Below are positions 1-64,000 of a DNA stretch of 64,000 nucleotides, piece by piece. The DNA is from an uncultured Paracoccaceae bacterium (GTDB lineage Bacteria > Pseudomonadota > Alphaproteobacteria > Rhodobacterales > Rhodobacteraceae). The notes beneath the pieces were generated by a model. The model worked only from the letters and a program-made list of their open reading frames with translations, searched no databases and was not told the origin of the DNA. A program made the position numbers and the translations under genes. How positions within the stretch are numbered: the first letter of the stretch is position 1; each line of letters begins with the position of its first letter. Location of the stretch: positions 25,565-89,564 of the forward strand of contig CAJXSR010000014.1 in assembly GCA_913061275.1 (NCBI GenBank). The letters are read 5' to 3'.

Positions 1-1097
1 TCATCTTCATCGGTGCGACTACGGCGTTTTTTGCCGCCACTATTGGCCTTGTGCAAAACGACATCAAACGCGTGATTGCCTATTCTACATGTTCGCAGCT
101 GGGTTATATGTTTGTAGCCGCAGGTGTGGGCGCATATGGCGTGGCGATGTTCCATCTGTTCACGCACGCTTTCTTTAAAGCGATGCTATTCTTGGGTGCG
201 GGTTCTGTGATTACTGCGATGCACCACGAACAAGACATGCGCAACTATGGCAATCTGCGTAAAAAAATACCACTTACCTTTGCTGCAATGATGATTGGTA
301 CATTGGCGATTACGGGTGTGGGCATTCCTTTAACCAGTATTGGTTTTGCAGGCTTCCTGTCAAAAGACGCAATTATTGAAAGCGCATTTGCGGGTGGTGA
401 TGGTGTTGCACGCTATGCGTTCTGGATGCTTGTATTTGCCGCCGCCATGACCAGTTTTTATTCTTGGCGTCTAATTTTCATGACGTTCTATGGAAAAGAA
501 CGCGGTGATCCCCATACGCATGAACATGCGCATGAAAGCCCTTGGACAATGACCGTACCGTTAGCCGTGTTGGCACTTGGTGCTACGTTTTCTGGTGTTA
601 TTTGGTACGGGGATTTCTTTGGCCACCACTACCAAGAATGGTTTGGCGCGTCTATTTATGAAAACCATGATACCAACCATGTAATCCACGATGCACACGG
701 TGTGGCATCATGGGTGAAGGTTTCACCATTCATTGCTATGGTTCTAGGCTTTCTATTGGCTTACATTATGTACATCTTGAAACCAACGGCACCAGCGGCC
801 TTGGCCAAACAGCAACGCTTTCTATACGCGTTCTTGCTGAACAAATGGTATTTCGATGAGCTGTATGATCTGATTTTTGTAAAACCTGCAAAAGCCTTGG
901 GAACCTTCCTTTGGAAAAAAGGCGATGGCACTGTTATTGACGGCACCATCAACGGGATCGCGATGGGTATTATCCCGTGGATCACCCGCCTAGCGGGTCG
1001 TGCCCAATCGGGTTACGTCTATCACTACGCATTTGCTATATTTATTGGATTGGTTGCCATCATCGCATGGTTTGCAATCGGCGGGAGCGCACACTAA
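1..1097 (+). CDS. nuoL: NADH-quinone oxidoreductase subunit L, C-terminal part
   Basis: This is the membrane antiporter-like subunit NuoL of respiratory complex I, which links quinone reduction to proton pumping. The gene enters from beyond the left edge: the frame is open from base 3, so the GTG at 51 used by the ORF track is internal. About 365 residues are visible. The conserved helix motif [15 protein letters not shown] and the C-terminal signature [10 protein letters not shown] fit NuoL, and the end is hydrophobic as expected for the last helix. Its TAA overlaps the nuoM ATG by one base (TAATG), indicating translational coupling in the nuo operon. Confidence 0.95.
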
Positions 1098-2635
1098 TGG
1101 AAAATCTTCTGTCAATTATCACCTTCCTGCCCATGCTGGGCGCGGCTATTCTGATAGTTTTCCTGCGCGGCAATGATGATTACGCGCAACGCAATGCCAA
1201 GATATTGGCATTGGTGACAACTGCCGCCACTTTTGTGATCTCTGCAGTTGCATTGATTGCCGAGTTTGACCCAAGTAATACGGACTTTCAACTGGTTGAA
1301 AAACGCGAATGGCTTGCAGGCCTGACCTATAAAATGGGTGTCGACGGGATCAGCGTTTTGTTTGTGATGCTGACTACGTTCCTGATGCCGATTGTGATCG
1401 GGGCTTGTTGGACGGTGACCACGCGCGTCAAAGAATACATGGTACTGTTTCTTATCCTAGAAAGCCTGATGATCGCGGTTTTCTGTTCACTGGATCTGGT
1501 GCTGTTCTATGTGGTGTTTGAGGCGGGCCTAATCCCGATGTTCCTGATTGTTGGTATTTGGGGCGGCAAAGACCGGGTTTATGCATCCTTCAAGTTCTTC
1601 CTATACACTTTGCTGGGTTCGGTATTGATGCTGGTTGCGATGATCGTGATGTGGATGGAAGCGGGTACTACGGATATTCCAACGCTTCTGAACCACGAGT
1701 TTAGCTTTTCCAATATGTCTGTGCTTGGCATTAGCATCACGGGCGGTTTGCAAACCCTGCTGTTCCTAGCGTTCTTTGCCAGCTTCGCGGTAAAAATGCC
1801 AATGTGGCCAGTACATACTTGGCTGCCTGATGCACACGTGCAAGCCCCAACAGCGGGTTCCGTTGTTTTGGCGTCTATCCTGTTGAAAATGGGCGGCTAC
1901 GGTTTCTTGCGGTTCAGCCTACCAATGTTCCCCGTAGGGACAGAAGTGATGGCAACTTTCGTGATGACCTTATCTGTTATTGCGATTATCTACACATCGC
2001 TAGTGGCGTTAGTGCAAAAAGATATGAAAAAACTGATCGCCTATTCATCAGTTGCCCACATGGGGTTCGTGACAATGGGTATATTCGCGCTAAACAAGCA
2101 GGGGCTTGATGGCGCAATTTACCAAATGATCTCACACGGGTTTATCGCAGGTGCCTTGTTCTTGGCGGTTGGGGTGATTTATGAACGCATGCACACCCGC
2201 GAAATTGATGCCTACGGTGGTCTTGTTATCCGTATGCCTGCCTATGCGCTGGTATTCATGTTCTTCACTATGGCCAATGTTGGCCTGCCAGGAACATCTG
2301 GCTTCGTTGGTGAATTCCTGACCTTGGTGGGGGCCTTTAAAGCCAACACATGGATCGCCTTTGGGGCGACATCAGGTGTGATCTTGTCCGCCGCCTATGC
2401 GCTTTGGCTTTACCGCCGCGTGGTGTTTGGCGACATGATTAAAGAAAGCCTGAAAACCATCACTGATTTGGATGCGCGCGAATATATGATGATCGTACCT
2501 TTGGTGATTATGACCATTCTGTTGGGTGTCTACCCTGCATTGGTTTTGGATATCATCGGCCCTTCGGTCGACGCACTACTTGAAAATGTAACATCAGCAC
2601 AGGCGGCAGCACATGCCGCTCTGGCGCAAAACTAG
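1097..2635 (+). CDS. nuoM: NADH-quinone oxidoreductase subunit M
   Basis: Complex I membrane subunit NuoM, 512 residues, the usual family length, with about 14 hydrophobic helices. The ORF track starts upstream at 977, but the ATG at 1097 gives the normal N-terminus [14 protein letters not shown] and overlaps the nuoL stop by one base, so I take 1097 as the start. The proton-channel glutamate lies in [15 protein letters not shown], and the second signature [14 protein letters not shown] is intact. It sits between nuoL and nuoN in the standard order. Confidence 0.96.
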
Positions 2636-2647
2636 AGGTTTGTTGAA

Positions 2648-4090
2648 ATGATGATTGGCACTGATCTAAATACGGTTCTGCCAGAGCTGATTTTGGCGAT
2701 CTACGCGATGGCCGCCCTGATGTTCTCGGTCTATTTCGGCAAAGACAAACGCGCCAATGCGGTGTTTTGGATGACTGCCATTGTGATGGTGATACTAGCT
2801 GTAATGATCGCTTTGGCACCCGCTGGTGCGCACACTGCCTTTAACGGCGCCTTCGTTGATGATGCTTTCGCGCGTTATGCCAAAGTGTTGATGCTGTTGG
2901 CTAGTGCGGTTATTATCCTGTTAAGCAAGGATTATCTGCAAAAAAACAACCTGTTGAAATTCGAATACCCCATCTTGATTGCACTTGCCACGTTGGGGAT
3001 GATGATGATGGTTTCCGCTGGCGATCTGATGTCGCTGTATATGGGGTTAGAACTGCAATCGTTGTCACTTTATGTGGTCGCCGCATTTCGCCGCGACAGT
3101 TTGCGTTCAACAGAAGCGGGTTTGAAATACTTCGTTCTGGGCGCACTTTCATCTGGTATATTGTTATATGGTGCATCACTTGTTTACGGGTTTTCTGGCA
3201 CCACGGTATTCAGCGGTATCGCTTCTACCATCACAGACGAAGGTTTGGGATTAGGCATGATCTTTGGTCTTGTTTTCCTATGTTCTGGGATGGCGTTTAA
3301 AGTATCTGCTGTACCGTTTCACATGTGGACACCCGACGTATATGAAGGCTCGCCCACACCTGTGACGGCCTTCTTTGCAACCGCACCCAAAGTGGCTGCC
3401 GCTTGTCTGTTTGCCCGTGTATTGCACGATGCATTCCCAACAGCACAAGCTGACTGGACACAGATTATAGCACTACTTTCCGTAGGCTCTATGTTCTTGG
3501 GCGCGATTGCGGCTATCGGCCAAACCAACATCAAACGCTTGATGGCCTATTCATCAATCGCACATATGGGTTTTGCCCTGATGGGGCTGGCGGCTGGCAC
3601 CGAAGCTGGTGTGCAGGCCCTGCTGATCTATATGGCTATCTATGTGGTAATGAATATCGGCACGTTTGCCTTTATCCTGAACATGGAACGTGACGGTAAT
3701 GCGATCACGGATATCAAATGTCTTGGACAGTATTCCAAAGTGGAACCTGCACGTGCCGCTGCCCTAGCAATTCTGATGTTCTCACTTGCTGGCATCCCGC
3801 CTTTGGTTGGGTTTTTCGGTAAGTTTTACGTCCTAAAAGCAGCGATTGATGCTGATATGGCATGGCTTGCTATCGCTGGTGTAATTGCTTCTGTAATCGG
3901 TGCGTTTTATTACTTGCGGATTATCTACTTTATGTACTTCGGCAATGAAGTTGACCCGATGACAGGTAAAATGCCCGCACTGCACTACGTTGCCCTAATG
4001 GGTGCCGCTGCCGTCATGTTGTTTGGTGTGATAAATCTGTTCGGGATAGAGGCCTATGCAGCCATTGCGGCTGAAGCTTTGCTAAAATAA
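2648..4090 (+). CDS. nuoN: NADH-quinone oxidoreductase subunit N
   Basis: Third antiporter-like complex I membrane subunit, 480 residues. The signature [19 protein letters not shown] is present, and the conserved segment ending in [13 protein letters not shown] carries the glutamate expected for NuoN. Two ATGs lie in tandem at 2648 and 2651; the first is used here. The gene begins 12 bases after nuoM and its TAA overlaps the birA ATG by one base, so nuo transcription probably runs on into birA-coaX-rnj. This gene order recurs in Rhodobacterales. Confidence 0.96.
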
Positions 4091-4842
4091 TGGATAGCTG
4101 GCCGCAAGGCTATGATAGGGTTGTATATGATACGATCGATAGTACAAATTCAGAGGCAAGAAGGCGAATATATACTGCCCTTGGGCCTTGTTGGATTTTG
4201 GCACATGAACAAACTGCAGGCATTGGCAGGCGCGGGCGGGCGTGGTCAACGCAGGCAGGGAACTTTGCGGCAACGCTTCTTCAACCTTTGAATATGCCAC
4301 TAAACCAAGCTGCATTACAAAGCTTCACTGCCGCATTAGCTTTGCGTGACGCATTTCTTGCTGTTGGCGGTAAGCCCGACGACTTCAGCTTAAAATGGCC
4401 CAATGATGTGCTGTTGAAAGGCGGTAAAGTTGCAGGAATTCTTTTAGAAACGATGGGTAAGGGGCCAAGCCATTTGTGCATAGGTATTGGTGTAAATCTG
4501 GCCCATGCCCCAAGTGTAACCGCATTAGAAACCACAGCTACACCACCGAAATCCCTTATAGGGGATGCGCAGGTGCATGTTACCGCCGAGCAGTTTTTGG
4601 CGGTACTTGCAGTGGCCTTTGATACGCGGCAAATGCAATTTCAACAGGGTGGTTTTGATGCCATCAGGCGCGATTGGTTGAAGCACGCCGTGAAGCTGGG
4701 TGAACAAATTATAGCGCGTACCATCTCACATGAAATACACGGTCGTTTTGAAACAGTGGACGAAACGGGCGCACTTGTACTACATACCGATAAAGGGCTG
4801 CGTTATATAACAGCGGCTGAAATATTTTTTGGCGAAAGTTAG
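4090..4842 (+). CDS. birA: Biotin--[acetyl-CoA carboxylase] ligase
   Basis: A 250-residue biotin protein ligase that activates biotin with ATP and attaches it to the carboxyl carrier protein of biotin-dependent carboxylases. The biotinyl-AMP loop is visible as GIGRRGRAW (about residues 44-52), and the catalytic lysine motif is KWPNDVLLKGGKVAGIL (about 102-118). There is no N-terminal helix-turn-helix, so this is a monofunctional ligase and not a BirA-type repressor. It overlaps the nuoN stop by one base and is followed after four bases by coaX. Confidence 0.93.
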   Translation: MDSWPQGYDRVVYDTIDSTNSEARRRIYTALGPCWILAHEQTAGIGRRGRAWSTQAGNFAATLLQPLNMPLNQAALQSFTAALALRDAFLAVGGKPDDFSLKWPNDVLLKGGKVAGILLETMGKGPSHLCIGIGVNLAHAPSVTALETTATPPKSLIGDAQVHVTAEQFLAVLAVAFDTRQMQFQQGGFDAIRRDWLKHAVKLGEQIIARTISHEIHGRFETVDETGALVLHTDKGLRYITAAEIFFGES

Positions 4843-4846
4843 GGAC

Positions 4847-5617
4847 ATGCTTCTAACAGTTGACGTTGGCAATACAAACACAGTTTTTGCAGTACACGAT
4901 GGCAAAGAGTTCTTGTCAGATTGGCGTTGCGAAACAGTGCATCAACGTACGGCGGATGAATATTATGTCTGGTTGATGAACTTGATTAAGTTGCAAGGGT
5001 TAGACGCCCAAATTGACCGCGTGATTATATCCTCTGTTGTGCCACAAGTTGTGTTTAATCTGCGCGTTCTATCTGATCGGTACTTTAACTGCCGCCCTAT
5101 TGTTGTCGGAAAATCTGAATGCGAACTGGGCGTGGATGTACGGGTGGATGAAGGCACACATGTGGGGGCTGACCGTTTGGTAAACACGGTTGGTGCTTAT
5201 AATCGTTATGGTGGCAATCTGATTGTGGTCGATTTTGGAACTGCTACGACCTTTGATGTGGTCGACCATGATGGCGCCTATATCGGTGGGGTCATCGCCC
5301 CAGGTGTGAACCTGTCGATCAAAGCCTTACATGAAGCGGCCGCCGCTTTGCCGCATATTGACGTTACCCAACCCGACAAAGTAATTGGCACCAACACGGT
5401 TGCCTGTATGCAATCGGGTGTGTTTTGGGGCTATATTGGCTTGATTGAAGGCATATGTGCTAAAATACGTGATGAACATGGCACACCGATGAAAGTCATT
5501 GGCACGGGTGGCTTGGCAACGCTGTTCGAACGCGGCACAGACCTTTTTGACACTATAGATAATGATCTGACCTTGCATGGGCTTGTGTTGATCGAAGCCC
5601 ATAATCGGAGCACTTAA
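4847..5617 (+). CDS. coaX: Type III pantothenate kinase
   Basis: Phosphorylates pantothenate, the first committed step of coenzyme A synthesis, using the CoaX fold. The ASKHA phosphate motif DVGNTN sits at the N-terminus; GADRLVNTVGA and DFGTATTFDVV are the other active-site signatures. The ORF track begins at a TTG (4829), but that start overlaps birA. The ATG at 4847, preceded by AGGGAC, gives MLLTVDVGNTN, the normal N-terminus, and a 256-residue protein of usual length. The stop overlaps the rnj ATG by one base. Confidence 0.94.
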   Translation: MLLTVDVGNTNTVFAVHDGKEFLSDWRCETVHQRTADEYYVWLMNLIKLQGLDAQIDRVIISSVVPQVVFNLRVLSDRYFNCRPIVVGKSECELGVDVRVDEGTHVGADRLVNTVGAYNRYGGNLIVVDFGTATTFDVVDHDGAYIGGVIAPGVNLSIKALHEAAAALPHIDVTQPDKVIGTNTVACMQSGVFWGYIGLIEGICAKIRDEHGTPMKVIGTGGLATLFERGTDLFDTIDNDLTLHGLVLIEAHNRST

Positions 5618-7287
5618 TGAGTAATCAAAATAAACTAATCTTCCTGCCCTTAGGTGGTGCCGGCGAAATCGGCATGAATATGTATCTGTATGGCTACGGC
5701 CCAGCAGGTAAAGAACGCTTCATCATGGTAGATGTTGGTGTGACATTCCCCGCTATGGACGGCACCCCTGGTGTTGATTTAATCATGGCTGATAGCGCAT
5801 ATATTGAGGCCCGCGTTGACCGTCTTGATGCGATTTTCATCACCCACGCGCATGAAGACCACATTGGCGCATTGGGCTTGTTATACCCTAAATTGGCAGT
5901 ACCAATTTATGCACGTCCCTTCACGGCGGCAGTTGCACGCGCTAAAATGGAAGATCGCGGGCAAGATCCTTGGCTTGTACAAGTGGTTGATGCTTATCCT
6001 GCACAAATAGAAGCAGGCCCTTTCAAAGTTAGCTATCTACCCTTAGCCCACTCAATCCCAGAGGCCGCAGGCCTTATCATCGACAGCCCGGCAGGGCGCG
6101 TGGTGCATACGGGTGATTTTAAACTGGATAAAGACCCGATTGTTGGTGAAGCTTATGATCCCGCATTGTTTGCCCAAGTCGCCCAAGGCGGCATCAAAGC
6201 TTTGGTTTGTGACAGTACGAACGTATTTTCACCTGAGGCAGGGCGATCAGAATCAACACTGAATGCAAACATCACCAAACTGATCGCAGATGCATCAGGC
6301 ATGATGGTTGCCACAACATTTGCATCTAACGTCGCACGTCTGAAAACATTGGCGCAAGCAGGTGTGGATGCGGGTCGTTCGGTTTGTGTTTTAGGCCGTT
6401 CGATGCAACGCATGATGAATTATGCGCAGACCACAGGCGTGTTGCAAGATTTCCCACCAACCATTGAATTGGAAGACGCGCAAAGCGTGCCACGCGAAAA
6501 CTTAATGTTGATCGTGACAGGGTCACAAGGTGAAAGCCGTGCGGCCTCTGGCCAACTGGCACGCGGTAAGTATCTTGGTTTGACAATGAAAGAGGGCGAT
6601 ACGTTCTTATTCTCGTCCAAAACTATTCCGGGTAACGAAGTGCCCGTGGGCCGCATTGTAAACAGCTTTTCTGAAATGGGTGTGAAAGTCATTGATGACA
6701 GTTCTGGCCTGTATCACGTATCAGGCCATGCTAACCGTCCAGACTTGGAAGAGATGCACGATGTTTTCCAACCCGAAATGTTGATCCCAATGCATGGTGA
6801 ACACCGTCATTTGCGCGAACACGCGGAATTGGCGCAAAGCAAAGGCATTGCTAGTATCATTGCACCGAATGGCGCGATGATTGATATGACGGGTAAAAAG
6901 CCAAAAGTCATTGAACATATAGAAACTTCTCGCCTGTACTTAGATGGCAACCAGTTGATCGGTGCCTTTGATGGCGTGGTACTGGAACGTATCCGCATGG
7001 CAACACGCGGATTGGTGGCTATGTCGATTATCATAGAAGAGGGCGAAGTGATTGGGGTTTGGGCAGATGCAAAAGGTTTGCCCGACACAAAAGCTATGCA
7101 GGCAGGCCTAAATGACTTGATCGAAGAGGCGGTAGAGAAAGAATTGCTAAAGGCCAAACGTAAGTTGTTAAATTCAGACGATGAAGTTGATCGTCTTGTT
7201 TCCCGTATTGTAAGCCGTACGTGTAAAGATGCGGTGGGAAAAAAGCCTGTTTCACAAGTGATGATTAACAGGCTGATCGCGGATTAA
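5617..7287 (+). CDS. rnj: Ribonuclease J
   Basis: A 556-residue metallo-beta-lactamase-fold ribonuclease with 5'-exonuclease and endonuclease activity in RNA maturation and decay. The zinc motif HAHEDH is at about residues 77-82, the later histidine motif is in VHTGDFKLD, and the beta-CASP region continues to SGHANRPDLEEM and PMHGEHRHL. The C-terminal domain typical of RNase J follows. It is the last gene of the nuo-birA-coaX-rnj run, and the hairpin directly downstream probably ends the transcript. Confidence 0.94.
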   Translation: MSNQNKLIFLPLGGAGEIGMNMYLYGYGPAGKERFIMVDVGVTFPAMDGTPGVDLIMADSAYIEARVDRLDAIFITHAHEDHIGALGLLYPKLAVPIYARPFTAAVARAKMEDRGQDPWLVQVVDAYPAQIEAGPFKVSYLPLAHSIPEAAGLIIDSPAGRVVHTGDFKLDKDPIVGEAYDPALFAQVAQGGIKALVCDSTNVFSPEAGRSESTLNANITKLIADASGMMVATTFASNVARLKTLAQAGVDAGRSVCVLGRSMQRMMNYAQTTGVLQDFPPTIELEDAQSVPRENLMLIVTGSQGESRAASGQLARGKYLGLTMKEGDTFLFSSKTIPGNEVPVGRIVNSFSEMGVKVIDDSSGLYHVSGHANRPDLEEMHDVFQPEMLIPMHGEHRHLREHAELAQSKGIASIIAPNGAMIDMTGKKPKVIEHIETSRLYLDGNQLIGAFDGVVLERIRMATRGLVAMSIIIEEGEVIGVWADAKGLPDTKAMQAGLNDLIEEAVEKELLKAKRKLLNSDDEVDRLVSRIVSRTCKDAVGKKPVSQVMINRLIAD

Positions 7288-7296
7288 AGCACTGTA

Positions 7297-7320
7297 GCGT
7301 GGGCTTCAGCCCACGCGTTT
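7297..7320 (+). terminator. Hairpin after rnj
   Basis: A perfect eight-base stem GCGTGGGC / GCCCACGC with a TTCA loop begins nine bases after the rnj stop and is followed by a weak T stretch (GTTTCT). It can act as the terminator for the nuo-rnj operon and lies between convergent genes, the other being the helicase at 7374. Its stem also resembles short dispersed palindromes of the REP type, so its origin may be a repeat recruited as a terminator. Confidence 0.6.
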
Positions 7321-7373
7321 CTCAACATATATTAGTATGACAGGTGGGCCCATAGCCAACCCCACAAACAAAC

Positions 7374-8846
7374 CTATGCAGCACTCTCATCTTTAGATTT
7401 ACTGTCTTCTTCAACAGGTGTCTCTGTTTTTGCGGCAACCCCTGCACGAATATCACGCAGCATAAACGCAGGCATGTGATCGCCCAAGCCAACGACATGG
7501 TTTTGGTTGCCTTGATGACGTCCACCACCTTTTTTATGACGCTGATTGCGTTCTTGTGGTTCAGGTTTTTTGTCTTGTTGCACAGCAGGCTTTTTATTTT
7601 GTTGCGCTGCAGGCTTGGTATCTTGTTGCGCCACAGGTTTCACTTCTGCTTTCGGTTTATCCTGCTTTTTCGCGCGCGTAGGGCGGTCTTGGGCTACAGG
7701 TGTGTCAAACTCAGCGCGTGGAATGGGGCCTTTCAATAATTCTTCTACTTTAACCAAATGCTTTTCTTCATGAGGCAGACACAAGGTAAAGGCTTTACCT
7801 GAACGCCCTGCACGGCCAGTGCGGCCAATGCGGTGAATATAATCCTCTGCGTGGATCGGCACATCATAGTTAAACACATGGCTTACATTTGGGATGTCCA
7901 GACCACGTGCTGCCACGTCAGATGCAACAAGTAAGGTGATGTCGTTATTCTTGAACCCGCTCAACACTTCCATGCGGTAACGTTGGTCAAGATCACCGTG
8001 AATAGCACCCACACTTGCCCCGTATTTTTTCATGGATTTCAATACGATATCCACATCAACTTTGCGATTACAAAAGATGATCGCATTGGTCAGCGTGTCG
8101 CCTTCATCGGTAATGATCTTGCGCAGCATATCGCGTTTAGCCTTGGCTTCCACTTTGCGATTAGGGGCTTTGAAACATACGACTTTCTGCTCAATGGTTT
8201 CAGAGGCAGTCGCTTGGCGCGCCACTTCCACACGTTCAGGGTTCGATAAGAATTCCTGCGTAATACGCGTAATTTCAGGGGCCATCGTGGCCGAGAAAAA
8301 CAGGGTTTGGCGGGTGAAAGGTGTTAGCTTAAAGATGCGCTCAATATCAGGGATAAAACCCATATCCAACATCCGGTCAGCTTCATCCACAACCATAATT
8401 TCTATGCCTGTAAGTAACAATTTACCACGTTCAAAATGATCTAGTAAGCGGCCAGGCGTGGCAATTAAAACGTCAACACCACGGTCAATCAGTTTGTCCT
8501 GATCCTTAAACGATACACCACCGATTAAAAGTGCCATATCCAGTTTGCAGTACTTCGCATATAGTTCAAAGTTTTCGGCGACTTGGGCAGCCAACTCACG
8601 TGTTGGGCATAATACAAGCGAGCGCGGCATCCTTGCGCGTGCGCGGCCACGTGCCAATTTATGCACCATAGGTAACGTAAAGCTGGCGGTTTTGCCTGTG
8701 CCAGTTTGGGCAATTCCTAGAACATCACGGCCTTCCAAAGCAAATGGAATGGCTTGTGCTTGAATGGGTGTAGGTGTTTCATAGCCGACGTCGTTTACGG
8801 CTTTTAGAACTTTGGGGTTAAGACCCAGATCGGTAAATTTTATCAT
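7374..8846 (-). CDS. DEAD-box ATP-dependent RNA helicase (RhlE-like)
   Basis: A DEAD-box RNA helicase, probably acting in ribosome assembly or RNA turnover. The Q-motif region, Walker A AQTGTGKT, DEAD in VVDEADRMLDMG, the SAT motif in FFSATM and HRIGRTGRAGR are all intact. The ORF track starts at 8924, but the ATG at 8846 gives the family-typical MIKFTDLGLNPKVLKAV, so the 26 upstream residues are probably untranslated. The product is about 490 residues. After the helicase core there is a low-complexity tail of repeated Lys/Pro/Ala/Gln units (PAAQQNKKPAVQQDKKP) and a basic patch, which probably binds RNA and is probably disordered. Confidence 0.9.
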   Translation of the reverse strand: MIKFTDLGLNPKVLKAVNDVGYETPTPIQAQAIPFALEGRDVLGIAQTGTGKTASFTLPMVHKLARGRARARMPRSLVLCPTRELAAQVAENFELYAKYCKLDMALLIGGVSFKDQDKLIDRGVDVLIATPGRLLDHFERGKLLLTGIEIMVVDEADRMLDMGFIPDIERIFKLTPFTRQTLFFSATMAPEITRITQEFLSNPERVEVARQATASETIEQKVVCFKAPNRKVEAKAKRDMLRKIITDEGDTLTNAIIFCNRKVDVDIVLKSMKKYGASVGAIHGDLDQRYRMEVLSGFKNNDITLLVASDVAARGLDIPNVSHVFNYDVPIHAEDYIHRIGRTGRAGRSGKAFTLCLPHEEKHLVKVEELLKGPIPRAEFDTPVAQDRPTRAKKQDKPKAEVKPVAQQDTKPAAQQNKKPAVQQDKKPEPQERNQRHKKGGGRHQGNQNHVVGLGDHMPAFMLRDIRAGVAAKTETPVEEDSKSKDESAA

Positions 8847-9063
8847 ATATCTCGCGTTGTTAGCGGCGTTAGTTGATGCCGCAATCTTCAGTCGCGGCCT
8901 GACAGCCGAAGTGCTGTCGTTCATATGGGCATTCGTTTAGCGAAATTACACAAAGAGTCAATATTAGCTGTGGTTTTGTGGCGATTATGATGTATTTACG
9001 CCTAAATTCCCCCTTTTACCTTGCGGATTAATGCCTAAGATTAGGACAACTTCGGAGGTCGGT

Positions 9064-9456
9064 ATGAAGCTAGTTCTACAAGATATATGGCGTAGTTTCC
9101 GTTCATTGCCTTTGTGGGTACAGATATGGGTGGGGGTCATCCTTGTGCCCGTTAATATGGCCACTATCGTACTTATCACCGAACCCTGCTGTTGGTTGAT
9201 CCCCGTTCTGGCGATTGGTGGCATGACGCCAAATTTATTCTTGATGTTCGTCGAGCGCGGCTTTTCCAAAGCAATGGCTCTGTCGCATCTGGTTTTGTGG
9301 ATACCGCTATTGGCAATACTGGCCTATGAAGTAAACACAAACTGGATATTTGCCGATTATCTGATGATATTGTTTATCGTGGATGCCATTTCTATCGTAT
9401 TTGATCTAAAAGACAGCCGTGACTGGATTAAGGGCGATCGAAAGGTCGCTTCCTAA
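9064..9456 (+). CDS. Small integral membrane protein of unknown function
   Basis: A 130-residue hydrophobic protein I cannot assign to a named function. The ATG at 9064 is chosen over the ORF-track start at 9031 because GGAGG lies five bases upstream. About four hydrophobic segments are visible, starting near VQIWVGVILVPVNMATIVL and ending in DYLMILFIVDAISIVF, with a short charged C-terminus (DSRDWIKGDRK). It converges on prfC and overlaps its stop by three to four bases, so it is probably transcribed alone from the helicase-facing intergenic region. Confidence 0.75.
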   Translation: MKLVLQDIWRSFRSLPLWVQIWVGVILVPVNMATIVLITEPCCWLIPVLAIGGMTPNLFLMFVERGFSKAMALSHLVLWIPLLAILAYEVNTNWIFADYLMILFIVDAISIVFDLKDSRDWIKGDRKVAS

Positions 9457-11060
9457 ACCATAATATCCTTCGTCGCTACCAGCTTTAGTTCTGGGAAATC
9501 GCGTTCAACACGGTCAATATCCCATTGTAACCGCGTCATATAAACAGGATCGCCATCATGGTCAGATGCCATATGGCCCTTGTTGGTATTTATGAAGCTA
9601 TCCACCTTATCCGTAGGCCCAGATAACCATCGGGCAGAGGTGAATTGGGTCTGCTCAAATCGCACAGGTATGCCGTATTCCAATTCAATCCGTGAAGCCA
9701 GAACATCAAACTGCAAGCTGCCAACAACACCGATAATCCAACCCGATCCGATCATCGGTTTGAAAAGTTTAGCGGCCCCTTCTTCGGCAAATTGGTTCAG
9801 GGCTTTGTCCAGATGTTTTGACTTCATCGGGTCAGTTGTACGCACGGATTGCAACAATTCAGGTGCAAATGACGGGATGCCGGCAAAATGCAACATCTCT
9901 CCTTCGGTCAATGCGTCACCGATGCGCAACTGCCCATGGTTTGGAATGCCGATAATATCACCTGCCCAAGCTTCTTCCGCCAGTTCACGGTCGCTTGCCA
10001 AAAACAGCATAGGTGATGCTATTGCCATAGGTTTCTTGCTGCGCACATGGGTTAGTTTCATACCGCGTTTAAAGTGGCCTGAACACAGGCGCACAAACGC
10101 GATACGGTCGCGGTGTTTTGGGTCCATGTTGGCTTGAACCTTAAACACAAAACCAGAAACCTTTTTTTCATCGGGTGAAATTTGGCGTTCAACGGCTGGG
10201 CGTACTTGTGGTTTGGGGCCAAAGTCACCGATACCGTTCATCAATTCCTGCACCCCGAAACTGTTTATCGCAGAGCCAAACCAAATTGGGGTCATTGTGC
10301 CGTCCAGCATTGCCTGATGATCTAGTTTGGGCAACAATTCGCGGGCCATCTCGACCTCTTCCAACAGCTTTTCCAGCAGGTCGGCAGGAATGTGTTCGGC
10401 CAGCTTTGGGTCATCTAGCCCATCTATTTGAATGCTTTCAGAAATTACATTGCGATCAGCACGATCCATCAATTCTAGCCGGTCATTCAGCATATCATAA
10501 CAGCCGATAAATTCGCGCCCGATACCAATCGGCCAACTTGCAGGGGACACATCTATTGCCAAGTTTTCTTGTATTTCATCAATAATTTCAAATGTATCGC
10601 GGCTTTCGCGATCCATCTTATTACAAAATGTCAAAATCGGCATATCGCGCATGCGACAAACTTCAAACAATTTTTGCGTCTGACTTTCAACGCCTTTGGC
10701 GCCATCAATAACCATCACGGCCGCGTCCACTGCCGTCAGTGTTCGGTAGGTATCTTCGGAAAAGTCAGAGTGGCCGGGCGTATCGACCAAATTAAACCAA
10801 TAATCTTTGTATTCAAATGACATGGCAGAGGCGGATACAGATATTCCGCGGTCTTTTTCCATCTGCATAAAATCAGACCGTGTGCGCCGCGCTTCGCCTT
10901 TGGCGCGCACTTGGCCCGCCATTTGAATAGCGCCGCCATAAAGTAGAAACTTTTCCGTCAAAGTGGTCTTACCCGCATCAGGGTGGCTGATGATGGCAAA
11001 GGTGCGGCGACGATCAATTTCGGGCGGCAAAACGGGCTGATTTGAAGTGTGATCTAACAT
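9453..11060 (-). CDS. prfC: Peptide chain release factor 3
   Basis: RF3, a translational GTPase that recycles RF1/RF2 from the ribosome after peptide release. It is 535 residues, the family length. G1 is SHPDAGKTTL, followed by the switch region RTRSDFMQMEKDRGISV, G3 DTPGHSDF and G4 NKMD. The extended linker and the RF3-specific C-terminal domain follow without a break. It is a single gene on the minus strand, and its TAG overlaps the stop of the small membrane protein gene at 9456. Confidence 0.95.
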   Translation of the reverse strand: MLDHTSNQPVLPPEIDRRRTFAIISHPDAGKTTLTEKFLLYGGAIQMAGQVRAKGEARRTRSDFMQMEKDRGISVSASAMSFEYKDYWFNLVDTPGHSDFSEDTYRTLTAVDAAVMVIDGAKGVESQTQKLFEVCRMRDMPILTFCNKMDRESRDTFEIIDEIQENLAIDVSPASWPIGIGREFIGCYDMLNDRLELMDRADRNVISESIQIDGLDDPKLAEHIPADLLEKLLEEVEMARELLPKLDHQAMLDGTMTPIWFGSAINSFGVQELMNGIGDFGPKPQVRPAVERQISPDEKKVSGFVFKVQANMDPKHRDRIAFVRLCSGHFKRGMKLTHVRSKKPMAIASPMLFLASDRELAEEAWAGDIIGIPNHGQLRIGDALTEGEMLHFAGIPSFAPELLQSVRTTDPMKSKHLDKALNQFAEEGAAKLFKPMIGSGWIIGVVGSLQFDVLASRIELEYGIPVRFEQTQFTSARWLSGPTDKVDSFINTNKGHMASDHDGDPVYMTRLQWDIDRVERDFPELKLVATKDIMV

Positions 11061-11115
11061 ATGCGTCGTATAGGTAAGGTTTGGGAAAAGGGCAAGAAAT
11101 GACTGCCTGCATAAG

Positions 11116-12006
11116 TTATGTTAAAATTCCCAACTCTTTAAGGTGTTTCATCTTACTTCGTGAAATTGGAATTTCAGCACCATCTGTCATTTGAAAAAAC
11201 ATTTTCCCGTCTTGCTTTAAGAATTTAGTAACTTCATCAAGATTAACCCAATGCGAGCGGTGAACCTGCATGCCATTAAAACCATCTAACGCGTTTACAG
11301 CATCAGAAAACCGCATGTGAATTAGCTGCATTCCATTACAAGTATGGGCCTCTACATAATGGTCACGCATCGTCAGGCGGATCAGGCGGGAACCCATATC
11401 GACATTAATACGTGATAAAAGTGGGTTTTGACCGTGGTTCCCCAGATTTATTTTAAGTGCAACGGTGTTGGTTTTTGCAGTGTTTACTTCCCACAGATAC
11501 ATCACAAAGGCGATTGTAGCGGTTACACAGCCTACGATTGAGATAATTAATAGGTTTGACGGCAGGGGTTCTTCATAGATTGAATGGATAAGAATGAGGA
11601 TGAATGCAGAGTAAGTAAGCGTAAAGAATGTAATGCTTATTATTGATATCTTTAAGATATTTGTATCTGTTCTTAATACCCTAGACACATGGTAACAATA
11701 CAATGAATAGAGTGTTGCGATTAACAAAATACCGCCCCAAAAAATCATGCGAAACCACAAGGGATCAGTTTCATATGTGCCAAACGGGCCAATAGCTGCG
11801 CAAATTATCGACGAAGTTAACCAACAGAGTGCTGGGATTGGGGATTTTAAGTTAACAATAAGGTTATCAAGTGCTTTTTGCATGTTGCCCCATTTATGCG
11901 TTTCACGAAACAATACCTGTATTTCACGAAAAAACCGTTGATGATAGTCAATTATGCGGCTTTCTTTTGGCAACTCTTGCAACCGCGAGGGGTTAGGCGC
12001 AGGCAA
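11116..12006 (-). CDS. Membrane-anchored LytTR-domain transcriptional regulator
   Basis: About four transmembrane helices in the first half are joined to a C-terminal LytTR DNA-binding domain of about 100 residues. The LytTR features are YVEAHTCNGMQLIHMRFSDA and the segment MQVHRSHWVNLDEV. Membrane-bound LytTR regulators of this shape are frequent in Rhodobacterales; their signals are generally unknown. The track start at 12006 is a TTG without a clear ribosome site. The internal ATG at 11883, just before the first helix, would give a 255-residue protein and may be the real start. The gene diverges from the SDR gene at 12145, which is a possible but unproven target. Confidence 0.8.
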   Translation of the reverse strand: MPAPNPSRLQELPKESRIIDYHQRFFREIQVLFRETHKWGNMQKALDNLIVNLKSPIPALCWLTSSIICAAIGPFGTYETDPLWFRMIFWGGILLIATLYSLYCYHVSRVLRTDTNILKISIISITFFTLTYSAFILILIHSIYEEPLPSNLLIISIVGCVTATIAFVMYLWEVNTAKTNTVALKINLGNHGQNPLLSRINVDMGSRLIRLTMRDHYVEAHTCNGMQLIHMRFSDAVNALDGFNGMQVHRSHWVNLDEVTKFLKQDGKMFFQMTDGAEIPISRSKMKHLKELGILT

Positions 12007-12144
12007 GCGTGTAAATAGTATTATGTAGGTGTAGAAGGTTGTCTGCGCCGCTTTTCAAAAATCCTTAAAAATAACATAAATAAATCTTTGTGGATTGCGC
12101 TGTTGATTTCGGTAGTCTGTCTGAAAGAATGAGGATTCGATAAG

Positions 12145-12921
12145 ATGGATTTAGGAATAAAAGATAAAACCGCTATTGTTTGTGCGGCAAGCAAAGGTTT
12201 GGGGTTTGGCTGTGCCGAAGGTTTGGCGAAGGCAGGTGTAAACCTGATTATTTGCGCCCGCACCGACGGGCCACTGCAAGAAGCCGCAAATAAATTGCGC
12301 GCACATGGTGTGGATGTAACTGCAATCGCCTGTGATATAACCACGGATGAAGGGCGCGCATTGGTTTTGGATGCCGCAACCCACGTGGATATTTTGGTAA
12401 CAAACGCAGGTGGCCCACCCCCTGGGCATTGGTCAGACTGGGAACGGGATGACTTTATCAAAGCGATGGATGCCAATATGCTGGCACCTATAGCACTTAT
12501 AAAAGCCGTACTGCCTGGAATGATTGATGCGAAATGGGGCCGGATTGTTAATATCACATCACTATACGTTAAAGGCCCGTCTGCAAACCTTGGCCTGTCT
12601 AATACTGCCCGAACTGGGTTAACAGGATATGTAGCTGGCACCAGCCGTGATGTCGCCAAACACGGCGTGGCTATGAACAATCTGTTGCCAGGCATTCACG
12701 CAACTGACCGCGCTGTATCACTTGATACGGGCTTGGCTGCTGCACAGAACATCACATTGGCCGAGGCAAAAACCCAGCGAAGTGCAAACATTCCCGCGAT
12801 GCGCTACGGTGAGCCATCCGAATTTGGTGCGACATGTGCCTTTATGTGTTCGCAGCATGCAGGCTTTATGATCGGGCAAAACATATTACTGGATGGCGGC
12901 TTTATCGGCTGCACCATATAA
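12145..12921 (+). CDS. Short-chain dehydrogenase/reductase family protein
   Basis: A 258-residue SDR with a Rossmann start CAASKGLGFGCAEGLAKAG, a variant of TGxxxGxG, the NAG strand in VTNAGGPPPG and a catalytic-type serine in NITSLYVKG. The usual YxxxK is not visible: that place reads LSNTARTGLTGY. SDRs of this subtype lack the full catalytic tetrad, so annotation as a 3-oxoacyl-ACP reductase would be unsafe. The substrate is unknown. It diverges from the LytTR gene and is followed 103 bases later by a symporter on the same strand. Confidence 0.85.
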   Translation: MDLGIKDKTAIVCAASKGLGFGCAEGLAKAGVNLIICARTDGPLQEAANKLRAHGVDVTAIACDITTDEGRALVLDAATHVDILVTNAGGPPPGHWSDWERDDFIKAMDANMLAPIALIKAVLPGMIDAKWGRIVNITSLYVKGPSANLGLSNTARTGLTGYVAGTSRDVAKHGVAMNNLLPGIHATDRAVSLDTGLAAAQNITLAEAKTQRSANIPAMRYGEPSEFGATCAFMCSQHAGFMIGQNILLDGGFIGCTI

Positions 12922-13024
12922 GACATTCTTGAAAGTAACGTTTCTGTCAGCTATGTGCTGATTGCTTTCGTTATGCGCTACAATTCTGTAGGCGGATAAA
13001 ATAAAGCAGAGTAAGGAATAATAA

Positions 13025-14431
13025 ATGACCATTTTAGCTCACCCAATGTCATTGGTGTATTTCATAGGCGTTGTAACGATTCTTAGTTTGGTTATTTCCC
13101 CTCGAAAAGTATCAGTTACAGGTTTTTTTGACGGAACGTCACATAAAGGTGCGCAACCTGGTTTATGGATGCTGATTTTAAGTCAGGTCACTACGTGGAT
13201 TTTTGCACGATCCTTAATGAACGCGGCGATCTTAGGGTACTTTTACGGCTTTGCAGGCACGCTGGCCTATACATGTTACTACCTAAGTTTCCTAACCGGC
13301 ATGTATATTGTTATCCAAATGCGCAAGCGTGGTGCGGGTTCAGTGCAAGATTGGTTGGGCGTACATTTTGGCAAAACGGGGCATGTGGCCTATAATGTTG
13401 TGATCGCACTGCGACTTCTATCCGAGGTTTTTGCCAACCTTATTGTTGTCGGCCTGATATTTTCCGCAGCCTTTCCAGCCGTAGAATGGGCAAAAACGGG
13501 ATCAGTTTTAATCTTGGCTATAGTAGGATTGGTTTATTCTACATTAGGTGGCTTACGTGCAAGTTTACGTACAGACGTCATGCAAATGCTGGTATTTTTA
13601 GTCGTCTTTATCCTAGCTTTTGGGGCTATGATATTAGGTGATAGCTTTTCTTTTGGTGCTATTTTTGCCGCAGAAGGTGTTCATGCACAAGCAAGCAGAC
13701 CGGGTTGGATATTAGTGGCTGTCGCATTTTTGCAGGTGTTTTCTTACCCCGCACATGATCCTGTTATGATGGATCGTGGATTTATTGCAGATGAAGCTAC
13801 GACGCGCAAAAGTTTTATCCATGCGTTTTGGTTGTCAGCAGTGTGCATCTTTGGTTTTGGCATGTTTGGTATTCAGGCAGGCATCATGGGGGCCGCCTAT
13901 GAAGGGCAGTTGTTGGGAACGTGGCAAGTTATGTTTGGCCCAACTGTTTACTTCTTAATTGCTGCATCTTTATTGATTTCTGCAATGTCGACATTAGACA
14001 GTGCATTGGCATCAGCGGCACGTCTTGTCATAGACGAGTTTAAAGTTGCACCGCGCACAGTACCAAATGGGCGTATTGCGATGTTTGGTTTTATGGCGGC
14101 AGGCGCGTTATTGACACTTTGGGGCAACAAAACTTTGTTTGATGCCGTTGCGGTATCTGGAACTGCTTCAATGTTTTTAACACCGGTTCTAATCTTGGCT
14201 TTTGTGTTTAACCGTATTATTCCTTTATGGTCGTTTTTAGTGGCTTATGTTGCTGCAGTTCTAGGGGCCGCTGCATATATGTACCGTGGTACAGAATTTG
14301 TGCAGTTGTTCTTTAACGGTGCGCATAAATACGACCAGCTTTTGTATATTTGCATTGCGGTTCTTATTATTGGTTTTACGGCTGGTTTAATCGGAATTGC
14401 AACGCAAGGAAAGCTTGCTCGCCGCGCATGA
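13025..14431 (+). CDS. Sodium:solute symporter family transporter
   Basis: A 468-residue integral membrane protein with about 13 hydrophobic helices and the overall pattern of the SSS/SSF family (Na+-coupled uptake). The conserved core includes GLWMLILSQVTTWIFARS near the start and SALLIS-like segments around AASLLISAMSTLDSALASAAR, a sodium-site region in this family. The substrate cannot be read from sequence. AAGGAATAATAA provides a good ribosome site. It is followed by an orphan ABC ATPase gene; no extracytoplasmic binding protein is nearby. Confidence 0.85.
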   Translation: MTILAHPMSLVYFIGVVTILSLVISPRKVSVTGFFDGTSHKGAQPGLWMLILSQVTTWIFARSLMNAAILGYFYGFAGTLAYTCYYLSFLTGMYIVIQMRKRGAGSVQDWLGVHFGKTGHVAYNVVIALRLLSEVFANLIVVGLIFSAAFPAVEWAKTGSVLILAIVGLVYSTLGGLRASLRTDVMQMLVFLVVFILAFGAMILGDSFSFGAIFAAEGVHAQASRPGWILVAVAFLQVFSYPAHDPVMMDRGFIADEATTRKSFIHAFWLSAVCIFGFGMFGIQAGIMGAAYEGQLLGTWQVMFGPTVYFLIAASLLISAMSTLDSALASAARLVIDEFKVAPRTVPNGRIAMFGFMAAGALLTLWGNKTLFDAVAVSGTASMFLTPVLILAFVFNRIIPLWSFLVAYVAAVLGAAAYMYRGTEFVQLFFNGAHKYDQLLYICIAVLIIGFTAGLIGIATQGKLARRA

Positions 14432-14493
14432 GGCTGATAGATCGGGTTTGTACCTGATAAAAAGGGTCGAGATAGTTTTGACGCGAAAAGGCC

Positions 14494-15576
14494 ATGGGTA
14501 GTATGCCTGCCAACAAATTGGAATTACAAGATATTACCCGCGTCTACGATGGGGTAAACGTGGTAGATGGGTTATCCTTGGCGTTAAAGCCAGGTGAGGT
14601 AACGTGTCTGTTAGGCCCTTCTGGCTGCGGTAAATCTACCAGTCTGCGCATTGCCGCGGGTGTTGATCGGCAGACATCAGGACAAGTGCTAATCGATGGG
14701 CAAGTTGTGTCAGATCAATCTGGGCATATGCCACCAGAGGCGCGTAACATCGGGCTAATATTCCAAGATTTTGCCCTGTTTCCGCATTTGAATGTCGAAC
14801 GAAATGTCGGGTTTGGCCTGAAAGGATCTAACGCTTCAAAAAAGGCCCGCGTTTGTGAATTGTTGCAAAAAGTTGATTTAGAAGGATATGTGCATAAATA
14901 TCCGCATCAGTTATCTGGTGGCGAACAGCAAAGGGTGGCTTTGGCCCGTGCTTTGGCCCCTAAACCACAGGTTTTGTTAATGGATGAACCGTTTTCAGGT
15001 CTTGATGACAGATTGCGCGATGATGTGCGCGATGCAACGTTGGAATTGTTGAAATCTGAAAATACCGCAGTTTTATTGGTAACGCACGAGCCTGAAGAAG
15101 CCATGCGCATGGCCGATCAAATTGTTTTGATGCGTTCAGGTCGTATCGTTCAAGCGGGCGCACCGTATAATATTTATAACTCCCCTGTAGACAGACAGGC
15201 CGCTGCATTCTTCTCGGATGTGAATGTGATTGAGGGGGTGGTGAAAAATGCCCTAACAGAAACTCCGTTCGGGCAGTTTCTGACGCCTGGAATGGTGGAT
15301 GATACAGAAGTTGAAATTATCATTCGCCCGCAGCATCTGAAACTTGATTTTGACCGCAAAGGGCGGGGCCCAAACCCGACCGTCACAGATGGTGTGCCTG
15401 CTAGGGGCCGTGTGAAGCGTTCACGCTATTTAGGTCATCAAAGCGTTGTTGAATTTATGATGGATTATGACAGCAGCGTTTTAAAAGTACTGGTGCCGGG
15501 CGTATTTTTACCCAAAGTTGAAACCGCAATGTGGTTGTCGATGCGCAGGGATCGGTGCTTTTTGTTTAAAAAATAG
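14494..15576 (+). CDS. ABC transporter ATP-binding protein (FbpC/PotA-like), orphan
   Basis: A 360-residue ATPase with Walker A GPSGCGKST, signature LSGGEQQRVALARAL, Walker B VLLMDEPFSGLD and H-loop LVTHEPEEAM. A C-terminal TOBE-like domain carries the segment IIIRPQHLKLDFDRKGRG. This layout is that of ferric-iron or polyamine importer ATPases. No permease or binding protein gene adjoins it, so its partner is encoded elsewhere or it has been separated from its operon. Two in-frame ATGs (14494 and 14503) are possible starts; AAAAGG lies close before the first. Confidence 0.87.
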   Translation: MGSMPANKLELQDITRVYDGVNVVDGLSLALKPGEVTCLLGPSGCGKSTSLRIAAGVDRQTSGQVLIDGQVVSDQSGHMPPEARNIGLIFQDFALFPHLNVERNVGFGLKGSNASKKARVCELLQKVDLEGYVHKYPHQLSGGEQQRVALARALAPKPQVLLMDEPFSGLDDRLRDDVRDATLELLKSENTAVLLVTHEPEEAMRMADQIVLMRSGRIVQAGAPYNIYNSPVDRQAAAFFSDVNVIEGVVKNALTETPFGQFLTPGMVDDTEVEIIIRPQHLKLDFDRKGRGPNPTVTDGVPARGRVKRSRYLGHQSVVEFMMDYDSSVLKVLVPGVFLPKVETAMWLSMRRDRCFLFKK

Positions 15577-15717
15577 GTAATAACACATAGGTGCGGCGAT
15601 ATTTATGCCCCAATCGAACGTTTTCGGTTTGAACCTTTGGAAAAAATCCATAAGTGTAACTCGACGAGATCAAAGATATGGCTGCAAATGCCATGTTATC
15701 ACTTTGGGAGAATTTAA

Positions 15718-15966
15718 ATGTTTCTAACTACACCCCTGTTTATTCAGAATGTCGGCTTGCCGGGCCTAATCCTTATCGCTGTTGTTGTATTGCTGATGTT
15801 TGGACGCGGAAAAGTTTCCAGCCTTATGGGCGAAGTCGGCAAAGGCATCACCGCTTTCAAAAAAGGCGTGTCTGAAGGCAAAGAAGAAATGGATGCGGCT
15901 ATCGAAGACGCGTCTGAAACAGCCAAAGACGTTACCCCGGAAAAAGATAAAAGCGAAAAAAGCTGA
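15718..15966 (+). CDS. tatA: Sec-independent protein translocase subunit TatA
   Basis: An 82-residue TatA: one N-terminal transmembrane helix ([13 protein letters not shown]), the [20 protein letters not shown] hinge and amphipathic helix, and a charged tail. TatA oligomers form the size-variable pathway for folded twin-arginine substrates across the inner membrane. GGGAGAATTTAA precedes the ATG. It is followed after 30 bases by tatB and then tatC, the standard Tat operon. The upstream 140 bases contain no gene and probably hold the promoter. Confidence 0.93.
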
Positions 15967-15996
15967 AACGTTCTTTCGGTATAATAGGCGGAAGTT

Positions 15997-16506
15997 ATGT
16001 TTGATATTGGATGGTCTGAGTTGATGATTATCGGGGTGGTGGCGTTGATCGTCGTCGGCCCGAAAGATTTGCCAATGATGTTTCGTAAACTTGGTAATTT
16101 CGTAGGCAAAGCGCGTGGCATGGCCCGTGACTTTCAATCTGCGATGAATCAGGCGGCAGATGAAAGCGGTGTTAAAGATCTGGCTGATAGCGTGAAAAAA
16201 GCGGCTGACATTAAAAGTGATCTTACTGGTAACGCCATTGGCGAAAACATGAAAAACTACGCTAAATCATTTACTGATGCGGATGGTGGTGACGACAGTG
16301 AAAAGATTGCAGCAGACCTAAAACCTGCGGCAGACGTACCTTCGGTTAAGCCACCAAAACAAGCGGCGAAAAAAGCACCTGCTAAAAAGCCAGCCGCTAA
16401 GAAAGCTGCACCGAAAAAGCCTGTTGCTAAAAAGCCTGCGGCTAAAAAAGCTGCCGCTAAAAAGCCTGCACCAAAAAAACCTACCGCAACTAAGGCTAAA
16501 TCATGA
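15997..16506 (+). CDS. tatB: Sec-independent protein translocase subunit TatB
   Basis: A 169-residue TatB. The start MFDIGWSELMIIGVVALIVVG and the following GPKDLPMMFRKLGNF amphipathic helix are diagnostic; TatB with TatC forms the twin-arginine signal receptor. From about residue 115 to the end the protein becomes a Lys/Ala/Pro repeat (KKPAAKKAAPKKP units) like a histone-H1-type tail. This is longer than a minimal TatB needs, and its function is unknown. The last bases overlap the tatC start (ATGA). Confidence 0.93.
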   Translation: MFDIGWSELMIIGVVALIVVGPKDLPMMFRKLGNFVGKARGMARDFQSAMNQAADESGVKDLADSVKKAADIKSDLTGNAIGENMKNYAKSFTDADGGDDSEKIAADLKPAADVPSVKPPKQAAKKAPAKKPAAKKAAPKKPVAKKPAAKKAAAKKPAPKKPTATKAKS

Positions 16507-17363
16507 GCGACAAGACGGAAATTGAAGACAGCTCTGCACCGTTGATTGAGCATTTAACCGAATTGCGTTCGCGGCTGATTTATTCAATTATTGCATTTAT
16601 TGTCGGTATTTTGGTCACGTTTTATTTCGCCCCTACTTTGTTGAAATTTCTGCTGGAACCTACTGCGAAGATCTTGATCTCGTATGGCCAAAAGCCGGAT
16701 TTTTCCACTTTCGCTGCACAAGAGAACTTTTTTGTTTATTTCCGCATCTCGGTATTGATGGGTTTTGCCGTCTCATTCCCGATGATCGCCTTTCAACTTT
16801 GGCGGTTTGTGGCACCCGGCCTGTATAAAAATGAAAAAGGCGCGTTTTTACCGTTTATCGTGGCATCGCCTTTGTTGTTTCTAACTGGGGCTGCTTTTGC
16901 GCATTATGCGGTTACACCTTTGGCGATGAACTTTTTTATCGGCTTTAGTGATTTTCTGACCGAAGGCGGCGATGTGGCTGTTGGCGGGCTAAGCGAGACG
17001 GGTAATACCTTTATTCCACGGGTACAGGACATTCTGGATTTAACCCTGAAATTCATCTTTGCATTTGGTCTTTGCTTTCAGCTGCCTGTGTTGATGACGC
17101 TATTGGGTATGGCGGGGCTTGTTTCGGCGCAGGGTATGAAAAACATGCGCAAATATGCGGTTGTAGCCATACTGACACTGGCCGCGATTGTGACACCGCC
17201 TGATGTTGTGACCCAGGTGATTTTATTTACAGTGGTTTATTTACTGTATGAGATTTCCATTCAACTGGTTGCCGCAGTAGAGCGCAAACGTGAAAAGAAA
17301 TTACGCGATGATGGTTATTACGACGATGAAGATGATGCGGATGACGTTAAGGATGATGAATGA
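16503..17363 (+). CDS. tatC: Sec-independent protein translocase subunit TatC
   Basis: A 286-residue TatC with six hydrophobic helices. The cytoplasmic N-terminus APLIEHLTELRSRL and the segment RFVAPGLYKNEK are conserved in the family and take part in signal-peptide recognition; the TPPDVVTQ segment before the last helix is also typical. The C-terminus is an acidic tail rich in Asp and Glu. The gene overlaps tatB and the following ATPase gene by four bases each, so the four genes are probably co-transcribed. Confidence 0.95.
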   Translation: MSDKTEIEDSSAPLIEHLTELRSRLIYSIIAFIVGILVTFYFAPTLLKFLLEPTAKILISYGQKPDFSTFAAQENFFVYFRISVLMGFAVSFPMIAFQLWRFVAPGLYKNEKGAFLPFIVASPLLFLTGAAFAHYAVTPLAMNFFIGFSDFLTEGGDVAVGGLSETGNTFIPRVQDILDLTLKFIFAFGLCFQLPVLMTLLGMAGLVSAQGMKNMRKYAVVAILTLAAIVTPPDVVTQVILFTVVYLLYEISIQLVAAVERKREKKLRDDGYYDDEDDADDVKDDE

Positions 17364-18187
17364 ACGAGGATACTTTAAAACGGATAGCAGAGGCGTTAGA
17401 ACGCATCAGCCCAAAGCCGTTTGAAGCGCCTGACTTTTCATCCGCCGATGCGTTTGTCTGGCATGTTGGCCCAGACCGTCTAGACCCTGTTAGCCGTATT
17501 AACCGCGTTGATATTGATCTGCTGGTCGGTGTTGATAGTGCGCGTGATACCCTGCTTGAAAACACCCGCCAATTTGCTGCAGGCTTGCCTGCCAATAATG
17601 CGCTTTTATGGGGCGCGCGTGGTATGGGAAAATCATCACTGGTTAAGGCAGTTCATGCAACAGTTAGTGGCGTGAAACTGGTTGAGGTGCAGCGTGAAGA
17701 CCTGCCAAGTATCGGGCGGTTGTTGGCAATTTTACGGTTAACAGATGAACGGTTCTTGCTTTTTTGTGACGATCTGAGTTTCAGCAATGATGATACGCAT
17801 TACAAATCTTTAAAAGCGGTACTGGATGGCGGGGTAGAGGGGCGGCCGGAAAATGTCGTGCTTTATGCCACTTCAAATCGGCGTCATTTGATGCCACGTG
17901 ATATGATTGAAAATGAACGGTCTACGGCAATTAATCCAGCCGAAGCGGTTGAGGAAAAAGTTTCCTTGTCTGATCGCTTTGGCCTGTGGTTAGGGTTTTA
18001 TGGCTGCGATCAGGATGATTATCTGTCGATGGTGCGTGGCTATTGCGATGCTTACGGGATTGTTATTTCGGATGAAGTTCTGCGGGCAGAAGCGATAGAA
18101 TGGCAAGCCACACGTGGTAACCGTTCGGGCCGTGTGGCGTGGCAATTCATCGTGGATTTGGCCGGGCGCAAAGGTGTGGTTTTGTAG
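17360..18187 (+). CDS. DUF815-family AAA+ ATPase
   Basis: A 275-residue ATPase of the DUF815 type. Walker A is GARGMGKS (about residues 85-92), Walker B is FLLFCDDLSF, and a sensor-like asparagine lies in VVLYATSNRRHLMPRDM. DUF815 ATPases are cytoplasmic AAA+ proteins whose biological role is not settled. The start overlaps the tatC stop by four bases, so it belongs to the tat transcript. Whether it helps Tat export or cofactor loading is only a contextual guess. Confidence 0.85.
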   Translation: MNEDTLKRIAEALERISPKPFEAPDFSSADAFVWHVGPDRLDPVSRINRVDIDLLVGVDSARDTLLENTRQFAAGLPANNALLWGARGMGKSSLVKAVHATVSGVKLVEVQREDLPSIGRLLAILRLTDERFLLFCDDLSFSNDDTHYKSLKAVLDGGVEGRPENVVLYATSNRRHLMPRDMIENERSTAINPAEAVEEKVSLSDRFGLWLGFYGCDQDDYLSMVRGYCDAYGIVISDEVLRAEAIEWQATRGNRSGRVAWQFIVDLAGRKGVVL

Positions 18188-18474
18188 GTTCTAATGGAAA
18201 TGTCGCAGTTGGGACGCATAGTTAAGTATATGAAATTATTTATTTATCCCAAAAAAGTGGTACCCTTTCACAAATGTATTTAGGGGGATTGATGTATGTC
18301 CTCAATCAAACTCGTAGCGCCTGACCAGGAACGAATTGCGTTCGTAAATCGTTCAGGGATGGGTGCGAATGCGCCCTCCCGTTGGGGTAGTGGGAATTGC
18401 AAAGCAAATCCCACCTGTCGGGCGCGGCCCAACGCTAAAGCAATGGGCTAAGTTGGATGGAGCTTGAAGGGGAG
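18188..18474. other. Intergenic region with weak 51-codon ORF and a palindromic repeat
   Basis: No firm gene lies here. After an AGGGGGA ribosome-site-like stretch there are two overlapping frames: a 10-codon frame from 18292 (MYVLNQTRSA) and a 51-codon frame from 18296 to 18451 (MSSIKLVAPDQERIAFVNRS...). The second runs through the hairpin element at 18381-18433, so its later half is dictated by the repeat. I do not recognise either product. The region separates the tat operon from an AT-rich decayed gene on the other strand. Confidence 0.3.
18381..18433. repeat. Short palindromic repeat element (REP-like), copy 1
   Basis: The inner arms GTGGGAATTGC and GCAAATCCCAC flank an AAA loop with one mismatch. 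An outer pair, GTTGGG and CCCAAC, closes the element. The core TTGCAAAGCAAA recurs in a hairpin at 31652-31673. Two copies with matching cores suggest a dispersed short palindrome family, not a gene-specific terminator. Confidence 0.5.
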
Positions 18475-19244
18475 TTATTTTGAAGAATTGGTGTCTTCAT
18501 TGGCAACAGTTTTGCTGTCGATGACAGGTTGATTTTCCAATCGGGTGAAGTTGAATGTTGTGGACATTCCAATAACCATAACCAAGCCACCCAGATTAAT
18601 TATCGAGATTGCAATTATAAGAAATAGCTTGCCGTAAAAATTCCAATCTAAATCGGAAATGTGCAGTAAAGCAGACACAGTTAAAAACAAATGTGTTACG
18701 GGAAATATAAGTATAATCAGAACTATAAGGAGGTTAATTATAGAGGCAAAAATAGCGAAGCCACACTTGTGCTGGTATATATCTTCACCCCAGATGTTCA
18801 TTTTAGCCCTAAATACTTTTAAAAATAGCTCAAAGTACTTGCGTGAAGCATTGAAAAAGTCTGGATCAATATAATCGTTTCTAACAATTCTGTTCCCAAA
18901 TTGATCTATTATAGCTGAATAGCATTGGTTTGTTACAAAGCCGCACATAGAAAGAAGAATGTAATTGCCGATGCGAAAAGCAGTATTTCTGTTACAGCAG
19001 GTATTGAAGAAACTTGAATGCCAAGACTTGGAATAGCCCAGTCCTTTCCATTTATAGTCCAAAACAACAAAGCATCGGTCAGAAATATAGATTTAATTAG
19101 TTTCTCAAGTTTTGCTTCGGATAATTTTTGCATTTCTAAGTAGCTATTGTAAGTTTTTTGGTTAAAAATATTTGTTTTATCCAAGTTCATTTCAACATCT
19201 AAAGTCATACTTAATCGAGTGATTGGAGTGAGCTTTATATCCAT
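18475..19244 (-). pseudogene. Frameshifted hypothetical membrane protein
   Basis: Two minus-strand frames overlap here (18933..19244 and 18475..19062). The first reads well to about ILLFASAITFFFL and then runs into a stop. The second makes protein-like sense only from about CGFVTNQCYSAIIDQFGN onward. Joining them near 18942-18960 gives one protein of roughly 255 residues with several hydrophobic segments and no recognised domain. The junction lies in the repetitive stretch AAAGAAGAA, so a one-base indel, by mutation or sequencing error, is the simplest explanation. The locus is AT-rich: 21 of 60 bases are G or C in 18661-18720. This is unlike the flanking genes and suggests foreign origin. 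Confidence 0.6.
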
Positions 19245-19313
19245 TTTAATATCTTCCTTTGTTGAAAACCCTTTAAGCTAAGAAACTTGTTGCTATTTGT
19301 TTGCCAAAGCCGC

Positions 19314-19619
19314 CTACCGCTCAATCTCCATCACCTGCCTTAACTTCCCCGTCCCCCGATCATAAATCAAAATACGACTGTCGCTGGTCACTACGGCAAA
19401 CCAGTCGGGGCCTTGGGTGAATGTTTCGGCCTTGCTGCCATCTGGCAGGGTAATTGAACTTGGCAGTGGTAATTCGGGCGTTGTTGGTGCTAAGCGCATG
19501 ACAAGCATCACAATCAGGGTTAGAAAGCCCACAATCATTACCACCATCAGGGCTGTGACCAGTCGGCGCAATAGACGCAGGTTGCTCGGCTCGGCAACAT
19601 CGTCGGAAAGTTCATTCAT
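19314..19619 (-). CDS. DUF6476-type small membrane protein
   Basis: A 101-residue protein with a single transmembrane helix (LVTALMVVMIVGFLTLIVML) after a short acidic N-terminus, then an exported domain with GPDWFAVVTSDSRILIYDR near the C-terminus. It matches a small conserved Rhodobacterales family, DUF6476, of unknown function. The ORF track starts far upstream at 19865, inside the pseudouridine synthase gene; the ATG ending at 19619 (MNELSDDVAEP) is the true start. Its start codon overlaps that of the divergent rluD-like gene by two bases. Confidence 0.8.
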   Translation of the reverse strand: MNELSDDVAEPSNLRLLRRLVTALMVVMIVGFLTLIVMLVMRLAPTTPELPLPSSITLPDGSKAETFTQGPDWFAVVTSDSRILIYDRGTGKLRQVMEIER

Positions 19620-20673
19620 GTCAGACCCTACTTCTAATCCTGATGATCGATTGATCGTTTTAACGCTTAATGACGCGCCACCACCCCGTCTTGATAAAGC
19701 TTTAGCGGCTGTTGTGCCAGAGGGTGTGACGCTTAGCCGTTCGATGCTGACGAAACTTATTGAAGGTGGCGCTGTTTCACGCGCTGGTGGCGATCCTGTC
19801 ACGGTTTTGAAAACAAAAGGTAAAGCGGGTGAAGAATGGCATATCATTTTGCCCAAACCCGCCACGCTTGAAGCTGAACCAGAAGATATACTAATAGAAG
19901 TTGTTTATGAAGATGACGACCTAATTGTTGTGAACAAAGCATCGGGCATGGTGGTGCATCCCGCCCCTGGCTCTGAAACGGGGACGTTGGTAAACGCTTT
20001 GTTGCACCATTGTGGGGATAGCCTGTCAGGTGTGGGCGGCATGAAACGGCCCGGCATCGTTCACCGTATTGACAAAGATACATCTGGTTTGCTGATCGTT
20101 GCTAAATCTGATGCGGCACATCAAGGATTGGCGGCGCAATTTGCCGCTCATACGATTGAACGGCGTTATATCGCGTTTACGCACGGTGCGCCCAGCCGTT
20201 CTGACCCCCGCATTGCAGGGTTGCAAGGGGTAGGGTTTGAAGAAGGTGGTGTGATCCGTATTGCTACAAATATTGCGCGCCATAAAACCGATCGCAAACG
20301 CATGGCCGTGGTTAATGATGCTGGCCGCCATGCCATCACGCGTATGGCGTTAGTGGAAAGCTATGGTGCGGATGATCGACCCCATGCTGCTAAAGTTGAA
20401 TGTTGGCTGGAAACAGGCCGCACCCATCAAATTAGGGTTCATGCCAGCCACGTTGGCCACGGTTTGATAGGGGATCCGATATACGGGAAACGGAAAAGCT
20501 TACCGATGAAGGCTTTCACGGATGAAGGTCGCGCTTTTATCGAAGGTTTCAAAAGGCAAGCACTACATGCGGCGACAATCGGCTTCATTCACCCAGTTTC
20601 AAAAAAACAGTTGCGCTTTAGCTCGGAATTGCCCAAAGATTTGCGGCAATTACAACGGGTTCTTTCAGTATAA
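19618..20673 (+). CDS. RluD-type 23S rRNA pseudouridine synthase family protein
   Basis: A 351-residue RluA/RluD-family enzyme that isomerises uridines in RNA, probably 23S rRNA. It has an N-terminal S4-like RNA-binding region, the catalytic aspartate in HRIDKDTSGLLIVAK, and the motif GRTHQIRVHASHVGHGLIGD. The ORF track begins at 19417, but that region is the opposite-strand DUF6476 gene. The ATG at 19618 (MSDPTSNPDDRL) is chosen, so the two divergent genes share start-codon bases. It is followed after 140 AT-rich bases by rpoH, a conserved Rhodobacterales neighbourhood. Confidence 0.9.
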   Translation: MSDPTSNPDDRLIVLTLNDAPPPRLDKALAAVVPEGVTLSRSMLTKLIEGGAVSRAGGDPVTVLKTKGKAGEEWHIILPKPATLEAEPEDILIEVVYEDDDLIVVNKASGMVVHPAPGSETGTLVNALLHHCGDSLSGVGGMKRPGIVHRIDKDTSGLLIVAKSDAAHQGLAAQFAAHTIERRYIAFTHGAPSRSDPRIAGLQGVGFEEGGVIRIATNIARHKTDRKRMAVVNDAGRHAITRMALVESYGADDRPHAAKVECWLETGRTHQIRVHASHVGHGLIGDPIYGKRKSLPMKAFTDEGRAFIEGFKRQALHAATIGFIHPVSKKQLRFSSELPKDLRQLQRVLSV

Positions 20674-20814
20674 GCAGTTGAGAATATTATATATTGCTAA
20701 TTATAAGTATTAATAAGCATATTCTATAATGTTCTGACGTCGCGTCAATATATATTGTATTTTTACTTTAAGACCCCAAATAAATAACATGTTAATAACC
20801 ACGGGGGTTAAATC

Positions 20815-21708
20815 ATGAGCTATACAAATCTACCAGTGCCGTCACCGGAACAGGGCCTGAACAGCTATATGCAATCTATCCGTAAGTTCCCAATGTTGGA
20901 GCCAGAAGAAGAATATATGCTGGCTAAAGCTTGGGTTGAACGCGAAGATGCGCAAGCAGCCCACAAACTGGTTACATCGCACCTACGGTTGGCTGCCAAA
21001 ATGGCGATGGGGTATCGTGGGTATGGCTTGCCGATTGCCGAAGTTGTATCCGAGGCAAATGTGGGATTGATGCAGGCGGTCAAACGTTTTGACCCTGAAA
21101 AGGGGTTCCGCTTGTCGACCTATGCAATGTGGTGGATTCGCGCCAGCATTCAGGAATTTGTCTTGCGCAGTTGGTCTTTGGTAAAAATGGGTACCACATC
21201 GGCGCAAAAGAAGTTGTTTTTTAATCTGCGTAAAGCCAAGAACAAAATTGGCGTTATGGAAGAAGGCGATATGCGCCCCGAACATGTAGCGCAAATTGCC
21301 AACGATTTGAATGTGACGGAAAAAGAAGTGACCTCTATGAACCGCCGCATGTCTGGTGGGGACGCATCACTGAACGTGCGTGTTGGGGGTGATGACGGTG
21401 AAGGTGCGGCAGAGTTTCAGGACTGGCTACAAGACGAAGATGCCGACCAAGCCGCCGATTACGCCGAACGCAATGAGTTAGAAGCGCGGCGTGAATTGAT
21501 GGCAGAAGCTATGGTTGTACTGAACGACCGTGAGAAAGACATTCTGACCAAACGCAAGTTGCAAGACAAACCGATGACACTGGAAGTGCTGTCGGGTGAA
21601 TATGATGTCAGCCGTGAACGCATTCGCCAAATTGAGGTGCGCGCATTCGAAAAACTACAGGAAAAGATGCGTGAACTGGCGGTGGAGCGCGGGATGATGA
21701 AGGGTTAA
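20815..21708 (+). CDS. rpoH: RNA polymerase sigma-32 factor
   Basis: The heat-shock sigma factor, 297 residues. The RpoH box QKKLFFNLRKAKNKIG (about residue 130) separates it from the housekeeping sigma. Region 2 contains STYAMWWIRASIQEFVLRSW, and region 4 ends in SGEYDVSRERIRQIEVRAFEKL, the -35-binding helix-turn-helix. GGGGGTTAAATC precedes the ATG. The 140-base upstream stretch is very AT-rich and is presumably the promoter; I cannot assign its elements confidently. Several roseobacters carry more than one rpoH, so this may be one paralogue. Confidence 0.95.
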   Translation: MSYTNLPVPSPEQGLNSYMQSIRKFPMLEPEEEYMLAKAWVEREDAQAAHKLVTSHLRLAAKMAMGYRGYGLPIAEVVSEANVGLMQAVKRFDPEKGFRLSTYAMWWIRASIQEFVLRSWSLVKMGTTSAQKKLFFNLRKAKNKIGVMEEGDMRPEHVAQIANDLNVTEKEVTSMNRRMSGGDASLNVRVGGDDGEGAAEFQDWLQDEDADQAADYAERNELEARRELMAEAMVVLNDREKDILTKRKLQDKPMTLEVLSGEYDVSRERIRQIEVRAFEKLQEKMRELAVERGMMKG

Positions 21709-21866
21709 TAAGCCTTACTTGTCCGCTATGTCGAAAATCGACTACCACTTGTGCAATTTCTGGCTTGTTCTTACGCCATAGCTTTGTCAAAGTTTACAGT
21801 AAGCGTATTAAAATCGGGTGTGTTGTTGAAAATACCGCACACCTGAAATTTGATCGGAGTTTACGA

Positions 21867-22295
21867 ATGGACTTAGAGGCAGTTTCAGCTGGTGATTTTG
21901 GAAAAAGCTTGACGGGTGTTGGGGTTAATCTTCTAACTACTGATGTTAAGCGATTGGCTGGGCTTTTGGTTGGTGCGTTTGGTGCAACTGCACACCGTTT
22001 ATCTAAAGATTTTGCAATTATTCGATTTGGTGGGATGATGCTGCAAATCCACCATGATGCGACTTATGGCACGCATCCTTTACACGGGCTATTGCCCGAA
22101 AATCCGCCACGTGGGCAGGGCGTGCAACTATACTTCTTTGGGGTTGATCCCGATTTTGCGGTGGCACAGGCCGAAGCTTTTGGCGGCAGTGTTGTGGAAC
22201 CGCCCCGCAATAAACCACATGGGCTGTATGAGGGAACGGTTCTAAGTGCAGAAGGTTATGCTTTTACCGCTGCTGTTCCTGAAAGAGATATTTAA
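21867..22295 (+). CDS. VOC/glyoxalase-superfamily protein
   Basis: A 142-residue protein with the beta-alpha-beta-beta-beta pattern of the vicinal-oxygen-chelate fold. Visible pieces are IIRFGGMMLQIHHD, GVQLYFFGVDPDFAVAQAEAFGG and the closing GYAFTAAVPE. The ATG at 21867 is used because GGAG sits seven bases before it; the track start at 21765 has no support. Substrate and metal are unknown, and a glyoxalase I activity should not be assumed. Its TAA overlaps the next ATG by one base. Confidence 0.75.
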   Translation: MDLEAVSAGDFGKSLTGVGVNLLTTDVKRLAGLLVGAFGATAHRLSKDFAIIRFGGMMLQIHHDATYGTHPLHGLLPENPPRGQGVQLYFFGVDPDFAVAQAEAFGGSVVEPPRNKPHGLYEGTVLSAEGYAFTAAVPERDI

Positions 22296-22564
22296 TGGCA
22301 GGTGGCTGGGCGCGTGATGGTGCGGTGAATGAACAAATCGAAGCGTCAATAAATGATGAGTTGGCACGTCTGAAGGCACGTAAATTGTTGGTGGGCGATA
22401 GCCTGACCCATTGCGCTGAATGCGAAGAACCGATTTCAGAGGCTAGGCGTGACGCTATTAAGGGTGTGAAGCTGTGTATTGAGTGCCAACAAGAGCGGGA
22501 TGGTGCCCCGTCCGTTCGCGCTGGGTTTAACCGTCGGGGGAGTAAGGACAGTCAATTGAAGTGA
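22295..22564 (+). CDS. DksA/TraR C4-type zinc finger protein
   Basis: An 89-residue protein with an N-terminal helix region and a C4 zinc finger, CAECEEPISEARRDAI ... LCIECQ. DksA/TraR proteins enter the RNA polymerase secondary channel and alter initiation with or without ppGpp. This one is short like TraR/YbiI and lacks the long coiled coil of true DksA. It is translationally coupled to the VOC gene by a TAATG overlap. It is the last ordinary gene before the accessory region. Confidence 0.87.
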   Translation: MAGGWARDGAVNEQIEASINDELARLKARKLLVGDSLTHCAECEEPISEARRDAIKGVKLCIECQQERDGAPSVRAGFNRRGSKDSQLK

Positions 22565-22877
22565 GGGTGGGTCGATTTGGTCTTTCGATGATTCAGTGCG
22601 TGTTGTCCAAAGTCGGCTATGAGCCCTTATTACCAATTCGAATTTTTTAAGATTTGACACAAACGGCCCATAGCTACCGTTCAATGGGTTGGAATTGAAC
22701 CCGTTTGGATTTCGGAAAGCAGACATTAGTCGGATTGCAGTATTTGCGATTTCTTAACGACGGTTATGCGGGCAAAATTTCCTGACTGAACTTTTAAAGG
22801 CCTTATCGGTTTTCATACTGTACGGTACCAAACCCTACATTCCAGTGCATCGTATATTCGCAGTAAGCGTTTCTACT
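22565..22877. other. Gene-free stretch upstream of the accessory region
   Basis: About 310 bases without a convincing reading frame on either strand. Small inverted repeats are visible, such as GTTCAAT ... ATTGAAC around 22679-22700, but none forms a clear terminator. This is the left boundary of the 22.9-31.9 kb accessory region. I see no tRNA gene or direct repeat that would mark an integration site. Confidence 0.4.
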
Positions 22878-22926
22878 TTGATTTAGATCAAGGCGGCACA
22901 GCTAGGTGTCTGGTAAAATCGGCACA
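22878..22926 (+). promoter_or_regulatory. FNR/FnrL box with class II promoter
   Basis: TTGATTTAGATCAA at 22878-22891 matches the FNR consensus TTGAT-N4-ATCAA on all ten defined bases. A -10-like TAAAAT lies at 22914-22919. If transcription starts near 22926, the box centre falls at about -41.5, the classical position for FNR activation. This predicts oxygen-limited induction of the Sel1 gene at 22958 and probably the two genes behind it. Confidence 0.75.
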
Positions 22927-22957
22927 TAGGATTATGAGTTTGGAGGTTGAGGTGTCA

Positions 22958-25237
22958 ATGTCAAACATGGTACTGAAGAGTTTGCAAACCATCGCGCTTG
23001 GGGCGGTTGTCCTGTTCAGTTCACCGGTCTTGGCCCAAAGTTTCCTTGTCGATTACTCTACCCGCACATGGACCGGTGGTTCCATTGACAGCGACAGCGA
23101 CAGCCTACCCGATTATTGTCTCGTGGTCCCGCGCAATCCTAGCAAAAATTATATGATGTTCGCAATGACCACAAATGGGCTGATACTCATGTTGGTCAAT
23201 CCATTGTGGGGTATGGACAACACGGGTAGCAGCATCGAAGTCGATATTGTTATCGAGGGCCTCTGGCAAGGCAAACTGAACGGCCAGATTTCGAATACCC
23301 AAACCGTGACCGTGATTGTCAAAGGCAACCCAGTTTTGGTCGACGCCATCAAATCGGGTAATTATTTGCATGCTTACACATACATCGGGGATTTTTCGAC
23401 ACAACTGTCCGGTACCAGCGCAGCCCTACAAAAGTCCGAACAGTGTTTTGCGCAGGAAATTCGACCCCGGATGACCAGAGCACCGGCTACCCAGGAAACC
23501 ACACAGGATAATGTCGCCACGCCCCACGTGAGCGCGAGTTATCAATCGGGTAAGGCGGCCTATGACAACAAGGATTACATAACGGCAATGGCACTCTGGC
23601 AAGAGGCTGCAATGTCCGGTGATGCAGAGGCGATCAATGGGCTGGGCATCCTGAGCCGGTATGGACGCGGCGTGCCAAAAGACCTGCAACAGGCCCGCAG
23701 TTGGTATCTGATGGCAGCGGAAAAGGGGCTGGATCGTGCGCAGTACAATCTGGGGCGTCTCTATGATAAGGGACTCGGCGTCGGGATCGATTATGCGACT
23801 GCGCTGAAGTGGTATCTCAAAGCAGCAGATCAGGGCTATGACCGGGCACAACTGGTCATCGGTACCAAGTATATTCGCGGCGAGGGGGTTCCCAAAAACG
23901 CTGAGATGGCCCGGAAATGGTATCTGCTGGCTGCACAAAACGGCAACCGTGCTGCTCAGTTCAACCTTGCTACCCTTTTGCGCAAAGGACGCGGCGGGAC
24001 TGCTGATCCGGCCAGCGCTGTGCAATGGTACTACCGCTCAGCCGTGCAGGGGTTTGCGCTGGCTCAGTTGAGACTTGGTGATGCGCTGGCAAGCGGAACT
24101 GGCGTACAGGTTGATCAGACTGAGGCCTACAAATGGTACCTGTTGGCGCAGAAAAACGGGAATGAAAAAGCAGCGACCAAGATCGACGCGTTGGGCCCGC
24201 TATTAAGTCAGGCGGACATCCTGCAAGCTTCCAACATGGCATCGACTTGGCAAAAAGAAAGCGAACCCAAGTCCAGAAACACCGTGGCTGAACCCATCAC
24301 GGCACCTCCAGTAATTGCTTCAGCCCCGACAACCGCTACAACTATCCCCGCACCCGCTGTGACAGCGTCACTGTATCCATCCGCAACCAAGAAACTGCCG
24401 GATGACCTGTTCCCGGACGAACCTAGGGCGCCAGTAAATCCTACTCCTGAACCTGCCGCATCGCTATCCCAGCTGGAAGGATGTTATGACCTGAGTCAGG
24501 CTGATGCAATCTGTCAACAGGCCTGCACCAGCACCGAATTCACCGGCAAGTTGAAGGGGTCTCATCTGGCCTATAAGCAGGGTGCGTCAGCACCTCTTGA
24601 ATACTGCCAGAACGGTTGCGCTCAGGCCAAAGCCGAATTCCCCCAATCAATCGCCTTTGTAAAGGATCTGGCTGGTTCCAAGTTCTATTGCCCGATGCTT
24701 TATGTTGAAACAATCCGCATTGCCCGCAAAAACCGTATCAAGCGCGAGCAGGGCGACAAAAGCGCGTTGAGAGCCTATGAATGGGGTTCCAAGGCCTGGC
24801 GCGAGGCCACGAAAATTGAGGTAAGCGACGACTTTCTGGGCCAATTATCTACAACCCCCTATCCCCCCGCCGTTCAAGCGCTGGTCGATCAGATGCCAAC
24901 CCGGATGGGCAGCTGCTATAGCCTTGAGGGCACCGGTGCGATGGATTATTGCCAAGCAGAATGCATTGAAGATGGCAAAGTGCTCGAAATGTGCAATAGC
25001 GGCTGCGAAAAAGGGGCCGCGTTGTTTCGGGACAGTTTTATCTGGACCAAAGGGCTTACATTTAAGGAGGGGCACGGCAGTATCTGTGACGCAATCCAGT
25101 TTACCGACAAAGATCACGCGCTAGTTCAGGTCAAGAACGAGGCCCGCATGCAAGGGCTATCCCGCGAAGAAACTATTTCATTTGTACATGGTATTCTGAA
25201 TTTCTGGGGGGGCGCGCTTACCCAAGGAAACCGCTAA
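22958..25237 (+). CDS. Exported Sel1-repeat protein with duplicated six-cysteine module
   Basis: About 759 residues. A signal peptide (MSNMVLKSLQTIALGAVVLF, cleavage after VLA) precedes a domain of about 150 residues, shared with the Sel1 protein at 28159, that starts WTGG and ends in a cysteine (QCFAQE). About six Sel1 repeats follow (AAEKGLDRAQYNLGRLYDKG type), then a Pro/Ala/Thr linker and two cysteine modules. Each module has six cysteines and two CxxxC pairs (CQQAC/CQNGC and CQAEC/CNSGC). The track start at 22934 has no ribosome site. The ATG at 22958 has GAGG five bases upstream, and the GTG at 22952 is an alternative. It is probably periplasmic with disulfides and FNR-controlled. Function is unknown. 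Confidence 0.85.
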   Translation: MSNMVLKSLQTIALGAVVLFSSPVLAQSFLVDYSTRTWTGGSIDSDSDSLPDYCLVVPRNPSKNYMMFAMTTNGLILMLVNPLWGMDNTGSSIEVDIVIEGLWQGKLNGQISNTQTVTVIVKGNPVLVDAIKSGNYLHAYTYIGDFSTQLSGTSAALQKSEQCFAQEIRPRMTRAPATQETTQDNVATPHVSASYQSGKAAYDNKDYITAMALWQEAAMSGDAEAINGLGILSRYGRGVPKDLQQARSWYLMAAEKGLDRAQYNLGRLYDKGLGVGIDYATALKWYLKAADQGYDRAQLVIGTKYIRGEGVPKNAEMARKWYLLAAQNGNRAAQFNLATLLRKGRGGTADPASAVQWYYRSAVQGFALAQLRLGDALASGTGVQVDQTEAYKWYLLAQKNGNEKAATKIDALGPLLSQADILQASNMASTWQKESEPKSRNTVAEPITAPPVIASAPTTATTIPAPAVTASLYPSATKKLPDDLFPDEPRAPVNPTPEPAASLSQLEGCYDLSQADAICQQACTSTEFTGKLKGSHLAYKQGASAPLEYCQNGCAQAKAEFPQSIAFVKDLAGSKFYCPMLYVETIRIARKNRIKREQGDKSALRAYEWGSKAWREATKIEVSDDFLGQLSTTPYPPAVQALVDQMPTRMGSCYSLEGTGAMDYCQAECIEDGKVLEMCNSGCEKGAALFRDSFIWTKGLTFKEGHGSICDAIQFTDKDHALVQVKNEARMQGLSREETISFVHGILNFWGGALTQGNR

Positions 25238-25300
25238 AACCACCACTGGTCACTATAATGCTTGTGAACAGCGGCCATCGACTACAAGGAGAAAAAGTAC

Positions 25301-25987
25301 ATGATAAACCGCATAAAACTAGGCTTGCTGATTTTCTTCCTATTCTGTGGACTGGCTTTGCCTGCAATACCGGCACAGGCACAAGAGAGCACTTTTGAGA
25401 ATCGAGGCCAAGCCCAACAATTCCTGAACGAACTGTCCACCTTCAACAAGGCCAGTGCCAGGATCCGACAACCCATTATTCGGCTCGAGTCGCTGATCCG
25501 TAGGGAGTTCTCTCGTTATCAGCAAGCCGTCAACAATTCAGAAACCGCCGAGGAGGCCGGGCAGAACTATCAGGTAGCACTCAGCCAGTTCACCAAGGCG
25601 CGAGCAGATTTCGACCGTGCCATCGCCTTTGCCGCTAAAATTGGGAGCAACTCGAAATTTCCCGAAATTAAAGCCTTGGCAGGACAATATGTGGCGAATC
25701 TTACAAGAAGTCGCAATCGCATCAACAACATCGCTGTTGCCTTCAAATATAACGATATCCGTGCTTTTGACTCAGAGACCCGGGGGCTGATCGATGACTC
25801 GGACGACATGTTTCTATATTGGAACGCCAACGCCCCGCAGTTTCAAACGCAGGTCAACGCCGCAAAGGCCCAGTTCACCGGCATCAAGCCAACCAAGGAT
25901 ATCGGCTGCCCCTATGAAGAAGGCACCTTGCAGCATGCGCTTCATTGCATCATGCCCGAACCCATGTCGAGTGGAACAGGGAATTGA
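25301..25987 (+). CDS. Exported helical protein of unknown function
   Basis: 228 residues with a clear signal peptide (IFFLFCGLALPAIPAQA, then QES). The mature part is mostly charged and helical with heptad-like stretches, for example FNKASARIRQPIIRLESLI and ALSQFTKARADFDRAIAFAA, and ends with a cysteine pair around IGCPYEEGTLQHALHCIMP. I recognise no domain. AAGGAGAAAAAG provides a strong ribosome site, and the gene follows the Sel1 gene by 63 bases and precedes the next exported protein by two bases. The three are probably one transcript and may work together in the periplasm. Confidence 0.75.
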   Translation: MINRIKLGLLIFFLFCGLALPAIPAQAQESTFENRGQAQQFLNELSTFNKASARIRQPIIRLESLIRREFSRYQQAVNNSETAEEAGQNYQVALSQFTKARADFDRAIAFAAKIGSNSKFPEIKALAGQYVANLTRSRNRINNIAVAFKYNDIRAFDSETRGLIDDSDDMFLYWNANAPQFQTQVNAAKAQFTGIKPTKDIGCPYEEGTLQHALHCIMPEPMSSGTGN

Positions 25988-25989
25988 CC

Positions 25990-26892
25990 ATGTCTAACCT
26001 GTCGAAATTCACCGCAGGGGGGCTGGCTCTTGCCCTGTTTGCTCTTGGTACTATAGCGCAGGCGCATATGCTGCGCGACCGCAACTTCGATTTTGCAGCA
26101 CGCTATAACGCCCCACTGGATTTGCTTTCCGACATGTTGAAGGACTTGCCAGATCTGAGTAATGAACCAGAACCACAGGCCAAATCTTCTGTCGTGCCAA
26201 CCGCGCCCGCCACCGTCATCGCGCCGTCGCAGCAAGCAAAATGGATCACCCAAGGTGAGCCCGTTGAAATCCTGAACACGTATAACAAGGCAGGCGTTCA
26301 AAACGGAGCACCGCGTTCGCCGGTCTTTGAACTGTCGCAGCCTACGCTGATCACTCACATCCAAACCTATCACTGGAACAATGCTCGCGGTACTCCCGCA
26401 CCAGGTCAGGTAGGCATTACCAACACAGGCATGTGGCAGGCCACTGGCCGCCCAGGCATGTTAGATACCCCCAATGCCGAATGGGTCATCAAACCCAGCA
26501 TCGTTCTACAACCCGGTGTATATACCGTGATGGATGGCTCGCCGGAAACATGGTCACTCAATCGAGGTTCTGGCGGCATCGGCTTTACAGTTGTCAGGGG
26601 TGTCCCCGTGGTGAAGCAAATGGAAACGACGGCCGGAAATTTCAGCACAGAACGCCAGGCATTGGAACAGCTCGCCAAAATCAAAGATTTCAAGGAGTGG
26701 GCCTTGGCGGTACGCAGGGCCGGCAACACCGTGGTCTACAACGTGACACAAGGCCCCAGCACAAGCTGTTCCGGCGACACATGCAACTGGTGTTTTCGCA
26801 TATCCGAAGACACACCTTCGCACAGAACTTATTTCAAGACCTATTGCATCGATATTTTGACAGGAGGTGTAACAACGCAAGAAGACTATTGA
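25990..26892 (+). CDS. Exported protein of unknown function with beta-rich domain
   Basis: 300 residues from the ATG at 25990; the track start at 25945 lies inside the previous gene. The signal peptide is FTAGGLALALFALGTIAQA. The central domain (about residues 85-200) has the run SPVFELSQPTLITHIQTYHW and the conserved-looking ends QPGVYTVMDGSPETWSLNRG and GIGFTVVRG, suggesting a small beta-sandwich that might bind a ligand. The C-terminus carries five cysteines (SCSGDTCNWCFR ... TYCID). No enzyme motif is visible. It lies two bases after the previous stop, so it is probably co-translated. Confidence 0.7.
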   Translation: MSNLSKFTAGGLALALFALGTIAQAHMLRDRNFDFAARYNAPLDLLSDMLKDLPDLSNEPEPQAKSSVVPTAPATVIAPSQQAKWITQGEPVEILNTYNKAGVQNGAPRSPVFELSQPTLITHIQTYHWNNARGTPAPGQVGITNTGMWQATGRPGMLDTPNAEWVIKPSIVLQPGVYTVMDGSPETWSLNRGSGGIGFTVVRGVPVVKQMETTAGNFSTERQALEQLAKIKDFKEWALAVRRAGNTVVYNVTQGPSTSCSGDTCNWCFRISEDTPSHRTYFKTYCIDILTGGVTTQEDY

Positions 26893-26963
26893 ACTGAAAA
26901 ACTTTAGACTTGATTTTGTGGGCAACTCAGCCTGCGAGGTTGAGAATGGTCTCCGTCCATTCT

Positions 26964-27149
26964 TCAGTCTACAACCACCTCAATCAGGAATGCAGCCTTT
27001 CGAAAATAGATCATTTCAAGCCCAACCGAGCCGTCATTCTTACCGAGTGGCGTCAACTTTGTACCTGTTAACTTCACGACTTTTGCTGTAAACTGACCCA
27101 GTTCAGAATTCGTCTGACAGCACCAAGTCAGCCTCTTAATGTTTATACA
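26964..27149 (-). other. Open frame continuing past the stop of the membrane-protein gene
   Basis: After the TAA of the minus-strand gene at 27150, the same frame stays open for 61 codons to a TGA at 26964-26966. Its last part reads like real protein (VVKLTGTKLTPLGKNDGSVG...), but no good start with a ribosome site is present; a GTG at 27077 is the only plausible one. It may be a gene fragment, a lost C-terminal extension or chance. Confidence 0.2.
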
Positions 27150-27869
27150 TTATTCGAAATCATCGCCGCCGTAATCGTCATAATCATCAACATCGTGATT
27201 GCCTAAATTATGGGCCATCATAACAAACGACAAGGCAGAGCCATCCTCGTTTACCTGCGTGCCTAGTTTATCCACATAATAGGTTCGGCGTGCTTTCAGT
27301 GCGAGAGCAAACATTAACACGCCGATCACACCAAACCCGCCGCACATGGTTATGGCCGCCAGAATATCGTCACCGCCTACACCGCGATTTTGCATCGACA
27401 CCACACCAAAGGCCATAACAACGGCCGCTAGTAAAAAACAAAGAGCCAAGAACATTATGATACCGCCCCTCCAGCCGAATTTGCGCTTTTGATTCACACG
27501 ATTGACCGGGCTTGCGGATTTTACTGGTGGTTTTTCTGGGCGTGCAGACATCGGTGGTGGTGGTGCTATAGATGCCTTTCCAAAGGCCAAATCAGTAGCT
27601 TGTCGAGGCGTCAATTCCTGATCCACCTCGGAACAGTATATCGTGCCACCCTGGCCAATAAAACTGAACATTCCGCTATCACCCTCGGTTTGAACATGCG
27701 GTGGGCAGGGATCGTCTGTATCGGGAGTGTCAAGCGGGGCCAAATGCAACATCGCGCTATTCAATTGATCCTGCTTCAGCATACCGCGTGATTTTGGGTC
27801 AAAATCTCCGTTGGCGGTTAGCCAATCGTCAGAAATGCCCTGAGTCTCAACTTTTATCGTTTTGGCCAT
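27150..27869 (-). CDS. Membrane protein of unknown function
   Basis: 239 residues from the ATG at 27869 (MAKTIKVETQG), preferred over 27884 because GAGG lies nine bases upstream. An acidic N-terminal half has two cysteines (DDPCPPHV, IYCSEVD) and a Pro-rich linker. Two hydrophobic helices follow (GGIIMFLALCFLLAAVVMAFG and ITMCGGFGVIGVLMFALAL), then a short domain and a very acidic tail (DVDDYDDYGGDDFE). I do not recognise the family. It is the only gene of the accessory region on the minus strand and separates the two Sel1 clusters. Confidence 0.65.
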   Translation of the reverse strand: MAKTIKVETQGISDDWLTANGDFDPKSRGMLKQDQLNSAMLHLAPLDTPDTDDPCPPHVQTEGDSGMFSFIGQGGTIYCSEVDQELTPRQATDLAFGKASIAPPPPMSARPEKPPVKSASPVNRVNQKRKFGWRGGIIMFLALCFLLAAVVMAFGVVSMQNRGVGGDDILAAITMCGGFGVIGVLMFALALKARRTYYVDKLGTQVNEDGSALSFVMMAHNLGNHDVDDYDDYGGDDFE

Positions 27870-28158
27870 AATCGGAATCCTCATAGGAAACTAAGTAAAT
27901 GAGTAGAACATCCTGACAAAAGCGCTCAACAAAAAATGATCGCAACTGATCAGAATAACTTTGTTAATACTTGCTATCAGAATAACTATTTTTTGCACAA
28001 ATGCAATAAATTCCCCGCTTGGCCAGAGCGTATGACTAGTCCATTTTTGGCGCTGATTTCAGGGGTGGTACATTCTGTCTCGTATGTGATTGGTGATTTT
28101 TATGGTAATCTTTATGTAGATTCATGATTTATGAACCTATTATTAGGGGGATATTTGT

Positions 28159-29625
28159 ATGAGGTGGTTTATATATAAGTTTTTATTAGTAGCCTGCATT
28201 TGCCCTATTTTTATGTACTTTCCACAGGCGGTCAATGCCCAAAGCACTGTTATTCGCACCCTAAAATCAGGTTTTTGGGAAGGGGCGGTTAAAGCAAATG
28301 CGCAGGGGGAGGCCAGCTATTGTTTTTTACTCGGTCGAAAATCAAACGAAGAATTTACCATCCAACTTTACTGGAACCGTAAGGGGTTTCACGTGTTGAT
28401 TTACAATGAAGACTGGTCTCTGATTGAGGGAGAAGAATTTAAGGGGCGGGTCAGGATTGATAAAAAATTCAATAAAATGATTGATGCAATCGTGTTCGAT
28501 AGTGAGTCGATTGACTATATGTTTGGGTTTAACAATAAAGCTATTGAGGCTTTCCAAAGCGGCAGTCGGATCACGCTCGAAGGCCCAGCAGGCGAACGCA
28601 CGTTTCGCCTTATGGGCACCCGCAAGGCGGTGGATGTGCTGGTTAATTGCGCCGACGAATATTTAGCACCCGATGAAGAACCAGATATGGCCCAAGAGGA
28701 ACCCACCGCACCAGATTATGATGTTGGCGTAAAGGCATATAACGCCGAAGATTATCAGGCTGCCCTGAATGAATTCATCCCGCTTGCAGAACAAGGTAAT
28801 GCCGACGCCCAGAACCGTATGGGTATGATGTATGCCATGGGCAAGGGGGTTGCTGTCGACAATGAAACAGCCTTGATTTGGTTCCGCAAAGCATCTGAAC
28901 AGAGGTTAGCACCGGCACAGACAAATATCGGTATCATGTACGCAAATGGTATGGGTACAGAGAAAAATGATATCGAGGCCGAATATTGGTATAGGAAAGC
29001 TGCCAAACAGGGTAATTCTAGGGCCCAAAACAACCTTGGTGTGATGTATCGTGATGGCACTGTTGTTACACAAAGCAACGCGGAAGCAATACGTTTGTTT
29101 GAATTGGCGGCAGATCAAGGACATGAAAAGGCGCAGAAAAATCTTGAAGATATGCTCGCAGTCGCTGGTGCCGTGTCGCCGGAAAATACCGAAGAAACCG
29201 AGCAAACAGAAACGGCTGTTGTTGTGCCAAATGGTGAAAACTCCGAAAAGCCCACATTTGCTGGTGAGTTGGTAACGCGTGCACTTAATATTCTTGCCGA
29301 GGTAAAAGAGGGCAGTCTGGAGGATGCTTATGCTCTGGTAAGTGATGCGGCCGATTTGGGTGATCGGCGCGGCCAATGGATGGCTGGACGTATGGCATTA
29401 GCTGGTGTTGGGGCCGCAGCAGACCGCACCATCGGACTGGCCCGTATTCTGGCCGCAGCCGAGGCAGGCCACCCAGAAGCGCTGACATATATGGGGCTGC
29501 AATATTTGCAGGATGGTGAAGATGCCACCGATGAAACTGGGCTAGCCTACCTTGAACGTGCCGCAGGCCAAAGTCATGCCGCGGCAATATCGGCGCTGCT
29601 GTTCTTTGAGCAGGAAGCAAACTGA
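28159..29625 (+). CDS. Exported Sel1-repeat protein
   Basis: 488 residues. A signal peptide (FLLVACICPIFMYFPQAVNA, then QST) is followed by a domain of about 150 residues that mirrors the one at 22958: W-G start, YC, an N..W step and a final G-T-x-x-A ... C. Sel1 repeats follow (ALNEFIPLAEQGNADAQNRM, FRKASEQRLAPAQTNIGIMY and others), then a linker and a second repeat block at the C-terminus. AGGGGGATATTTGT precedes the ATG. Its TGA overlaps the ATG of the lipase-like gene by one base. Sel1 repeats usually bind other proteins, so it may scaffold or restrain its coupled partner; this is inference. Confidence 0.85.
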   Translation: MRWFIYKFLLVACICPIFMYFPQAVNAQSTVIRTLKSGFWEGAVKANAQGEASYCFLLGRKSNEEFTIQLYWNRKGFHVLIYNEDWSLIEGEEFKGRVRIDKKFNKMIDAIVFDSESIDYMFGFNNKAIEAFQSGSRITLEGPAGERTFRLMGTRKAVDVLVNCADEYLAPDEEPDMAQEEPTAPDYDVGVKAYNAEDYQAALNEFIPLAEQGNADAQNRMGMMYAMGKGVAVDNETALIWFRKASEQRLAPAQTNIGIMYANGMGTEKNDIEAEYWYRKAAKQGNSRAQNNLGVMYRDGTVVTQSNAEAIRLFELAADQGHEKAQKNLEDMLAVAGAVSPENTEETEQTETAVVVPNGENSEKPTFAGELVTRALNILAEVKEGSLEDAYALVSDAADLGDRRGQWMAGRMALAGVGAAADRTIGLARILAAAEAGHPEALTYMGLQYLQDGEDATDETGLAYLERAAGQSHAAAISALLFFEQEAN

Positions 29626-31457
29626 TGCTGAGGGCTTTCGCATTATTCATTCTTTTTCAGGCTTTCCTACTGGCTTTGCCCGCGACCGCGCCCCAATATA
29701 GCTCATATGCCAAAACCAAACCGGCCCCATATGGTGCCCAGAAATGGCGTGAAAAAAAGGGCGCAATTACCAATGGTGATCGCGAAAGGTTGGCCAAGTT
29801 CACTGCTTATCTTGGCGGGCGCCATAAAGATAAGGACGGCAACAAGATAGAGGTGGTTCACCTGTCGATCAAGGGGGACCCGGAATATCGAAAACATCTG
29901 GAAGACAATGGGTTGGAATTTCTCGATTCCATCGATAATGATACCGGATTGCAAGTCACATTGGTGCGGGACAAGGATTCTGGACGGGTCTTTATCTTGC
30001 CGCGTGGAACCGAAGCCCACTACGAAACAAAAAAGGACGTGACCAAAGCGGATTTTGGTACTTTTTATAAGGGCCAGTTGGAAATCGGCAAAAAACAATA
30101 CGAGTCGGGTAAGAAAAAAATTGCGGAATGGATAAATAAATACAAAGACAAAGGTGGTGTCGAGGTCATCGGCCATTCGTTGGGCGGGGCCATCGGGCAA
30201 CGGATATTTCTGGATAATGCGGAAAGTATTACCTCTGTCACGGTGTTCAATTCACCTGGTCTGGAACTTGAAACCGTCAATAACGCCCTGTCAAAGCCAT
30301 CACAAATGAAAAAAATGATGAACCCGGACGGCAGCCTTAAGCTGAATGTTTTCAATGTCAAAAATGATCTTGTCGGATCGGGTGGCGGCATCATTGTTCC
30401 GGGCAATGTGGTGATGGCCGAAGGCGGGGACTTGTCTAAAGGTGGAAACCCGCTCACAGTCTGGAAGAATGCTCATACCAAACTGATCTTCGGCCCGGAT
30501 GTGAAACGTGAACCTATGGATTATTACCGCTATCAGTCATGGCGTGACCGCAGCGGGTTTCTGGCCGAGAATATGACCAAGGATATAGCCCGGGCTGTGT
30601 TTAATATAACCAACTTCAAAAGCCCGATCAAAAATGAACTGAGCGATCTGCTGGGCCGACTTTCGCAATATCAGAATGCCATTTTGCGCGATATAGGCCG
30701 AGAAAAGCGCGACAAGTGGCGTAAGAGCAAAAAGAAAAAGCGCGGTAAGGATAAAAAGCCGAATCTGGACAAAATCGTAACCGCCGTGATCGACAAAACC
30801 CAGCTGGACGTCGAAAAAGGGCGTAAGCCACCGACAAAGAATAATAAAAAGAAAAAAGTGGTGAAAAAACCGAAGAAAAAAACACCTAAACCGCCAACGC
30901 TGCCAGCGGATGACATGTCAGGCGCATATGCTGGTAAACTGACGGGTACATGGTTCTATAAGGGCGAACTGAATTGGGAAATCCTTGATGGGAAATTTAA
31001 TTTTCGCATTGATGGCACCAAAGTATCTGGGCCTTTCGAAGGCACAGCCAAGGAAAAGGATATGTTTCCCACTATTGGCTCCAATAAAATAGAGTACTTA
31101 GTTTACGTATTCAAAGGTAAAATCAGCGGTAAATACGACCCCAAATCAGGAAGAATATCGACTGATGTTACTGGCAGCTGGAGCGGTCAAGGGGAACGCG
31201 GTATAATTGATGACGGTTATTTTCTGGCTAAACGTGAACCGAATGGGTTTGTTGGTAGTTGGATGGTTGAGGGTATTGGTAATAGGTTCCCAGGTGGTTC
31301 ATATTCTGGCGACTGGCAGGCTGCGATAAAAAATGTGACCGTAACCAAAGAAGTTAAGAAGGAAAGCTCAGAGTTGGTCGGATGGGACGCATATATGTGC
31401 AAAACCTACACAGATGATTGGGATCAAATGGCCCGAATGGGCATTCATTGCGAATAA
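29625..31457 (+). CDS. Exported serine hydrolase / class 3 lipase-like protein
   Basis: 610 residues with a signal peptide (MLRAFALFILFQAFLLALPA). An alpha/beta-hydrolase region contains the nucleophile elbow GHSLGGAIGQ (Ser about 185). Plausible partners are an aspartate in FNVKNDLVG (about 250) and a histidine in WKNAHTKLIF (about 286), spacing that suits class 3 lipases. A strongly basic Lys-rich linker (about 360-420) leads to a C-terminal beta-rich domain of about 170 residues (SGAYAGKLTGTWFYKGELNW ... SGDWQAAI). The substrate is unknown. It is translationally coupled to the Sel1 gene upstream. Confidence 0.8.
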   Translation: MLRAFALFILFQAFLLALPATAPQYSSYAKTKPAPYGAQKWREKKGAITNGDRERLAKFTAYLGGRHKDKDGNKIEVVHLSIKGDPEYRKHLEDNGLEFLDSIDNDTGLQVTLVRDKDSGRVFILPRGTEAHYETKKDVTKADFGTFYKGQLEIGKKQYESGKKKIAEWINKYKDKGGVEVIGHSLGGAIGQRIFLDNAESITSVTVFNSPGLELETVNNALSKPSQMKKMMNPDGSLKLNVFNVKNDLVGSGGGIIVPGNVVMAEGGDLSKGGNPLTVWKNAHTKLIFGPDVKREPMDYYRYQSWRDRSGFLAENMTKDIARAVFNITNFKSPIKNELSDLLGRLSQYQNAILRDIGREKRDKWRKSKKKKRGKDKKPNLDKIVTAVIDKTQLDVEKGRKPPTKNNKKKKVVKKPKKKTPKPPTLPADDMSGAYAGKLTGTWFYKGELNWEILDGKFNFRIDGTKVSGPFEGTAKEKDMFPTIGSNKIEYLVYVFKGKISGKYDPKSGRISTDVTGSWSGQGERGIIDDGYFLAKREPNGFVGSWMVEGIGNRFPGGSYSGDWQAAIKNVTVTKEVKKESSELVGWDAYMCKTYTDDWDQMARMGIHCE

Positions 31458-31469
31458 CCCGAGGAAAAT

Positions 31470-31535
31470 ATGATCATGAAATGCTGTCAGACATGTTTGA
31501 TGGTTTTGTGGCTGATCTCTATTTTTGGTAAATGA
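31470..31535 (+). pseudogene. Clipped small ORF at the accessory-region edge
   Basis: A 21-codon frame (MIMKCCQTCLMVLWLISIFGK) starts five bases after GAGG and reads like the beginning of a signal or membrane segment before stopping inside the IS6 remnant. Its TGA overlaps the ATG of the transposase remnant. It may be a gene truncated when the insertion sequence arrived; a complete tiny membrane peptide cannot be excluded. Confidence 0.35.
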
Positions 31536-31741
31536 TAACAAGTTCTCCCTTCAAAACTTCACCAGAAGTCATCCGCTTCACGGTAATGTATTATGTTAGC
31601 CATCCACTCAGTTTTCGCCAGTTGAAGATATATTGCATGAACGCATCTATCGGGCTTTTGCAAAGCAAAACCCTACGGGCATCGGGTAGTGATATTTGCC
31701 ATGAAACTGTACGATTCCGAGTGAACCGATTTGGCGCATAG
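31532..31741 (+). mobile_element. IS6-family transposase remnant
   Basis: The N-terminal transposase signatures PFKTSPEVIRFTVMYYV and DICHETVRF...NRFG match IS6-family enzymes, where the full segment normally reads without a gap. Here the middle is broken. A frame change after LSFRQ moves the expected EDILHER into another frame, and about 43 bases carrying a hairpin separate it from DICHETV. A stop follows at 31739-31741. The DDE catalytic part is not recognisable downstream to 31985, and no terminal inverted repeats are visible, so the element is dead. It is bordered by the converging pepF gene. Confidence 0.7.
31652..31673. repeat. Short palindromic repeat, copy 2, inside the IS6 remnant
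   Basis: GGGCTTTTGC-AAA-GCAAAACCC forms a hairpin with a single unpaired C. The 12-base core TTGCAAAGCAAA is identical to the core at 18381-18433. It sits where transposase residues should be contiguous, so it was most likely inserted after the insertion sequence had arrived. Confidence 0.45.
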
Positions 31742-31987
31742 TACGCCAAGGATAATCGAAAGAAGAAAGCGTGGCACCATCCAATTTTGCTGTAGCATCT
31801 GGATGTCCAGTCTGGGGATTGCACCATTGAATGGCCGGTTTGTGGAAATCAACTAAACATAAGCCCCTTCATTGAAGGTCCGCTTACCGCCCTTAGTGCC
31901 GAAATGTGGGAGATTTCGAACGGCAACTAAGTCCGCAAAGCTGCCGTTCCTGGACTATTGGTGGTTTACATGGTGGAAATACTTGCC
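31742..31987. other. Non-coding remnant between IS6 fragment and pepF
   Basis: About 245 bases without an intact gene. Short pieces such as a HLD-like and an FVEIN-like translation in different frames may be decayed IS6 transposase sequence, but the match is too thin to count. The 91-codon track ORF at 31872 mostly overlaps the antisense of pepF and is not convincing. Confidence 0.35.
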
Positions 31988-33826
31988 TTACCCCTCCATC
32001 GCTTCCAACTCATCAATCATAGAACTGATCAAACTCAGCCCCTTATCCCAGAACTTTGGATCACTGGCATCCAGACCAAACGGGGCCAGCAGTTCTTTGT
32101 GGTGTTTTGAACCACCTGCACGCAGCATATCGAAATATTTTGCCTGAAAGTCAGGGTCACCTTCTGCATAAACTGCATAAAGCGCATTCACCAGCCCGTC
32201 GCCGAACGCATAGGCGTAAACGTAGAATGGTGAGTGGATGAAGTGCGGGATATAGGCCCAGAAGGTTTCATAGCCGTCCATGAAGTTGAACACGGGGCCA
32301 AGGCTTTCGCCCTGCACCGACATCCATATTTCGTTGATCTGGTCAGGGGTTAATTCACCTGTCGAGCGTGCCGCATGTAGTTTGCATTCAAAGTCGTAAA
32401 ACGCGATTTGGCGCACCACGGTGTTAATCATATCTTCAACTTTGCCTGCAAGCAAACGCTTGCGTGTGGCTTTGTCAGGGGCATTGTCCAGCAATTTGCG
32501 GAAAGTTAGCATTTCGCCAAAAACGCTGGCGGTTTCAGCCAATGTTAGCGGTGTTGAGGATAGCAATTCACCCTGATCTGCCGCTAAAACCTGATGTACA
32601 CCGTGGCCCAGTTCATGCGCTAAAGTCATTACATCCCGTTGTTTTCCAAGGTAATTCAGCATCACATAGGGATGTACATCTGTTACTGTGGGATGGGCAA
32701 AAGCACCCGGTGCCTTGCCGGGCTTTACGCCTGCATCAATCCAGCCTTTGTCAAAGAAAGGTTCAGCGATTTTGGCCATTTCAGGGTCGAAATCTGCATA
32801 AGCTTCCAGCACCATAGAACGCGCATCATCCCATGAAACCGCTGCCGTATCTTCATTAGGCAAGGGCGCATTGCGATCCCACATCTCTAACGTTTCCAAC
32901 CCCATCCATTTTGCCTTTAGCGCATAATAACGGTACGATAATTTTGGATAAGCGGCGACGACTGCATCGCGCAATGCCTCTACCACTTCGGGTTCTACAT
33001 GATTGGCCAAATGGCGGCCCGCTTGCGGGGTTGGCAGACCGCGCCATCGATCTTCTACCTCTTTTTCTTTGGCTAATGTATTGGTGATACGTGCGAACAG
33101 CGATATGTTGCCTTGGAACACTTTAACCAAAGCTTTTGCACCCATTTCGCGTTTCGAGCGATCTGCATCGGATAACAAATTCAGTGTGGCCTCTAGGTTC
33201 ATCTCTTCGCCGTCCACGTCAAAGGTTAGCCCCGCCATGGTTTCATCAAACAGGCGGTTCCATGCGGCTGCACCTACAACAGATTGATCGTGCAGGAATT
33301 TTTCCAACTCATCCGACAACTGATAAGGCTTCATCGCCCGCATCTGATCCAAGATAGGTTTGTATCGTGCCAACCCTGTATTTGACGCAACCATTGCATC
33401 TAATTGGGCATCATCCACACGGTTTAACTCTAGTGAAAAGAACACCATTGGTGTTGACATATCAGTGATTGCACCTTGCATATCAGACATGAACTTGCCG
33501 CGATCTGCATCGGTAGTATTTTGATAATATCTCAGGCCTGCAAATGACATCACACGGCCCATAATGCCTTGGATTTTTTCAAAACGCTGAATGCATTTTA
33601 GCAGGCCAGTGGCATCTAGATCGGCTAGTTTACCTTCATAATCAGCCGCAAAAGACGGGCATTCACTGCTTAACCACTTCATATCGCGTGTTATCTCTGG
33701 CCCATCGGTGCTGGGGTATAGATCATCCAAGTTCCATTCTGGTAAATCCCCGAAATCATTGTTTGCAGCCCCATCGCGCATATCGCGGGGCAAGTCGGGT
33801 TGGATTGTGGTGAATGGCTTGAACAT
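31988..33826 (-). CDS. pepF: Oligoendopeptidase F (M3 family)
   Basis: A 612-residue zinc metallopeptidase that cleaves oligopeptides in the cytoplasm. The metal and catalytic motif is MTLAHELGHGVHQVL, with the downstream glutamate in the segment LAETASVFGEML. N-terminal oligopeptidase F domain segments (LPEWNLDDLYP) and the C-terminal FIHSPFYVYAYAFGDGL are typical. AGGAGC lies eight bases before the ATG. The gene converges on the decayed IS6 region and is probably a single-gene unit. Confidence 0.94.
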   Translation of the reverse strand: MFKPFTTIQPDLPRDMRDGAANNDFGDLPEWNLDDLYPSTDGPEITRDMKWLSSECPSFAADYEGKLADLDATGLLKCIQRFEKIQGIMGRVMSFAGLRYYQNTTDADRGKFMSDMQGAITDMSTPMVFFSLELNRVDDAQLDAMVASNTGLARYKPILDQMRAMKPYQLSDELEKFLHDQSVVGAAAWNRLFDETMAGLTFDVDGEEMNLEATLNLLSDADRSKREMGAKALVKVFQGNISLFARITNTLAKEKEVEDRWRGLPTPQAGRHLANHVEPEVVEALRDAVVAAYPKLSYRYYALKAKWMGLETLEMWDRNAPLPNEDTAAVSWDDARSMVLEAYADFDPEMAKIAEPFFDKGWIDAGVKPGKAPGAFAHPTVTDVHPYVMLNYLGKQRDVMTLAHELGHGVHQVLAADQGELLSSTPLTLAETASVFGEMLTFRKLLDNAPDKATRKRLLAGKVEDMINTVVRQIAFYDFECKLHAARSTGELTPDQINEIWMSVQGESLGPVFNFMDGYETFWAYIPHFIHSPFYVYAYAFGDGLVNALYAVYAEGDPDFQAKYFDMLRAGGSKHHKELLAPFGLDASDPKFWDKGLSLISSMIDELEAMEG

Positions 33827-33897
33827 GTGGGTCGCTCCTGAAGTGTCTATACAGAAGATGTAAGGCCTATGATGTGGAAGGGAAAGCCCCGATCACG

Positions 33898-34194
33898 TTA
33901 AATTTCATATGATGGTTTTTGTTCGGTTGGTATTTTCGGTTTTGGTTTGCGCCGTATGATTATATCGCCATTTGGCAGCACTTCGGGCAGTTCATATTGG
34001 CTAAGATCATCGATTTTATCATGCAAAGAATTTAGCAGGGGGCCTAGGTCATCTACCCAACTTTCGAAAAACTGTTGGGTATCTTCAGAGAGTTCTTCTA
34101 ACCCTTTGCGTAATTCTTCCCAATCTTTGGTGTCGGATTGGGCAGGGCTGGCCATTAGTGTGGCGATCAGGGCGGTGTATAGAAAATGCTTCAT
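33898..34194 (-). CDS. Small exported protein with conserved C-terminal motif
   Basis: 98 residues with a signal peptide (FLYTALIATLMASPAQS). The mature part is acidic and helical, and the end reads LPEVLPNGDIIIRRKPKPK. Rhodobacterales carry a small conserved family with this ending, sometimes mislabelled as an AAA+ ATPase; no ATP-binding motif exists here. Function is unknown, and location is probably periplasmic. It stands alone between pepF and the EEP gene. Confidence 0.75.
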   Translation of the reverse strand: MKHFLYTALIATLMASPAQSDTKDWEELRKGLEELSEDTQQFFESWVDDLGPLLNSLHDKIDDLSQYELPEVLPNGDIIIRRKPKPKIPTEQKPSYEI

Positions 34195-34233
34195 AGTGTT
34201 AATATAGGGTATATTTGTGAATATTTTACCCCT

Positions 34234-35271
34234 CTATGTTAAATCAAAGTCAATCGTTACAGGAAAATGGTCAGATGCGGTTAGCAAAGCATCGCATAAA
34301 CCCTTGTTGTCAAAGCAATCTGGGTCATTAAACGGATGCCATATTTTCCATGTTGGCGTGGCTGATTTTGCCAGATCGGGGGATGCCATGATGAAATCCA
34401 GCAGGGCATTCAAGTAAGTCTTATCGCGGTGATTATAAAATCGTGATGTAGTGGGCGCAGTGCCAGAACGGGCTGACATGGCGGTCTCTGCATGGGGTTC
34501 ACGCAATACGCGGTTAAGCGGTTTTCCGACCCCCATAACAATTTCTATTCCTGATTGACCAAACAGTTTTTCATATTCATCTAAGCCTGGGCCATCGTTG
34601 AAATCACCCAGTACAATCAAATCATCGCCCGCATCTAAATGCTGTTCTACGCGCTTTCGCAGCCAGATACACTGGGCCAGTTGTTTGCGCCTATTTTCTA
34701 TGGAAATACGCACCTCTTGTTTTGGTGTCCTAGCGCCATGCGGGGCTTTGGATTTGGCATGAACACCAATCACCCGCATCGGGTTTCCGACCTTCGGGGT
34801 TAGTAAAAGTTCCAACGGGGGTTTGGAAAATGTGATTTTTTCAGGCTTGGCATCAACATCCACATCCAAGTGAAATACACCGTCAAACCTTGGGTTATCA
34901 TGCGCCCCGGTTGTAGCTGTAGCTTGCCCTAAGGGCACGTGTTCTACATCCATAATTTGCGGGTCATATAAAAAGGCAATTTCTTGGGTTGTGTCATTGG
35001 CAAAACCGATAATGGCTTTGTTTTGGCGTAAATTGAATTTCGTGGAAAAATTTTCCAACGCAGTAATGGCAGATTGATTTATGCTAGTGTCTGGTGCTTC
35101 AATAATCATAATAGCGTCAGCATTAATAGCTTTGATTACAGATGCTATCGCATTGATTTGCATTGATTTTGTGACATTCCACTTACCTGACCAGCTACCA
35201 TCATCTATCAGATTATCACTCTGGTCGAATAATCGGGAAAACCATTCAATATTATAGGTAGCAAGCCGCAT
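34234..35271 (-). CDS. Endonuclease/exonuclease/phosphatase family protein
   Basis: 345 residues of the EEP (DNase I-like) fold. The start RLATYNIEWFS, the acidic catalytic region in IIEAPDTS, the core VIGVHAKSK, the LGDFNDGPGLDEYE motif and the closing ASDHFPVTIDF are the family's active-site pieces. It could be a nuclease, phosphatase or phosphodiesterase; no signal peptide is visible. Its start overlaps the stop of the upstream J-domain gene by one base, so the two are co-translated. Confidence 0.85.
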   Translation of the reverse strand: MRLATYNIEWFSRLFDQSDNLIDDGSWSGKWNVTKSMQINAIASVIKAINADAIMIIEAPDTSINQSAITALENFSTKFNLRQNKAIIGFANDTTQEIAFLYDPQIMDVEHVPLGQATATTGAHDNPRFDGVFHLDVDVDAKPEKITFSKPPLELLLTPKVGNPMRVIGVHAKSKAPHGARTPKQEVRISIENRRKQLAQCIWLRKRVEQHLDAGDDLIVLGDFNDGPGLDEYEKLFGQSGIEIVMGVGKPLNRVLREPHAETAMSARSGTAPTTSRFYNHRDKTYLNALLDFIMASPDLAKSATPTWKIWHPFNDPDCFDNKGLCDALLTASDHFPVTIDFDLT

Positions 35272-35957
35272 CAGGCATCCTTATGGGTTTCGCTAATCTC
35301 TTCCCACGCTCTATTAATTGCGATCATCCGTTTTGTTGCCATCGTTATTGCCTCTTCTGGCAGGCCTTGGGCAATTAATTGATCGGGGTGAGTTTCGCGG
35401 ATTTTTTGCCGCCATTTTTTGCGAATTTCGGGTAAGTCTGTCTGGGGTGTAACCCCAAGCACATCATAGGCGTCAGGTGGCGCATCTGGTACAAACCGCG
35501 TGCGAAAACTGCGGTATGTAACCTCATCAATACCAAAGATATTTGCAACCTTATGAACATAGTCGTCTTCATTTGGGTGATAGTTTCCATCGGCAACTGC
35601 GATGTGAAATAATCCCTCTACCAAGTTTTCCAATACTGCGGGGTCTTGTTTAAACATCTTTGCAATCTGGGCCGCATATATTTCATAGCCAGCAACGTCT
35701 TGGCGGGCCAAGTTAAACAGTTTTGCGGCTTGCGAGGTGTCGCGGTTCGGGATGTGAAAAACTTGGCGAAAGGCAGCAATTTCATCGCGTGTTACCAAGC
35801 CATCTGCCTTGGCCATTTTGGCGCCAAGTGCGATTACAGCGATTGTAAAGGCGATGCTTTTTTCCGGTGGTTTTTGCAGCTTTTCCAAAACAGATGATAG
35901 GGCATCACCCTTGGTAATAGCCGATAAACTATCAGAGATTTTTGACCAAACAGACAT
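35271..35957 (-). CDS. TerB/J-domain protein (DjlA-like co-chaperone)
   Basis: 228 residues. An N-terminal TerB-like helical domain (about 30-150, including KMAKADGLVTRDEIAAF) is joined to a C-terminal J domain (about 165-225, YDVLGVTPQTDLPEIRKKW) with the HPD motif in ETHPDQLIA. J proteins stimulate the DnaK ATPase. Unlike classical DjlA, no N-terminal membrane helix is seen, so it is probably cytoplasmic. It is coupled to the following EEP gene. Confidence 0.87.
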   Translation of the reverse strand: MSVWSKISDSLSAITKGDALSSVLEKLQKPPEKSIAFTIAVIALGAKMAKADGLVTRDEIAAFRQVFHIPNRDTSQAAKLFNLARQDVAGYEIYAAQIAKMFKQDPAVLENLVEGLFHIAVADGNYHPNEDDYVHKVANIFGIDEVTYRSFRTRFVPDAPPDAYDVLGVTPQTDLPEIRKKWRQKIRETHPDQLIAQGLPEEAITMATKRMIAINRAWEEISETHKDA

Positions 35958-35987
35958 ATAAGCGGCCCTTTTAAAGTAATAAACTGG

Positions 35988-36476
35988 TTACATGAACTTT
36001 TGCATCAAAATCAGATCGTGCCAACTGCCAAATTTAAAACCTACCTGTTTAATATGTGCAACTTGTTGGTAGCCAATCGCCTTATGAAATAATTGCGCGG
36101 TTGTGTTTTGCGCACTAATCCCTGCAATTAACACATGCACTTGGGTGTCGCGTGCATGGTTTTCCAACTTATCCATTAAACTACGGCCCAGACCTTTGCC
36201 TGTGGCGGAAGGCGCAAGTATAATCGAATGCTCCATTGTGTGCGCATACCCAGGGCCGCTTCGAAACGAGGAATATGTGGCAAAACCCAAGATGCCCGCA
36301 TCACTTTGTGCCACATAAAACCCATGATTAAGTTCGGCCCGTTGTGTAATCATAGCCTGCACTTCAACCACAGTTTTTTGGTCGCTGGTAAATGTATTTT
36401 CCGTGCCCCGGATCATCGGGTTCCATATCTGGGCGATACTTTTCGCATCTTTTATAGATGCTGGGCGGATTAACAC
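35988..36476 (-). CDS. GNAT-family N-acetyltransferase
   Basis: 162 residues of the GNAT fold, similar to phosphinothricin or methionine-sulfoximine N-acetyltransferases. The start is IRPASIKDAKSIAQIWNPMI, the acetyl-CoA loop is in LAPSATGKGLGRSLMDKL (a Q/RxxGxG/A variant), and the end is GYQQVAHIKQVGFKFGSWHD, a hallmark of that subgroup. The natural substrate is unknown. It lies just upstream of the TerB/J gene on the same strand with a 30-base gap and may share its transcript. Confidence 0.85.
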   Translation of the reverse strand: MLIRPASIKDAKSIAQIWNPMIRGTENTFTSDQKTVVEVQAMITQRAELNHGFYVAQSDAGILGFATYSSFRSGPGYAHTMEHSIILAPSATGKGLGRSLMDKLENHARDTQVHVLIAGISAQNTTAQLFHKAIGYQQVAHIKQVGFKFGSWHDLILMQKFM

Positions 36477-36622
36477 GTTGATTTTCCTTCTAGCTGAATT
36501 AAGTGTGCCCCATCAGCATAATTTTGCAAGAATGAATTGCACGCATAGCGTATATCTTTGGTATGGTTTTGTGTTGACTTAGCTCTGCCTATCACAGCCA
36601 TATGCATTAATTGGAGAATAAT

Positions 36623-37669
36623 ATGAAATACAATATTTTAGGAACCACAGACCTGAAGGTTAGTGAATTATGTCTGGGTTCAATGACATGGGGCACACAA
36701 AACACCACGGATGAGGGCCATGCGCAAATTGATATGGCACTGGATTACGGTGTGAATATCATCGACACGGCTGAAATGTATCCGGTAAACCCGCTGAGCA
36801 AGGAAACCCAAGGTGACACGGAACGTGTTATTGGTAAGTGGGTAGCTAAATCGGGCAAGCGCAAAGACGTGATGATTGCCACCAAAGCATCAGGTGCGGG
36901 CTATATGAACGTGCGCGATGGTGCGCCCATTTCGCCTGAAACCATTCATGTGGCGGTAGAGGCATCGTTGAAATCCTTACAAACCGATTACATTGACCTG
37001 TACCAGTTGCATTGGCCCAATCGTGGCTCATATATGTTTCGCCAAAATTGGAACTTTGACCCCTCTAACCAGAACAAACAACAGACTTTAGATCACATTG
37101 TTTCCATATTGGAAACAATGCAGGGCCTTGTTGATGCAGGTAAAATTCGCCATTTTGGCCTGTCTAACGACAGTGCTTGGGGTACGTCACAATGGCTGCG
37201 CGTAGCGCAGGATCGCGGCCTGCCACGTGTGCAATCCATACAGAATGAATACAGCCTATTGTGCCGCTTGTTCGATACCGATCTGGCCGAATTGTGCCAT
37301 AATGAACAGGTTGGATTATTGTCATTTTCACCTTTGGCCACAGGGCTTTTGACGGGAAAATATGCTGGTGGCACTACTATCCCCAAAGGTTCGCGTATGT
37401 CGCTTAGCCCAGAATTAGGCGGGCGCATCACACCCCAAGTTTGGCCTGCTGTTGCTGCTTATCAGGCGATTGCGGATAGGCATGGATTGAACCTTGCGCA
37501 AATGGCGCTTGCTTGGTGCCGCACGCGACCTTTCATGGCTTCGGCGATTTTTGGGGCGACTAAGATGGATCAGTTGGAACTTGCGCTAAAATCTACCGAA
37601 GTGGTGTTAAGTGATGACGTTTTGGCGGATATTACCGCCGCCCACAAAGCCCACCCGATGCCTTACTAA
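36623..37669 (+). CDS. NADP(H)-dependent aldo/keto reductase (Tas-like)
   Basis: 348 residues of the aldo/keto reductase barrel. The motif NIIDTAEMYPVNP carries the catalytic aspartate and tyrosine, DLYQLHWPNR follows, and the C-terminal cofactor region has SAIFGATKMDQLE. The Tas-like subgroup is recognisable by AEMYPVNP and the long insertion after HWPNRG. The ATG at 36623 is used, with GGAGAATAAT upstream. The substrate is unknown. Its stop is directly followed by the ATG of a DMT transporter. Confidence 0.88.
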   Translation: MKYNILGTTDLKVSELCLGSMTWGTQNTTDEGHAQIDMALDYGVNIIDTAEMYPVNPLSKETQGDTERVIGKWVAKSGKRKDVMIATKASGAGYMNVRDGAPISPETIHVAVEASLKSLQTDYIDLYQLHWPNRGSYMFRQNWNFDPSNQNKQQTLDHIVSILETMQGLVDAGKIRHFGLSNDSAWGTSQWLRVAQDRGLPRVQSIQNEYSLLCRLFDTDLAELCHNEQVGLLSFSPLATGLLTGKYAGGTTIPKGSRMSLSPELGGRITPQVWPAVAAYQAIADRHGLNLAQMALAWCRTRPFMASAIFGATKMDQLELALKSTEVVLSDDVLADITAAHKAHPMPY

Positions 37670-38575
37670 ATGGCACTCTGGATACCCATAACGATTTTTG
37701 CAGCATTTGCGCAGAACCTGCGCTTTATGCTGCAAAAGCATTTGAAAGCAACCAAGCTAACCACGGGCGGTGCCACATTCGCACGGTTTCTGTTTGCAAC
37801 CCCAATAGCGATATTTTTGGTTGTACTTATGGCTAATCTTGGCTGGGAAATACCACAAGGCTCAAACCGCACATGGGCCTTTGTTATCACTGGGGGTACG
37901 GCACAAATATTGGCAACAATGTTGGTGGTGGCGTTGTTTGCTGAACGTAATTTTGCGGTTGGCATAACCCTGAAGAAAACCGAAGCGATGTTAACGGCGA
38001 TCGTTGGTTTTATCGTTTTGGGGGAAGGTCTGTCGCTTTGGGCGGGTTTTGCAATTTTGATTGGCATCTTCGGGGTGATTTTACTATCTGACCCCCCGAA
38101 ACAAACGGATGGCAGCTGGTATAAACGTATATTCAACCGTGCATCGGCCTACGGTATTGGGTCGGGTGCTATATTTGCGGTTTCAGCTACGTGTTATCGC
38201 GGGGCCAGCCTATCGTTAAGCTCGGGTGATTTTATTATTCGTGCGGTGTTCACATTAGCATGTGTCACCACATTTCAGACCATCGCGATGAGCATATGGT
38301 TACGGTTAAAAGAGCCAGGTGAAATTGGCCGCGTGTTGAAATCATGGCGGGTGACAATGCTGGTGGGTATCACAGGTGTGCTGGGGTCTTTGGGCTGGTT
38401 CATGGCATTCACATTACAAAATGCAGCTTATGTGAAAGCTTTGGGGCAGATCGAATTAGTGTTCACATTTGCAGCTTCTTACCTGATTTTCAAAGAACGC
38501 AGCACAGGTCGCGAAATTGTCGGTATTGGGCTGGTTGTGGTTAGTATATTATTGCTGATCTTGGTGATCCGGTAG
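37670..38575 (+). CDS. EamA/DMT-family transporter
   Basis: 301 residues with about ten transmembrane helices in two EamA halves; each half ends with a typical segment (GFIVLGEGLSLWAGFAILIG and YLIFKERSTGREIVGIGLVV). Such transporters usually export metabolites or drugs; the substrate cannot be told. It abuts the aldo/keto reductase gene with no spacer, so the two probably form an operon. Confidence 0.85.
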   Translation: MALWIPITIFAAFAQNLRFMLQKHLKATKLTTGGATFARFLFATPIAIFLVVLMANLGWEIPQGSNRTWAFVITGGTAQILATMLVVALFAERNFAVGITLKKTEAMLTAIVGFIVLGEGLSLWAGFAILIGIFGVILLSDPPKQTDGSWYKRIFNRASAYGIGSGAIFAVSATCYRGASLSLSSGDFIIRAVFTLACVTTFQTIAMSIWLRLKEPGEIGRVLKSWRVTMLVGITGVLGSLGWFMAFTLQNAAYVKALGQIELVFTFAASYLIFKERSTGREIVGIGLVVVSILLLILVIR

Positions 38576-38655
38576 GGTGAAATTCACACGGTTTTGCCTT
38601 TGCGCCTTTAGCGACCTATGTTACCCCAGATCAAACGGTCGAGCGTGATGGTACG

Positions 38656-38684
38656 TTGACAGGATTACTAATGTCTTTTAAAAT
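38656..38684 (+). promoter_or_regulatory. Consensus sigma-70 promoter of the ABC-F leader
   Basis: TTGACA at 38656-38661 and TAAAAT at 38679-38684 are separated by exactly 17 bases, an almost ideal housekeeping promoter. Transcription would begin near 38691, leaving about 178 leader bases before the ABC-F ATG at 38869. Confidence 0.65.
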
Positions 38685-38729
38685 ACCTTCATAAGGTCAC
38701 AATCAACAATAGGGGGACACGAGCTGAGC

Positions 38730-38777
38730 ATGCGTATCATTCGCCGACTTCAGTATGGTCCCCGTTACGCCCTGTAA
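38730..38777 (+). CDS. Putative 15-residue leader peptide
   Basis: An ATG-initiated frame of 15 codons (MRIIRRLQYGPRYAL) lies in the leader between a strong promoter and the ABC-F gene. It is rich in arginine. Its stop codon is buried in the stem of the hairpin at 38770-38791. This is the arrangement seen when ribosome stalling on a leader peptide controls a downstream resistance-type gene. The ribosome site is weak (GAGCTGAGC). Confidence 0.4.
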   Translation: MRIIRRLQYGPRYAL

Positions 38778-38854
38778 ATTCGTTTGCAGGGTTGGCCTGA
38801 AAACAATCTAGTTAATCGGTCTGCCTACAGCCGCGTTGCGGCCAAATTTTGTTT
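38770..38854 (+). promoter_or_regulatory. Candidate attenuator with alternative hairpins
   Basis: A nine-pair stem with a TTCG loop (38770-38791) overlaps the leader stop codon. Just after it, TTGGCC (38792-38797) is fully complementary to GGCCAA (38840-38845). That GGCCAA shares bases with a GC hairpin GCCGC-GTT-GCGGC (38830-38842) followed by TTTTGTTT, a terminator-like end. The last two structures cannot form together, as in attenuators. Confidence 0.4.
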
Positions 38855-38868
38855 GATCTGAGCTTCCA

Positions 38869-40386
38869 ATGACAATTATCAATATTAATGCCTTAGGCAT
38901 AACTCTTAATAATACTTTATTTTCCAATCTGAACCTAACCATCTCCAAAACCGATCGGATAGGATTGGTTGCTGCGAATGGTCGTGGCAAAACCACTTTT
39001 CTTAGCTGCTTAGCGGGCGAGTTTGAGCACACAGCAGGCGAAATCACTCGCGCCCGAGGGTTGCGTATTGGTTATGTTAAGCAGAATGTACCAGAAACTG
39101 CCTTGGCACTGACCTTATATTAGTGGGTGCTGGCTGCGCTGCCCTCTGAACTTGCTGAATACGAAAGCTGGCGTGTGGATGTGGTGTTGGATGATCTTAA
39201 TGTTCCTTATGAGTTGCAACACAAACCTATGAACGAACTCAGCGGTGTATGGCAACGCACTGCAATGCTGGCTGCGGTTTGGGTTACAGAACCGGATGTG
39301 CTGCTATTGGATGAACCGACCAATCATCTGGATCTGCATCGCATCGCATTGCTACAAAGTTGGTTGGCTGCTTTGCCACGCGACGTGCCCGTCGTTATTA
39401 CATCACATGATCGTGCTTTTCTGGATGCAACAACCAATCGGGCATTGTTTTTACGAGCCGAAACGTCGCGCGTTTTTCAGTTGCCTTACACTGCAGCCCA
39501 TATAGCACTAGATGAAGCTGACGCCGCTGATGAACGTCGTTTTGCCAATGACCTGAACAAGGTCCAGCAGCTACGCAAACAGGCCGCAAAACTGAAGAAT
39601 GTCGGGATCAATTCCGGTTCTGATTTATTGCTAACTAAGACAAAACAATTAAACGAACGTGCCGCAAAGATGGAGGCGGCTGCAAAGCCTGCTCATCAAG
39701 AGCGAAGCGCAGGTGATATCAGGCTGGTTAACAGCGGCACTCATGCTAAGGCATTGATTACATTGGATGACGTTTCGGTTGAAACGCCCGATGGGGGATT
39801 GCTTTACAAAACGGGGCAAAAATGGATTTCGCAGGGCGATCGTATCGTATTGTTGGGCGCAAATGGCACTGGAAAAACACAACTTATCAAGAAGATACAA
39901 AGGGCGTTGCAAGGGGTAGATGATATTGTAAGATGTGCTCCATCAATTGTACCCGCCTATTCAGATCAACATTTAAGCCAGCTTTCTGATACCGGCACTC
40001 CGATGAATACGGTGATCGGGCAATTCGATATTGGCGACCGGCGTGCCCGAGGGGTGCTAGCGGGTGCGGGTATCACGATACAGATGCAGGATACCAAGAT
40101 AGGTGCATTGTCAGGTGGTCAAAAAGCACGATTGGCGATGTTGATTCTAAGGCTCAAGAACCCAAACTTTTATCTACTTGATGAACCAACAAACCATCTG
40201 AATATCGAAGGACAGGAAGCTTTGGAGGATGAGTTGATTACCCATAATGCTACCTGCTTGTTGGTTAGCCATGATCGAAGCTTTCTTCGGTATGTTGGCA
40301 ACCGGTTTTGGTGGATTAATGGAAAAGTGTTAGAAGAAGTTGATAGTCCAGAGAATTTCTTAAGCCACGAGATGGGGTCAAAATAG
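38869..40386 (+). pseudogene. ABC-F ATPase interrupted by an in-frame TAG
   Basis: Two ORF-track entries (38869..39123 and 39127..40386) are one frame separated by TAG at codon 85. Joined, they give about 505 codons with two ABC domains. Domain one has AANGRGKTT, a signature altered to LSGVWQRT (the second glycine is lost) and VLLLDEPTNHLDL. Domain two has GANGTGKT, LSGGQKARLAML and FYLLDEPTNHLNIEGQEAL. ABC-F proteins act on ribosomes and some give antibiotic resistance. The stop leaves no complete first domain unless it is read through; a restart downstream would give a crippled protein. Otherwise the gene shows no decay, so a recent mutation or sequencing error is likely. Confidence 0.75.
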
Positions 40387-40472
40387 GAAAAGTTGCGTGA
40401 ATGCATCAATTCTGTGGTCAGGCTGAACATCCGCTTTGTCCCCATAAAGGTAAACCTTTTGACAGCTCATAA

Positions 40473-41348
40473 CTAACGCTTGTCGTAATACAACCCAACA
40501 ACATGCTCAGCTTGTGCAAAAAACAACCAGCGCGAGATGAACAGGCCGAAGATGTGCAACAGGATGATAAGCACTACGGAATAATGATTTAGCTCGAAAC
40601 CAGCCAATACGACAATCGGGATCAGCCCAAAACAGACTGCTGCAATAATCCGTAGTTTTACGGCATGCTTGCGCCCGATCACATGTACCATTTCACGGGT
40701 CAAATAATTCTCACCCGAATGGGGGCTTTCTAACAAGCGTACTTTGCCCAAATGGCCCAGACCTGTTGCGGTTTCAATCGTGTGACCTGCAACGGCAAAG
40801 CTTACATCGCCACGCATCCATGATAGCACTTGTATAAGTGTCAAAGCGATCAACAGGAAGAATGCTATATGTAATTGTGCCGCCAACAAAGCCCCACCTG
40901 ATAATGCGTATAACAAAAACAAAACAGGGGTGGTTGGCATGTTCCAACGCGGTACAGTTTTCAGTTGCGCATAGATCATTGAGGTGCAAAAGACCGCGGC
41001 GATGCAAAGCGCGCTACCCAGCCAACCCAACGGGATGATGCGAATATCGGCAAAGATCAAGAGGGCCGCATATAGCCCCATTACCAGAAGTGCTGCGACC
41101 GCAATAACGCCTTCGCGGCTAAGCCAAGATGTACGCCATTGGCTGAATGCTTTCATGGCACGTTGCGGATTGCCTAGGTGAAAAGTGGATGCTATTAATC
41201 CGCCAACGGCTAAAGCGAATGCAATAAAGAAGAACGCAAAAGCTGACCAGCCTGTTACTGTTGGTTGACCTAACCCCAAGAAAGTCAGCAGGCCAAAGCC
41301 AAGACCAGAAAGTGCAGTGAAGATAATTACGGATGCTGCTGGATGCAT
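40473..41348 (-). CDS. soeC: Sulfite dehydrogenase membrane anchor subunit (DmsC/NrfD type)
   Basis: 291 residues with about eight hydrophobic helices, matching the DmsC-type anchor of molybdoenzyme complexes. STFHLGNPQRAMKAFSQWRTS is the conserved loop of this family. It passes electrons from the iron-sulfur subunit to quinone in the inner membrane. It is third in a minus-strand operon with the FeS and catalytic subunits, one base after the soeB stop. The Soe assignment follows from the catalytic subunit; a dimethyl sulfoxide reductase anchor is the alternative. Confidence 0.8.
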   Translation of the reverse strand: MHPAASVIIFTALSGLGFGLLTFLGLGQPTVTGWSAFAFFFIAFALAVGGLIASTFHLGNPQRAMKAFSQWRTSWLSREGVIAVAALLVMGLYAALLIFADIRIIPLGWLGSALCIAAVFCTSMIYAQLKTVPRWNMPTTPVLFLLYALSGGALLAAQLHIAFFLLIALTLIQVLSWMRGDVSFAVAGHTIETATGLGHLGKVRLLESPHSGENYLTREMVHVIGRKHAVKLRIIAAVCFGLIPIVVLAGFELNHYSVVLIILLHIFGLFISRWLFFAQAEHVVGLYYDKR

Positions 41349-41349
41349 A

Positions 41350-42105
41350 TCAAATGGCCTCTAATGCTTTATCAAGCCATCCAAGAAGGCCTTTTGGTGT
41401 TTCAGAAACTGGTTCAAGGAACGGCGCCAATATATTGATATCACTATCGGTTTGTATATCGGCCTTGGGGCGCGGCGGCAGGTAACGATTGACAGGTTTC
41501 GTGCCTTGCTCTGCCATCAAGCGCATACCACCGCGTTCTGCTGACATGCGTGATACGTCACTTTCGGGATCGGCGAAATCACCAAAATGCCGCGCGTTTG
41601 CAGGGCATGTGCGTACACAAGCGGGTTCGCGGTCAATCTCTGGCAGGTTTTCATTGTAAATTCGATCAACACATAAAGTGCATTTCTTCATCACACCCTC
41701 TTTTACATCCAGTTCACGCGCACCATATGGGCAGGCCCATGCGCATAATCCGCACCCGATGCAGTCACTTTCGTTGACCAAAACGATGCCGTCTTCCTCG
41801 CGTTTATAGCTGGCACCTGTGGGGCATACGGTGACACATGGCGCATCTTCGCAATGCAGGCAAGATTTTGGAAAATGTACGGTTTGTGCTGGTTTTTGGG
41901 GTTGTTTAACCTCATATGTATGTATTCTGTTTAGAAATGTACCAGTTGGATTTTCACCATATGCGTCTTGATCGGACAGTGGTGCGCCGTAATTAGATGT
42001 ATTCCATTCTTTGCAGTTGATGACACAGGCATGACACCCAACGCAAATATCAAGGTCGATTACAAGGCCAAGTTTTTTGGCGGTGCTGGTGGGTAAAGCT
42101 GTCAT
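41350..42105 (-). CDS. soeB: Sulfite dehydrogenase iron-sulfur subunit
   Basis: 251 residues with four [4Fe-4S] cysteine clusters: CVGCHACVINCKEWN, CLHCEDAPCVTVCPTGA, CIGCGLCAWACPYGA and CTLCVDR...CVRTCPANAR. It relays electrons between the molybdenum subunit and the membrane anchor and has no Tat signal, so it is cytoplasmic. The track start at 42129 overlaps the catalytic gene; the ATG at 42105 (MTALPTSTAKKLGLVI), with GAGGAG seven bases upstream, is used. Only one base separates it from the soeA stop. Confidence 0.82.
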   Translation of the reverse strand: MTALPTSTAKKLGLVIDLDICVGCHACVINCKEWNTSNYGAPLSDQDAYGENPTGTFLNRIHTYEVKQPQKPAQTVHFPKSCLHCEDAPCVTVCPTGASYKREEDGIVLVNESDCIGCGLCAWACPYGARELDVKEGVMKKCTLCVDRIYNENLPEIDREPACVRTCPANARHFGDFADPESDVSRMSAERGGMRLMAEQGTKPVNRYLPPRPKADIQTDSDINILAPFLEPVSETPKGLLGWLDKALEAI

Positions 42106-42106
42106 C

Positions 42107-44935
42107 TTAAAACTCCTCGCCGTATGCAATATCTTTCGGGCCTTGGCCTACAGGTGACGTTTGCACGGATGTTTCAGGTTGGCTTACACCATCCCCTGTT
42201 GGGGCTTTTTCGATCTTCACGCGCAGATCATACCAAGCGGCTTGTCCTGTGATCGGGTCAGAGTTTGACCAGCGTAATCCGTCGCCTTTGGGCGGTAGAA
42301 GTTCATGGATCAAGTGATTGAGCAAGAAGCCTTTTGTAGCCTCTGGCGCGTTTTCATCCAAGGCCCAAGCGCCTTTGCGTTTGCCAATGGCGTTCCACGT
42401 CCAAACCGTGTGCGGATTAAGTGCATCCATGCGCACAACGGGTACTTTGATTTTACCGTGATGCGAAGTGACGTAAGCCCAATCACCTTCTTCAAAGCTG
42501 TGCTTTACCCAAACTTCACCCGAAACATAAAGCGGGTTGGTGCCGTGGATTTGGCGCAACCATGCGTTTTGCGATCCCCATGAGTGGTACATCGCAGCTG
42601 GGCGTTGGGTAAGTGCGTGCAGTGGATATTCTTCGCAATCGACGCTTTGTTCTTCATAAGGTGCCCACCAAACAGGTAGCGGATCCATTGCTTCGATCAG
42701 CTGTTCGCGTAGATGATCTGGCGGTTGCAATTCACCTTTGCCTTGGGCTGCCAGCCGGAACTTCTGAATGGGTTCGACATAGATGCTGAACAGGTAGGGG
42801 GATGGTTTATCAAAGATGCCGCGTTCCACGGCCCAGTTTTGATATGCCATATTCCAAGGTTTATAAAACAACGCCTCTTCTGGAATATGATCCTGCCAGA
42901 AGCCACCGTTTTCAATGTATTTGTCGATTTGCGCAGGGTTCGGTTCACCGCGCCCTTTGCCAGACCCGTCTTTGTTACGAAAACCCGCCAGTGGGCCAAC
43001 GCCGGGGCGGCGTTCGTGGTTTACAATGTAATCTGCGTAATCTTTGTACTTTTCTGATCCATCTTCATTGACGAAACCCGGCAAGCCCAGTTTTGAACCA
43101 AGCTGTATAAGCGCTGATTGAAATCCGCGCACATCACGGTCAGGTTCTACCACGGGCCACCGAATACTGTCACAAATTGCATCGGCTTCAGAAATCGGAC
43201 GATCCAGCAGTGAAATACAATCGTGGCGTTCCAGATAGGTGGTGTCTGGCAAGACCAGATCGGCAAATGCCACCATTTCGGATGAATAGGCATCGGAATA
43301 GATGATGTTGGGGATCACATAATTGCCGTCTTCATCTTTATCGGTCAGCATATCCATCACGCCGCGCGAATTCATCGAAGAATTCCATGCCATATTGGCC
43401 ATATACATAAACAGCGTGTCGATTTTATAGGGATCGCCTGCGTGTGCGTTCGAAATCACCATATGCATCATGCCGTGGGCTGATAGCGGGTTTTCCCACG
43501 TAAAGGCTTTATCAATACGAATGGGTGTGCCTGACGCGTTCAGCGCTAAATCTTCGGGGCCTGTCGGGAAACCCAAATGGGGGCCATTTAGCGGCCCGCC
43601 GGGTGTGGCGTAGCTGTGTGGGGTGGGGTGGATGCCCACAGGTTTGGGGTAGGGTGGCTTGAAACGCATGCCACCTGGTACTTCAACGCTGCCAAGCAGG
43701 ATTTGCAGCAGGTGAATGGCGCGGCAGGTTTGAAAACCGTTCGAGTGTGCCGAAATTCCGCGCATGGCGTGGAATGACACAGGCCGGCCAGTCATGGTTT
43801 GATGCTTTTCGCCCTTCCAGTCGGTCCACGGCTGATCGATGGTGATCTCTTGCTCAAACGCTACATGGGCCAGTTCAGCAGCCAAGCGGCGGATTGTTTC
43901 AGCCGTTATACCGCATCGTTCCGCCACAGCTTCGGGGGTGTATTCGTCTGACAGGTATTTTTCGGTCATCAGTTGGAAAACGGGCGTGTATTTGGTGCCC
44001 TGATAAGTGATCTCACCCGTAAACACAGGCTTTACACCCTTTTGGTCAAATGCGGCAGGCGCGCCTGTAACGCGGTCTTGCACCATGAATTGCCCATGCA
44101 CATCGCGTAATAGCAGGCCGTGTTCATCACTGCTTTCATCCATGTTCACCAACATAGGCGCGTTGGTGTAGCGCATGAGGTATTCCAGATCGACCTTGCC
44201 TGCCTTTAGCAAAACATGGATCATCGCCAGCACAAACAAACCGTCTGTGCCGGGAGTAACGCCAACCCATTCATCGGCAATCGCGTTGTAGCCAGAACGC
44301 ACAGGGTTTACGCCCACGATTTTCGCGCCGCGTTCCTTCAGCTTTGAAAGCCCCATTTTAATAGGGTTGCTGTCATGATCTTCGGCAACACCAAAGATCA
44401 TGAACATCTTGGTGCGATCCCAATCGGGCACACCAAATTCCCAAAACGCGCCGCCCATTGTATAGATGCCAGCCGCCGCCATATTCACCGAACAAAACCC
44501 ACCGTGGGCGGCGTAATTTGGGGTGCCGAACTGTTGTGCCCAGAAACTGGTTAAGGATTGTGATTGGTCGCGGCCTGTAAAAAACGCCAGTTTATGGGGT
44601 GCTTTTTCGCGAATGGGGGCTAAAGATTTAACTGCAATATCAAAGGCTTCATCCCAACTGATTGTTTCAAATTTGCCTTCACCACGTTCGCCAACGCGCT
44701 TCATAGGCGCTTGCAAACGCGCAGGGGAATAATGCTGCATGATGCCCGCCGAGCCTTTGGCGCAAAGCACACCCTTGTTGATCGGATGATCGCGGTTGCC
44801 CTCGATATACTTCACCTTACCGTCCTTCAAATGCACGTCGATACCGCAACGGCAGGCACACATATAGCAGGTGGTTTTGCGGATTTCGTCGGAAACCTCT
44901 GGCGATGTATCAAGGTCTGGCTGGTGGTGATTCAT
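42107..44935 (-). CDS. soeA: Quinone-dependent sulfite dehydrogenase catalytic subunit
   Basis: 942 residues of the molybdopterin oxidoreductase family. The N-terminal FeS motif CYMCACRCG...VLCAKG (Cx2Cx3Cx27C) binds a [4Fe-4S] cluster, and a possible molybdenum-ligand cysteine lies in HGGFCSVNMAAAG. No twin-arginine signal is present, so the enzyme is cytoplasmic, as described for SoeABC of sulfur-oxidising bacteria and roseobacters, which oxidises sulfite to sulfate and feeds quinone. This fits use of organosulfur compounds in the sea. GGGAGAG precedes the ATG. A related polysulfide or thiosulfate reductase function cannot be ruled out from sequence alone. Confidence 0.78.
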   Translation of the reverse strand: MNHHQPDLDTSPEVSDEIRKTTCYMCACRCGIDVHLKDGKVKYIEGNRDHPINKGVLCAKGSAGIMQHYSPARLQAPMKRVGERGEGKFETISWDEAFDIAVKSLAPIREKAPHKLAFFTGRDQSQSLTSFWAQQFGTPNYAAHGGFCSVNMAAAGIYTMGGAFWEFGVPDWDRTKMFMIFGVAEDHDSNPIKMGLSKLKERGAKIVGVNPVRSGYNAIADEWVGVTPGTDGLFVLAMIHVLLKAGKVDLEYLMRYTNAPMLVNMDESSDEHGLLLRDVHGQFMVQDRVTGAPAAFDQKGVKPVFTGEITYQGTKYTPVFQLMTEKYLSDEYTPEAVAERCGITAETIRRLAAELAHVAFEQEITIDQPWTDWKGEKHQTMTGRPVSFHAMRGISAHSNGFQTCRAIHLLQILLGSVEVPGGMRFKPPYPKPVGIHPTPHSYATPGGPLNGPHLGFPTGPEDLALNASGTPIRIDKAFTWENPLSAHGMMHMVISNAHAGDPYKIDTLFMYMANMAWNSSMNSRGVMDMLTDKDEDGNYVIPNIIYSDAYSSEMVAFADLVLPDTTYLERHDCISLLDRPISEADAICDSIRWPVVEPDRDVRGFQSALIQLGSKLGLPGFVNEDGSEKYKDYADYIVNHERRPGVGPLAGFRNKDGSGKGRGEPNPAQIDKYIENGGFWQDHIPEEALFYKPWNMAYQNWAVERGIFDKPSPYLFSIYVEPIQKFRLAAQGKGELQPPDHLREQLIEAMDPLPVWWAPYEEQSVDCEEYPLHALTQRPAAMYHSWGSQNAWLRQIHGTNPLYVSGEVWVKHSFEEGDWAYVTSHHGKIKVPVVRMDALNPHTVWTWNAIGKRKGAWALDENAPEATKGFLLNHLIHELLPPKGDGLRWSNSDPITGQAAWYDLRVKIEKAPTGDGVSQPETSVQTSPVGQGPKDIAYGEEF

Positions 44936-45072
44936 TAAACTACTCTCCCTTATGGCGGATTATGGTGAAAAATGTTGCAAGAGCCAGAGTAAAAAGAAAT
45001 TTGGGGTAGGTTTTGGTTTGAATGAAACTACATTCGGTTTTTAGGAAGGCTTACATGTTTTAGATAGGCTAT

Positions 45073-45108
45073 ACTGCATATCACGTTAAATTGCATACCA
45101 TTGCATAC
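45073..45108. promoter_or_regulatory. Repeated 9-mer in the soeA-acnA divergent region
   Basis: ATTGCATAC occurs twice, at 45090-45098 and 45100-45108, one base apart, and a near copy ACTGCATAT lies at 45073-45081. The repeats sit about 80-110 bases before acnA and 140-170 before soeA, a likely operator position for either gene. I do not know the cognate regulator. Confidence 0.4.
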
Positions 45109-45183
45109 AATAGCCCTTGCGAGACTCACTTTTATGGTGCAAAAGCCCCCTAAACCCATTCAACAACACCCATCGGAGGTTCC

Positions 45184-47877
45184 ATGACTGTTACCGTAGG
45201 CACAGACACCAATAAAACCCGCAAAACCCTGACTGTAGGCGCAAAAGCCGTCGATTATTATTCAATTCCGGCGGCTACTGCTGCGGGATTGGGGGATTTC
45301 TCAAAACTTCCAGCAGCATTGAAAGTTGTTTTGGAAAACATGTTGCGGTTTGAAGATGGTGGGCGCACTGTTTCAACAGAAGACATTAAAGCGTTTGCTG
45401 AATGGGCTACAAAGGGTGGCAAAAACCCCCGTGAAATTGCATACCGCCCTGCGCGGGTATTGATGCAAGATTTCACAGGTGTGCCTGCGGTGGTTGACTT
45501 GGCCGCGATGCGTGACGGGCTTGTGGCCTTGGGTGGCGATCCTGAAAAGATTAACCCGCTAAGCCCTGTTGATCTGGTCATCGACCACTCTGTGATGATT
45601 GATGAGTTTGGTAACCCACGTGCGTTCCAGATGAATGTTGAACGCGAATATGAACGTAACCTAGAGCGTTACACATTTTTGAAATGGGGCCAAAAAGCCT
45701 TTAATAACTTCCGCGTTGTACCACCCGGCACTGGCATTTGCCACCAAGTGAACCTTGAGTATCTTTCACAAACTGTTTGGAAAGATGCCGATCAAAACGG
45801 TGTTGAAGTGGCTTACCCTGATACGCTGGTTGGCACTGACAGCCACACCACTATGGTTAATGGTGCAGCCGTTCTGGGTTGGGGCGTTGGCGGGATTGAG
45901 GCAGAGGCCGCAATGCTTGGCCAGCCGATTTCAATGCTGATCCCAGAAGTTGTTGGGTTTGAACTGACAGGCAAAATGATGGAAGGCACCACAGGTACTG
46001 ATCTGGTGCTGAAAGTTGTCGAACTGCTGCGCGCCAAAGGCGTGGTTGGTAAATTTGTTGAATTTTACGGCAAAGGTCTGGATGTTTTACCACTGGCGGA
46101 TCGCGCAACGATTGCCAATATGGCCCCTGAATACGGTGCTACATGTGGTTTCTTCCCGATTGATAATGAGACTTTGCGTTACCTGCGTAACACAGGCCGC
46201 GATGAAGATCGTGTGGCACTGGTTGAAGCGTATGCACGCGAAAATGGTTTCTGGCGTGGTGCGGATTATGCACCTGTTTACACAGACACATTGCACCTTG
46301 ATATGGGCACGATTGTGCCTGCTATTTCAGGCCCGAAACGTCCACAAGATTATGTGGCTTTAACGAACGGCCAAACAGCGTTTCGCCGTGAAATGGAAGA
46401 AACTTTCAAACGTCCGATGGGCAAAGAAGTGGCTGTTGCGGGTGAAGATTACACGTTGGAAAGCGGCAAAATTGTTATTGCGTCGATCACATCATGTACC
46501 AATACTTCCAATCCATATGTGATGATCGGTGCGGGCCTTGTGGCGCGTAAAGCGGCCGCTTTGGGCTTGAACCGCAAACCTTGGGTTAAGACATCTCTTG
46601 CCCCTGGATCACAGGTTGTTTCAGCTTATCTTGAAGCGGCAGACCTGCAAAAAGATCTGGATGCGCTGGGCTTTAATCTGGTGGGTTACGGCTGTACCAC
46701 ATGTATCGGTAACTCTGGCCCGATCCAAAAAGAACTGTCAACGGCAATAGTCGAGGGCGATCTTGTGGCAACTTCAATTCTGTCAGGTAACCGTAACTTT
46801 GAGGGCCGTATTTCACCCGATGTACGCGCTAACTATCTAGCCTCACCACCACTTGTTGTGGCTTATGCAATAGCGGGCACCTTGGACATTAATTTGGCGA
46901 CAGATGTAATAGGCACCGATAAAGACGGTAACGACGTTTATCTAAAAGACATTTGGCCTAGCACACAAGAAGTTGCTGAAATAGTTGAAGCCACTGTTAC
47001 CCGTGAAGCGTTTCTGTCTAAATATGCAGATGTGTTTAAGGGTGACGAAAAATGGCAAGACGTGGAAATCACAGACGCTAAAACCTATGATTGGCCACCC
47101 ACTTCTACCTATATTCAAAACCCGCCTTACTTCCAAGGCATGTCGGCTGAAGCTGGTACAATTTCGGATGTGAAAGATGCCAAAGTTCTGGCACTTCTAG
47201 GCGATATGATTACCACAGACCACATTTCCCCTGCGGGTTCTTTCGCGGTGGATACACCTGCGGGTCAGTACCTTAATGAACGCCAAGTGCCAGTGCGCTC
47301 GTTCAACTCGTATGGGTCGCGCCGTGGCAACCACGAAGTGATGATGCGCGGCACGTTTGCCAATATCCGTATCAAGAATGAGATGCTGGCAGGCACCGAA
47401 GGTGGCTATTCCAAAGGGCCAGACGGGGTGAAAACGTCTATTTATGATGCCGCAATGGCCCATCAAGCTAATGGCACACCGCTTGTGGTGTTCGGCGGGC
47501 AACAATACGGTGCGGGGTCTTCGCGTGACTGGGCTGCCAAAGGCACTGCCTTGCTGGGCGTAAAAGCGGTTATTGCTGAAAGCTTTGAGCGTATTCACCG
47601 TTCCAACTTGGTTGGTATGGGCGTTATTCCGTTTGAGTTTACAAATGGTGACAGTCGCAAATCTTTGGGCCTGACAGGTGATGAAACCGTGTCTATTACG
47701 GGCCTTGAGGGCGATATTAAGCCGCTTTCGGAAGTGCCTTGTGTGATTACCTACCCAAACGGCGACGTAAAAGAGATTGCCTTGAAATGCCGTATCGATA
47801 CAGCCGTAGAGATTGAATATATCGAACATGGTGGCGTGTTGCATTATGTGCTGCGCAATTTGGCTAAATCTGCGTAA
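45184..47877 (+). CDS. acnA: Aconitate hydratase A
   Basis: 897 residues, the length of AcnA. It interconverts citrate and isocitrate in the TCA cycle using a [4Fe-4S] cluster held by the cysteine in SCTNTSNP and the pair in [12 protein letters not shown]. Other active-site segments ([21 protein letters not shown]) are intact. CGGAGG lies just upstream of the ATG. It diverges from soeABC and ends at a strong terminator. Confidence 0.96.
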
Positions 47878-47896
47878 GCAATTTTAAATAACACTT

Positions 47897-47930
47897 GAAA
47901 AGCATCCTTTTAGGGTGCTTTTCTGTTTTT
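47897..47930 (+). terminator. Rho-independent terminator of acnA
   Basis: An 11-pair stem, GAAAAGCATCC against GGGTGCTTTTC with one G-U pair and a TTTTA loop, is followed by TGTTTTT. It begins 20 bases after the acnA stop and ends 16 bases before the next start, so the following gene probably depends on its own promoter or on read-through. Confidence 0.85.
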
Positions 47931-47946
47931 AAGATAGGGGACATTC

Positions 47947-48747
47947 ATGTCAGGTCATAGTTTTACATTTACACACGCTTTGTGTCGCAAACCCGCGAAC
48001 AGTATTGTTGATGGTTTGCGGGCAACTTATTTGGGAACGCCTGATCCGGCTGCTTTCATGGCTGACCACGAAGACTATGTTACCGCATTGCGGGCCACGG
48101 GTGCCGTGGTGGATGTGTTAGAGCCGCTGGAAGACTTTCCAGATAGTGTATTTATTGAAGATGCAGCGCTTTGCCTGAAGGGTGTTGCGATTTGCCTTAG
48201 ACCGGGGGCTGATACGCGGCGTGCAGAAACTGCGGCCTTGCGGCCCGATCTGGTTCGGTTGTTTGGCCGTGTCATTGACTTGCAAGCCGATGGGTTTGTG
48301 GATGGTGGCGATATATTATGTTCGGATGATGAAGTTATTATTGGCCTTTCAGAACGCACAACAGCGCAAGGGGTGCGTGATTTGCAACCGATTGTTGAAC
48401 GGCTTGGTTATCGGCTGCGTATTTTTGAAACCCCCAAAGGTATTTTGCATTTTAAATCAGATAGCAGTTTGTTGGATGCAGAAACGATATTAAGTACAAA
48501 ACGGTTAAACGCCTCTGGCTGTTTTTCATCTTATAAAGTGATTGAGCTGGCAGATGGCGAAGAGGCCGCTGCCAATGCGATCAGGTTCAATGACACGGTA
48601 TTTGTGGATAAGAAGTTTCCCAATACCGCTGATTTATTAAGGGGGCATGGCTATAAAGTTGAACCGCTTAGTGTTGCACAAGCCGCCAAGGTAGATGGCG
48701 GGCTTTCATGTATGTCATTGCGCTATAGTGCGGATGCAGGCGTATAA
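47947..48747 (+). CDS. Dimethylarginine dimethylaminohydrolase-like amidinohydrolase
   Basis: 266 residues of the pentein (guanidino-group modifying) fold. The acidic pair is in DSVFIEDAALC, the catalytic histidine in GILHFKSDSSLLD and the nucleophilic cysteine in GGLSCMSLRY near the C-terminus. These fit DDAH, which converts methylated arginines to citrulline; a plain arginine deiminase is less likely because the protein is short. AGGGGACATTC precedes the ATG. Confidence 0.85.
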   Translation: MSGHSFTFTHALCRKPANSIVDGLRATYLGTPDPAAFMADHEDYVTALRATGAVVDVLEPLEDFPDSVFIEDAALCLKGVAICLRPGADTRRAETAALRPDLVRLFGRVIDLQADGFVDGGDILCSDDEVIIGLSERTTAQGVRDLQPIVERLGYRLRIFETPKGILHFKSDSSLLDAETILSTKRLNASGCFSSYKVIELADGEEAAANAIRFNDTVFVDKKFPNTADLLRGHGYKVEPLSVAQAAKVDGGLSCMSLRYSADAGV

Positions 48748-48754
48748 TTGCGTT

Positions 48755-49504
48755 TTAACCAACCAACCGATAGAAAAACACGCAGCTCATCACCAAACCT
48801 ACAACGATTATGATGGCGCGTACCGCAGACTTACTTAGGCGTTTGGCAATTTTGGCACCGATGTAGCCGCCTAGGATGTTGGCGATCATCATGATGACGG
48901 CAGAGGGCCAGACGATCAGGCCTGCAAGGGCGAATGTTAATACGGATATGGCCGAGATCACGAAGGATATACCATTTTTCAACCCATTCATCAGATTTAG
49001 ACTGGTTAACCCCCAAAGCGCGTAAAGCGCTAGCAGAACAATGCCCAAACCGCCGTTAAAGTAGCCGCCGTAAATGGATACGACAAGCGTGCCAATGGCA
49101 CCATATGGTGTAAGTTGAATGCCGCCACTGCGACCCCATGCCAAAATGCGGTCTTGGAAAGCGAAGATCGCTGTTGAGGCCAATAACAAAAACGGAACGA
49201 TGACGGTGAAAAATTCATTGGATGAGATCAGCAATAAAAGTGCGCCTACTAACCCACCTACCAAGCTTAATGCACATTGTTGTATCAGCGTGCGCCGATT
49301 AATCGCCGCTATATCACTGCGAAACCCCGCAGCCGCGGCCAAATATCCCGGAAAAACCGCAATGGCACTGGTCGCGTTGGCAATAATGGGGGGTACACCA
49401 GCAAAAACCAAGGCTGGAAATGTTAAAAATGTACCGCCACCAGCGATGGCATTTAAGATGCCTGCAAGGAACGCTGCGATTGTGATAAGTACTGTAGCGT
49501 CCAT
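48755..49504 (-). CDS. TauE/SafE-family anion exporter
   Basis: 249 residues with about eight transmembrane helices and the family's duplicated half signatures, AGILNAIAGGGTFLTFPAL near the N-terminus and GGYFNGGLGIVLLALYALWG in the second half. TauE/SafE proteins are proposed to export sulfite or organosulfonates, which would suit a soeABC-bearing organism, although the gene is separated by 3.8 kb. The ATG at 49504 (MDATVLITIAAFL) is chosen over the track start at 49555. It converges on the DDAH-like gene with seven bases between stops. Confidence 0.83.
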   Translation of the reverse strand: MDATVLITIAAFLAGILNAIAGGGTFLTFPALVFAGVPPIIANATSAIAVFPGYLAAAAGFRSDIAAINRRTLIQQCALSLVGGLVGALLLLISSNEFFTVIVPFLLLASTAIFAFQDRILAWGRSGGIQLTPYGAIGTLVVSIYGGYFNGGLGIVLLALYALWGLTSLNLMNGLKNGISFVISAISVLTFALAGLIVWPSAVIMMIANILGGYIGAKIAKRLSKSAVRAIIIVVGLVMSCVFFYRLVG

Positions 49505-49666
49505 ATTTCCATCCAGTTTCCTACTGCAAATGGAATAAATACAACACAACTGCAATGAAATTCGTCATTTGTTAGGTCTGTAACGTTTGCTCGCAAACAC
49601 TTTATTGGATTTACAGATCAAACTAATTTAAACATGCCGTCACAAGGAAACGAAAAGGGTGATTTT

Positions 49667-50368
49667 ATGCGTAAAATAATTGCAATGTTGGTTTTGACCA
49701 CATTTGGAACTATGACTTACGCGGATGAAGACGGCTCTCTTGTTGTTGTAGAGCTTTATACATCAGAAGGCTGTTCATCTTGCCCGCCTGCCGATGATAT
49801 TTTGACGAAACTGTCAGAGTATGATGACATTCTAGCCCTTGCCTTGCATGTAGATTATTGGGATTATCTTGGTTGGAAAGATGAATTCGCAATGAAAAAA
49901 TTCACCAACCGTCAGCAAATATACAACTCAGTTCTTCCAAGTCGTTACCGTTTGGTCACACCACAGATGGTGTTCCATGGCCAGTCGCAAATTGCTGGTG
50001 CGAAACCTACGCAAGTTAAGAAAACGCTGGAAAAGTTGCACAAACAATCTGACAGAATATCGCTTGGGGTGGAGAAAAAAGATACGTCTTTTCATATCAG
50101 CATAGACCCTCGTGGTGAAGAAGTATCAAATGCAGATGTTTTCGTTGTGCAGTATAGCCCCCTACAGGTTTCAAAGGTTAAAGCTGGTGAAAACCGAGGG
50201 AAGACACTGAAACACACAAACATCGTGACATCATGGGAACGTATTGGGCAATGGAACGGCCAAGCCGGCTTTAGGATTGAGCAACCATTACAAGGTATGG
50301 ATAGCTCCGCGATAATTGTTCAGATTTCTGGTAACGGCCCAATTCTGGCGGCACGTAGACTGGAATAA
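49667..50368 (+). CDS. DUF1223-family thioredoxin-fold protein
   Basis: 233 residues from the ATG at 49667; the track start at 49634 adds eleven residues without support. A signal peptide (AMLVLTTFGTMTYA, then DED) is followed by a thioredoxin-like domain, with the active-site-like pair in ELYTSEGCSSCPPADDIL (CxxC), HVDYWDYLGW and the cis-proline region VTPQMVFHG. DUF1223 proteins are exported and of uncertain role, possibly redox-related. A bidirectional terminator separates it from infC. Confidence 0.82.
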   Translation: MRKIIAMLVLTTFGTMTYADEDGSLVVVELYTSEGCSSCPPADDILTKLSEYDDILALALHVDYWDYLGWKDEFAMKKFTNRQQIYNSVLPSRYRLVTPQMVFHGQSQIAGAKPTQVKKTLEKLHKQSDRISLGVEKKDTSFHISIDPRGEEVSNADVFVVQYSPLQVSKVKAGENRGKTLKHTNIVTSWERIGQWNGQAGFRIEQPLQGMDSSAIIVQISGNGPILAARRLE

Positions 50369-50388
50369 TTCAGAATTTCATATGCAGT

Positions 50389-50430
50389 AATTAAAAAGCG
50401 CAGCTGATAGAGCCGCGCTTTTTAATTGGA
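50389..50430. terminator. Bidirectional terminator between DUF1223 gene and infC
   Basis: A perfect 13-base inverted repeat AATTAAAAAGCGC ... GCGCTTTTTAATT with a 13-base spacer lies between the convergent genes. Its A-rich and T-rich flanks allow termination in both directions. Confidence 0.85.
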
Positions 50431-50442
50431 AACAGTGTTCTA

Positions 50443-50994
50443 TTATTTTGAAATAGGCCCGATCAGCATCGACATTTGCCGACCTTCAAGTTTCGGATGA
50501 TTTTCTATCTGTCCAGCTTCGGCCTCTATTACGGCAGCTTTAACGCGCAGCAACAGTTGCAAGCCTAAGTTTTGGTGTGCCATTTCACGGCCACGAAAAC
50601 GCATGGTGATTTTAACTTTATCGCCATTTGCCAAAAACTTATAAACACTGCGCATTTTTACATCAAAATCATGAACGTCCGTGTTTGGGCGAAACTTAAT
50701 TTCTTTGGTTTCGATGATTTTTTGTTTGCGACGCGCTTCGGCTTCGCGTTTTTGCTGTTCATATTTGTATTTGCCAAAATCCATGACTTTACAAACAGGT
50801 GGTTTCGCATTTGGCGATATTTCAACCAGATCTAAGCCAGCTTCATCTGCCAATTCCATACCACGTGCAGGTGTTACAACACCTACGTTGCCGCCATCGG
50901 CGCCAATTAATCGAATTTCATCTGAGGTAATGCGTTCATTCACGCGGGGTCCAGTTTCGCGCGTCGGGGGCGCTTGGTGCGGTCTTCGGGCTAT
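50443..50994 (-). CDS. infC: Translation initiation factor IF-3, probable AUA start
   Basis: IF-3 binds the 30S subunit and checks start codons. The conserved N-terminal sequence begins [19 protein letters not shown], and the core [14 protein letters not shown] and [17 protein letters not shown] match the family. The ORF track extends 34 residues upstream into sequence unlike any IF-3. The natural start is the codon directly before ARRPH, an ATA at 50992-50994, preceded by AAGGA nine bases upstream. This gives 183 residues, the normal size. Rare AUN starts are typical of infC because IF-3 rejects them, so the gene can repress itself. Confidence 0.88.
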
Positions 50995-51240
50995 GGGGTC
51001 AAATCCTTCTTTTGTTAACTTTGTGCAAAATCTAATGTGCCTTGGCACAGCAATCAAGCCATAAACCTGTCTGTCTGTCGAAACTGTTAAGGTCAAGCAT
51101 GGTTTTGTAAAATTAAATGTAGAATCGCAATTTTTTGCTGATTTTATTAATTATATGGCAGTTGCACTTGTAATTCATGCAATCAAAGAGCAAATGAAGC
51201 GAGTCAAATGGGGCATAAACCGAATTCTGGAGTATCGGGT

Positions 51241-51759
51241 ATGAAAAAGATTTTAACACTGGTTGTAGTATTGGCTGTAGCTGGCGGCGTTTATTTCTTT
51301 GTAGAAAATAAGAAAGCTGCAGAAGCAGAAGCTGCAAAAGTAGAAATGGAAGCTGCAACTGCTGCTACCAAAGCAGCTGAAGAAGCAGAAGCCGCTGCAA
51401 AGGCCGCTGCACAAGAAGCTGAAGCAATGGCGGCAAAAGCTGCGAAAGTTGCAGAAGAAGCGGCTGCTAAGCTAGAAGAAGAAGCAAAAGCGCTTGCTGC
51501 AAAAGCAGCTAAAGAAGCTGAAGCTGCTGCAATGAAAGTTGCTGAAGAAGCTGCCGCGAAAGTTGCTGAAGAAGCTGCTGAAATGGCAGCAAAGGCTGCA
51601 GAAGAAATGGCCGCAAAAGCTGCTGAAGAAGCTGCTGAAATGGCTACGAAGGCTGCAGAAGAAGCCGCCGCGAAAGTTGCTGAAGAAGCTGCTACCAAAG
51701 CGGCAGAGGAAGCGGCTGAAGCGGCTGCAAATGCTTTGCAAAGCACAACAACAGAATAG
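51241..51759 (+). CDS. TolA-like Ala/Glu/Lys-repeat protein with N-terminal membrane anchor
   Basis: 172 residues from the ATG at 51241 (MKKILTLVVVLAVAGGVYFF). One hydrophobic helix is followed by about 140 residues of nearly pure Ala, Glu and Lys with Met (AAEEAAEMAAKAAEE units), ending in LQSTTTE. The pattern predicts a long single helix or coiled coil reaching into the periplasm, like the middle domain of TolA, but no TolA C-terminal domain exists. Function is unknown. The DNA is internally repetitive, so strain length variation is expected. A terminator follows. Confidence 0.75.
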   Translation: MKKILTLVVVLAVAGGVYFFVENKKAAEAEAAKVEMEAATAATKAAEEAEAAAKAAAQEAEAMAAKAAKVAEEAAAKLEEEAKALAAKAAKEAEAAAMKVAEEAAAKVAEEAAEMAAKAAEEMAAKAAEEAAEMATKAAEEAAAKVAEEAATKAAEEAAEAAANALQSTTTE

Positions 51760-51780
51760 AATAATGTAAACTGATTTTAT

Positions 51781-51808
51781 AGAGCGGCCCATTGGGTCGC
51801 TCTTTTTG
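51781..51808 (+). terminator. Rho-independent terminator after TolA-like gene
   Basis: A ten-pair stem AGAGCGGCCC / GGGTCGCTCT with one G-U pair and an ATT loop is followed by TTTTTG. It begins 22 bases after the stop codon and separates the gene from the M24 hydrolase cluster. Confidence 0.85.
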
Positions 51809-51864
51809 TTTGACGTGTTAGAATTCGCGCGTAGGTTTGGCAGATAAGCTAAGGAGAGTCGCTT

Positions 51865-53058
51865 TTGCCAAATGTAGAATTACCTTTTACGCGTGAGGAA
51901 TACGCGGATCGATTAGTAAAAACCCGCCGTTCTATGGAGGCCGCTGGAATAGAGCTGCTATTCAGTTGTGATCCAAGTAACATGGCGTGGCTTACAGGTT
52001 ATGACGGCTGGAGCTTTTATGTGCATCAAGGGGTGTTGATTGCCCCAACGGGGGATCCCGTTTTTTGGGGTCGTGCCATGGATGCGGTGGGCGCCAGTAA
52101 GACCTGTTATATGGATATGGATAATATTGTTGGCTATCCTGATGATTATGTCATGTCCACCGAACGCCACGCGATGCAACATTTAGCGGCGTTAATCAAA
52201 GATCGGGGTTGGGCAAATTTAAATCTAGGCGTCGAGATGGAAAACTATTACTACTCGGCCAAAGCACATCAGGTTTTAACAACTGAATTCGGCGCTACTT
52301 TCAAAGATGCAACGGCTTTGGTTAATTGGCAACGAGCCGTGAAATCAGATCAAGAATTGGTTTATATGCGCCGTGCTGCACGAATTGTAGAAAAGATGCA
52401 CGCGAAAATTCTGGATGTGTTTGAGCCTGGTAAACGCAAAAACGAAGTTGTGGCGGATATCTATCATACGGGCATGTGGGGATCTGAAATTGATGGTGTA
52501 GCCTTTGGGGGTGATTATCCTGCGATTTGCCCGCTTTTACCAACGGGTGATGAAGCGGCAGCGGCGCATCTGACGTGGAATGATAAACCAATCCCGAATA
52601 ATTCCGGAACATTTTTCGAAGTCGCAGGCTGTCATCGCCGCTACCATGTACCGTTAAGCCGAACCATCTGGTTAGGAAAACCGCCTGAAGATGTGAAATA
52701 TGCCGAGGCTGTCGTGCTTGAGGGCATTGAGGCGGGCATCAATGCCGCCGTTGCAGGCAATACCGCAGGCCATGTGGCACAGGCGTTTTATGATATTCTA
52801 GGCAAACATGGCATAGAACGTGAAGGCCGGTGCGGCTATCCCATCGGTTTGTCATATCCACCCGATTGGGGCGAACGAACATTTTCAATCCGGCCCGAAG
52901 ATACCACAATTTTGGAACCGAATATGACGTTTCATTTTATGCCCGCCCTTTGGATGAAGGATTGGGGATTGGAAATTACCGAAACCCTACGGATACGCGC
53001 AAATGGTGTGGCAGAACCGCTGGCAGATGTGCCGCGTAAATTGTTTGTAAAGGACTGA
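51865..53058 (+). CDS. doeA: M24-family hydrolase, probable ectoine hydrolase
   Basis: 397 residues with the creatinase/prolidase (M24) layout. The segments WLTGYDGWSFYVHQ, VEMENYYYSAKAH and GYPIGLSYPPDWGE closely resemble DoeA, which opens the ectoine ring to N-acetyl-2,4-diaminobutyrate. The start is a TTG at 51865 with AAGGAG eight bases upstream; no ATG is suitable. It is followed two bases later by an M20 deacetylase that could act on the acetylated product. Other M24 amidases, such as Xaa-Pro peptidase or creatinase, are the alternatives. Confidence 0.72.
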   Translation: MPNVELPFTREEYADRLVKTRRSMEAAGIELLFSCDPSNMAWLTGYDGWSFYVHQGVLIAPTGDPVFWGRAMDAVGASKTCYMDMDNIVGYPDDYVMSTERHAMQHLAALIKDRGWANLNLGVEMENYYYSAKAHQVLTTEFGATFKDATALVNWQRAVKSDQELVYMRRAARIVEKMHAKILDVFEPGKRKNEVVADIYHTGMWGSEIDGVAFGGDYPAICPLLPTGDEAAAAHLTWNDKPIPNNSGTFFEVAGCHRRYHVPLSRTIWLGKPPEDVKYAEAVVLEGIEAGINAAVAGNTAGHVAQAFYDILGKHGIEREGRCGYPIGLSYPPDWGERTFSIRPEDTTILEPNMTFHFMPALWMKDWGLEITETLRIRANGVAEPLADVPRKLFVKD

Positions 53059-53059
53059 T

Positions 53060-54214
53060 ATGGACCGTTTGGCCGAGACAATAGAAATGCTGGACCGTCT
53101 AATTGCTTTCCCGACAATATCGAGTGACAGCAATATGGAATGTATTACCTATTTGCAGGACTATCTATCTGGTTTGGGCGCGCGGTGCGAACTGACATCC
53201 GAAGTAGAAGGCAAAGCTAATTTATTTGCCACTCTTGGCCCCGAAGGCGATGGCGGGATTGTTTTGTCAGGGCACACAGACGTGGTGCCTGTCGCAGGTC
53301 AAGACTGGTCTTCTGATCCGTTTATTATGCGTCGCGAGGGCGGCAAGCTTTATGGGCGTGGCACTTGCGACATGAAAGGTTTCATTGCTGCTAGTTTGGT
53401 GATGGCCAAAGATTATGCCAAGCAGAACTTAAAGCGGCCGATCCATTTTGCCCTAACATACGACGAAGAAACGGGATGTATGGGCGGGCGTGTTCTGGTG
53501 GATCAGTTGGTTAAAGACGGGTTGAAACCATCGGTTTGTATTGTGGGTGAGCCAACTTCTATGCGTATAATCGAGGGCCACAAAGGCTGCTGTGAATATT
53601 CAACCGAATTTACGGGTGTAGAAGGCCATTCCAGCTTGCCACATCAAGCAGTGAACGCTTTGGAATATGCCAGTCGCTTTGTGGCGCATTTGATGGAGGT
53701 TCGCGCGCAGCTTCCTGAAATGGCGCCAGAAAATTCTAAATTCGACCCACCATTTTCAACCAGTTCCATTTGCGGGTTACATTCGGGTGTGGCCCATAAT
53801 GTGATACCGAACAAAGCCTTGGTGGAATGGGAAATGCGGGTGATACAGCAATCTGACCATACTTACTTGCGCGAAGCGATGCAGGATTTTGTCGATACGG
53901 TATTACTACCAGAAATGAAGGCTAAGTCACCAAAAGCTAGTATTGAAGAGGTGGTTTGCACCGAAGTTGTTGGGTTGGAACCAGAAGAAGATAATGAGGC
54001 TGTTAAAATGATCCGAGAGCTTACAGGCCGCAATTCCACCGATGTTGTATCGTTTGGTACCGAGGCTGGTTTGTATCAAGCCGCAGGCGTAAGTGCCGCT
54101 TTGTGCGGGCCTGGCTCGATTGAGCAAGCACATCGCCCTGATGAGTATGTGGAAATAGCGCAGCTGGGTGAATGTTTAAAAATGTTAGATCGTTTGGCGG
54201 GGGAATTGGCTTGA
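53060..54214 (+). CDS. M20-family deacetylase (ArgE/acetylornithine deacetylase-like)
   Basis: 384 residues of the M20 zinc amidohydrolase family. SGHTDVVPV, GRGTCDMKGF, the catalytic glutamate in TYDEETGCMGG and GEPTSMRIIEGHKG are the metal and active-site motifs. It looks like acetylornithine deacetylase, but its place directly behind an ectoine-hydrolase-like gene suggests it deacetylates N-acetyl-2,4-diaminobutyrate, taking the role that DoeB has in known pathways. Its stop overlaps the TTG start of the next gene. Confidence 0.8.
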   Translation: MDRLAETIEMLDRLIAFPTISSDSNMECITYLQDYLSGLGARCELTSEVEGKANLFATLGPEGDGGIVLSGHTDVVPVAGQDWSSDPFIMRREGGKLYGRGTCDMKGFIAASLVMAKDYAKQNLKRPIHFALTYDEETGCMGGRVLVDQLVKDGLKPSVCIVGEPTSMRIIEGHKGCCEYSTEFTGVEGHSSLPHQAVNALEYASRFVAHLMEVRAQLPEMAPENSKFDPPFSTSSICGLHSGVAHNVIPNKALVEWEMRVIQQSDHTYLREAMQDFVDTVLLPEMKAKSPKASIEEVVCTEVVGLEPEEDNEAVKMIRELTGRNSTDVVSFGTEAGLYQAAGVSAALCGPGSIEQAHRPDEYVEIAQLGECLKMLDRLAGELA

Positions 54215-55329
54215 CACATATAGCAGTTATTGGGCGCGGTTTAGTTGGGTCGGCGGCAGCACGTCATTTGGCGCGTGACGGGCATCAGGTAACATTGATC
54301 GGGCCGTCTGAGCCTGAAGATAAAGCTGCGCATGACGGTATATTTGGCAGTCATTATGACGAAGGGCGTATTACGCGGGCGTTAGATCAGACTGTATATT
54401 GGTCAGATATTACGCGGGCCTCTATTGCGCGGTATGCGGATATAGAAGCGCAAAGCGGGATCTCTTTTTTCACTGAATGCGGCGGGATGATGTTGGGGCC
54501 GCAGGGCTGCGATTTTATCGAAAAAGTCAACGATGTGCGTAAAGCAGGTGCGATTGAATGTGATCGGTATTCGGGTGCGATTTTAGAAGAGGCGTTCCCA
54601 TTTTTCAAATTTGAACGGGATGCGCAGGCACTTTATGAACCAAAGGGGGCAGGGTACATAAACCCTCGGCGCTTAGTGGAAGCACAATCAATAGCGGCAA
54701 CGCGTGCGGGTGCAAAATGGGTTGATGCAACTGCCCTTGGTATTACGGAAAGTTCTGACAGCGTTATTATCACCACTGACAAAGGTGAAATTGTAGCCGA
54801 TCAGGTTTTGGCAGCAGCAGGCGGGTTCACTAATATGTTCATGCCACAACCCTTGCCAGTTCAAAGCTATGCCCGCACGATTACCTTTTTTGAAGTAGAT
54901 CAAGATGAAGCGGCGCGCCTGTCGCGCATGCCAACACTGGTTATGCGGTTTTCAGATGGACGTGATCCGTATGTATTGCCACCGATTTTATACCCGGATG
55001 GGAAAATTTATTTGAAAATTGGGTGTGAAAAATCAGATGTACCATTGGACAGTCTTGAAGAATTAAAAGAATGGTTCAAAGGGAATGGCAGCGATGAAAT
55101 TGGCGATTATCAAAGGTCAATTATGATGGAATTGATGCCTTATTTACGTGTTGTGTCTACCCACACTGAAGCCTGCATGACAACGTTCACTGTTGATGAT
55201 CTACCGCTTATATCACGTCAGTCCGATAGGGTTGTTGTGGCCGTTGCTGGTTGTGGACGTGGGGCAAAATGTTCGGATGAATTGGGCCGTATGGGGGCAG
55301 AAATGGTTTTGCCACTGTCCGCGCAATAG
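54211..55329 (+). CDS. FAD-dependent amine/amino acid oxidoreductase (DAO family)
   Basis: 372 residues from a TTG at 54211 that overlaps the previous TGA; the track start at 54172 lies inside the M20 gene. The FAD motif is AVIGRGLVGSAAARHLARDG, and a DAO-type substrate region and the C-terminal VVVAVAGCGRGAKCSDELG follow. It resembles sarcosine/glycine oxidase-type enzymes that oxidise secondary amines or amino acids. In this cluster it may process a product of the hydrolases. The substrate is not proven. Confidence 0.8.
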   Translation: MTHIAVIGRGLVGSAAARHLARDGHQVTLIGPSEPEDKAAHDGIFGSHYDEGRITRALDQTVYWSDITRASIARYADIEAQSGISFFTECGGMMLGPQGCDFIEKVNDVRKAGAIECDRYSGAILEEAFPFFKFERDAQALYEPKGAGYINPRRLVEAQSIAATRAGAKWVDATALGITESSDSVIITTDKGEIVADQVLAAAGGFTNMFMPQPLPVQSYARTITFFEVDQDEAARLSRMPTLVMRFSDGRDPYVLPPILYPDGKIYLKIGCEKSDVPLDSLEELKEWFKGNGSDEIGDYQRSIMMELMPYLRVVSTHTEACMTTFTVDDLPLISRQSDRVVVAVAGCGRGAKCSDELGRMGAEMVLPLSAQ

Positions 55330-55412
55330 CAGGCAATGTGGCAGGTTAAATGCGGCATATGCAGGTCGCTATTAAACGTGCCAAATAGTATCAACTCTGT
55401 CACACGGGTAAT

Positions 55413-56384
55413 ATGAAATTTTCGTCACTTCCAATCGCTACAATAGGTGTTCTTTGTGCTATCTTTGCTTCAATAAGCTTTTCTTTGAACGATATGGGTA
55501 TCAAGTTTTTAAGCGGTGATTACCCGTTGCACCAAGTCGTTTTTGCACGTTCATGCATTGGTTTATTGATTACATTACTGGTGATTATGCCGCTTGAAGG
55601 TGGCTATGCTCTAATTCGAACCAAACGGCTAGGCCTACACCTTATGCGGGGTGGCTTTGTTATGTCGGCGAATTTTTTGTTTTTCATGGGGCTGGCGGAA
55701 ATTCCTTTATCCGAGGCCACCGCAATTTTCTTTGTAGCACCATTGATTATTACGATTTTTTCGGTGGTGTTTCTATCCGAAAAAGTTGGCCCTTGGCGCT
55801 GGTTTGCGGTTGGGATGGGGCTGTTTGGGGCTATTTTAATGTTACGGCCCACGCCTAGCAGTTTTCAGTTTGCCAGTTTGCTACCTTTATCGGCAGCGTT
55901 TTGTTATGCAGGATTGCATGTGCTGACGCGTAAAATAGGGGCTACAGAAAAAGCCTCTACGATGGCGTTTTATATCCAACTTTGCTTTGTTGTTTCATCG
56001 TTAATGATGGGACTATTTTTTGGCGATGGTGCTTATCAAGATCAGGATAGTGCTGCGCTAAGGTTCCTGCTGCGCCCGTGGATTTGGCCAGATTTTTCTG
56101 CTGATTTGATGGTTATGATTGGTATCGGGGTGACCAGCGCATTTGGCGGGTATTCCATTAGTCAAGCCTACCGTTTAAGTGAGGCGGCATTGATAGCACC
56201 TTTCGAGTATTTGGCATTGGTTCTGTCGGTGGTTTGGGGGATTTTCGTGTTTAACGAATACCCAGATCAGCTTGCTTGGGCCAGCATCGGGCTGATTATA
56301 TCGGGTGGCATGTTGATGGTGTGGCGTGAAGCTGTGGCCAATAAAAAACCAAAAATCATTAGCCGTTTGCCAGTGCAAAGATAG
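55413..56384 (+). CDS. EamA/DMT-family transporter
   Basis: 323 residues and about ten transmembrane helices in two EamA repeats (VVFLSEKVGPWRWFAVGMGL and VWGIFVFNEYPDQLAWASIG). It follows the FAD oxidoreductase by 83 bases on the same strand and may belong to the catabolic cluster, for example exporting an intermediate, but this is uncertain. It converges on pbpC with a 16-base gap and no evident terminator. Confidence 0.83.
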   Translation: MKFSSLPIATIGVLCAIFASISFSLNDMGIKFLSGDYPLHQVVFARSCIGLLITLLVIMPLEGGYALIRTKRLGLHLMRGGFVMSANFLFFMGLAEIPLSEATAIFFVAPLIITIFSVVFLSEKVGPWRWFAVGMGLFGAILMLRPTPSSFQFASLLPLSAAFCYAGLHVLTRKIGATEKASTMAFYIQLCFVVSSLMMGLFFGDGAYQDQDSAALRFLLRPWIWPDFSADLMVMIGIGVTSAFGGYSISQAYRLSEAALIAPFEYLALVLSVVWGIFVFNEYPDQLAWASIGLIISGGMLMVWREAVANKKPKIISRLPVQR

Positions 56385-56400
56385 TATTTAAGCGGTTAAC

Positions 56401-58419
56401 TTATCTACAAGTGTTACTGCCTACTTTACCAGAAGACGCTAAAAAATGTTGACTGGAAACAGCGGCACTGGCGTCAACTATTGATAGATTATGGTACCCA
56501 TCATCTTGCACCGGTAAGATTATGCTGCGTTGGTAAAATAATTCTGGGGCCAGCTTATTGTTTAAAACAACACGGTAGGGTGCCACCCCGCCGCTGAATT
56601 TCACCAACAGGCCAGGTGGGCATATTTCTATTGTGGCCCCTTCGGGTGGGAAAATTATCGTGACATTTTCTTGTTTTTTTGCCCGGGTGCCGAACTGTTT
56701 TAGATGATGTGGTATCGCTGCATTTCCTGTGGTTTGTGACAACACAAGCGGGGGTTGGGTTAATCCAACAGTGTCAAACATTTGAAACAGAATAGGGGCG
56801 GCAAGCTCGGCACCAAATGCCCCTGGTATAGCTGTATTATTGGCGCGCCCGATTAATACACCGATTACATGTTGCCCGTCAAAACCAATAGCCCAACTGT
56901 CACGGTGACCATAAGATGTGCCCGTTTTATAGGCGATATAACCTGCCCGCGTGGTAAGGGGTGCGGGCATTTCGCGTAGTATCTGTGCTGTCATCAGGGC
57001 CGAGGTTTTGTTGATGAAAGCGGCACCTTTTACTGATGCTTCAGGGCGTTCATGCAGATTAATTGCATGCCCGTTATTCGCCAGACCACCATATGCCTGC
57101 ACCATTTGGCGCAGCGACACGCCAACCCCGCCCAAAGCAATGGCAAGGCCAGGGTCATTGTTTTGTGGCAGCCTTAAATCCAGCCCCGCACGTTTTAAGA
57201 CGGCGGAAAACCTGTTAACCCCGATTTTATCCAAAACTGTGACCGCAGGAATGTTGCGTGAACCGATTAATGCATCATGTACGGTCATCATACCTTTATA
57301 TGTACCGTCAAAATTGGATGGCTCATACTGCCCAAACCGTACGGGCATATCGGCGATCAGGGTTTGGGGATGCAAAATACCATCGGCAAAAGCTTTGGCA
57401 TAGATAAAGGGTTTCAAGGTAGAGCCGGGCGAGCGGATGGCATCGGCCATATCAACATAGCCATGGCGTTGTTCATTGGTGAAATCAGGCGAGCCAATAT
57501 AGGTAATTATGTCGCCTGATTTATAATCGGCAATGATAACAGCCCCAGAAATAGATTTACCTTGGCTTTGAATTTTACGTTTGAATAGTTCTTCAGCTTT
57601 GCGCTGAATATCCTTGTCCAACGTCAGTGTGCCTGTTTTATTACGATGCATTTGGGCCATGTGCAGGGCATAGCGTGGAATTTTTTGCAAGTCAGACGAA
57701 ACCTGTTCGCGCAAGGCGGATTGCAGGGTTTGGGCGTCAAACACACCTGCCAGATGTGCGCGGTTCAACACTTTATCTCTAGCGCGCATAGCCTGTTTAA
57801 GATTGCGATCGGGCCTGCGGTGATTGGGGGATTGCGGAATGGCAACCATTAGAGCCGCTTCAGAGGCGGTTAGTCTGGAGGGGGCTTTGCCCAGATAAAC
57901 ATAACTGGCCGCCGTAATACCTTCTACATTACCGCCGTAAGGGGCAAGTTTCATATAGATGTGCAGAATTTCATCTTTACTTAACTGTCGCTCAAGTGCG
58001 AGGGCCACGCGAATTTGACGTAGTTTTGAGGTAACTGAACCCGTTGCAAGCCGTTCTAACAAACGGGCGACCTGCATGGTTAGGGTAGAGCCGCCCGAAC
58101 GTATTTTGCCACTTTGGGCAAACTGGCCTGCAGCGCGTAAAATAGCCCGAATATCAACGCCATTATGCTGATAAAACCGCTTATCTTCATAAGCGATTAG
58201 CATGGCAGTATAGATCGGATCAATGTCGTCAGATGCCGCATCAAACCGCCAATAATCATCGGGCGTAAGAAAGGCTGCGATCAAGGCACCGTTGCGATCA
58301 TAGACCCTGTCAGATGTAGCAGGATTAAGGTTGGGTAGTTTTGTTGTGCCCACCCAAATATCAAACGCGGCCATAGAAATGAGACCTAGAACAAGAACTG
58401 TTATAAGCCGCCCGCGCAT
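56401..58419 (-). CDS. pbpC: Penicillin-binding protein 1C
   Basis: 672 residues: one N-terminal membrane helix, a GT51 glycosyltransferase with EDKRFYQHNGVD and GGSTLTMQVARLLE, a transpeptidase with SxxK in SPGSTLKPFIYA and the KTGTSYGHRD motif, and a C-terminal beta domain typical of PBP1C. It builds or repairs peptidoglycan in the periplasm. It lies one base after the alpha-2-macroglobulin gene; this pairing is widespread and suggests defence or repair of the cell wall when it is breached. Confidence 0.93.
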   Translation of the reverse strand: MRGRLITVLVLGLISMAAFDIWVGTTKLPNLNPATSDRVYDRNGALIAAFLTPDDYWRFDAASDDIDPIYTAMLIAYEDKRFYQHNGVDIRAILRAAGQFAQSGKIRSGGSTLTMQVARLLERLATGSVTSKLRQIRVALALERQLSKDEILHIYMKLAPYGGNVEGITAASYVYLGKAPSRLTASEAALMVAIPQSPNHRRPDRNLKQAMRARDKVLNRAHLAGVFDAQTLQSALREQVSSDLQKIPRYALHMAQMHRNKTGTLTLDKDIQRKAEELFKRKIQSQGKSISGAVIIADYKSGDIITYIGSPDFTNEQRHGYVDMADAIRSPGSTLKPFIYAKAFADGILHPQTLIADMPVRFGQYEPSNFDGTYKGMMTVHDALIGSRNIPAVTVLDKIGVNRFSAVLKRAGLDLRLPQNNDPGLAIALGGVGVSLRQMVQAYGGLANNGHAINLHERPEASVKGAAFINKTSALMTAQILREMPAPLTTRAGYIAYKTGTSYGHRDSWAIGFDGQHVIGVLIGRANNTAIPGAFGAELAAPILFQMFDTVGLTQPPLVLSQTTGNAAIPHHLKQFGTRAKKQENVTIIFPPEGATIEICPPGLLVKFSGGVAPYRVVLNNKLAPELFYQRSIILPVQDDGYHNLSIVDASAAVSSQHFLASSGKVGSNTCR

Positions 58420-58420
58420 T

Positions 58421-61400
58421 TTACTGACCCAGAACTGTCACAGTGCCACTGGCGGTATTACCCCCTAAATCAGTACGGTACATATCTGTTATATGGGCCG
58501 CTGGTTGGTGAAACTTGCCAGCGGAAATTGCGCGCAGCACGTAAGCCAGTTTAAAACTACGATTACCTGACCAATCGACAGCGGCCAAGAAACGATCTTT
58601 GTGAAATTCGCTGTGGGTCGCATCTATCAGGTTATCAAGCCATGGAAGTGAAGAGGTGCTGCCCGACTGCAACAGACGTGGGTTATCAATTTCAAAGCCT
58701 GCGGGCAGGGGATCATTGACCATAAGGCGGGCGAACCTGTCAGTTTCTGGGGTCACTTTAATTACCACAACGATTTTATCATTCTGTGCAATATTCGACA
58801 TATCAACCCTGTCACCTGTGACCGTATAAAAGCTGCGCCTGATCTTATATCCGCTTGTGTGCTTTTCAATGTCACCCACGGGTTTTCCTGTGGCAGTTAA
58901 GATCATATTCAGCGTGGTGTTATGCGGGTTTTCAATAACGGCACGGCCTTGGGCTACATCATATGATGAATAGCGGCGTTCGGCATTCAGCAGAGCTTTG
59001 CCTTGATCTGTGTTTTGTACGGACGCTGCCAAACGCAAGGCCCATGCCTGTTCTTGTGTGCTGCCGTTTGAGGCAAGGCGTACAAAGTCGGCACGTTTTA
59101 TAGCAGTCGTTTCAGAAAGATTACCCGCTTGAACCGCAAGGGCCAAAACAGCGGCTTTATCCCGTCGGTATGAGCCAAAGTCATCGGCAAAGCTGGTATG
59201 CTTTCCCAGATCAAGCTTGCGAAATGCGCGCGCGAACATGGCTTTGGATCGCTCGTTTTCGCCGTATGCCGCAAGAGCTACACCTAATTGCGCTTGTGCA
59301 AGTGCGGTGGCAAACGCATCACCCTTGGCATCACTATAATAGCGCAATTCACCGATTGCAGCTTTGCCAACAGAAGCCAAAACCATCAATGCATAGGCGA
59401 CCTCTTCGCCACCTTTATCAAAATCGCTTGCGTTGTTTACTGTGTTCTTCAGCCTTGAAAGCGCTTGGTTAAGCACGCGCTTTGGCACTGTGGCACCTGC
59501 TTTTTGGGCGCGTACCAGAAAATCTGTGGCATATGCATCTAGCCAAGGGTTTTCGCTTTGTGGGCGCCACAAACCAAAACTGCCGTTGGTGGATTGATTT
59601 GCGATTATTTGGGTAATGGTTTGTTGCAAACGTGTATTTGCGGTTGCTGGATCATCCAGTTGACCTTGAAAAGACAGTAGCGGTTGCGCCTTGGAAATTA
59701 ACTGTTCGGTGCAACCATACGGGTATGTATCCAGCGCGTGAACCAGCCCTTGTATGTCAAGCCCCGCTTGTAATTGGGGGATGATTGCCAGTTGTACATC
59801 ATTGCTAAAAGCATTCAGCAGATCGGTTGGAACCCTTTCATTACTGTTTGGTGCAATGGCCATATCCCAACGTTTCACAATGGGTAGATCGTTATTTTGA
59901 ACAGGTAAATTGACGGTTTTTGTCAATGTTTGGCCGTTCGGTAGTTTCAAGTTCATCTGAATTTCACCAAGCCCTGCAAACCGCGCGGCAAGGGGAATTT
60001 CTATGTGTTTACGTGCCCCTTCATTCAAAGTGAAAACCTTCGCAGTTGTTTCCAGTGCAAGCTCGTTCGTGCTGTCCAGTGTTAAGGTAACTTGCCCTGC
60101 ACCCCCGTATGCATGGGCGATTTCTAGGCGTAAACTGGATGTGTCACCTGATGCCAGAAAACGCGGCGCGTTTGCCAGAATGATAACAGGGTCACGTACA
60201 AGCACTTCTTGAGATGCTTGGCCAACTGCTTTATCTGACCATGCAATAGCCATCAGTTTCATCGTGCCGTTAAATTCGGGGATGTTAAGGGGCACGTCTA
60301 TGTGGCCGTTTTCATCCAATTCCAACAGGCCAGAGAATATGGTGAGATAAGTTTCGGTTTTAGGCCCCAAACCACTGTTTGGAACACCCCCATCACCCCC
60401 ACTGCGCAAGGCGCCATCAACCCCTGCAAACCCGTCGATAAGACGGCCATAAAGGTCGCGCATTTCAAAGCCAAGTTTGCGTTGACCAAAGTAGTATTCT
60501 TGCGGGTCGGGGGCTTTGAAACCTGTGATGTTCAGTATGCCCAAATCAACGGCCGCAATAGTTGCATATATCGGGCCTGACTGGGATGACGATGCGGTCA
60601 GGCCAATGGTTGTTGGTGCGTTTGGGTTGACCATTTCAGGGACATCAAAGCTTAATGCGATCTGCTTGTCATTTGCGCTGATCGGCACCCAGTTCACCCC
60701 TACCGCACGGGTGGGGTTGCGGCCAGATTTGGCCTGTGTCGGTTGAATAAAGCTGGTCAGGATATAGGCTCCAGACCCCCAGTTATCAGTTACGTCAAAA
60801 GATATTTCAGCATCACCTTTTTTAACGGAAACTGTTTTTTGGGCTACAAGTTCTGAGTTTAAAACAACGATCTGTGCAATCCCATCGTAGGGGGCTGTTA
60901 TGCGTAAATTTACCGTGTCAGACATTTGATAAATGTCTTTGTTCAGGCCTGTTTTTAGACGATTTGGGGTGTCTGAATTACTTGCAGAGCCATAATAGCC
61001 TGCGTGAAAACGGTAGCTGCCCAGTTGAACAGCACCGCCGTTTTTTGCGTCCAGTGTCAGCTCATAATCGCCCCATGCAAGGGGGATTTGTAATTTTGCA
61101 GGTTTATCGGAAACAACCGAAACCGTGCCGCGTTCAACAATTTCACGCGATTTAATCGGTATATAACTCCAGCGTTGATCTATTTTGAACCATTGGTAAT
61201 TGGTTTCTATGCGTTCAACGCGCCAGTTTGCGGTGCCAAGATCAGCCAATGACATGCCTTGCCCCACGGCAATAACCTCAAAGCTGGCTTGTGCGCCTTC
61301 GGGAACAGAGCCGTCAAACAAAGGTTTTATCCCGATCAGGGGTGATTGCGGTTCCATCAAGCGGGTTAATGTGCGTTCAACGGGCCGCCCAGACCCTTCA

Positions 61401-63781
61401 CGCATTTGTAGTGTAACCTTCAGTTGTTCAGGCTGATAGGGGGATGTCATATCTGGAAGCGGCAAACGGGTTTTCAACATACCGTCCTGATCGGTAAAAA
61501 GCCCGTTGGGAAGGCTTGCAACTTTTACCCGTTGTTCTGTTAAAGATGAGCCAAAGTGATAGCCTGGAAATGCAGGTATTTCGGTAATTGTGCGCCGTTC
61601 AATAATGCCGCTTAGGGGCAGGTTGGCACCACTTGCACCGTAAAGGTAGTTGGCTGTGACAGACAGTTCAGGCGGGGAAGATTGTGCAATGGCAGCGTCG
61701 GGTAGATCGGGTGTGAAATCTATTCTTTCGGGAACAAAATCTTCTACCAGAAAGTTCCAATCCGCAAGTGGGGCGTCATCAGTATCTAAGTATATCCGTG
61801 TTGACCATCTGCCCAGTTGGGCTGAAGGGGCTATGTGAAGTGAAAACACCCGCCCGCCTGCACCTTGGTCTGTTAAAACTGTGCGGCTGTATTCCTGCCC
61901 ATCGGGACGGTAGGCAATCGCAGTTAACGGCAGATCGGTAACACTGGTTGATTTTGCATTACGCAGTAAAACTGTGCTGAAAACCTGATCGCCGGGTTGA
62001 TAAATGCCCCTGTCTGTGGTGACAAAAACATCGAATTCATTGGGGGCTTCACGCCCTTCAACGCCGCGATCAGAAAAATCAAAAGCGCTGGATGTTAGAT
62101 CTATAAAGGCAAAATCTTTTGTTTGATGTGCCGATAGAGCAGCAGGGGCGTTTCCTGCACGCCCCGCAAGGGCCGCTTTGGGGAAATGCGCATAGCCATT
62201 TTGGTCTGTTTCGACGGATGCTAATACTTTATTGTTGCGTGAAACCAGATTTAGTTTGGTTTTGGTCAGATTTGCTGCTGTTGCCAGTGATTTGGTCAAG
62301 ATATGCAGCCCGTCCGGGCCTGAAAAACTGGTGATACCGATGTCTGATATTAAAAACCACTGGGTTGCAGGGCTGCTGTGCTTACGTGCAACTGGCAAGC
62401 GTGCCGTCATAATATAGAGGCCAGGTTCAAACTGTTCTATGGCCTGTTGTACGGGCAAAGCTGTGACTATTTCTTGGTTTAGATTATCTTGAGTATCTGC
62501 CGTACCTTTCCAGATTTGCTCGCCAAACTGATCGGTCATCTGATTTGCGTCATGTCCTGATAGTGGTTGCAAAAACAGCTCTCGTAATAAAATAGGCGAT
62601 AGGTTGCGTTCTTGTGCGCGGTAAATTGTGATGTCTAAGCTTTGGGTGTTTACAGTGACAACAGGCACAGTGGCAGTTTCACCTTTTGGTAATACGTAGC
62701 CATTACCCTGAAACCGCACAGCGGGGGCGCGGTCGGGGATATAAAGCGTATATGAAAATGGTTTAGTTGTTGTTTCACCCGAATTTGCGGGCATTCCTGT
62801 GCGCATGGTTAAGGTGAAGCTTTCGCCAAATTTCATCCCATCCATACAAAGCCTGTGGCCCTGCACCTCTGCCACCAGATCAGATTTTAAGGTTTGTACA
62901 TAGTCCAGATAATCAATGCCAACAGGTGCCAGTTTTTCTGAGAATGTAAAGCAGACACGTGGTTTTGCGGCTGTAGTTTCTATTTCATAATCCAGTATGC
63001 GGGGGCCGAACTTTGCCCGTGCAGCGGCAACGGCGGCATCATCTTGGCCTGTAATTTCATGTAAGTGTCGTGTTGCAGCAACAATATCTTTGCCGCGCCC
63101 GTAATCGTTTGTAATTGCAGCAATAAGGGCGCGAATTGCAGCAGGTTCTTCACCGTTACCTGCATCTAAAAAGGCGTTTACAGCAGCGGCAGAACCGTAA
63201 TACCGAAGCCGCGACAGAGTGTTGGGAAGTTGGCTTGCGCGTTGTTTTAAGGCCTCTGGTATTGCAAGCCACGCGTTGCTGTTGCCGTCTATTGTGGCGG
63301 CCGTGAATACATCCATAAACCAGTCGGCGTTTGGCTGATCCAGTTTCCCGCGATGGGTTTTCAACGTGGCTATGGCCTTAGCTACGTCTTGTCGGTAAGT
63401 TATTGCTTGGTTTTTTTCGTAGCCATTTAAGTAGCCCAACCGTTTAAGGCGAATGTTTGCAACTGCGCGTTTTGCGGGGTCTGTATCAATAAGTTTGGCT
63501 GAAATGGCCCCAATAAACGGGGCAGGTTGATAACTGCCATCTTTTAGAAAACACGCGTTGCTGCGGGTGTTATATGTGATTGCGCGGCAGTTCTGTTCTG
63601 TAAAACAGGCCGTTTCACAATAACTTTGTGACGTTTCAAATATCGACCGCAAGTCACCGCCTGCATAATCCATGTCCATTTCATATGAAAATGTGCTGTT
63701 TGGGTAAGTTTCTGCCGATGATGCTGGTGTGGTTGCAATCATTAAGCAGGCAATTAAACAAGTTCTAAACATATGGCGCAT
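58421..63781 (-). CDS. Bacterial alpha-2-macroglobulin with N-terminal PAN domain
   Basis: 1786 residues. A signal peptide (TCLIACLMIATTPASSA) without a lipobox cysteine is followed by a PAN/apple-like domain with paired cysteines (YCETACFTEQNCRAITYN). A long series of MG domains, a bait-like region and the thioester motif YGCTEQ (Cys about 1357) lead to the C-terminal helical and receptor-like domains. Such proteins trap proteases that enter the periplasm. Many relatives are lipoproteins, whereas this one appears soluble. The start at 63781 has AAAGGG upstream; a second ATG three codons on is possible. It is coupled to pbpC. Confidence 0.92.
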   Translation of the reverse strand: MRHMFRTCLIACLMIATTPASSAETYPNSTFSYEMDMDYAGGDLRSIFETSQSYCETACFTEQNCRAITYNTRSNACFLKDGSYQPAPFIGAISAKLIDTDPAKRAVANIRLKRLGYLNGYEKNQAITYRQDVAKAIATLKTHRGKLDQPNADWFMDVFTAATIDGNSNAWLAIPEALKQRASQLPNTLSRLRYYGSAAAVNAFLDAGNGEEPAAIRALIAAITNDYGRGKDIVAATRHLHEITGQDDAAVAAARAKFGPRILDYEIETTAAKPRVCFTFSEKLAPVGIDYLDYVQTLKSDLVAEVQGHRLCMDGMKFGESFTLTMRTGMPANSGETTTKPFSYTLYIPDRAPAVRFQGNGYVLPKGETATVPVVTVNTQSLDITIYRAQERNLSPILLRELFLQPLSGHDANQMTDQFGEQIWKGTADTQDNLNQEIVTALPVQQAIEQFEPGLYIMTARLPVARKHSSPATQWFLISDIGITSFSGPDGLHILTKSLATAANLTKTKLNLVSRNNKVLASVETDQNGYAHFPKAALAGRAGNAPAALSAHQTKDFAFIDLTSSAFDFSDRGVEGREAPNEFDVFVTTDRGIYQPGDQVFSTVLLRNAKSTSVTDLPLTAIAYRPDGQEYSRTVLTDQGAGGRVFSLHIAPSAQLGRWSTRIYLDTDDAPLADWNFLVEDFVPERIDFTPDLPDAAIAQSSPPELSVTANYLYGASGANLPLSGIIERRTITEIPAFPGYHFGSSLTEQRVKVASLPNGLFTDQDGMLKTRLPLPDMTSPYQPEQLKVTLQMREGSGRPVERTLTRLMEPQSPLIGIKPLFDGSVPEGAQASFEVIAVGQGMSLADLGTANWRVERIETNYQWFKIDQRWSYIPIKSREIVERGTVSVVSDKPAKLQIPLAWGDYELTLDAKNGGAVQLGSYRFHAGYYGSASNSDTPNRLKTGLNKDIYQMSDTVNLRITAPYDGIAQIVVLNSELVAQKTVSVKKGDAEISFDVTDNWGSGAYILTSFIQPTQAKSGRNPTRAVGVNWVPISANDKQIALSFDVPEMVNPNAPTTIGLTASSSQSGPIYATIAAVDLGILNITGFKAPDPQEYYFGQRKLGFEMRDLYGRLIDGFAGVDGALRSGGDGGVPNSGLGPKTETYLTIFSGLLELDENGHIDVPLNIPEFNGTMKLMAIAWSDKAVGQASQEVLVRDPVIILANAPRFLASGDTSSLRLEIAHAYGGAGQVTLTLDSTNELALETTAKVFTLNEGARKHIEIPLAARFAGLGEIQMNLKLPNGQTLTKTVNLPVQNNDLPIVKRWDMAIAPNSNERVPTDLLNAFSNDVQLAIIPQLQAGLDIQGLVHALDTYPYGCTEQLISKAQPLLSFQGQLDDPATANTRLQQTITQIIANQSTNGSFGLWRPQSENPWLDAYATDFLVRAQKAGATVPKRVLNQALSRLKNTVNNASDFDKGGEEVAYALMVLASVGKAAIGELRYYSDAKGDAFATALAQAQLGVALAAYGENERSKAMFARAFRKLDLGKHTSFADDFGSYRRDKAAVLALAVQAGNLSETTAIKRADFVRLASNGSTQEQAWALRLAASVQNTDQGKALLNAERRYSSYDVAQGRAVIENPHNTTLNMILTATGKPVGDIEKHTSGYKIRRSFYTVTGDRVDMSNIAQNDKIVVVIKVTPETDRFARLMVNDPLPAGFEIDNPRLLQSGSTSSLPWLDNLIDATHSEFHKDRFLAAVDWSGNRSFKLAYVLRAISAGKFHQPAAHITDMYRTDLGGNTASGTVTVLGQ

Positions 63782-63955
63782 CTTTATACCCTTTGAAAAC
63801 AGCGAGAAATATGTACTGATAGTGGCCCAAATAAACCCAAGCCGTCAACAGTTGCCAATAAAGTGGGTTGGAAAGTAGTACGGTTTAAATCATGCCTTAG
63901 TTCAAGTCACTTCTTGACGGCCTTTCAGGATTGAAATAGGAGGTAAATTCTCTGA

Positions 63956-64000
63956 GCGGGTATGGTGAAGTGGTATCATAAGAGCCTTCCAAGGACATGT
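63956..64000 (+). tRNA. Possible 5' part of tRNA-Gly(UCC), cut by the window edge
   Basis: From 63956 the sequence GCGGGTATGGTGAAGTGGTA matches the acceptor stem and D-arm start of bacterial glycine tRNAs, and the loop CTTCCAA holds anticodon TCC. The D stem GTGA/TCAT pairs. The 3' anticodon strand visible here (GGACA) does not pair properly with AGAGC, so the gene is either unusual or a fragment. The 3' half lies outside the window. Confidence 0.5.

Follow-up and report, generated by a model that had tools for sequence, protein, structure and literature searches.

The operon and its proteins

In the window, that is, the whole 64-kb stretch of DNA that was analysed, which comes from a relative of the marine roseobacters, three genes for exported proteins follow one another on the + strand behind an FNR-type box and a -10 element. 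The features are as follows:

22878..22891, + strand: FNR-type box TTGATTTAGATCAA, a perfect TTGAT-N4-ATCAA
22914..22919, + strand: -10 element TAAAAT, 29.5 bp from the box centre
22942..22946, + strand: GGAGG, likely ribosome-binding site, read from the sequence
22958..25237, + strand: gene 1, exported Sel1 protein of 759 amino acids (Pfam Sel1, 8.4e-37), with a 47% identical orthologue
25301..25987, + strand: gene 2, exported helical protein of 228 amino acids with two cysteines outside the signal peptide and a 50% identical orthologue
25990..26892, + strand: gene 3, exported beta-rich protein of 300 amino acids with a TYHWN-type domain, a C-terminal four-cysteine region and a 54% identical orthologue

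The Sel1 gene might also start at a GTG (22952) in place of the ATG at 22958. Genes 2 and 3 are separated by 2 bp, the gap after gene 1 measures 63 bp, and no terminator-like site was found on the + strand in the gaps between the operon genes; the three genes are presumably transcribed into a single mRNA.

Protein 1 is composed of an N-terminal domain with two cysteines, Sel1 repeats (residues ~195 to 435), a linker and two six-cysteine modules (residues 509 to 578 and 653 to 710). The repeats matched PF08238 in five stretches with 124.7 bits, which is above the Pfam gathering score (cut-off, 30.7). An earlier, sequence-only reading of this DNA had described a Sel1 protein with two six-cysteine modules, and indeed, all 12 module cysteines were located: C509, C519, C523, C550, C554 and C578 in the first module and C653, C665, C669, C679, C683 and C710 in the second. 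Each module has paired C-x3-C motifs, and the protein contains 14 cysteines in total. The same reading had named two further exported proteins without known function, and this description was borne out as well: the N-termini of all three proteins are signal-peptide-like, as judged by eye, and proteins 2 and 3 matched no family above the cut-off in Pfam or NCBIfam. Outside the signal peptides, the numbers of cysteines are even (14, 2 and 4 in proteins 1, 2 and 3), as would fit disulfides formed in the periplasm.

The AlphaFold models were poor (mean pLDDT, 57.0 and 55.5), nothing was drawn from them, and no PDB fold match for the models reached an E value of 0.001. Designed toroid proteins were considered as relatives of the cysteine modules and rejected, since no stretch was significant alone in the profile search and the matches look compositional. 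PADLOC gave no matches.

Either the C-terminal modules or proteins 2 and 3 served as queries against whole genomes of the genus, family, order, class and phylum, which amounted to 1,975 genome-searches over all queries, some of them overlapping. Among the genomes searched, the full three-gene set was found elsewhere only in Shimia litoralis CL-ES2. Protein 2 was found in none of 32 congeners, protein 3 alone gave no match against genome contigs in a first scan, and neither plasmids nor viral contigs yielded an orthologue, the sole plasmid match being to the TYHWN domain. This domain, which is without a Pfam match, also occurs in a large protein of genome G505 and in a small Picosynechococcus plasmid protein. 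The operon proteins are a new family.

The promoter and its candidate regulator

As had been claimed from the sequence alone, the box is a perfect TTGAT-N4-ATCAA, and TTGATTTAGATCAA at 22878 to 22891 is the sole perfect one in the window, where five other sites have one mismatch. The class II distance to the TAAAAT -10 element was confirmed, too: the box centre lies 29.5 bp before the start of the -10 element, which is the class II (-41.5) arrangement, and with a predicted transcription start at ~22926 the box centre is at -41.5. Neither AGGCGG nor AAGGCG, the sequences found at a spacer of 17 or 18 bp, is a -35 hexamer, as expected for an activator-dependent promoter. The anatomy of the region thus supports a class II FNR-type promoter in front of the operon. 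A minus-strand sigma-70-like site over the Sel1 start was rejected because such sites are no more frequent than expected from shuffled sequences.

If the box were a chance match, a different promoter, independent of oxygen, would drive the operon. A genome of this size is indeed expected to contain about 7 perfect boxes by chance, and many of the 28 perfect boxes of the host genome are inside genes. However, only ~0.0009 perfect boxes would be expected by chance in the intergenic region of 393 bp, and fewer still given the exact -10 spacing. Not one of 30 simulated 64-kb sequences contained a box with one mismatch or none and a near-consensus -10 element at exactly 29.5 bp, whereas the combination occurs once in the real window and once in the 19-kb Shimia locus, both times at the operon (22958 to 26892) or its orthologue. 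Moreover, the position of the box is kept in Shimia, and no other + strand sigma-70-type site was found upstream of the operon. A chance match is therefore very improbable.

The host genome encodes an FnrL orthologue (NCBIfam equivalog NF045989, 398.8 bits; cut-off, 300) with the Fe-S cysteine cluster CDDCPIKHRAVCAYC; its gene is located on contig C20, where ccoN and a UspA gene are close by. Against ~7.5 perfect boxes expected by chance from the dinucleotide composition of the window, 28 were found in the genome, and the intergenic ones include boxes before ccoN, three UspA genes, a DksA-like gene, a ccoG/FixG gene, OmpW and pckA. The UspA genes also have -10-like hexamers (TATAGT, TATAAA and TAGGGT) at exactly 29.5 bp. 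In both Rhodobacter species, ccoN, uspA and dksA2 are direct targets of FnrL (PMC4634722). As the hemN site TTGCGCAGGATCAA of R. sphaeroides shows, a half-site may also read TTGC (PMC4634722).

A real Crp/Fnr-family site could have a main user other than FnrL, either a CrpK-like regulator or one of the FixK/Dnr/NnrR type, which responds to NO or a different signal. The genome contains at least four further Crp/Fnr-type regulators, one of which, at locus L034, reads TLHTVSR in its recognition helix, and a perfect box is located between the gene for an FtrB-like Crp/Fnr regulator and a divergent MFS transporter gene (locus L062, start of contig C20). In addition, some sites are common to FnrL and Dnr in Dinoroseobacter shibae (PMC5398030) and to CrpK and FnrL in R. 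sphaeroides (PMC4263372). On the other hand, FNR is the best fit to the perfect box, and the UspA genes, which are the best companions with the same spacing in the genome, have homologues among the known targets of FnrL. We regard a different main user as unlikely, but as the main rival account. FnrL is the likeliest regulator, but the box could also be recognized by relatives of the FixK/Dnr or CrpK type.

We thus favour the reading that the operon is driven by an activator-dependent class II FNR-type promoter and is activated by FnrL under low oxygen, and we consider it likely. The claim that the set belongs to the FnrL regulon stood in part: the promoter anatomy, the FnrL gene and the boxes before homologues of known targets argue for it, and the oxygen switch itself is predicted from these features. 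The set is probably induced by oxygen limitation.

The Shimia operon and the origin of the region

In Shimia litoralis, the gene order is kept, and proteins 1, 2 and 3 are 47, 50 and 54% identical to those of the window. All 14 cysteines of protein 1 have counterparts in Shimia, and the six genes of both operons have intact frames without stops. The neighbours differ: by sequence, the operon in Shimia is preceded by an acyl-CoA synthetase-like gene and followed by a cardiolipin synthase-like gene. At this single orthologous locus, the promoter has the box TTGCTTTGCATCAA, with one mismatch and a distance of exactly 29.5 bp to TATAAT. Outside the box and the -10 element, only 1 to 5 of 14 bases match in register-anchored blocks of the two upstream regions. 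Relatives with the genes but without the box had been named as evidence against the proposal; in the single relative found, the box is retained with one mismatch. Since only one orthologous locus was found, conservation of the box rests on two sequences, the second of which has a mismatch. A point against the FnrL account also comes from this genome: 14 of the 15 perfect-box regions of Shimia contain no homologue of nine host-genome reference genes, among these fnrL, ccoN, uspA, the dksA-like gene, pckA, ompW and ccoG. The FnrL wiring in Shimia litoralis may differ.

In the sibling genome G003, the rpoH cluster is directly followed by the peptidase gene that corresponds to 31988 to 33826 of the window, and ~9.4 kb (window 22565 to 31980) are absent in between. 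The GC3 of the operon is 0.59 to 0.60, compared to 0.35 to 0.54 for seven surrounding genes. The absence of the region in the sibling, together with the higher GC3 of the operon, makes a lateral gain likely; gain by transfer is the simplest reading, and the alternative is loss in the siblings. The operon probably came into the lineage laterally, with its own promoter included. The same observations, and the absence of protein 2 from the 32 congeners, could also be explained if the region were decaying acquired DNA, with a promoter and proteins that are without importance to the host. This is improbable, since all frames are intact in the window and in Shimia and the cysteines persist at 47 to 54% identity, which points to purifying selection on the family. 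Besides the operon, the ~9.4-kb segment holds a minus-strand gene (27150 to 27884), a second exported Sel1 protein (28159 to 29625) and a lipase/hydrolase-like exported protein (29625 to 31457). A tblastn alignment covers both Sel1 proteins with 26%, and their N-terminal domains gave no match in direct BLASTP.

Known systems and a possible function

Protein 1 shares the Sel1 solenoid and the signal-peptide-like N-terminus with the exported Sel1-repeat proteins MerG, ExoR, AlgK and MotX, but in addition it has the cysteine-containing N-terminal domain and the two six-cysteine C-terminal modules. Assignment to any of these families was rejected, as the scores were far below each NCBIfam equivalog cut-off (MerG, 114 of 350 bits; AlgK, 51 of 700; ExoR, 39 of 450; MotX, 30 of 330). 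The modules may resemble helical hairpin proteins with twin C-x3-C motifs of the small Tim or CHCH type, which we take as a lead only. The likeness is that each module carries its C-x3-C motifs in pairs on predicted helices, whereas protein 1 has two extra cysteines per module and a bacterial, exported context; the model is of low confidence, and no sequence or fold match was found in support of the likeness.

We propose that, under oxygen scarcity, dimers of [4Fe-4S] FnrL would bind to TTGAT-N4-ATCAA at -41.5, compensate for the absent -35 contact and bring RNA polymerase to TAAAAT. One mRNA would then give rise to three exported proteins, which may form a disulfide-linked complex that is periplasmic or linked to the surface. 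In this complex, the Sel1 solenoid would be the scaffold and the disulfide-bonded C-x3-C modules would be the binding domains. The function is the weakest step of the explanation. It is only tentatively suggested that the locus is a rare, laterally moving operon with its own FNR-type promoter for an undescribed, disulfide-rich envelope complex made only under oxygen limitation, in which two unfamiliar exported proteins would join the Sel1 scaffold.

With the FnrL regulon of the Rhodobacterales (R. sphaeroides, R. capsulatus and D. shibae), the locus shares the box, the class II spacing, the presence of an FnrL orthologue and, in the host genome, boxed homologues of the known targets ccoN, uspA and dksA. 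As far as the regulation can be judged from sequence, the operon would join an FnrL-type regulon as a well-founded, if ordinary, new member; the novelty is the cargo and its rarity. Most named FnrL targets belong to energy metabolism, haem and photosynthesis, or stress (PMC4634722, PMC5398030, PMC4263372), and the term "Sel1" is absent from the main texts of this regulon literature (PMC5398030, PMC4634722, PMC4263372). If the proposal is true, an FnrL-type regulon reaches the cell envelope by way of an exported, cysteine-rich operon, and a laterally acquired cluster arrives pre-wired to the oxygen sensor of its host. The new protein family gains a clear first test condition.

Perfect boxes of the host genome also precede a P5C-reductase gene, pckA and a DUF6768 gene, and another is found before a fatty acid desaturase gene, where it sits within the preceding gene. 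The fatty acid desaturase, P5C-reductase, pckA and DUF6768 genes are possible further targets of FnrL.
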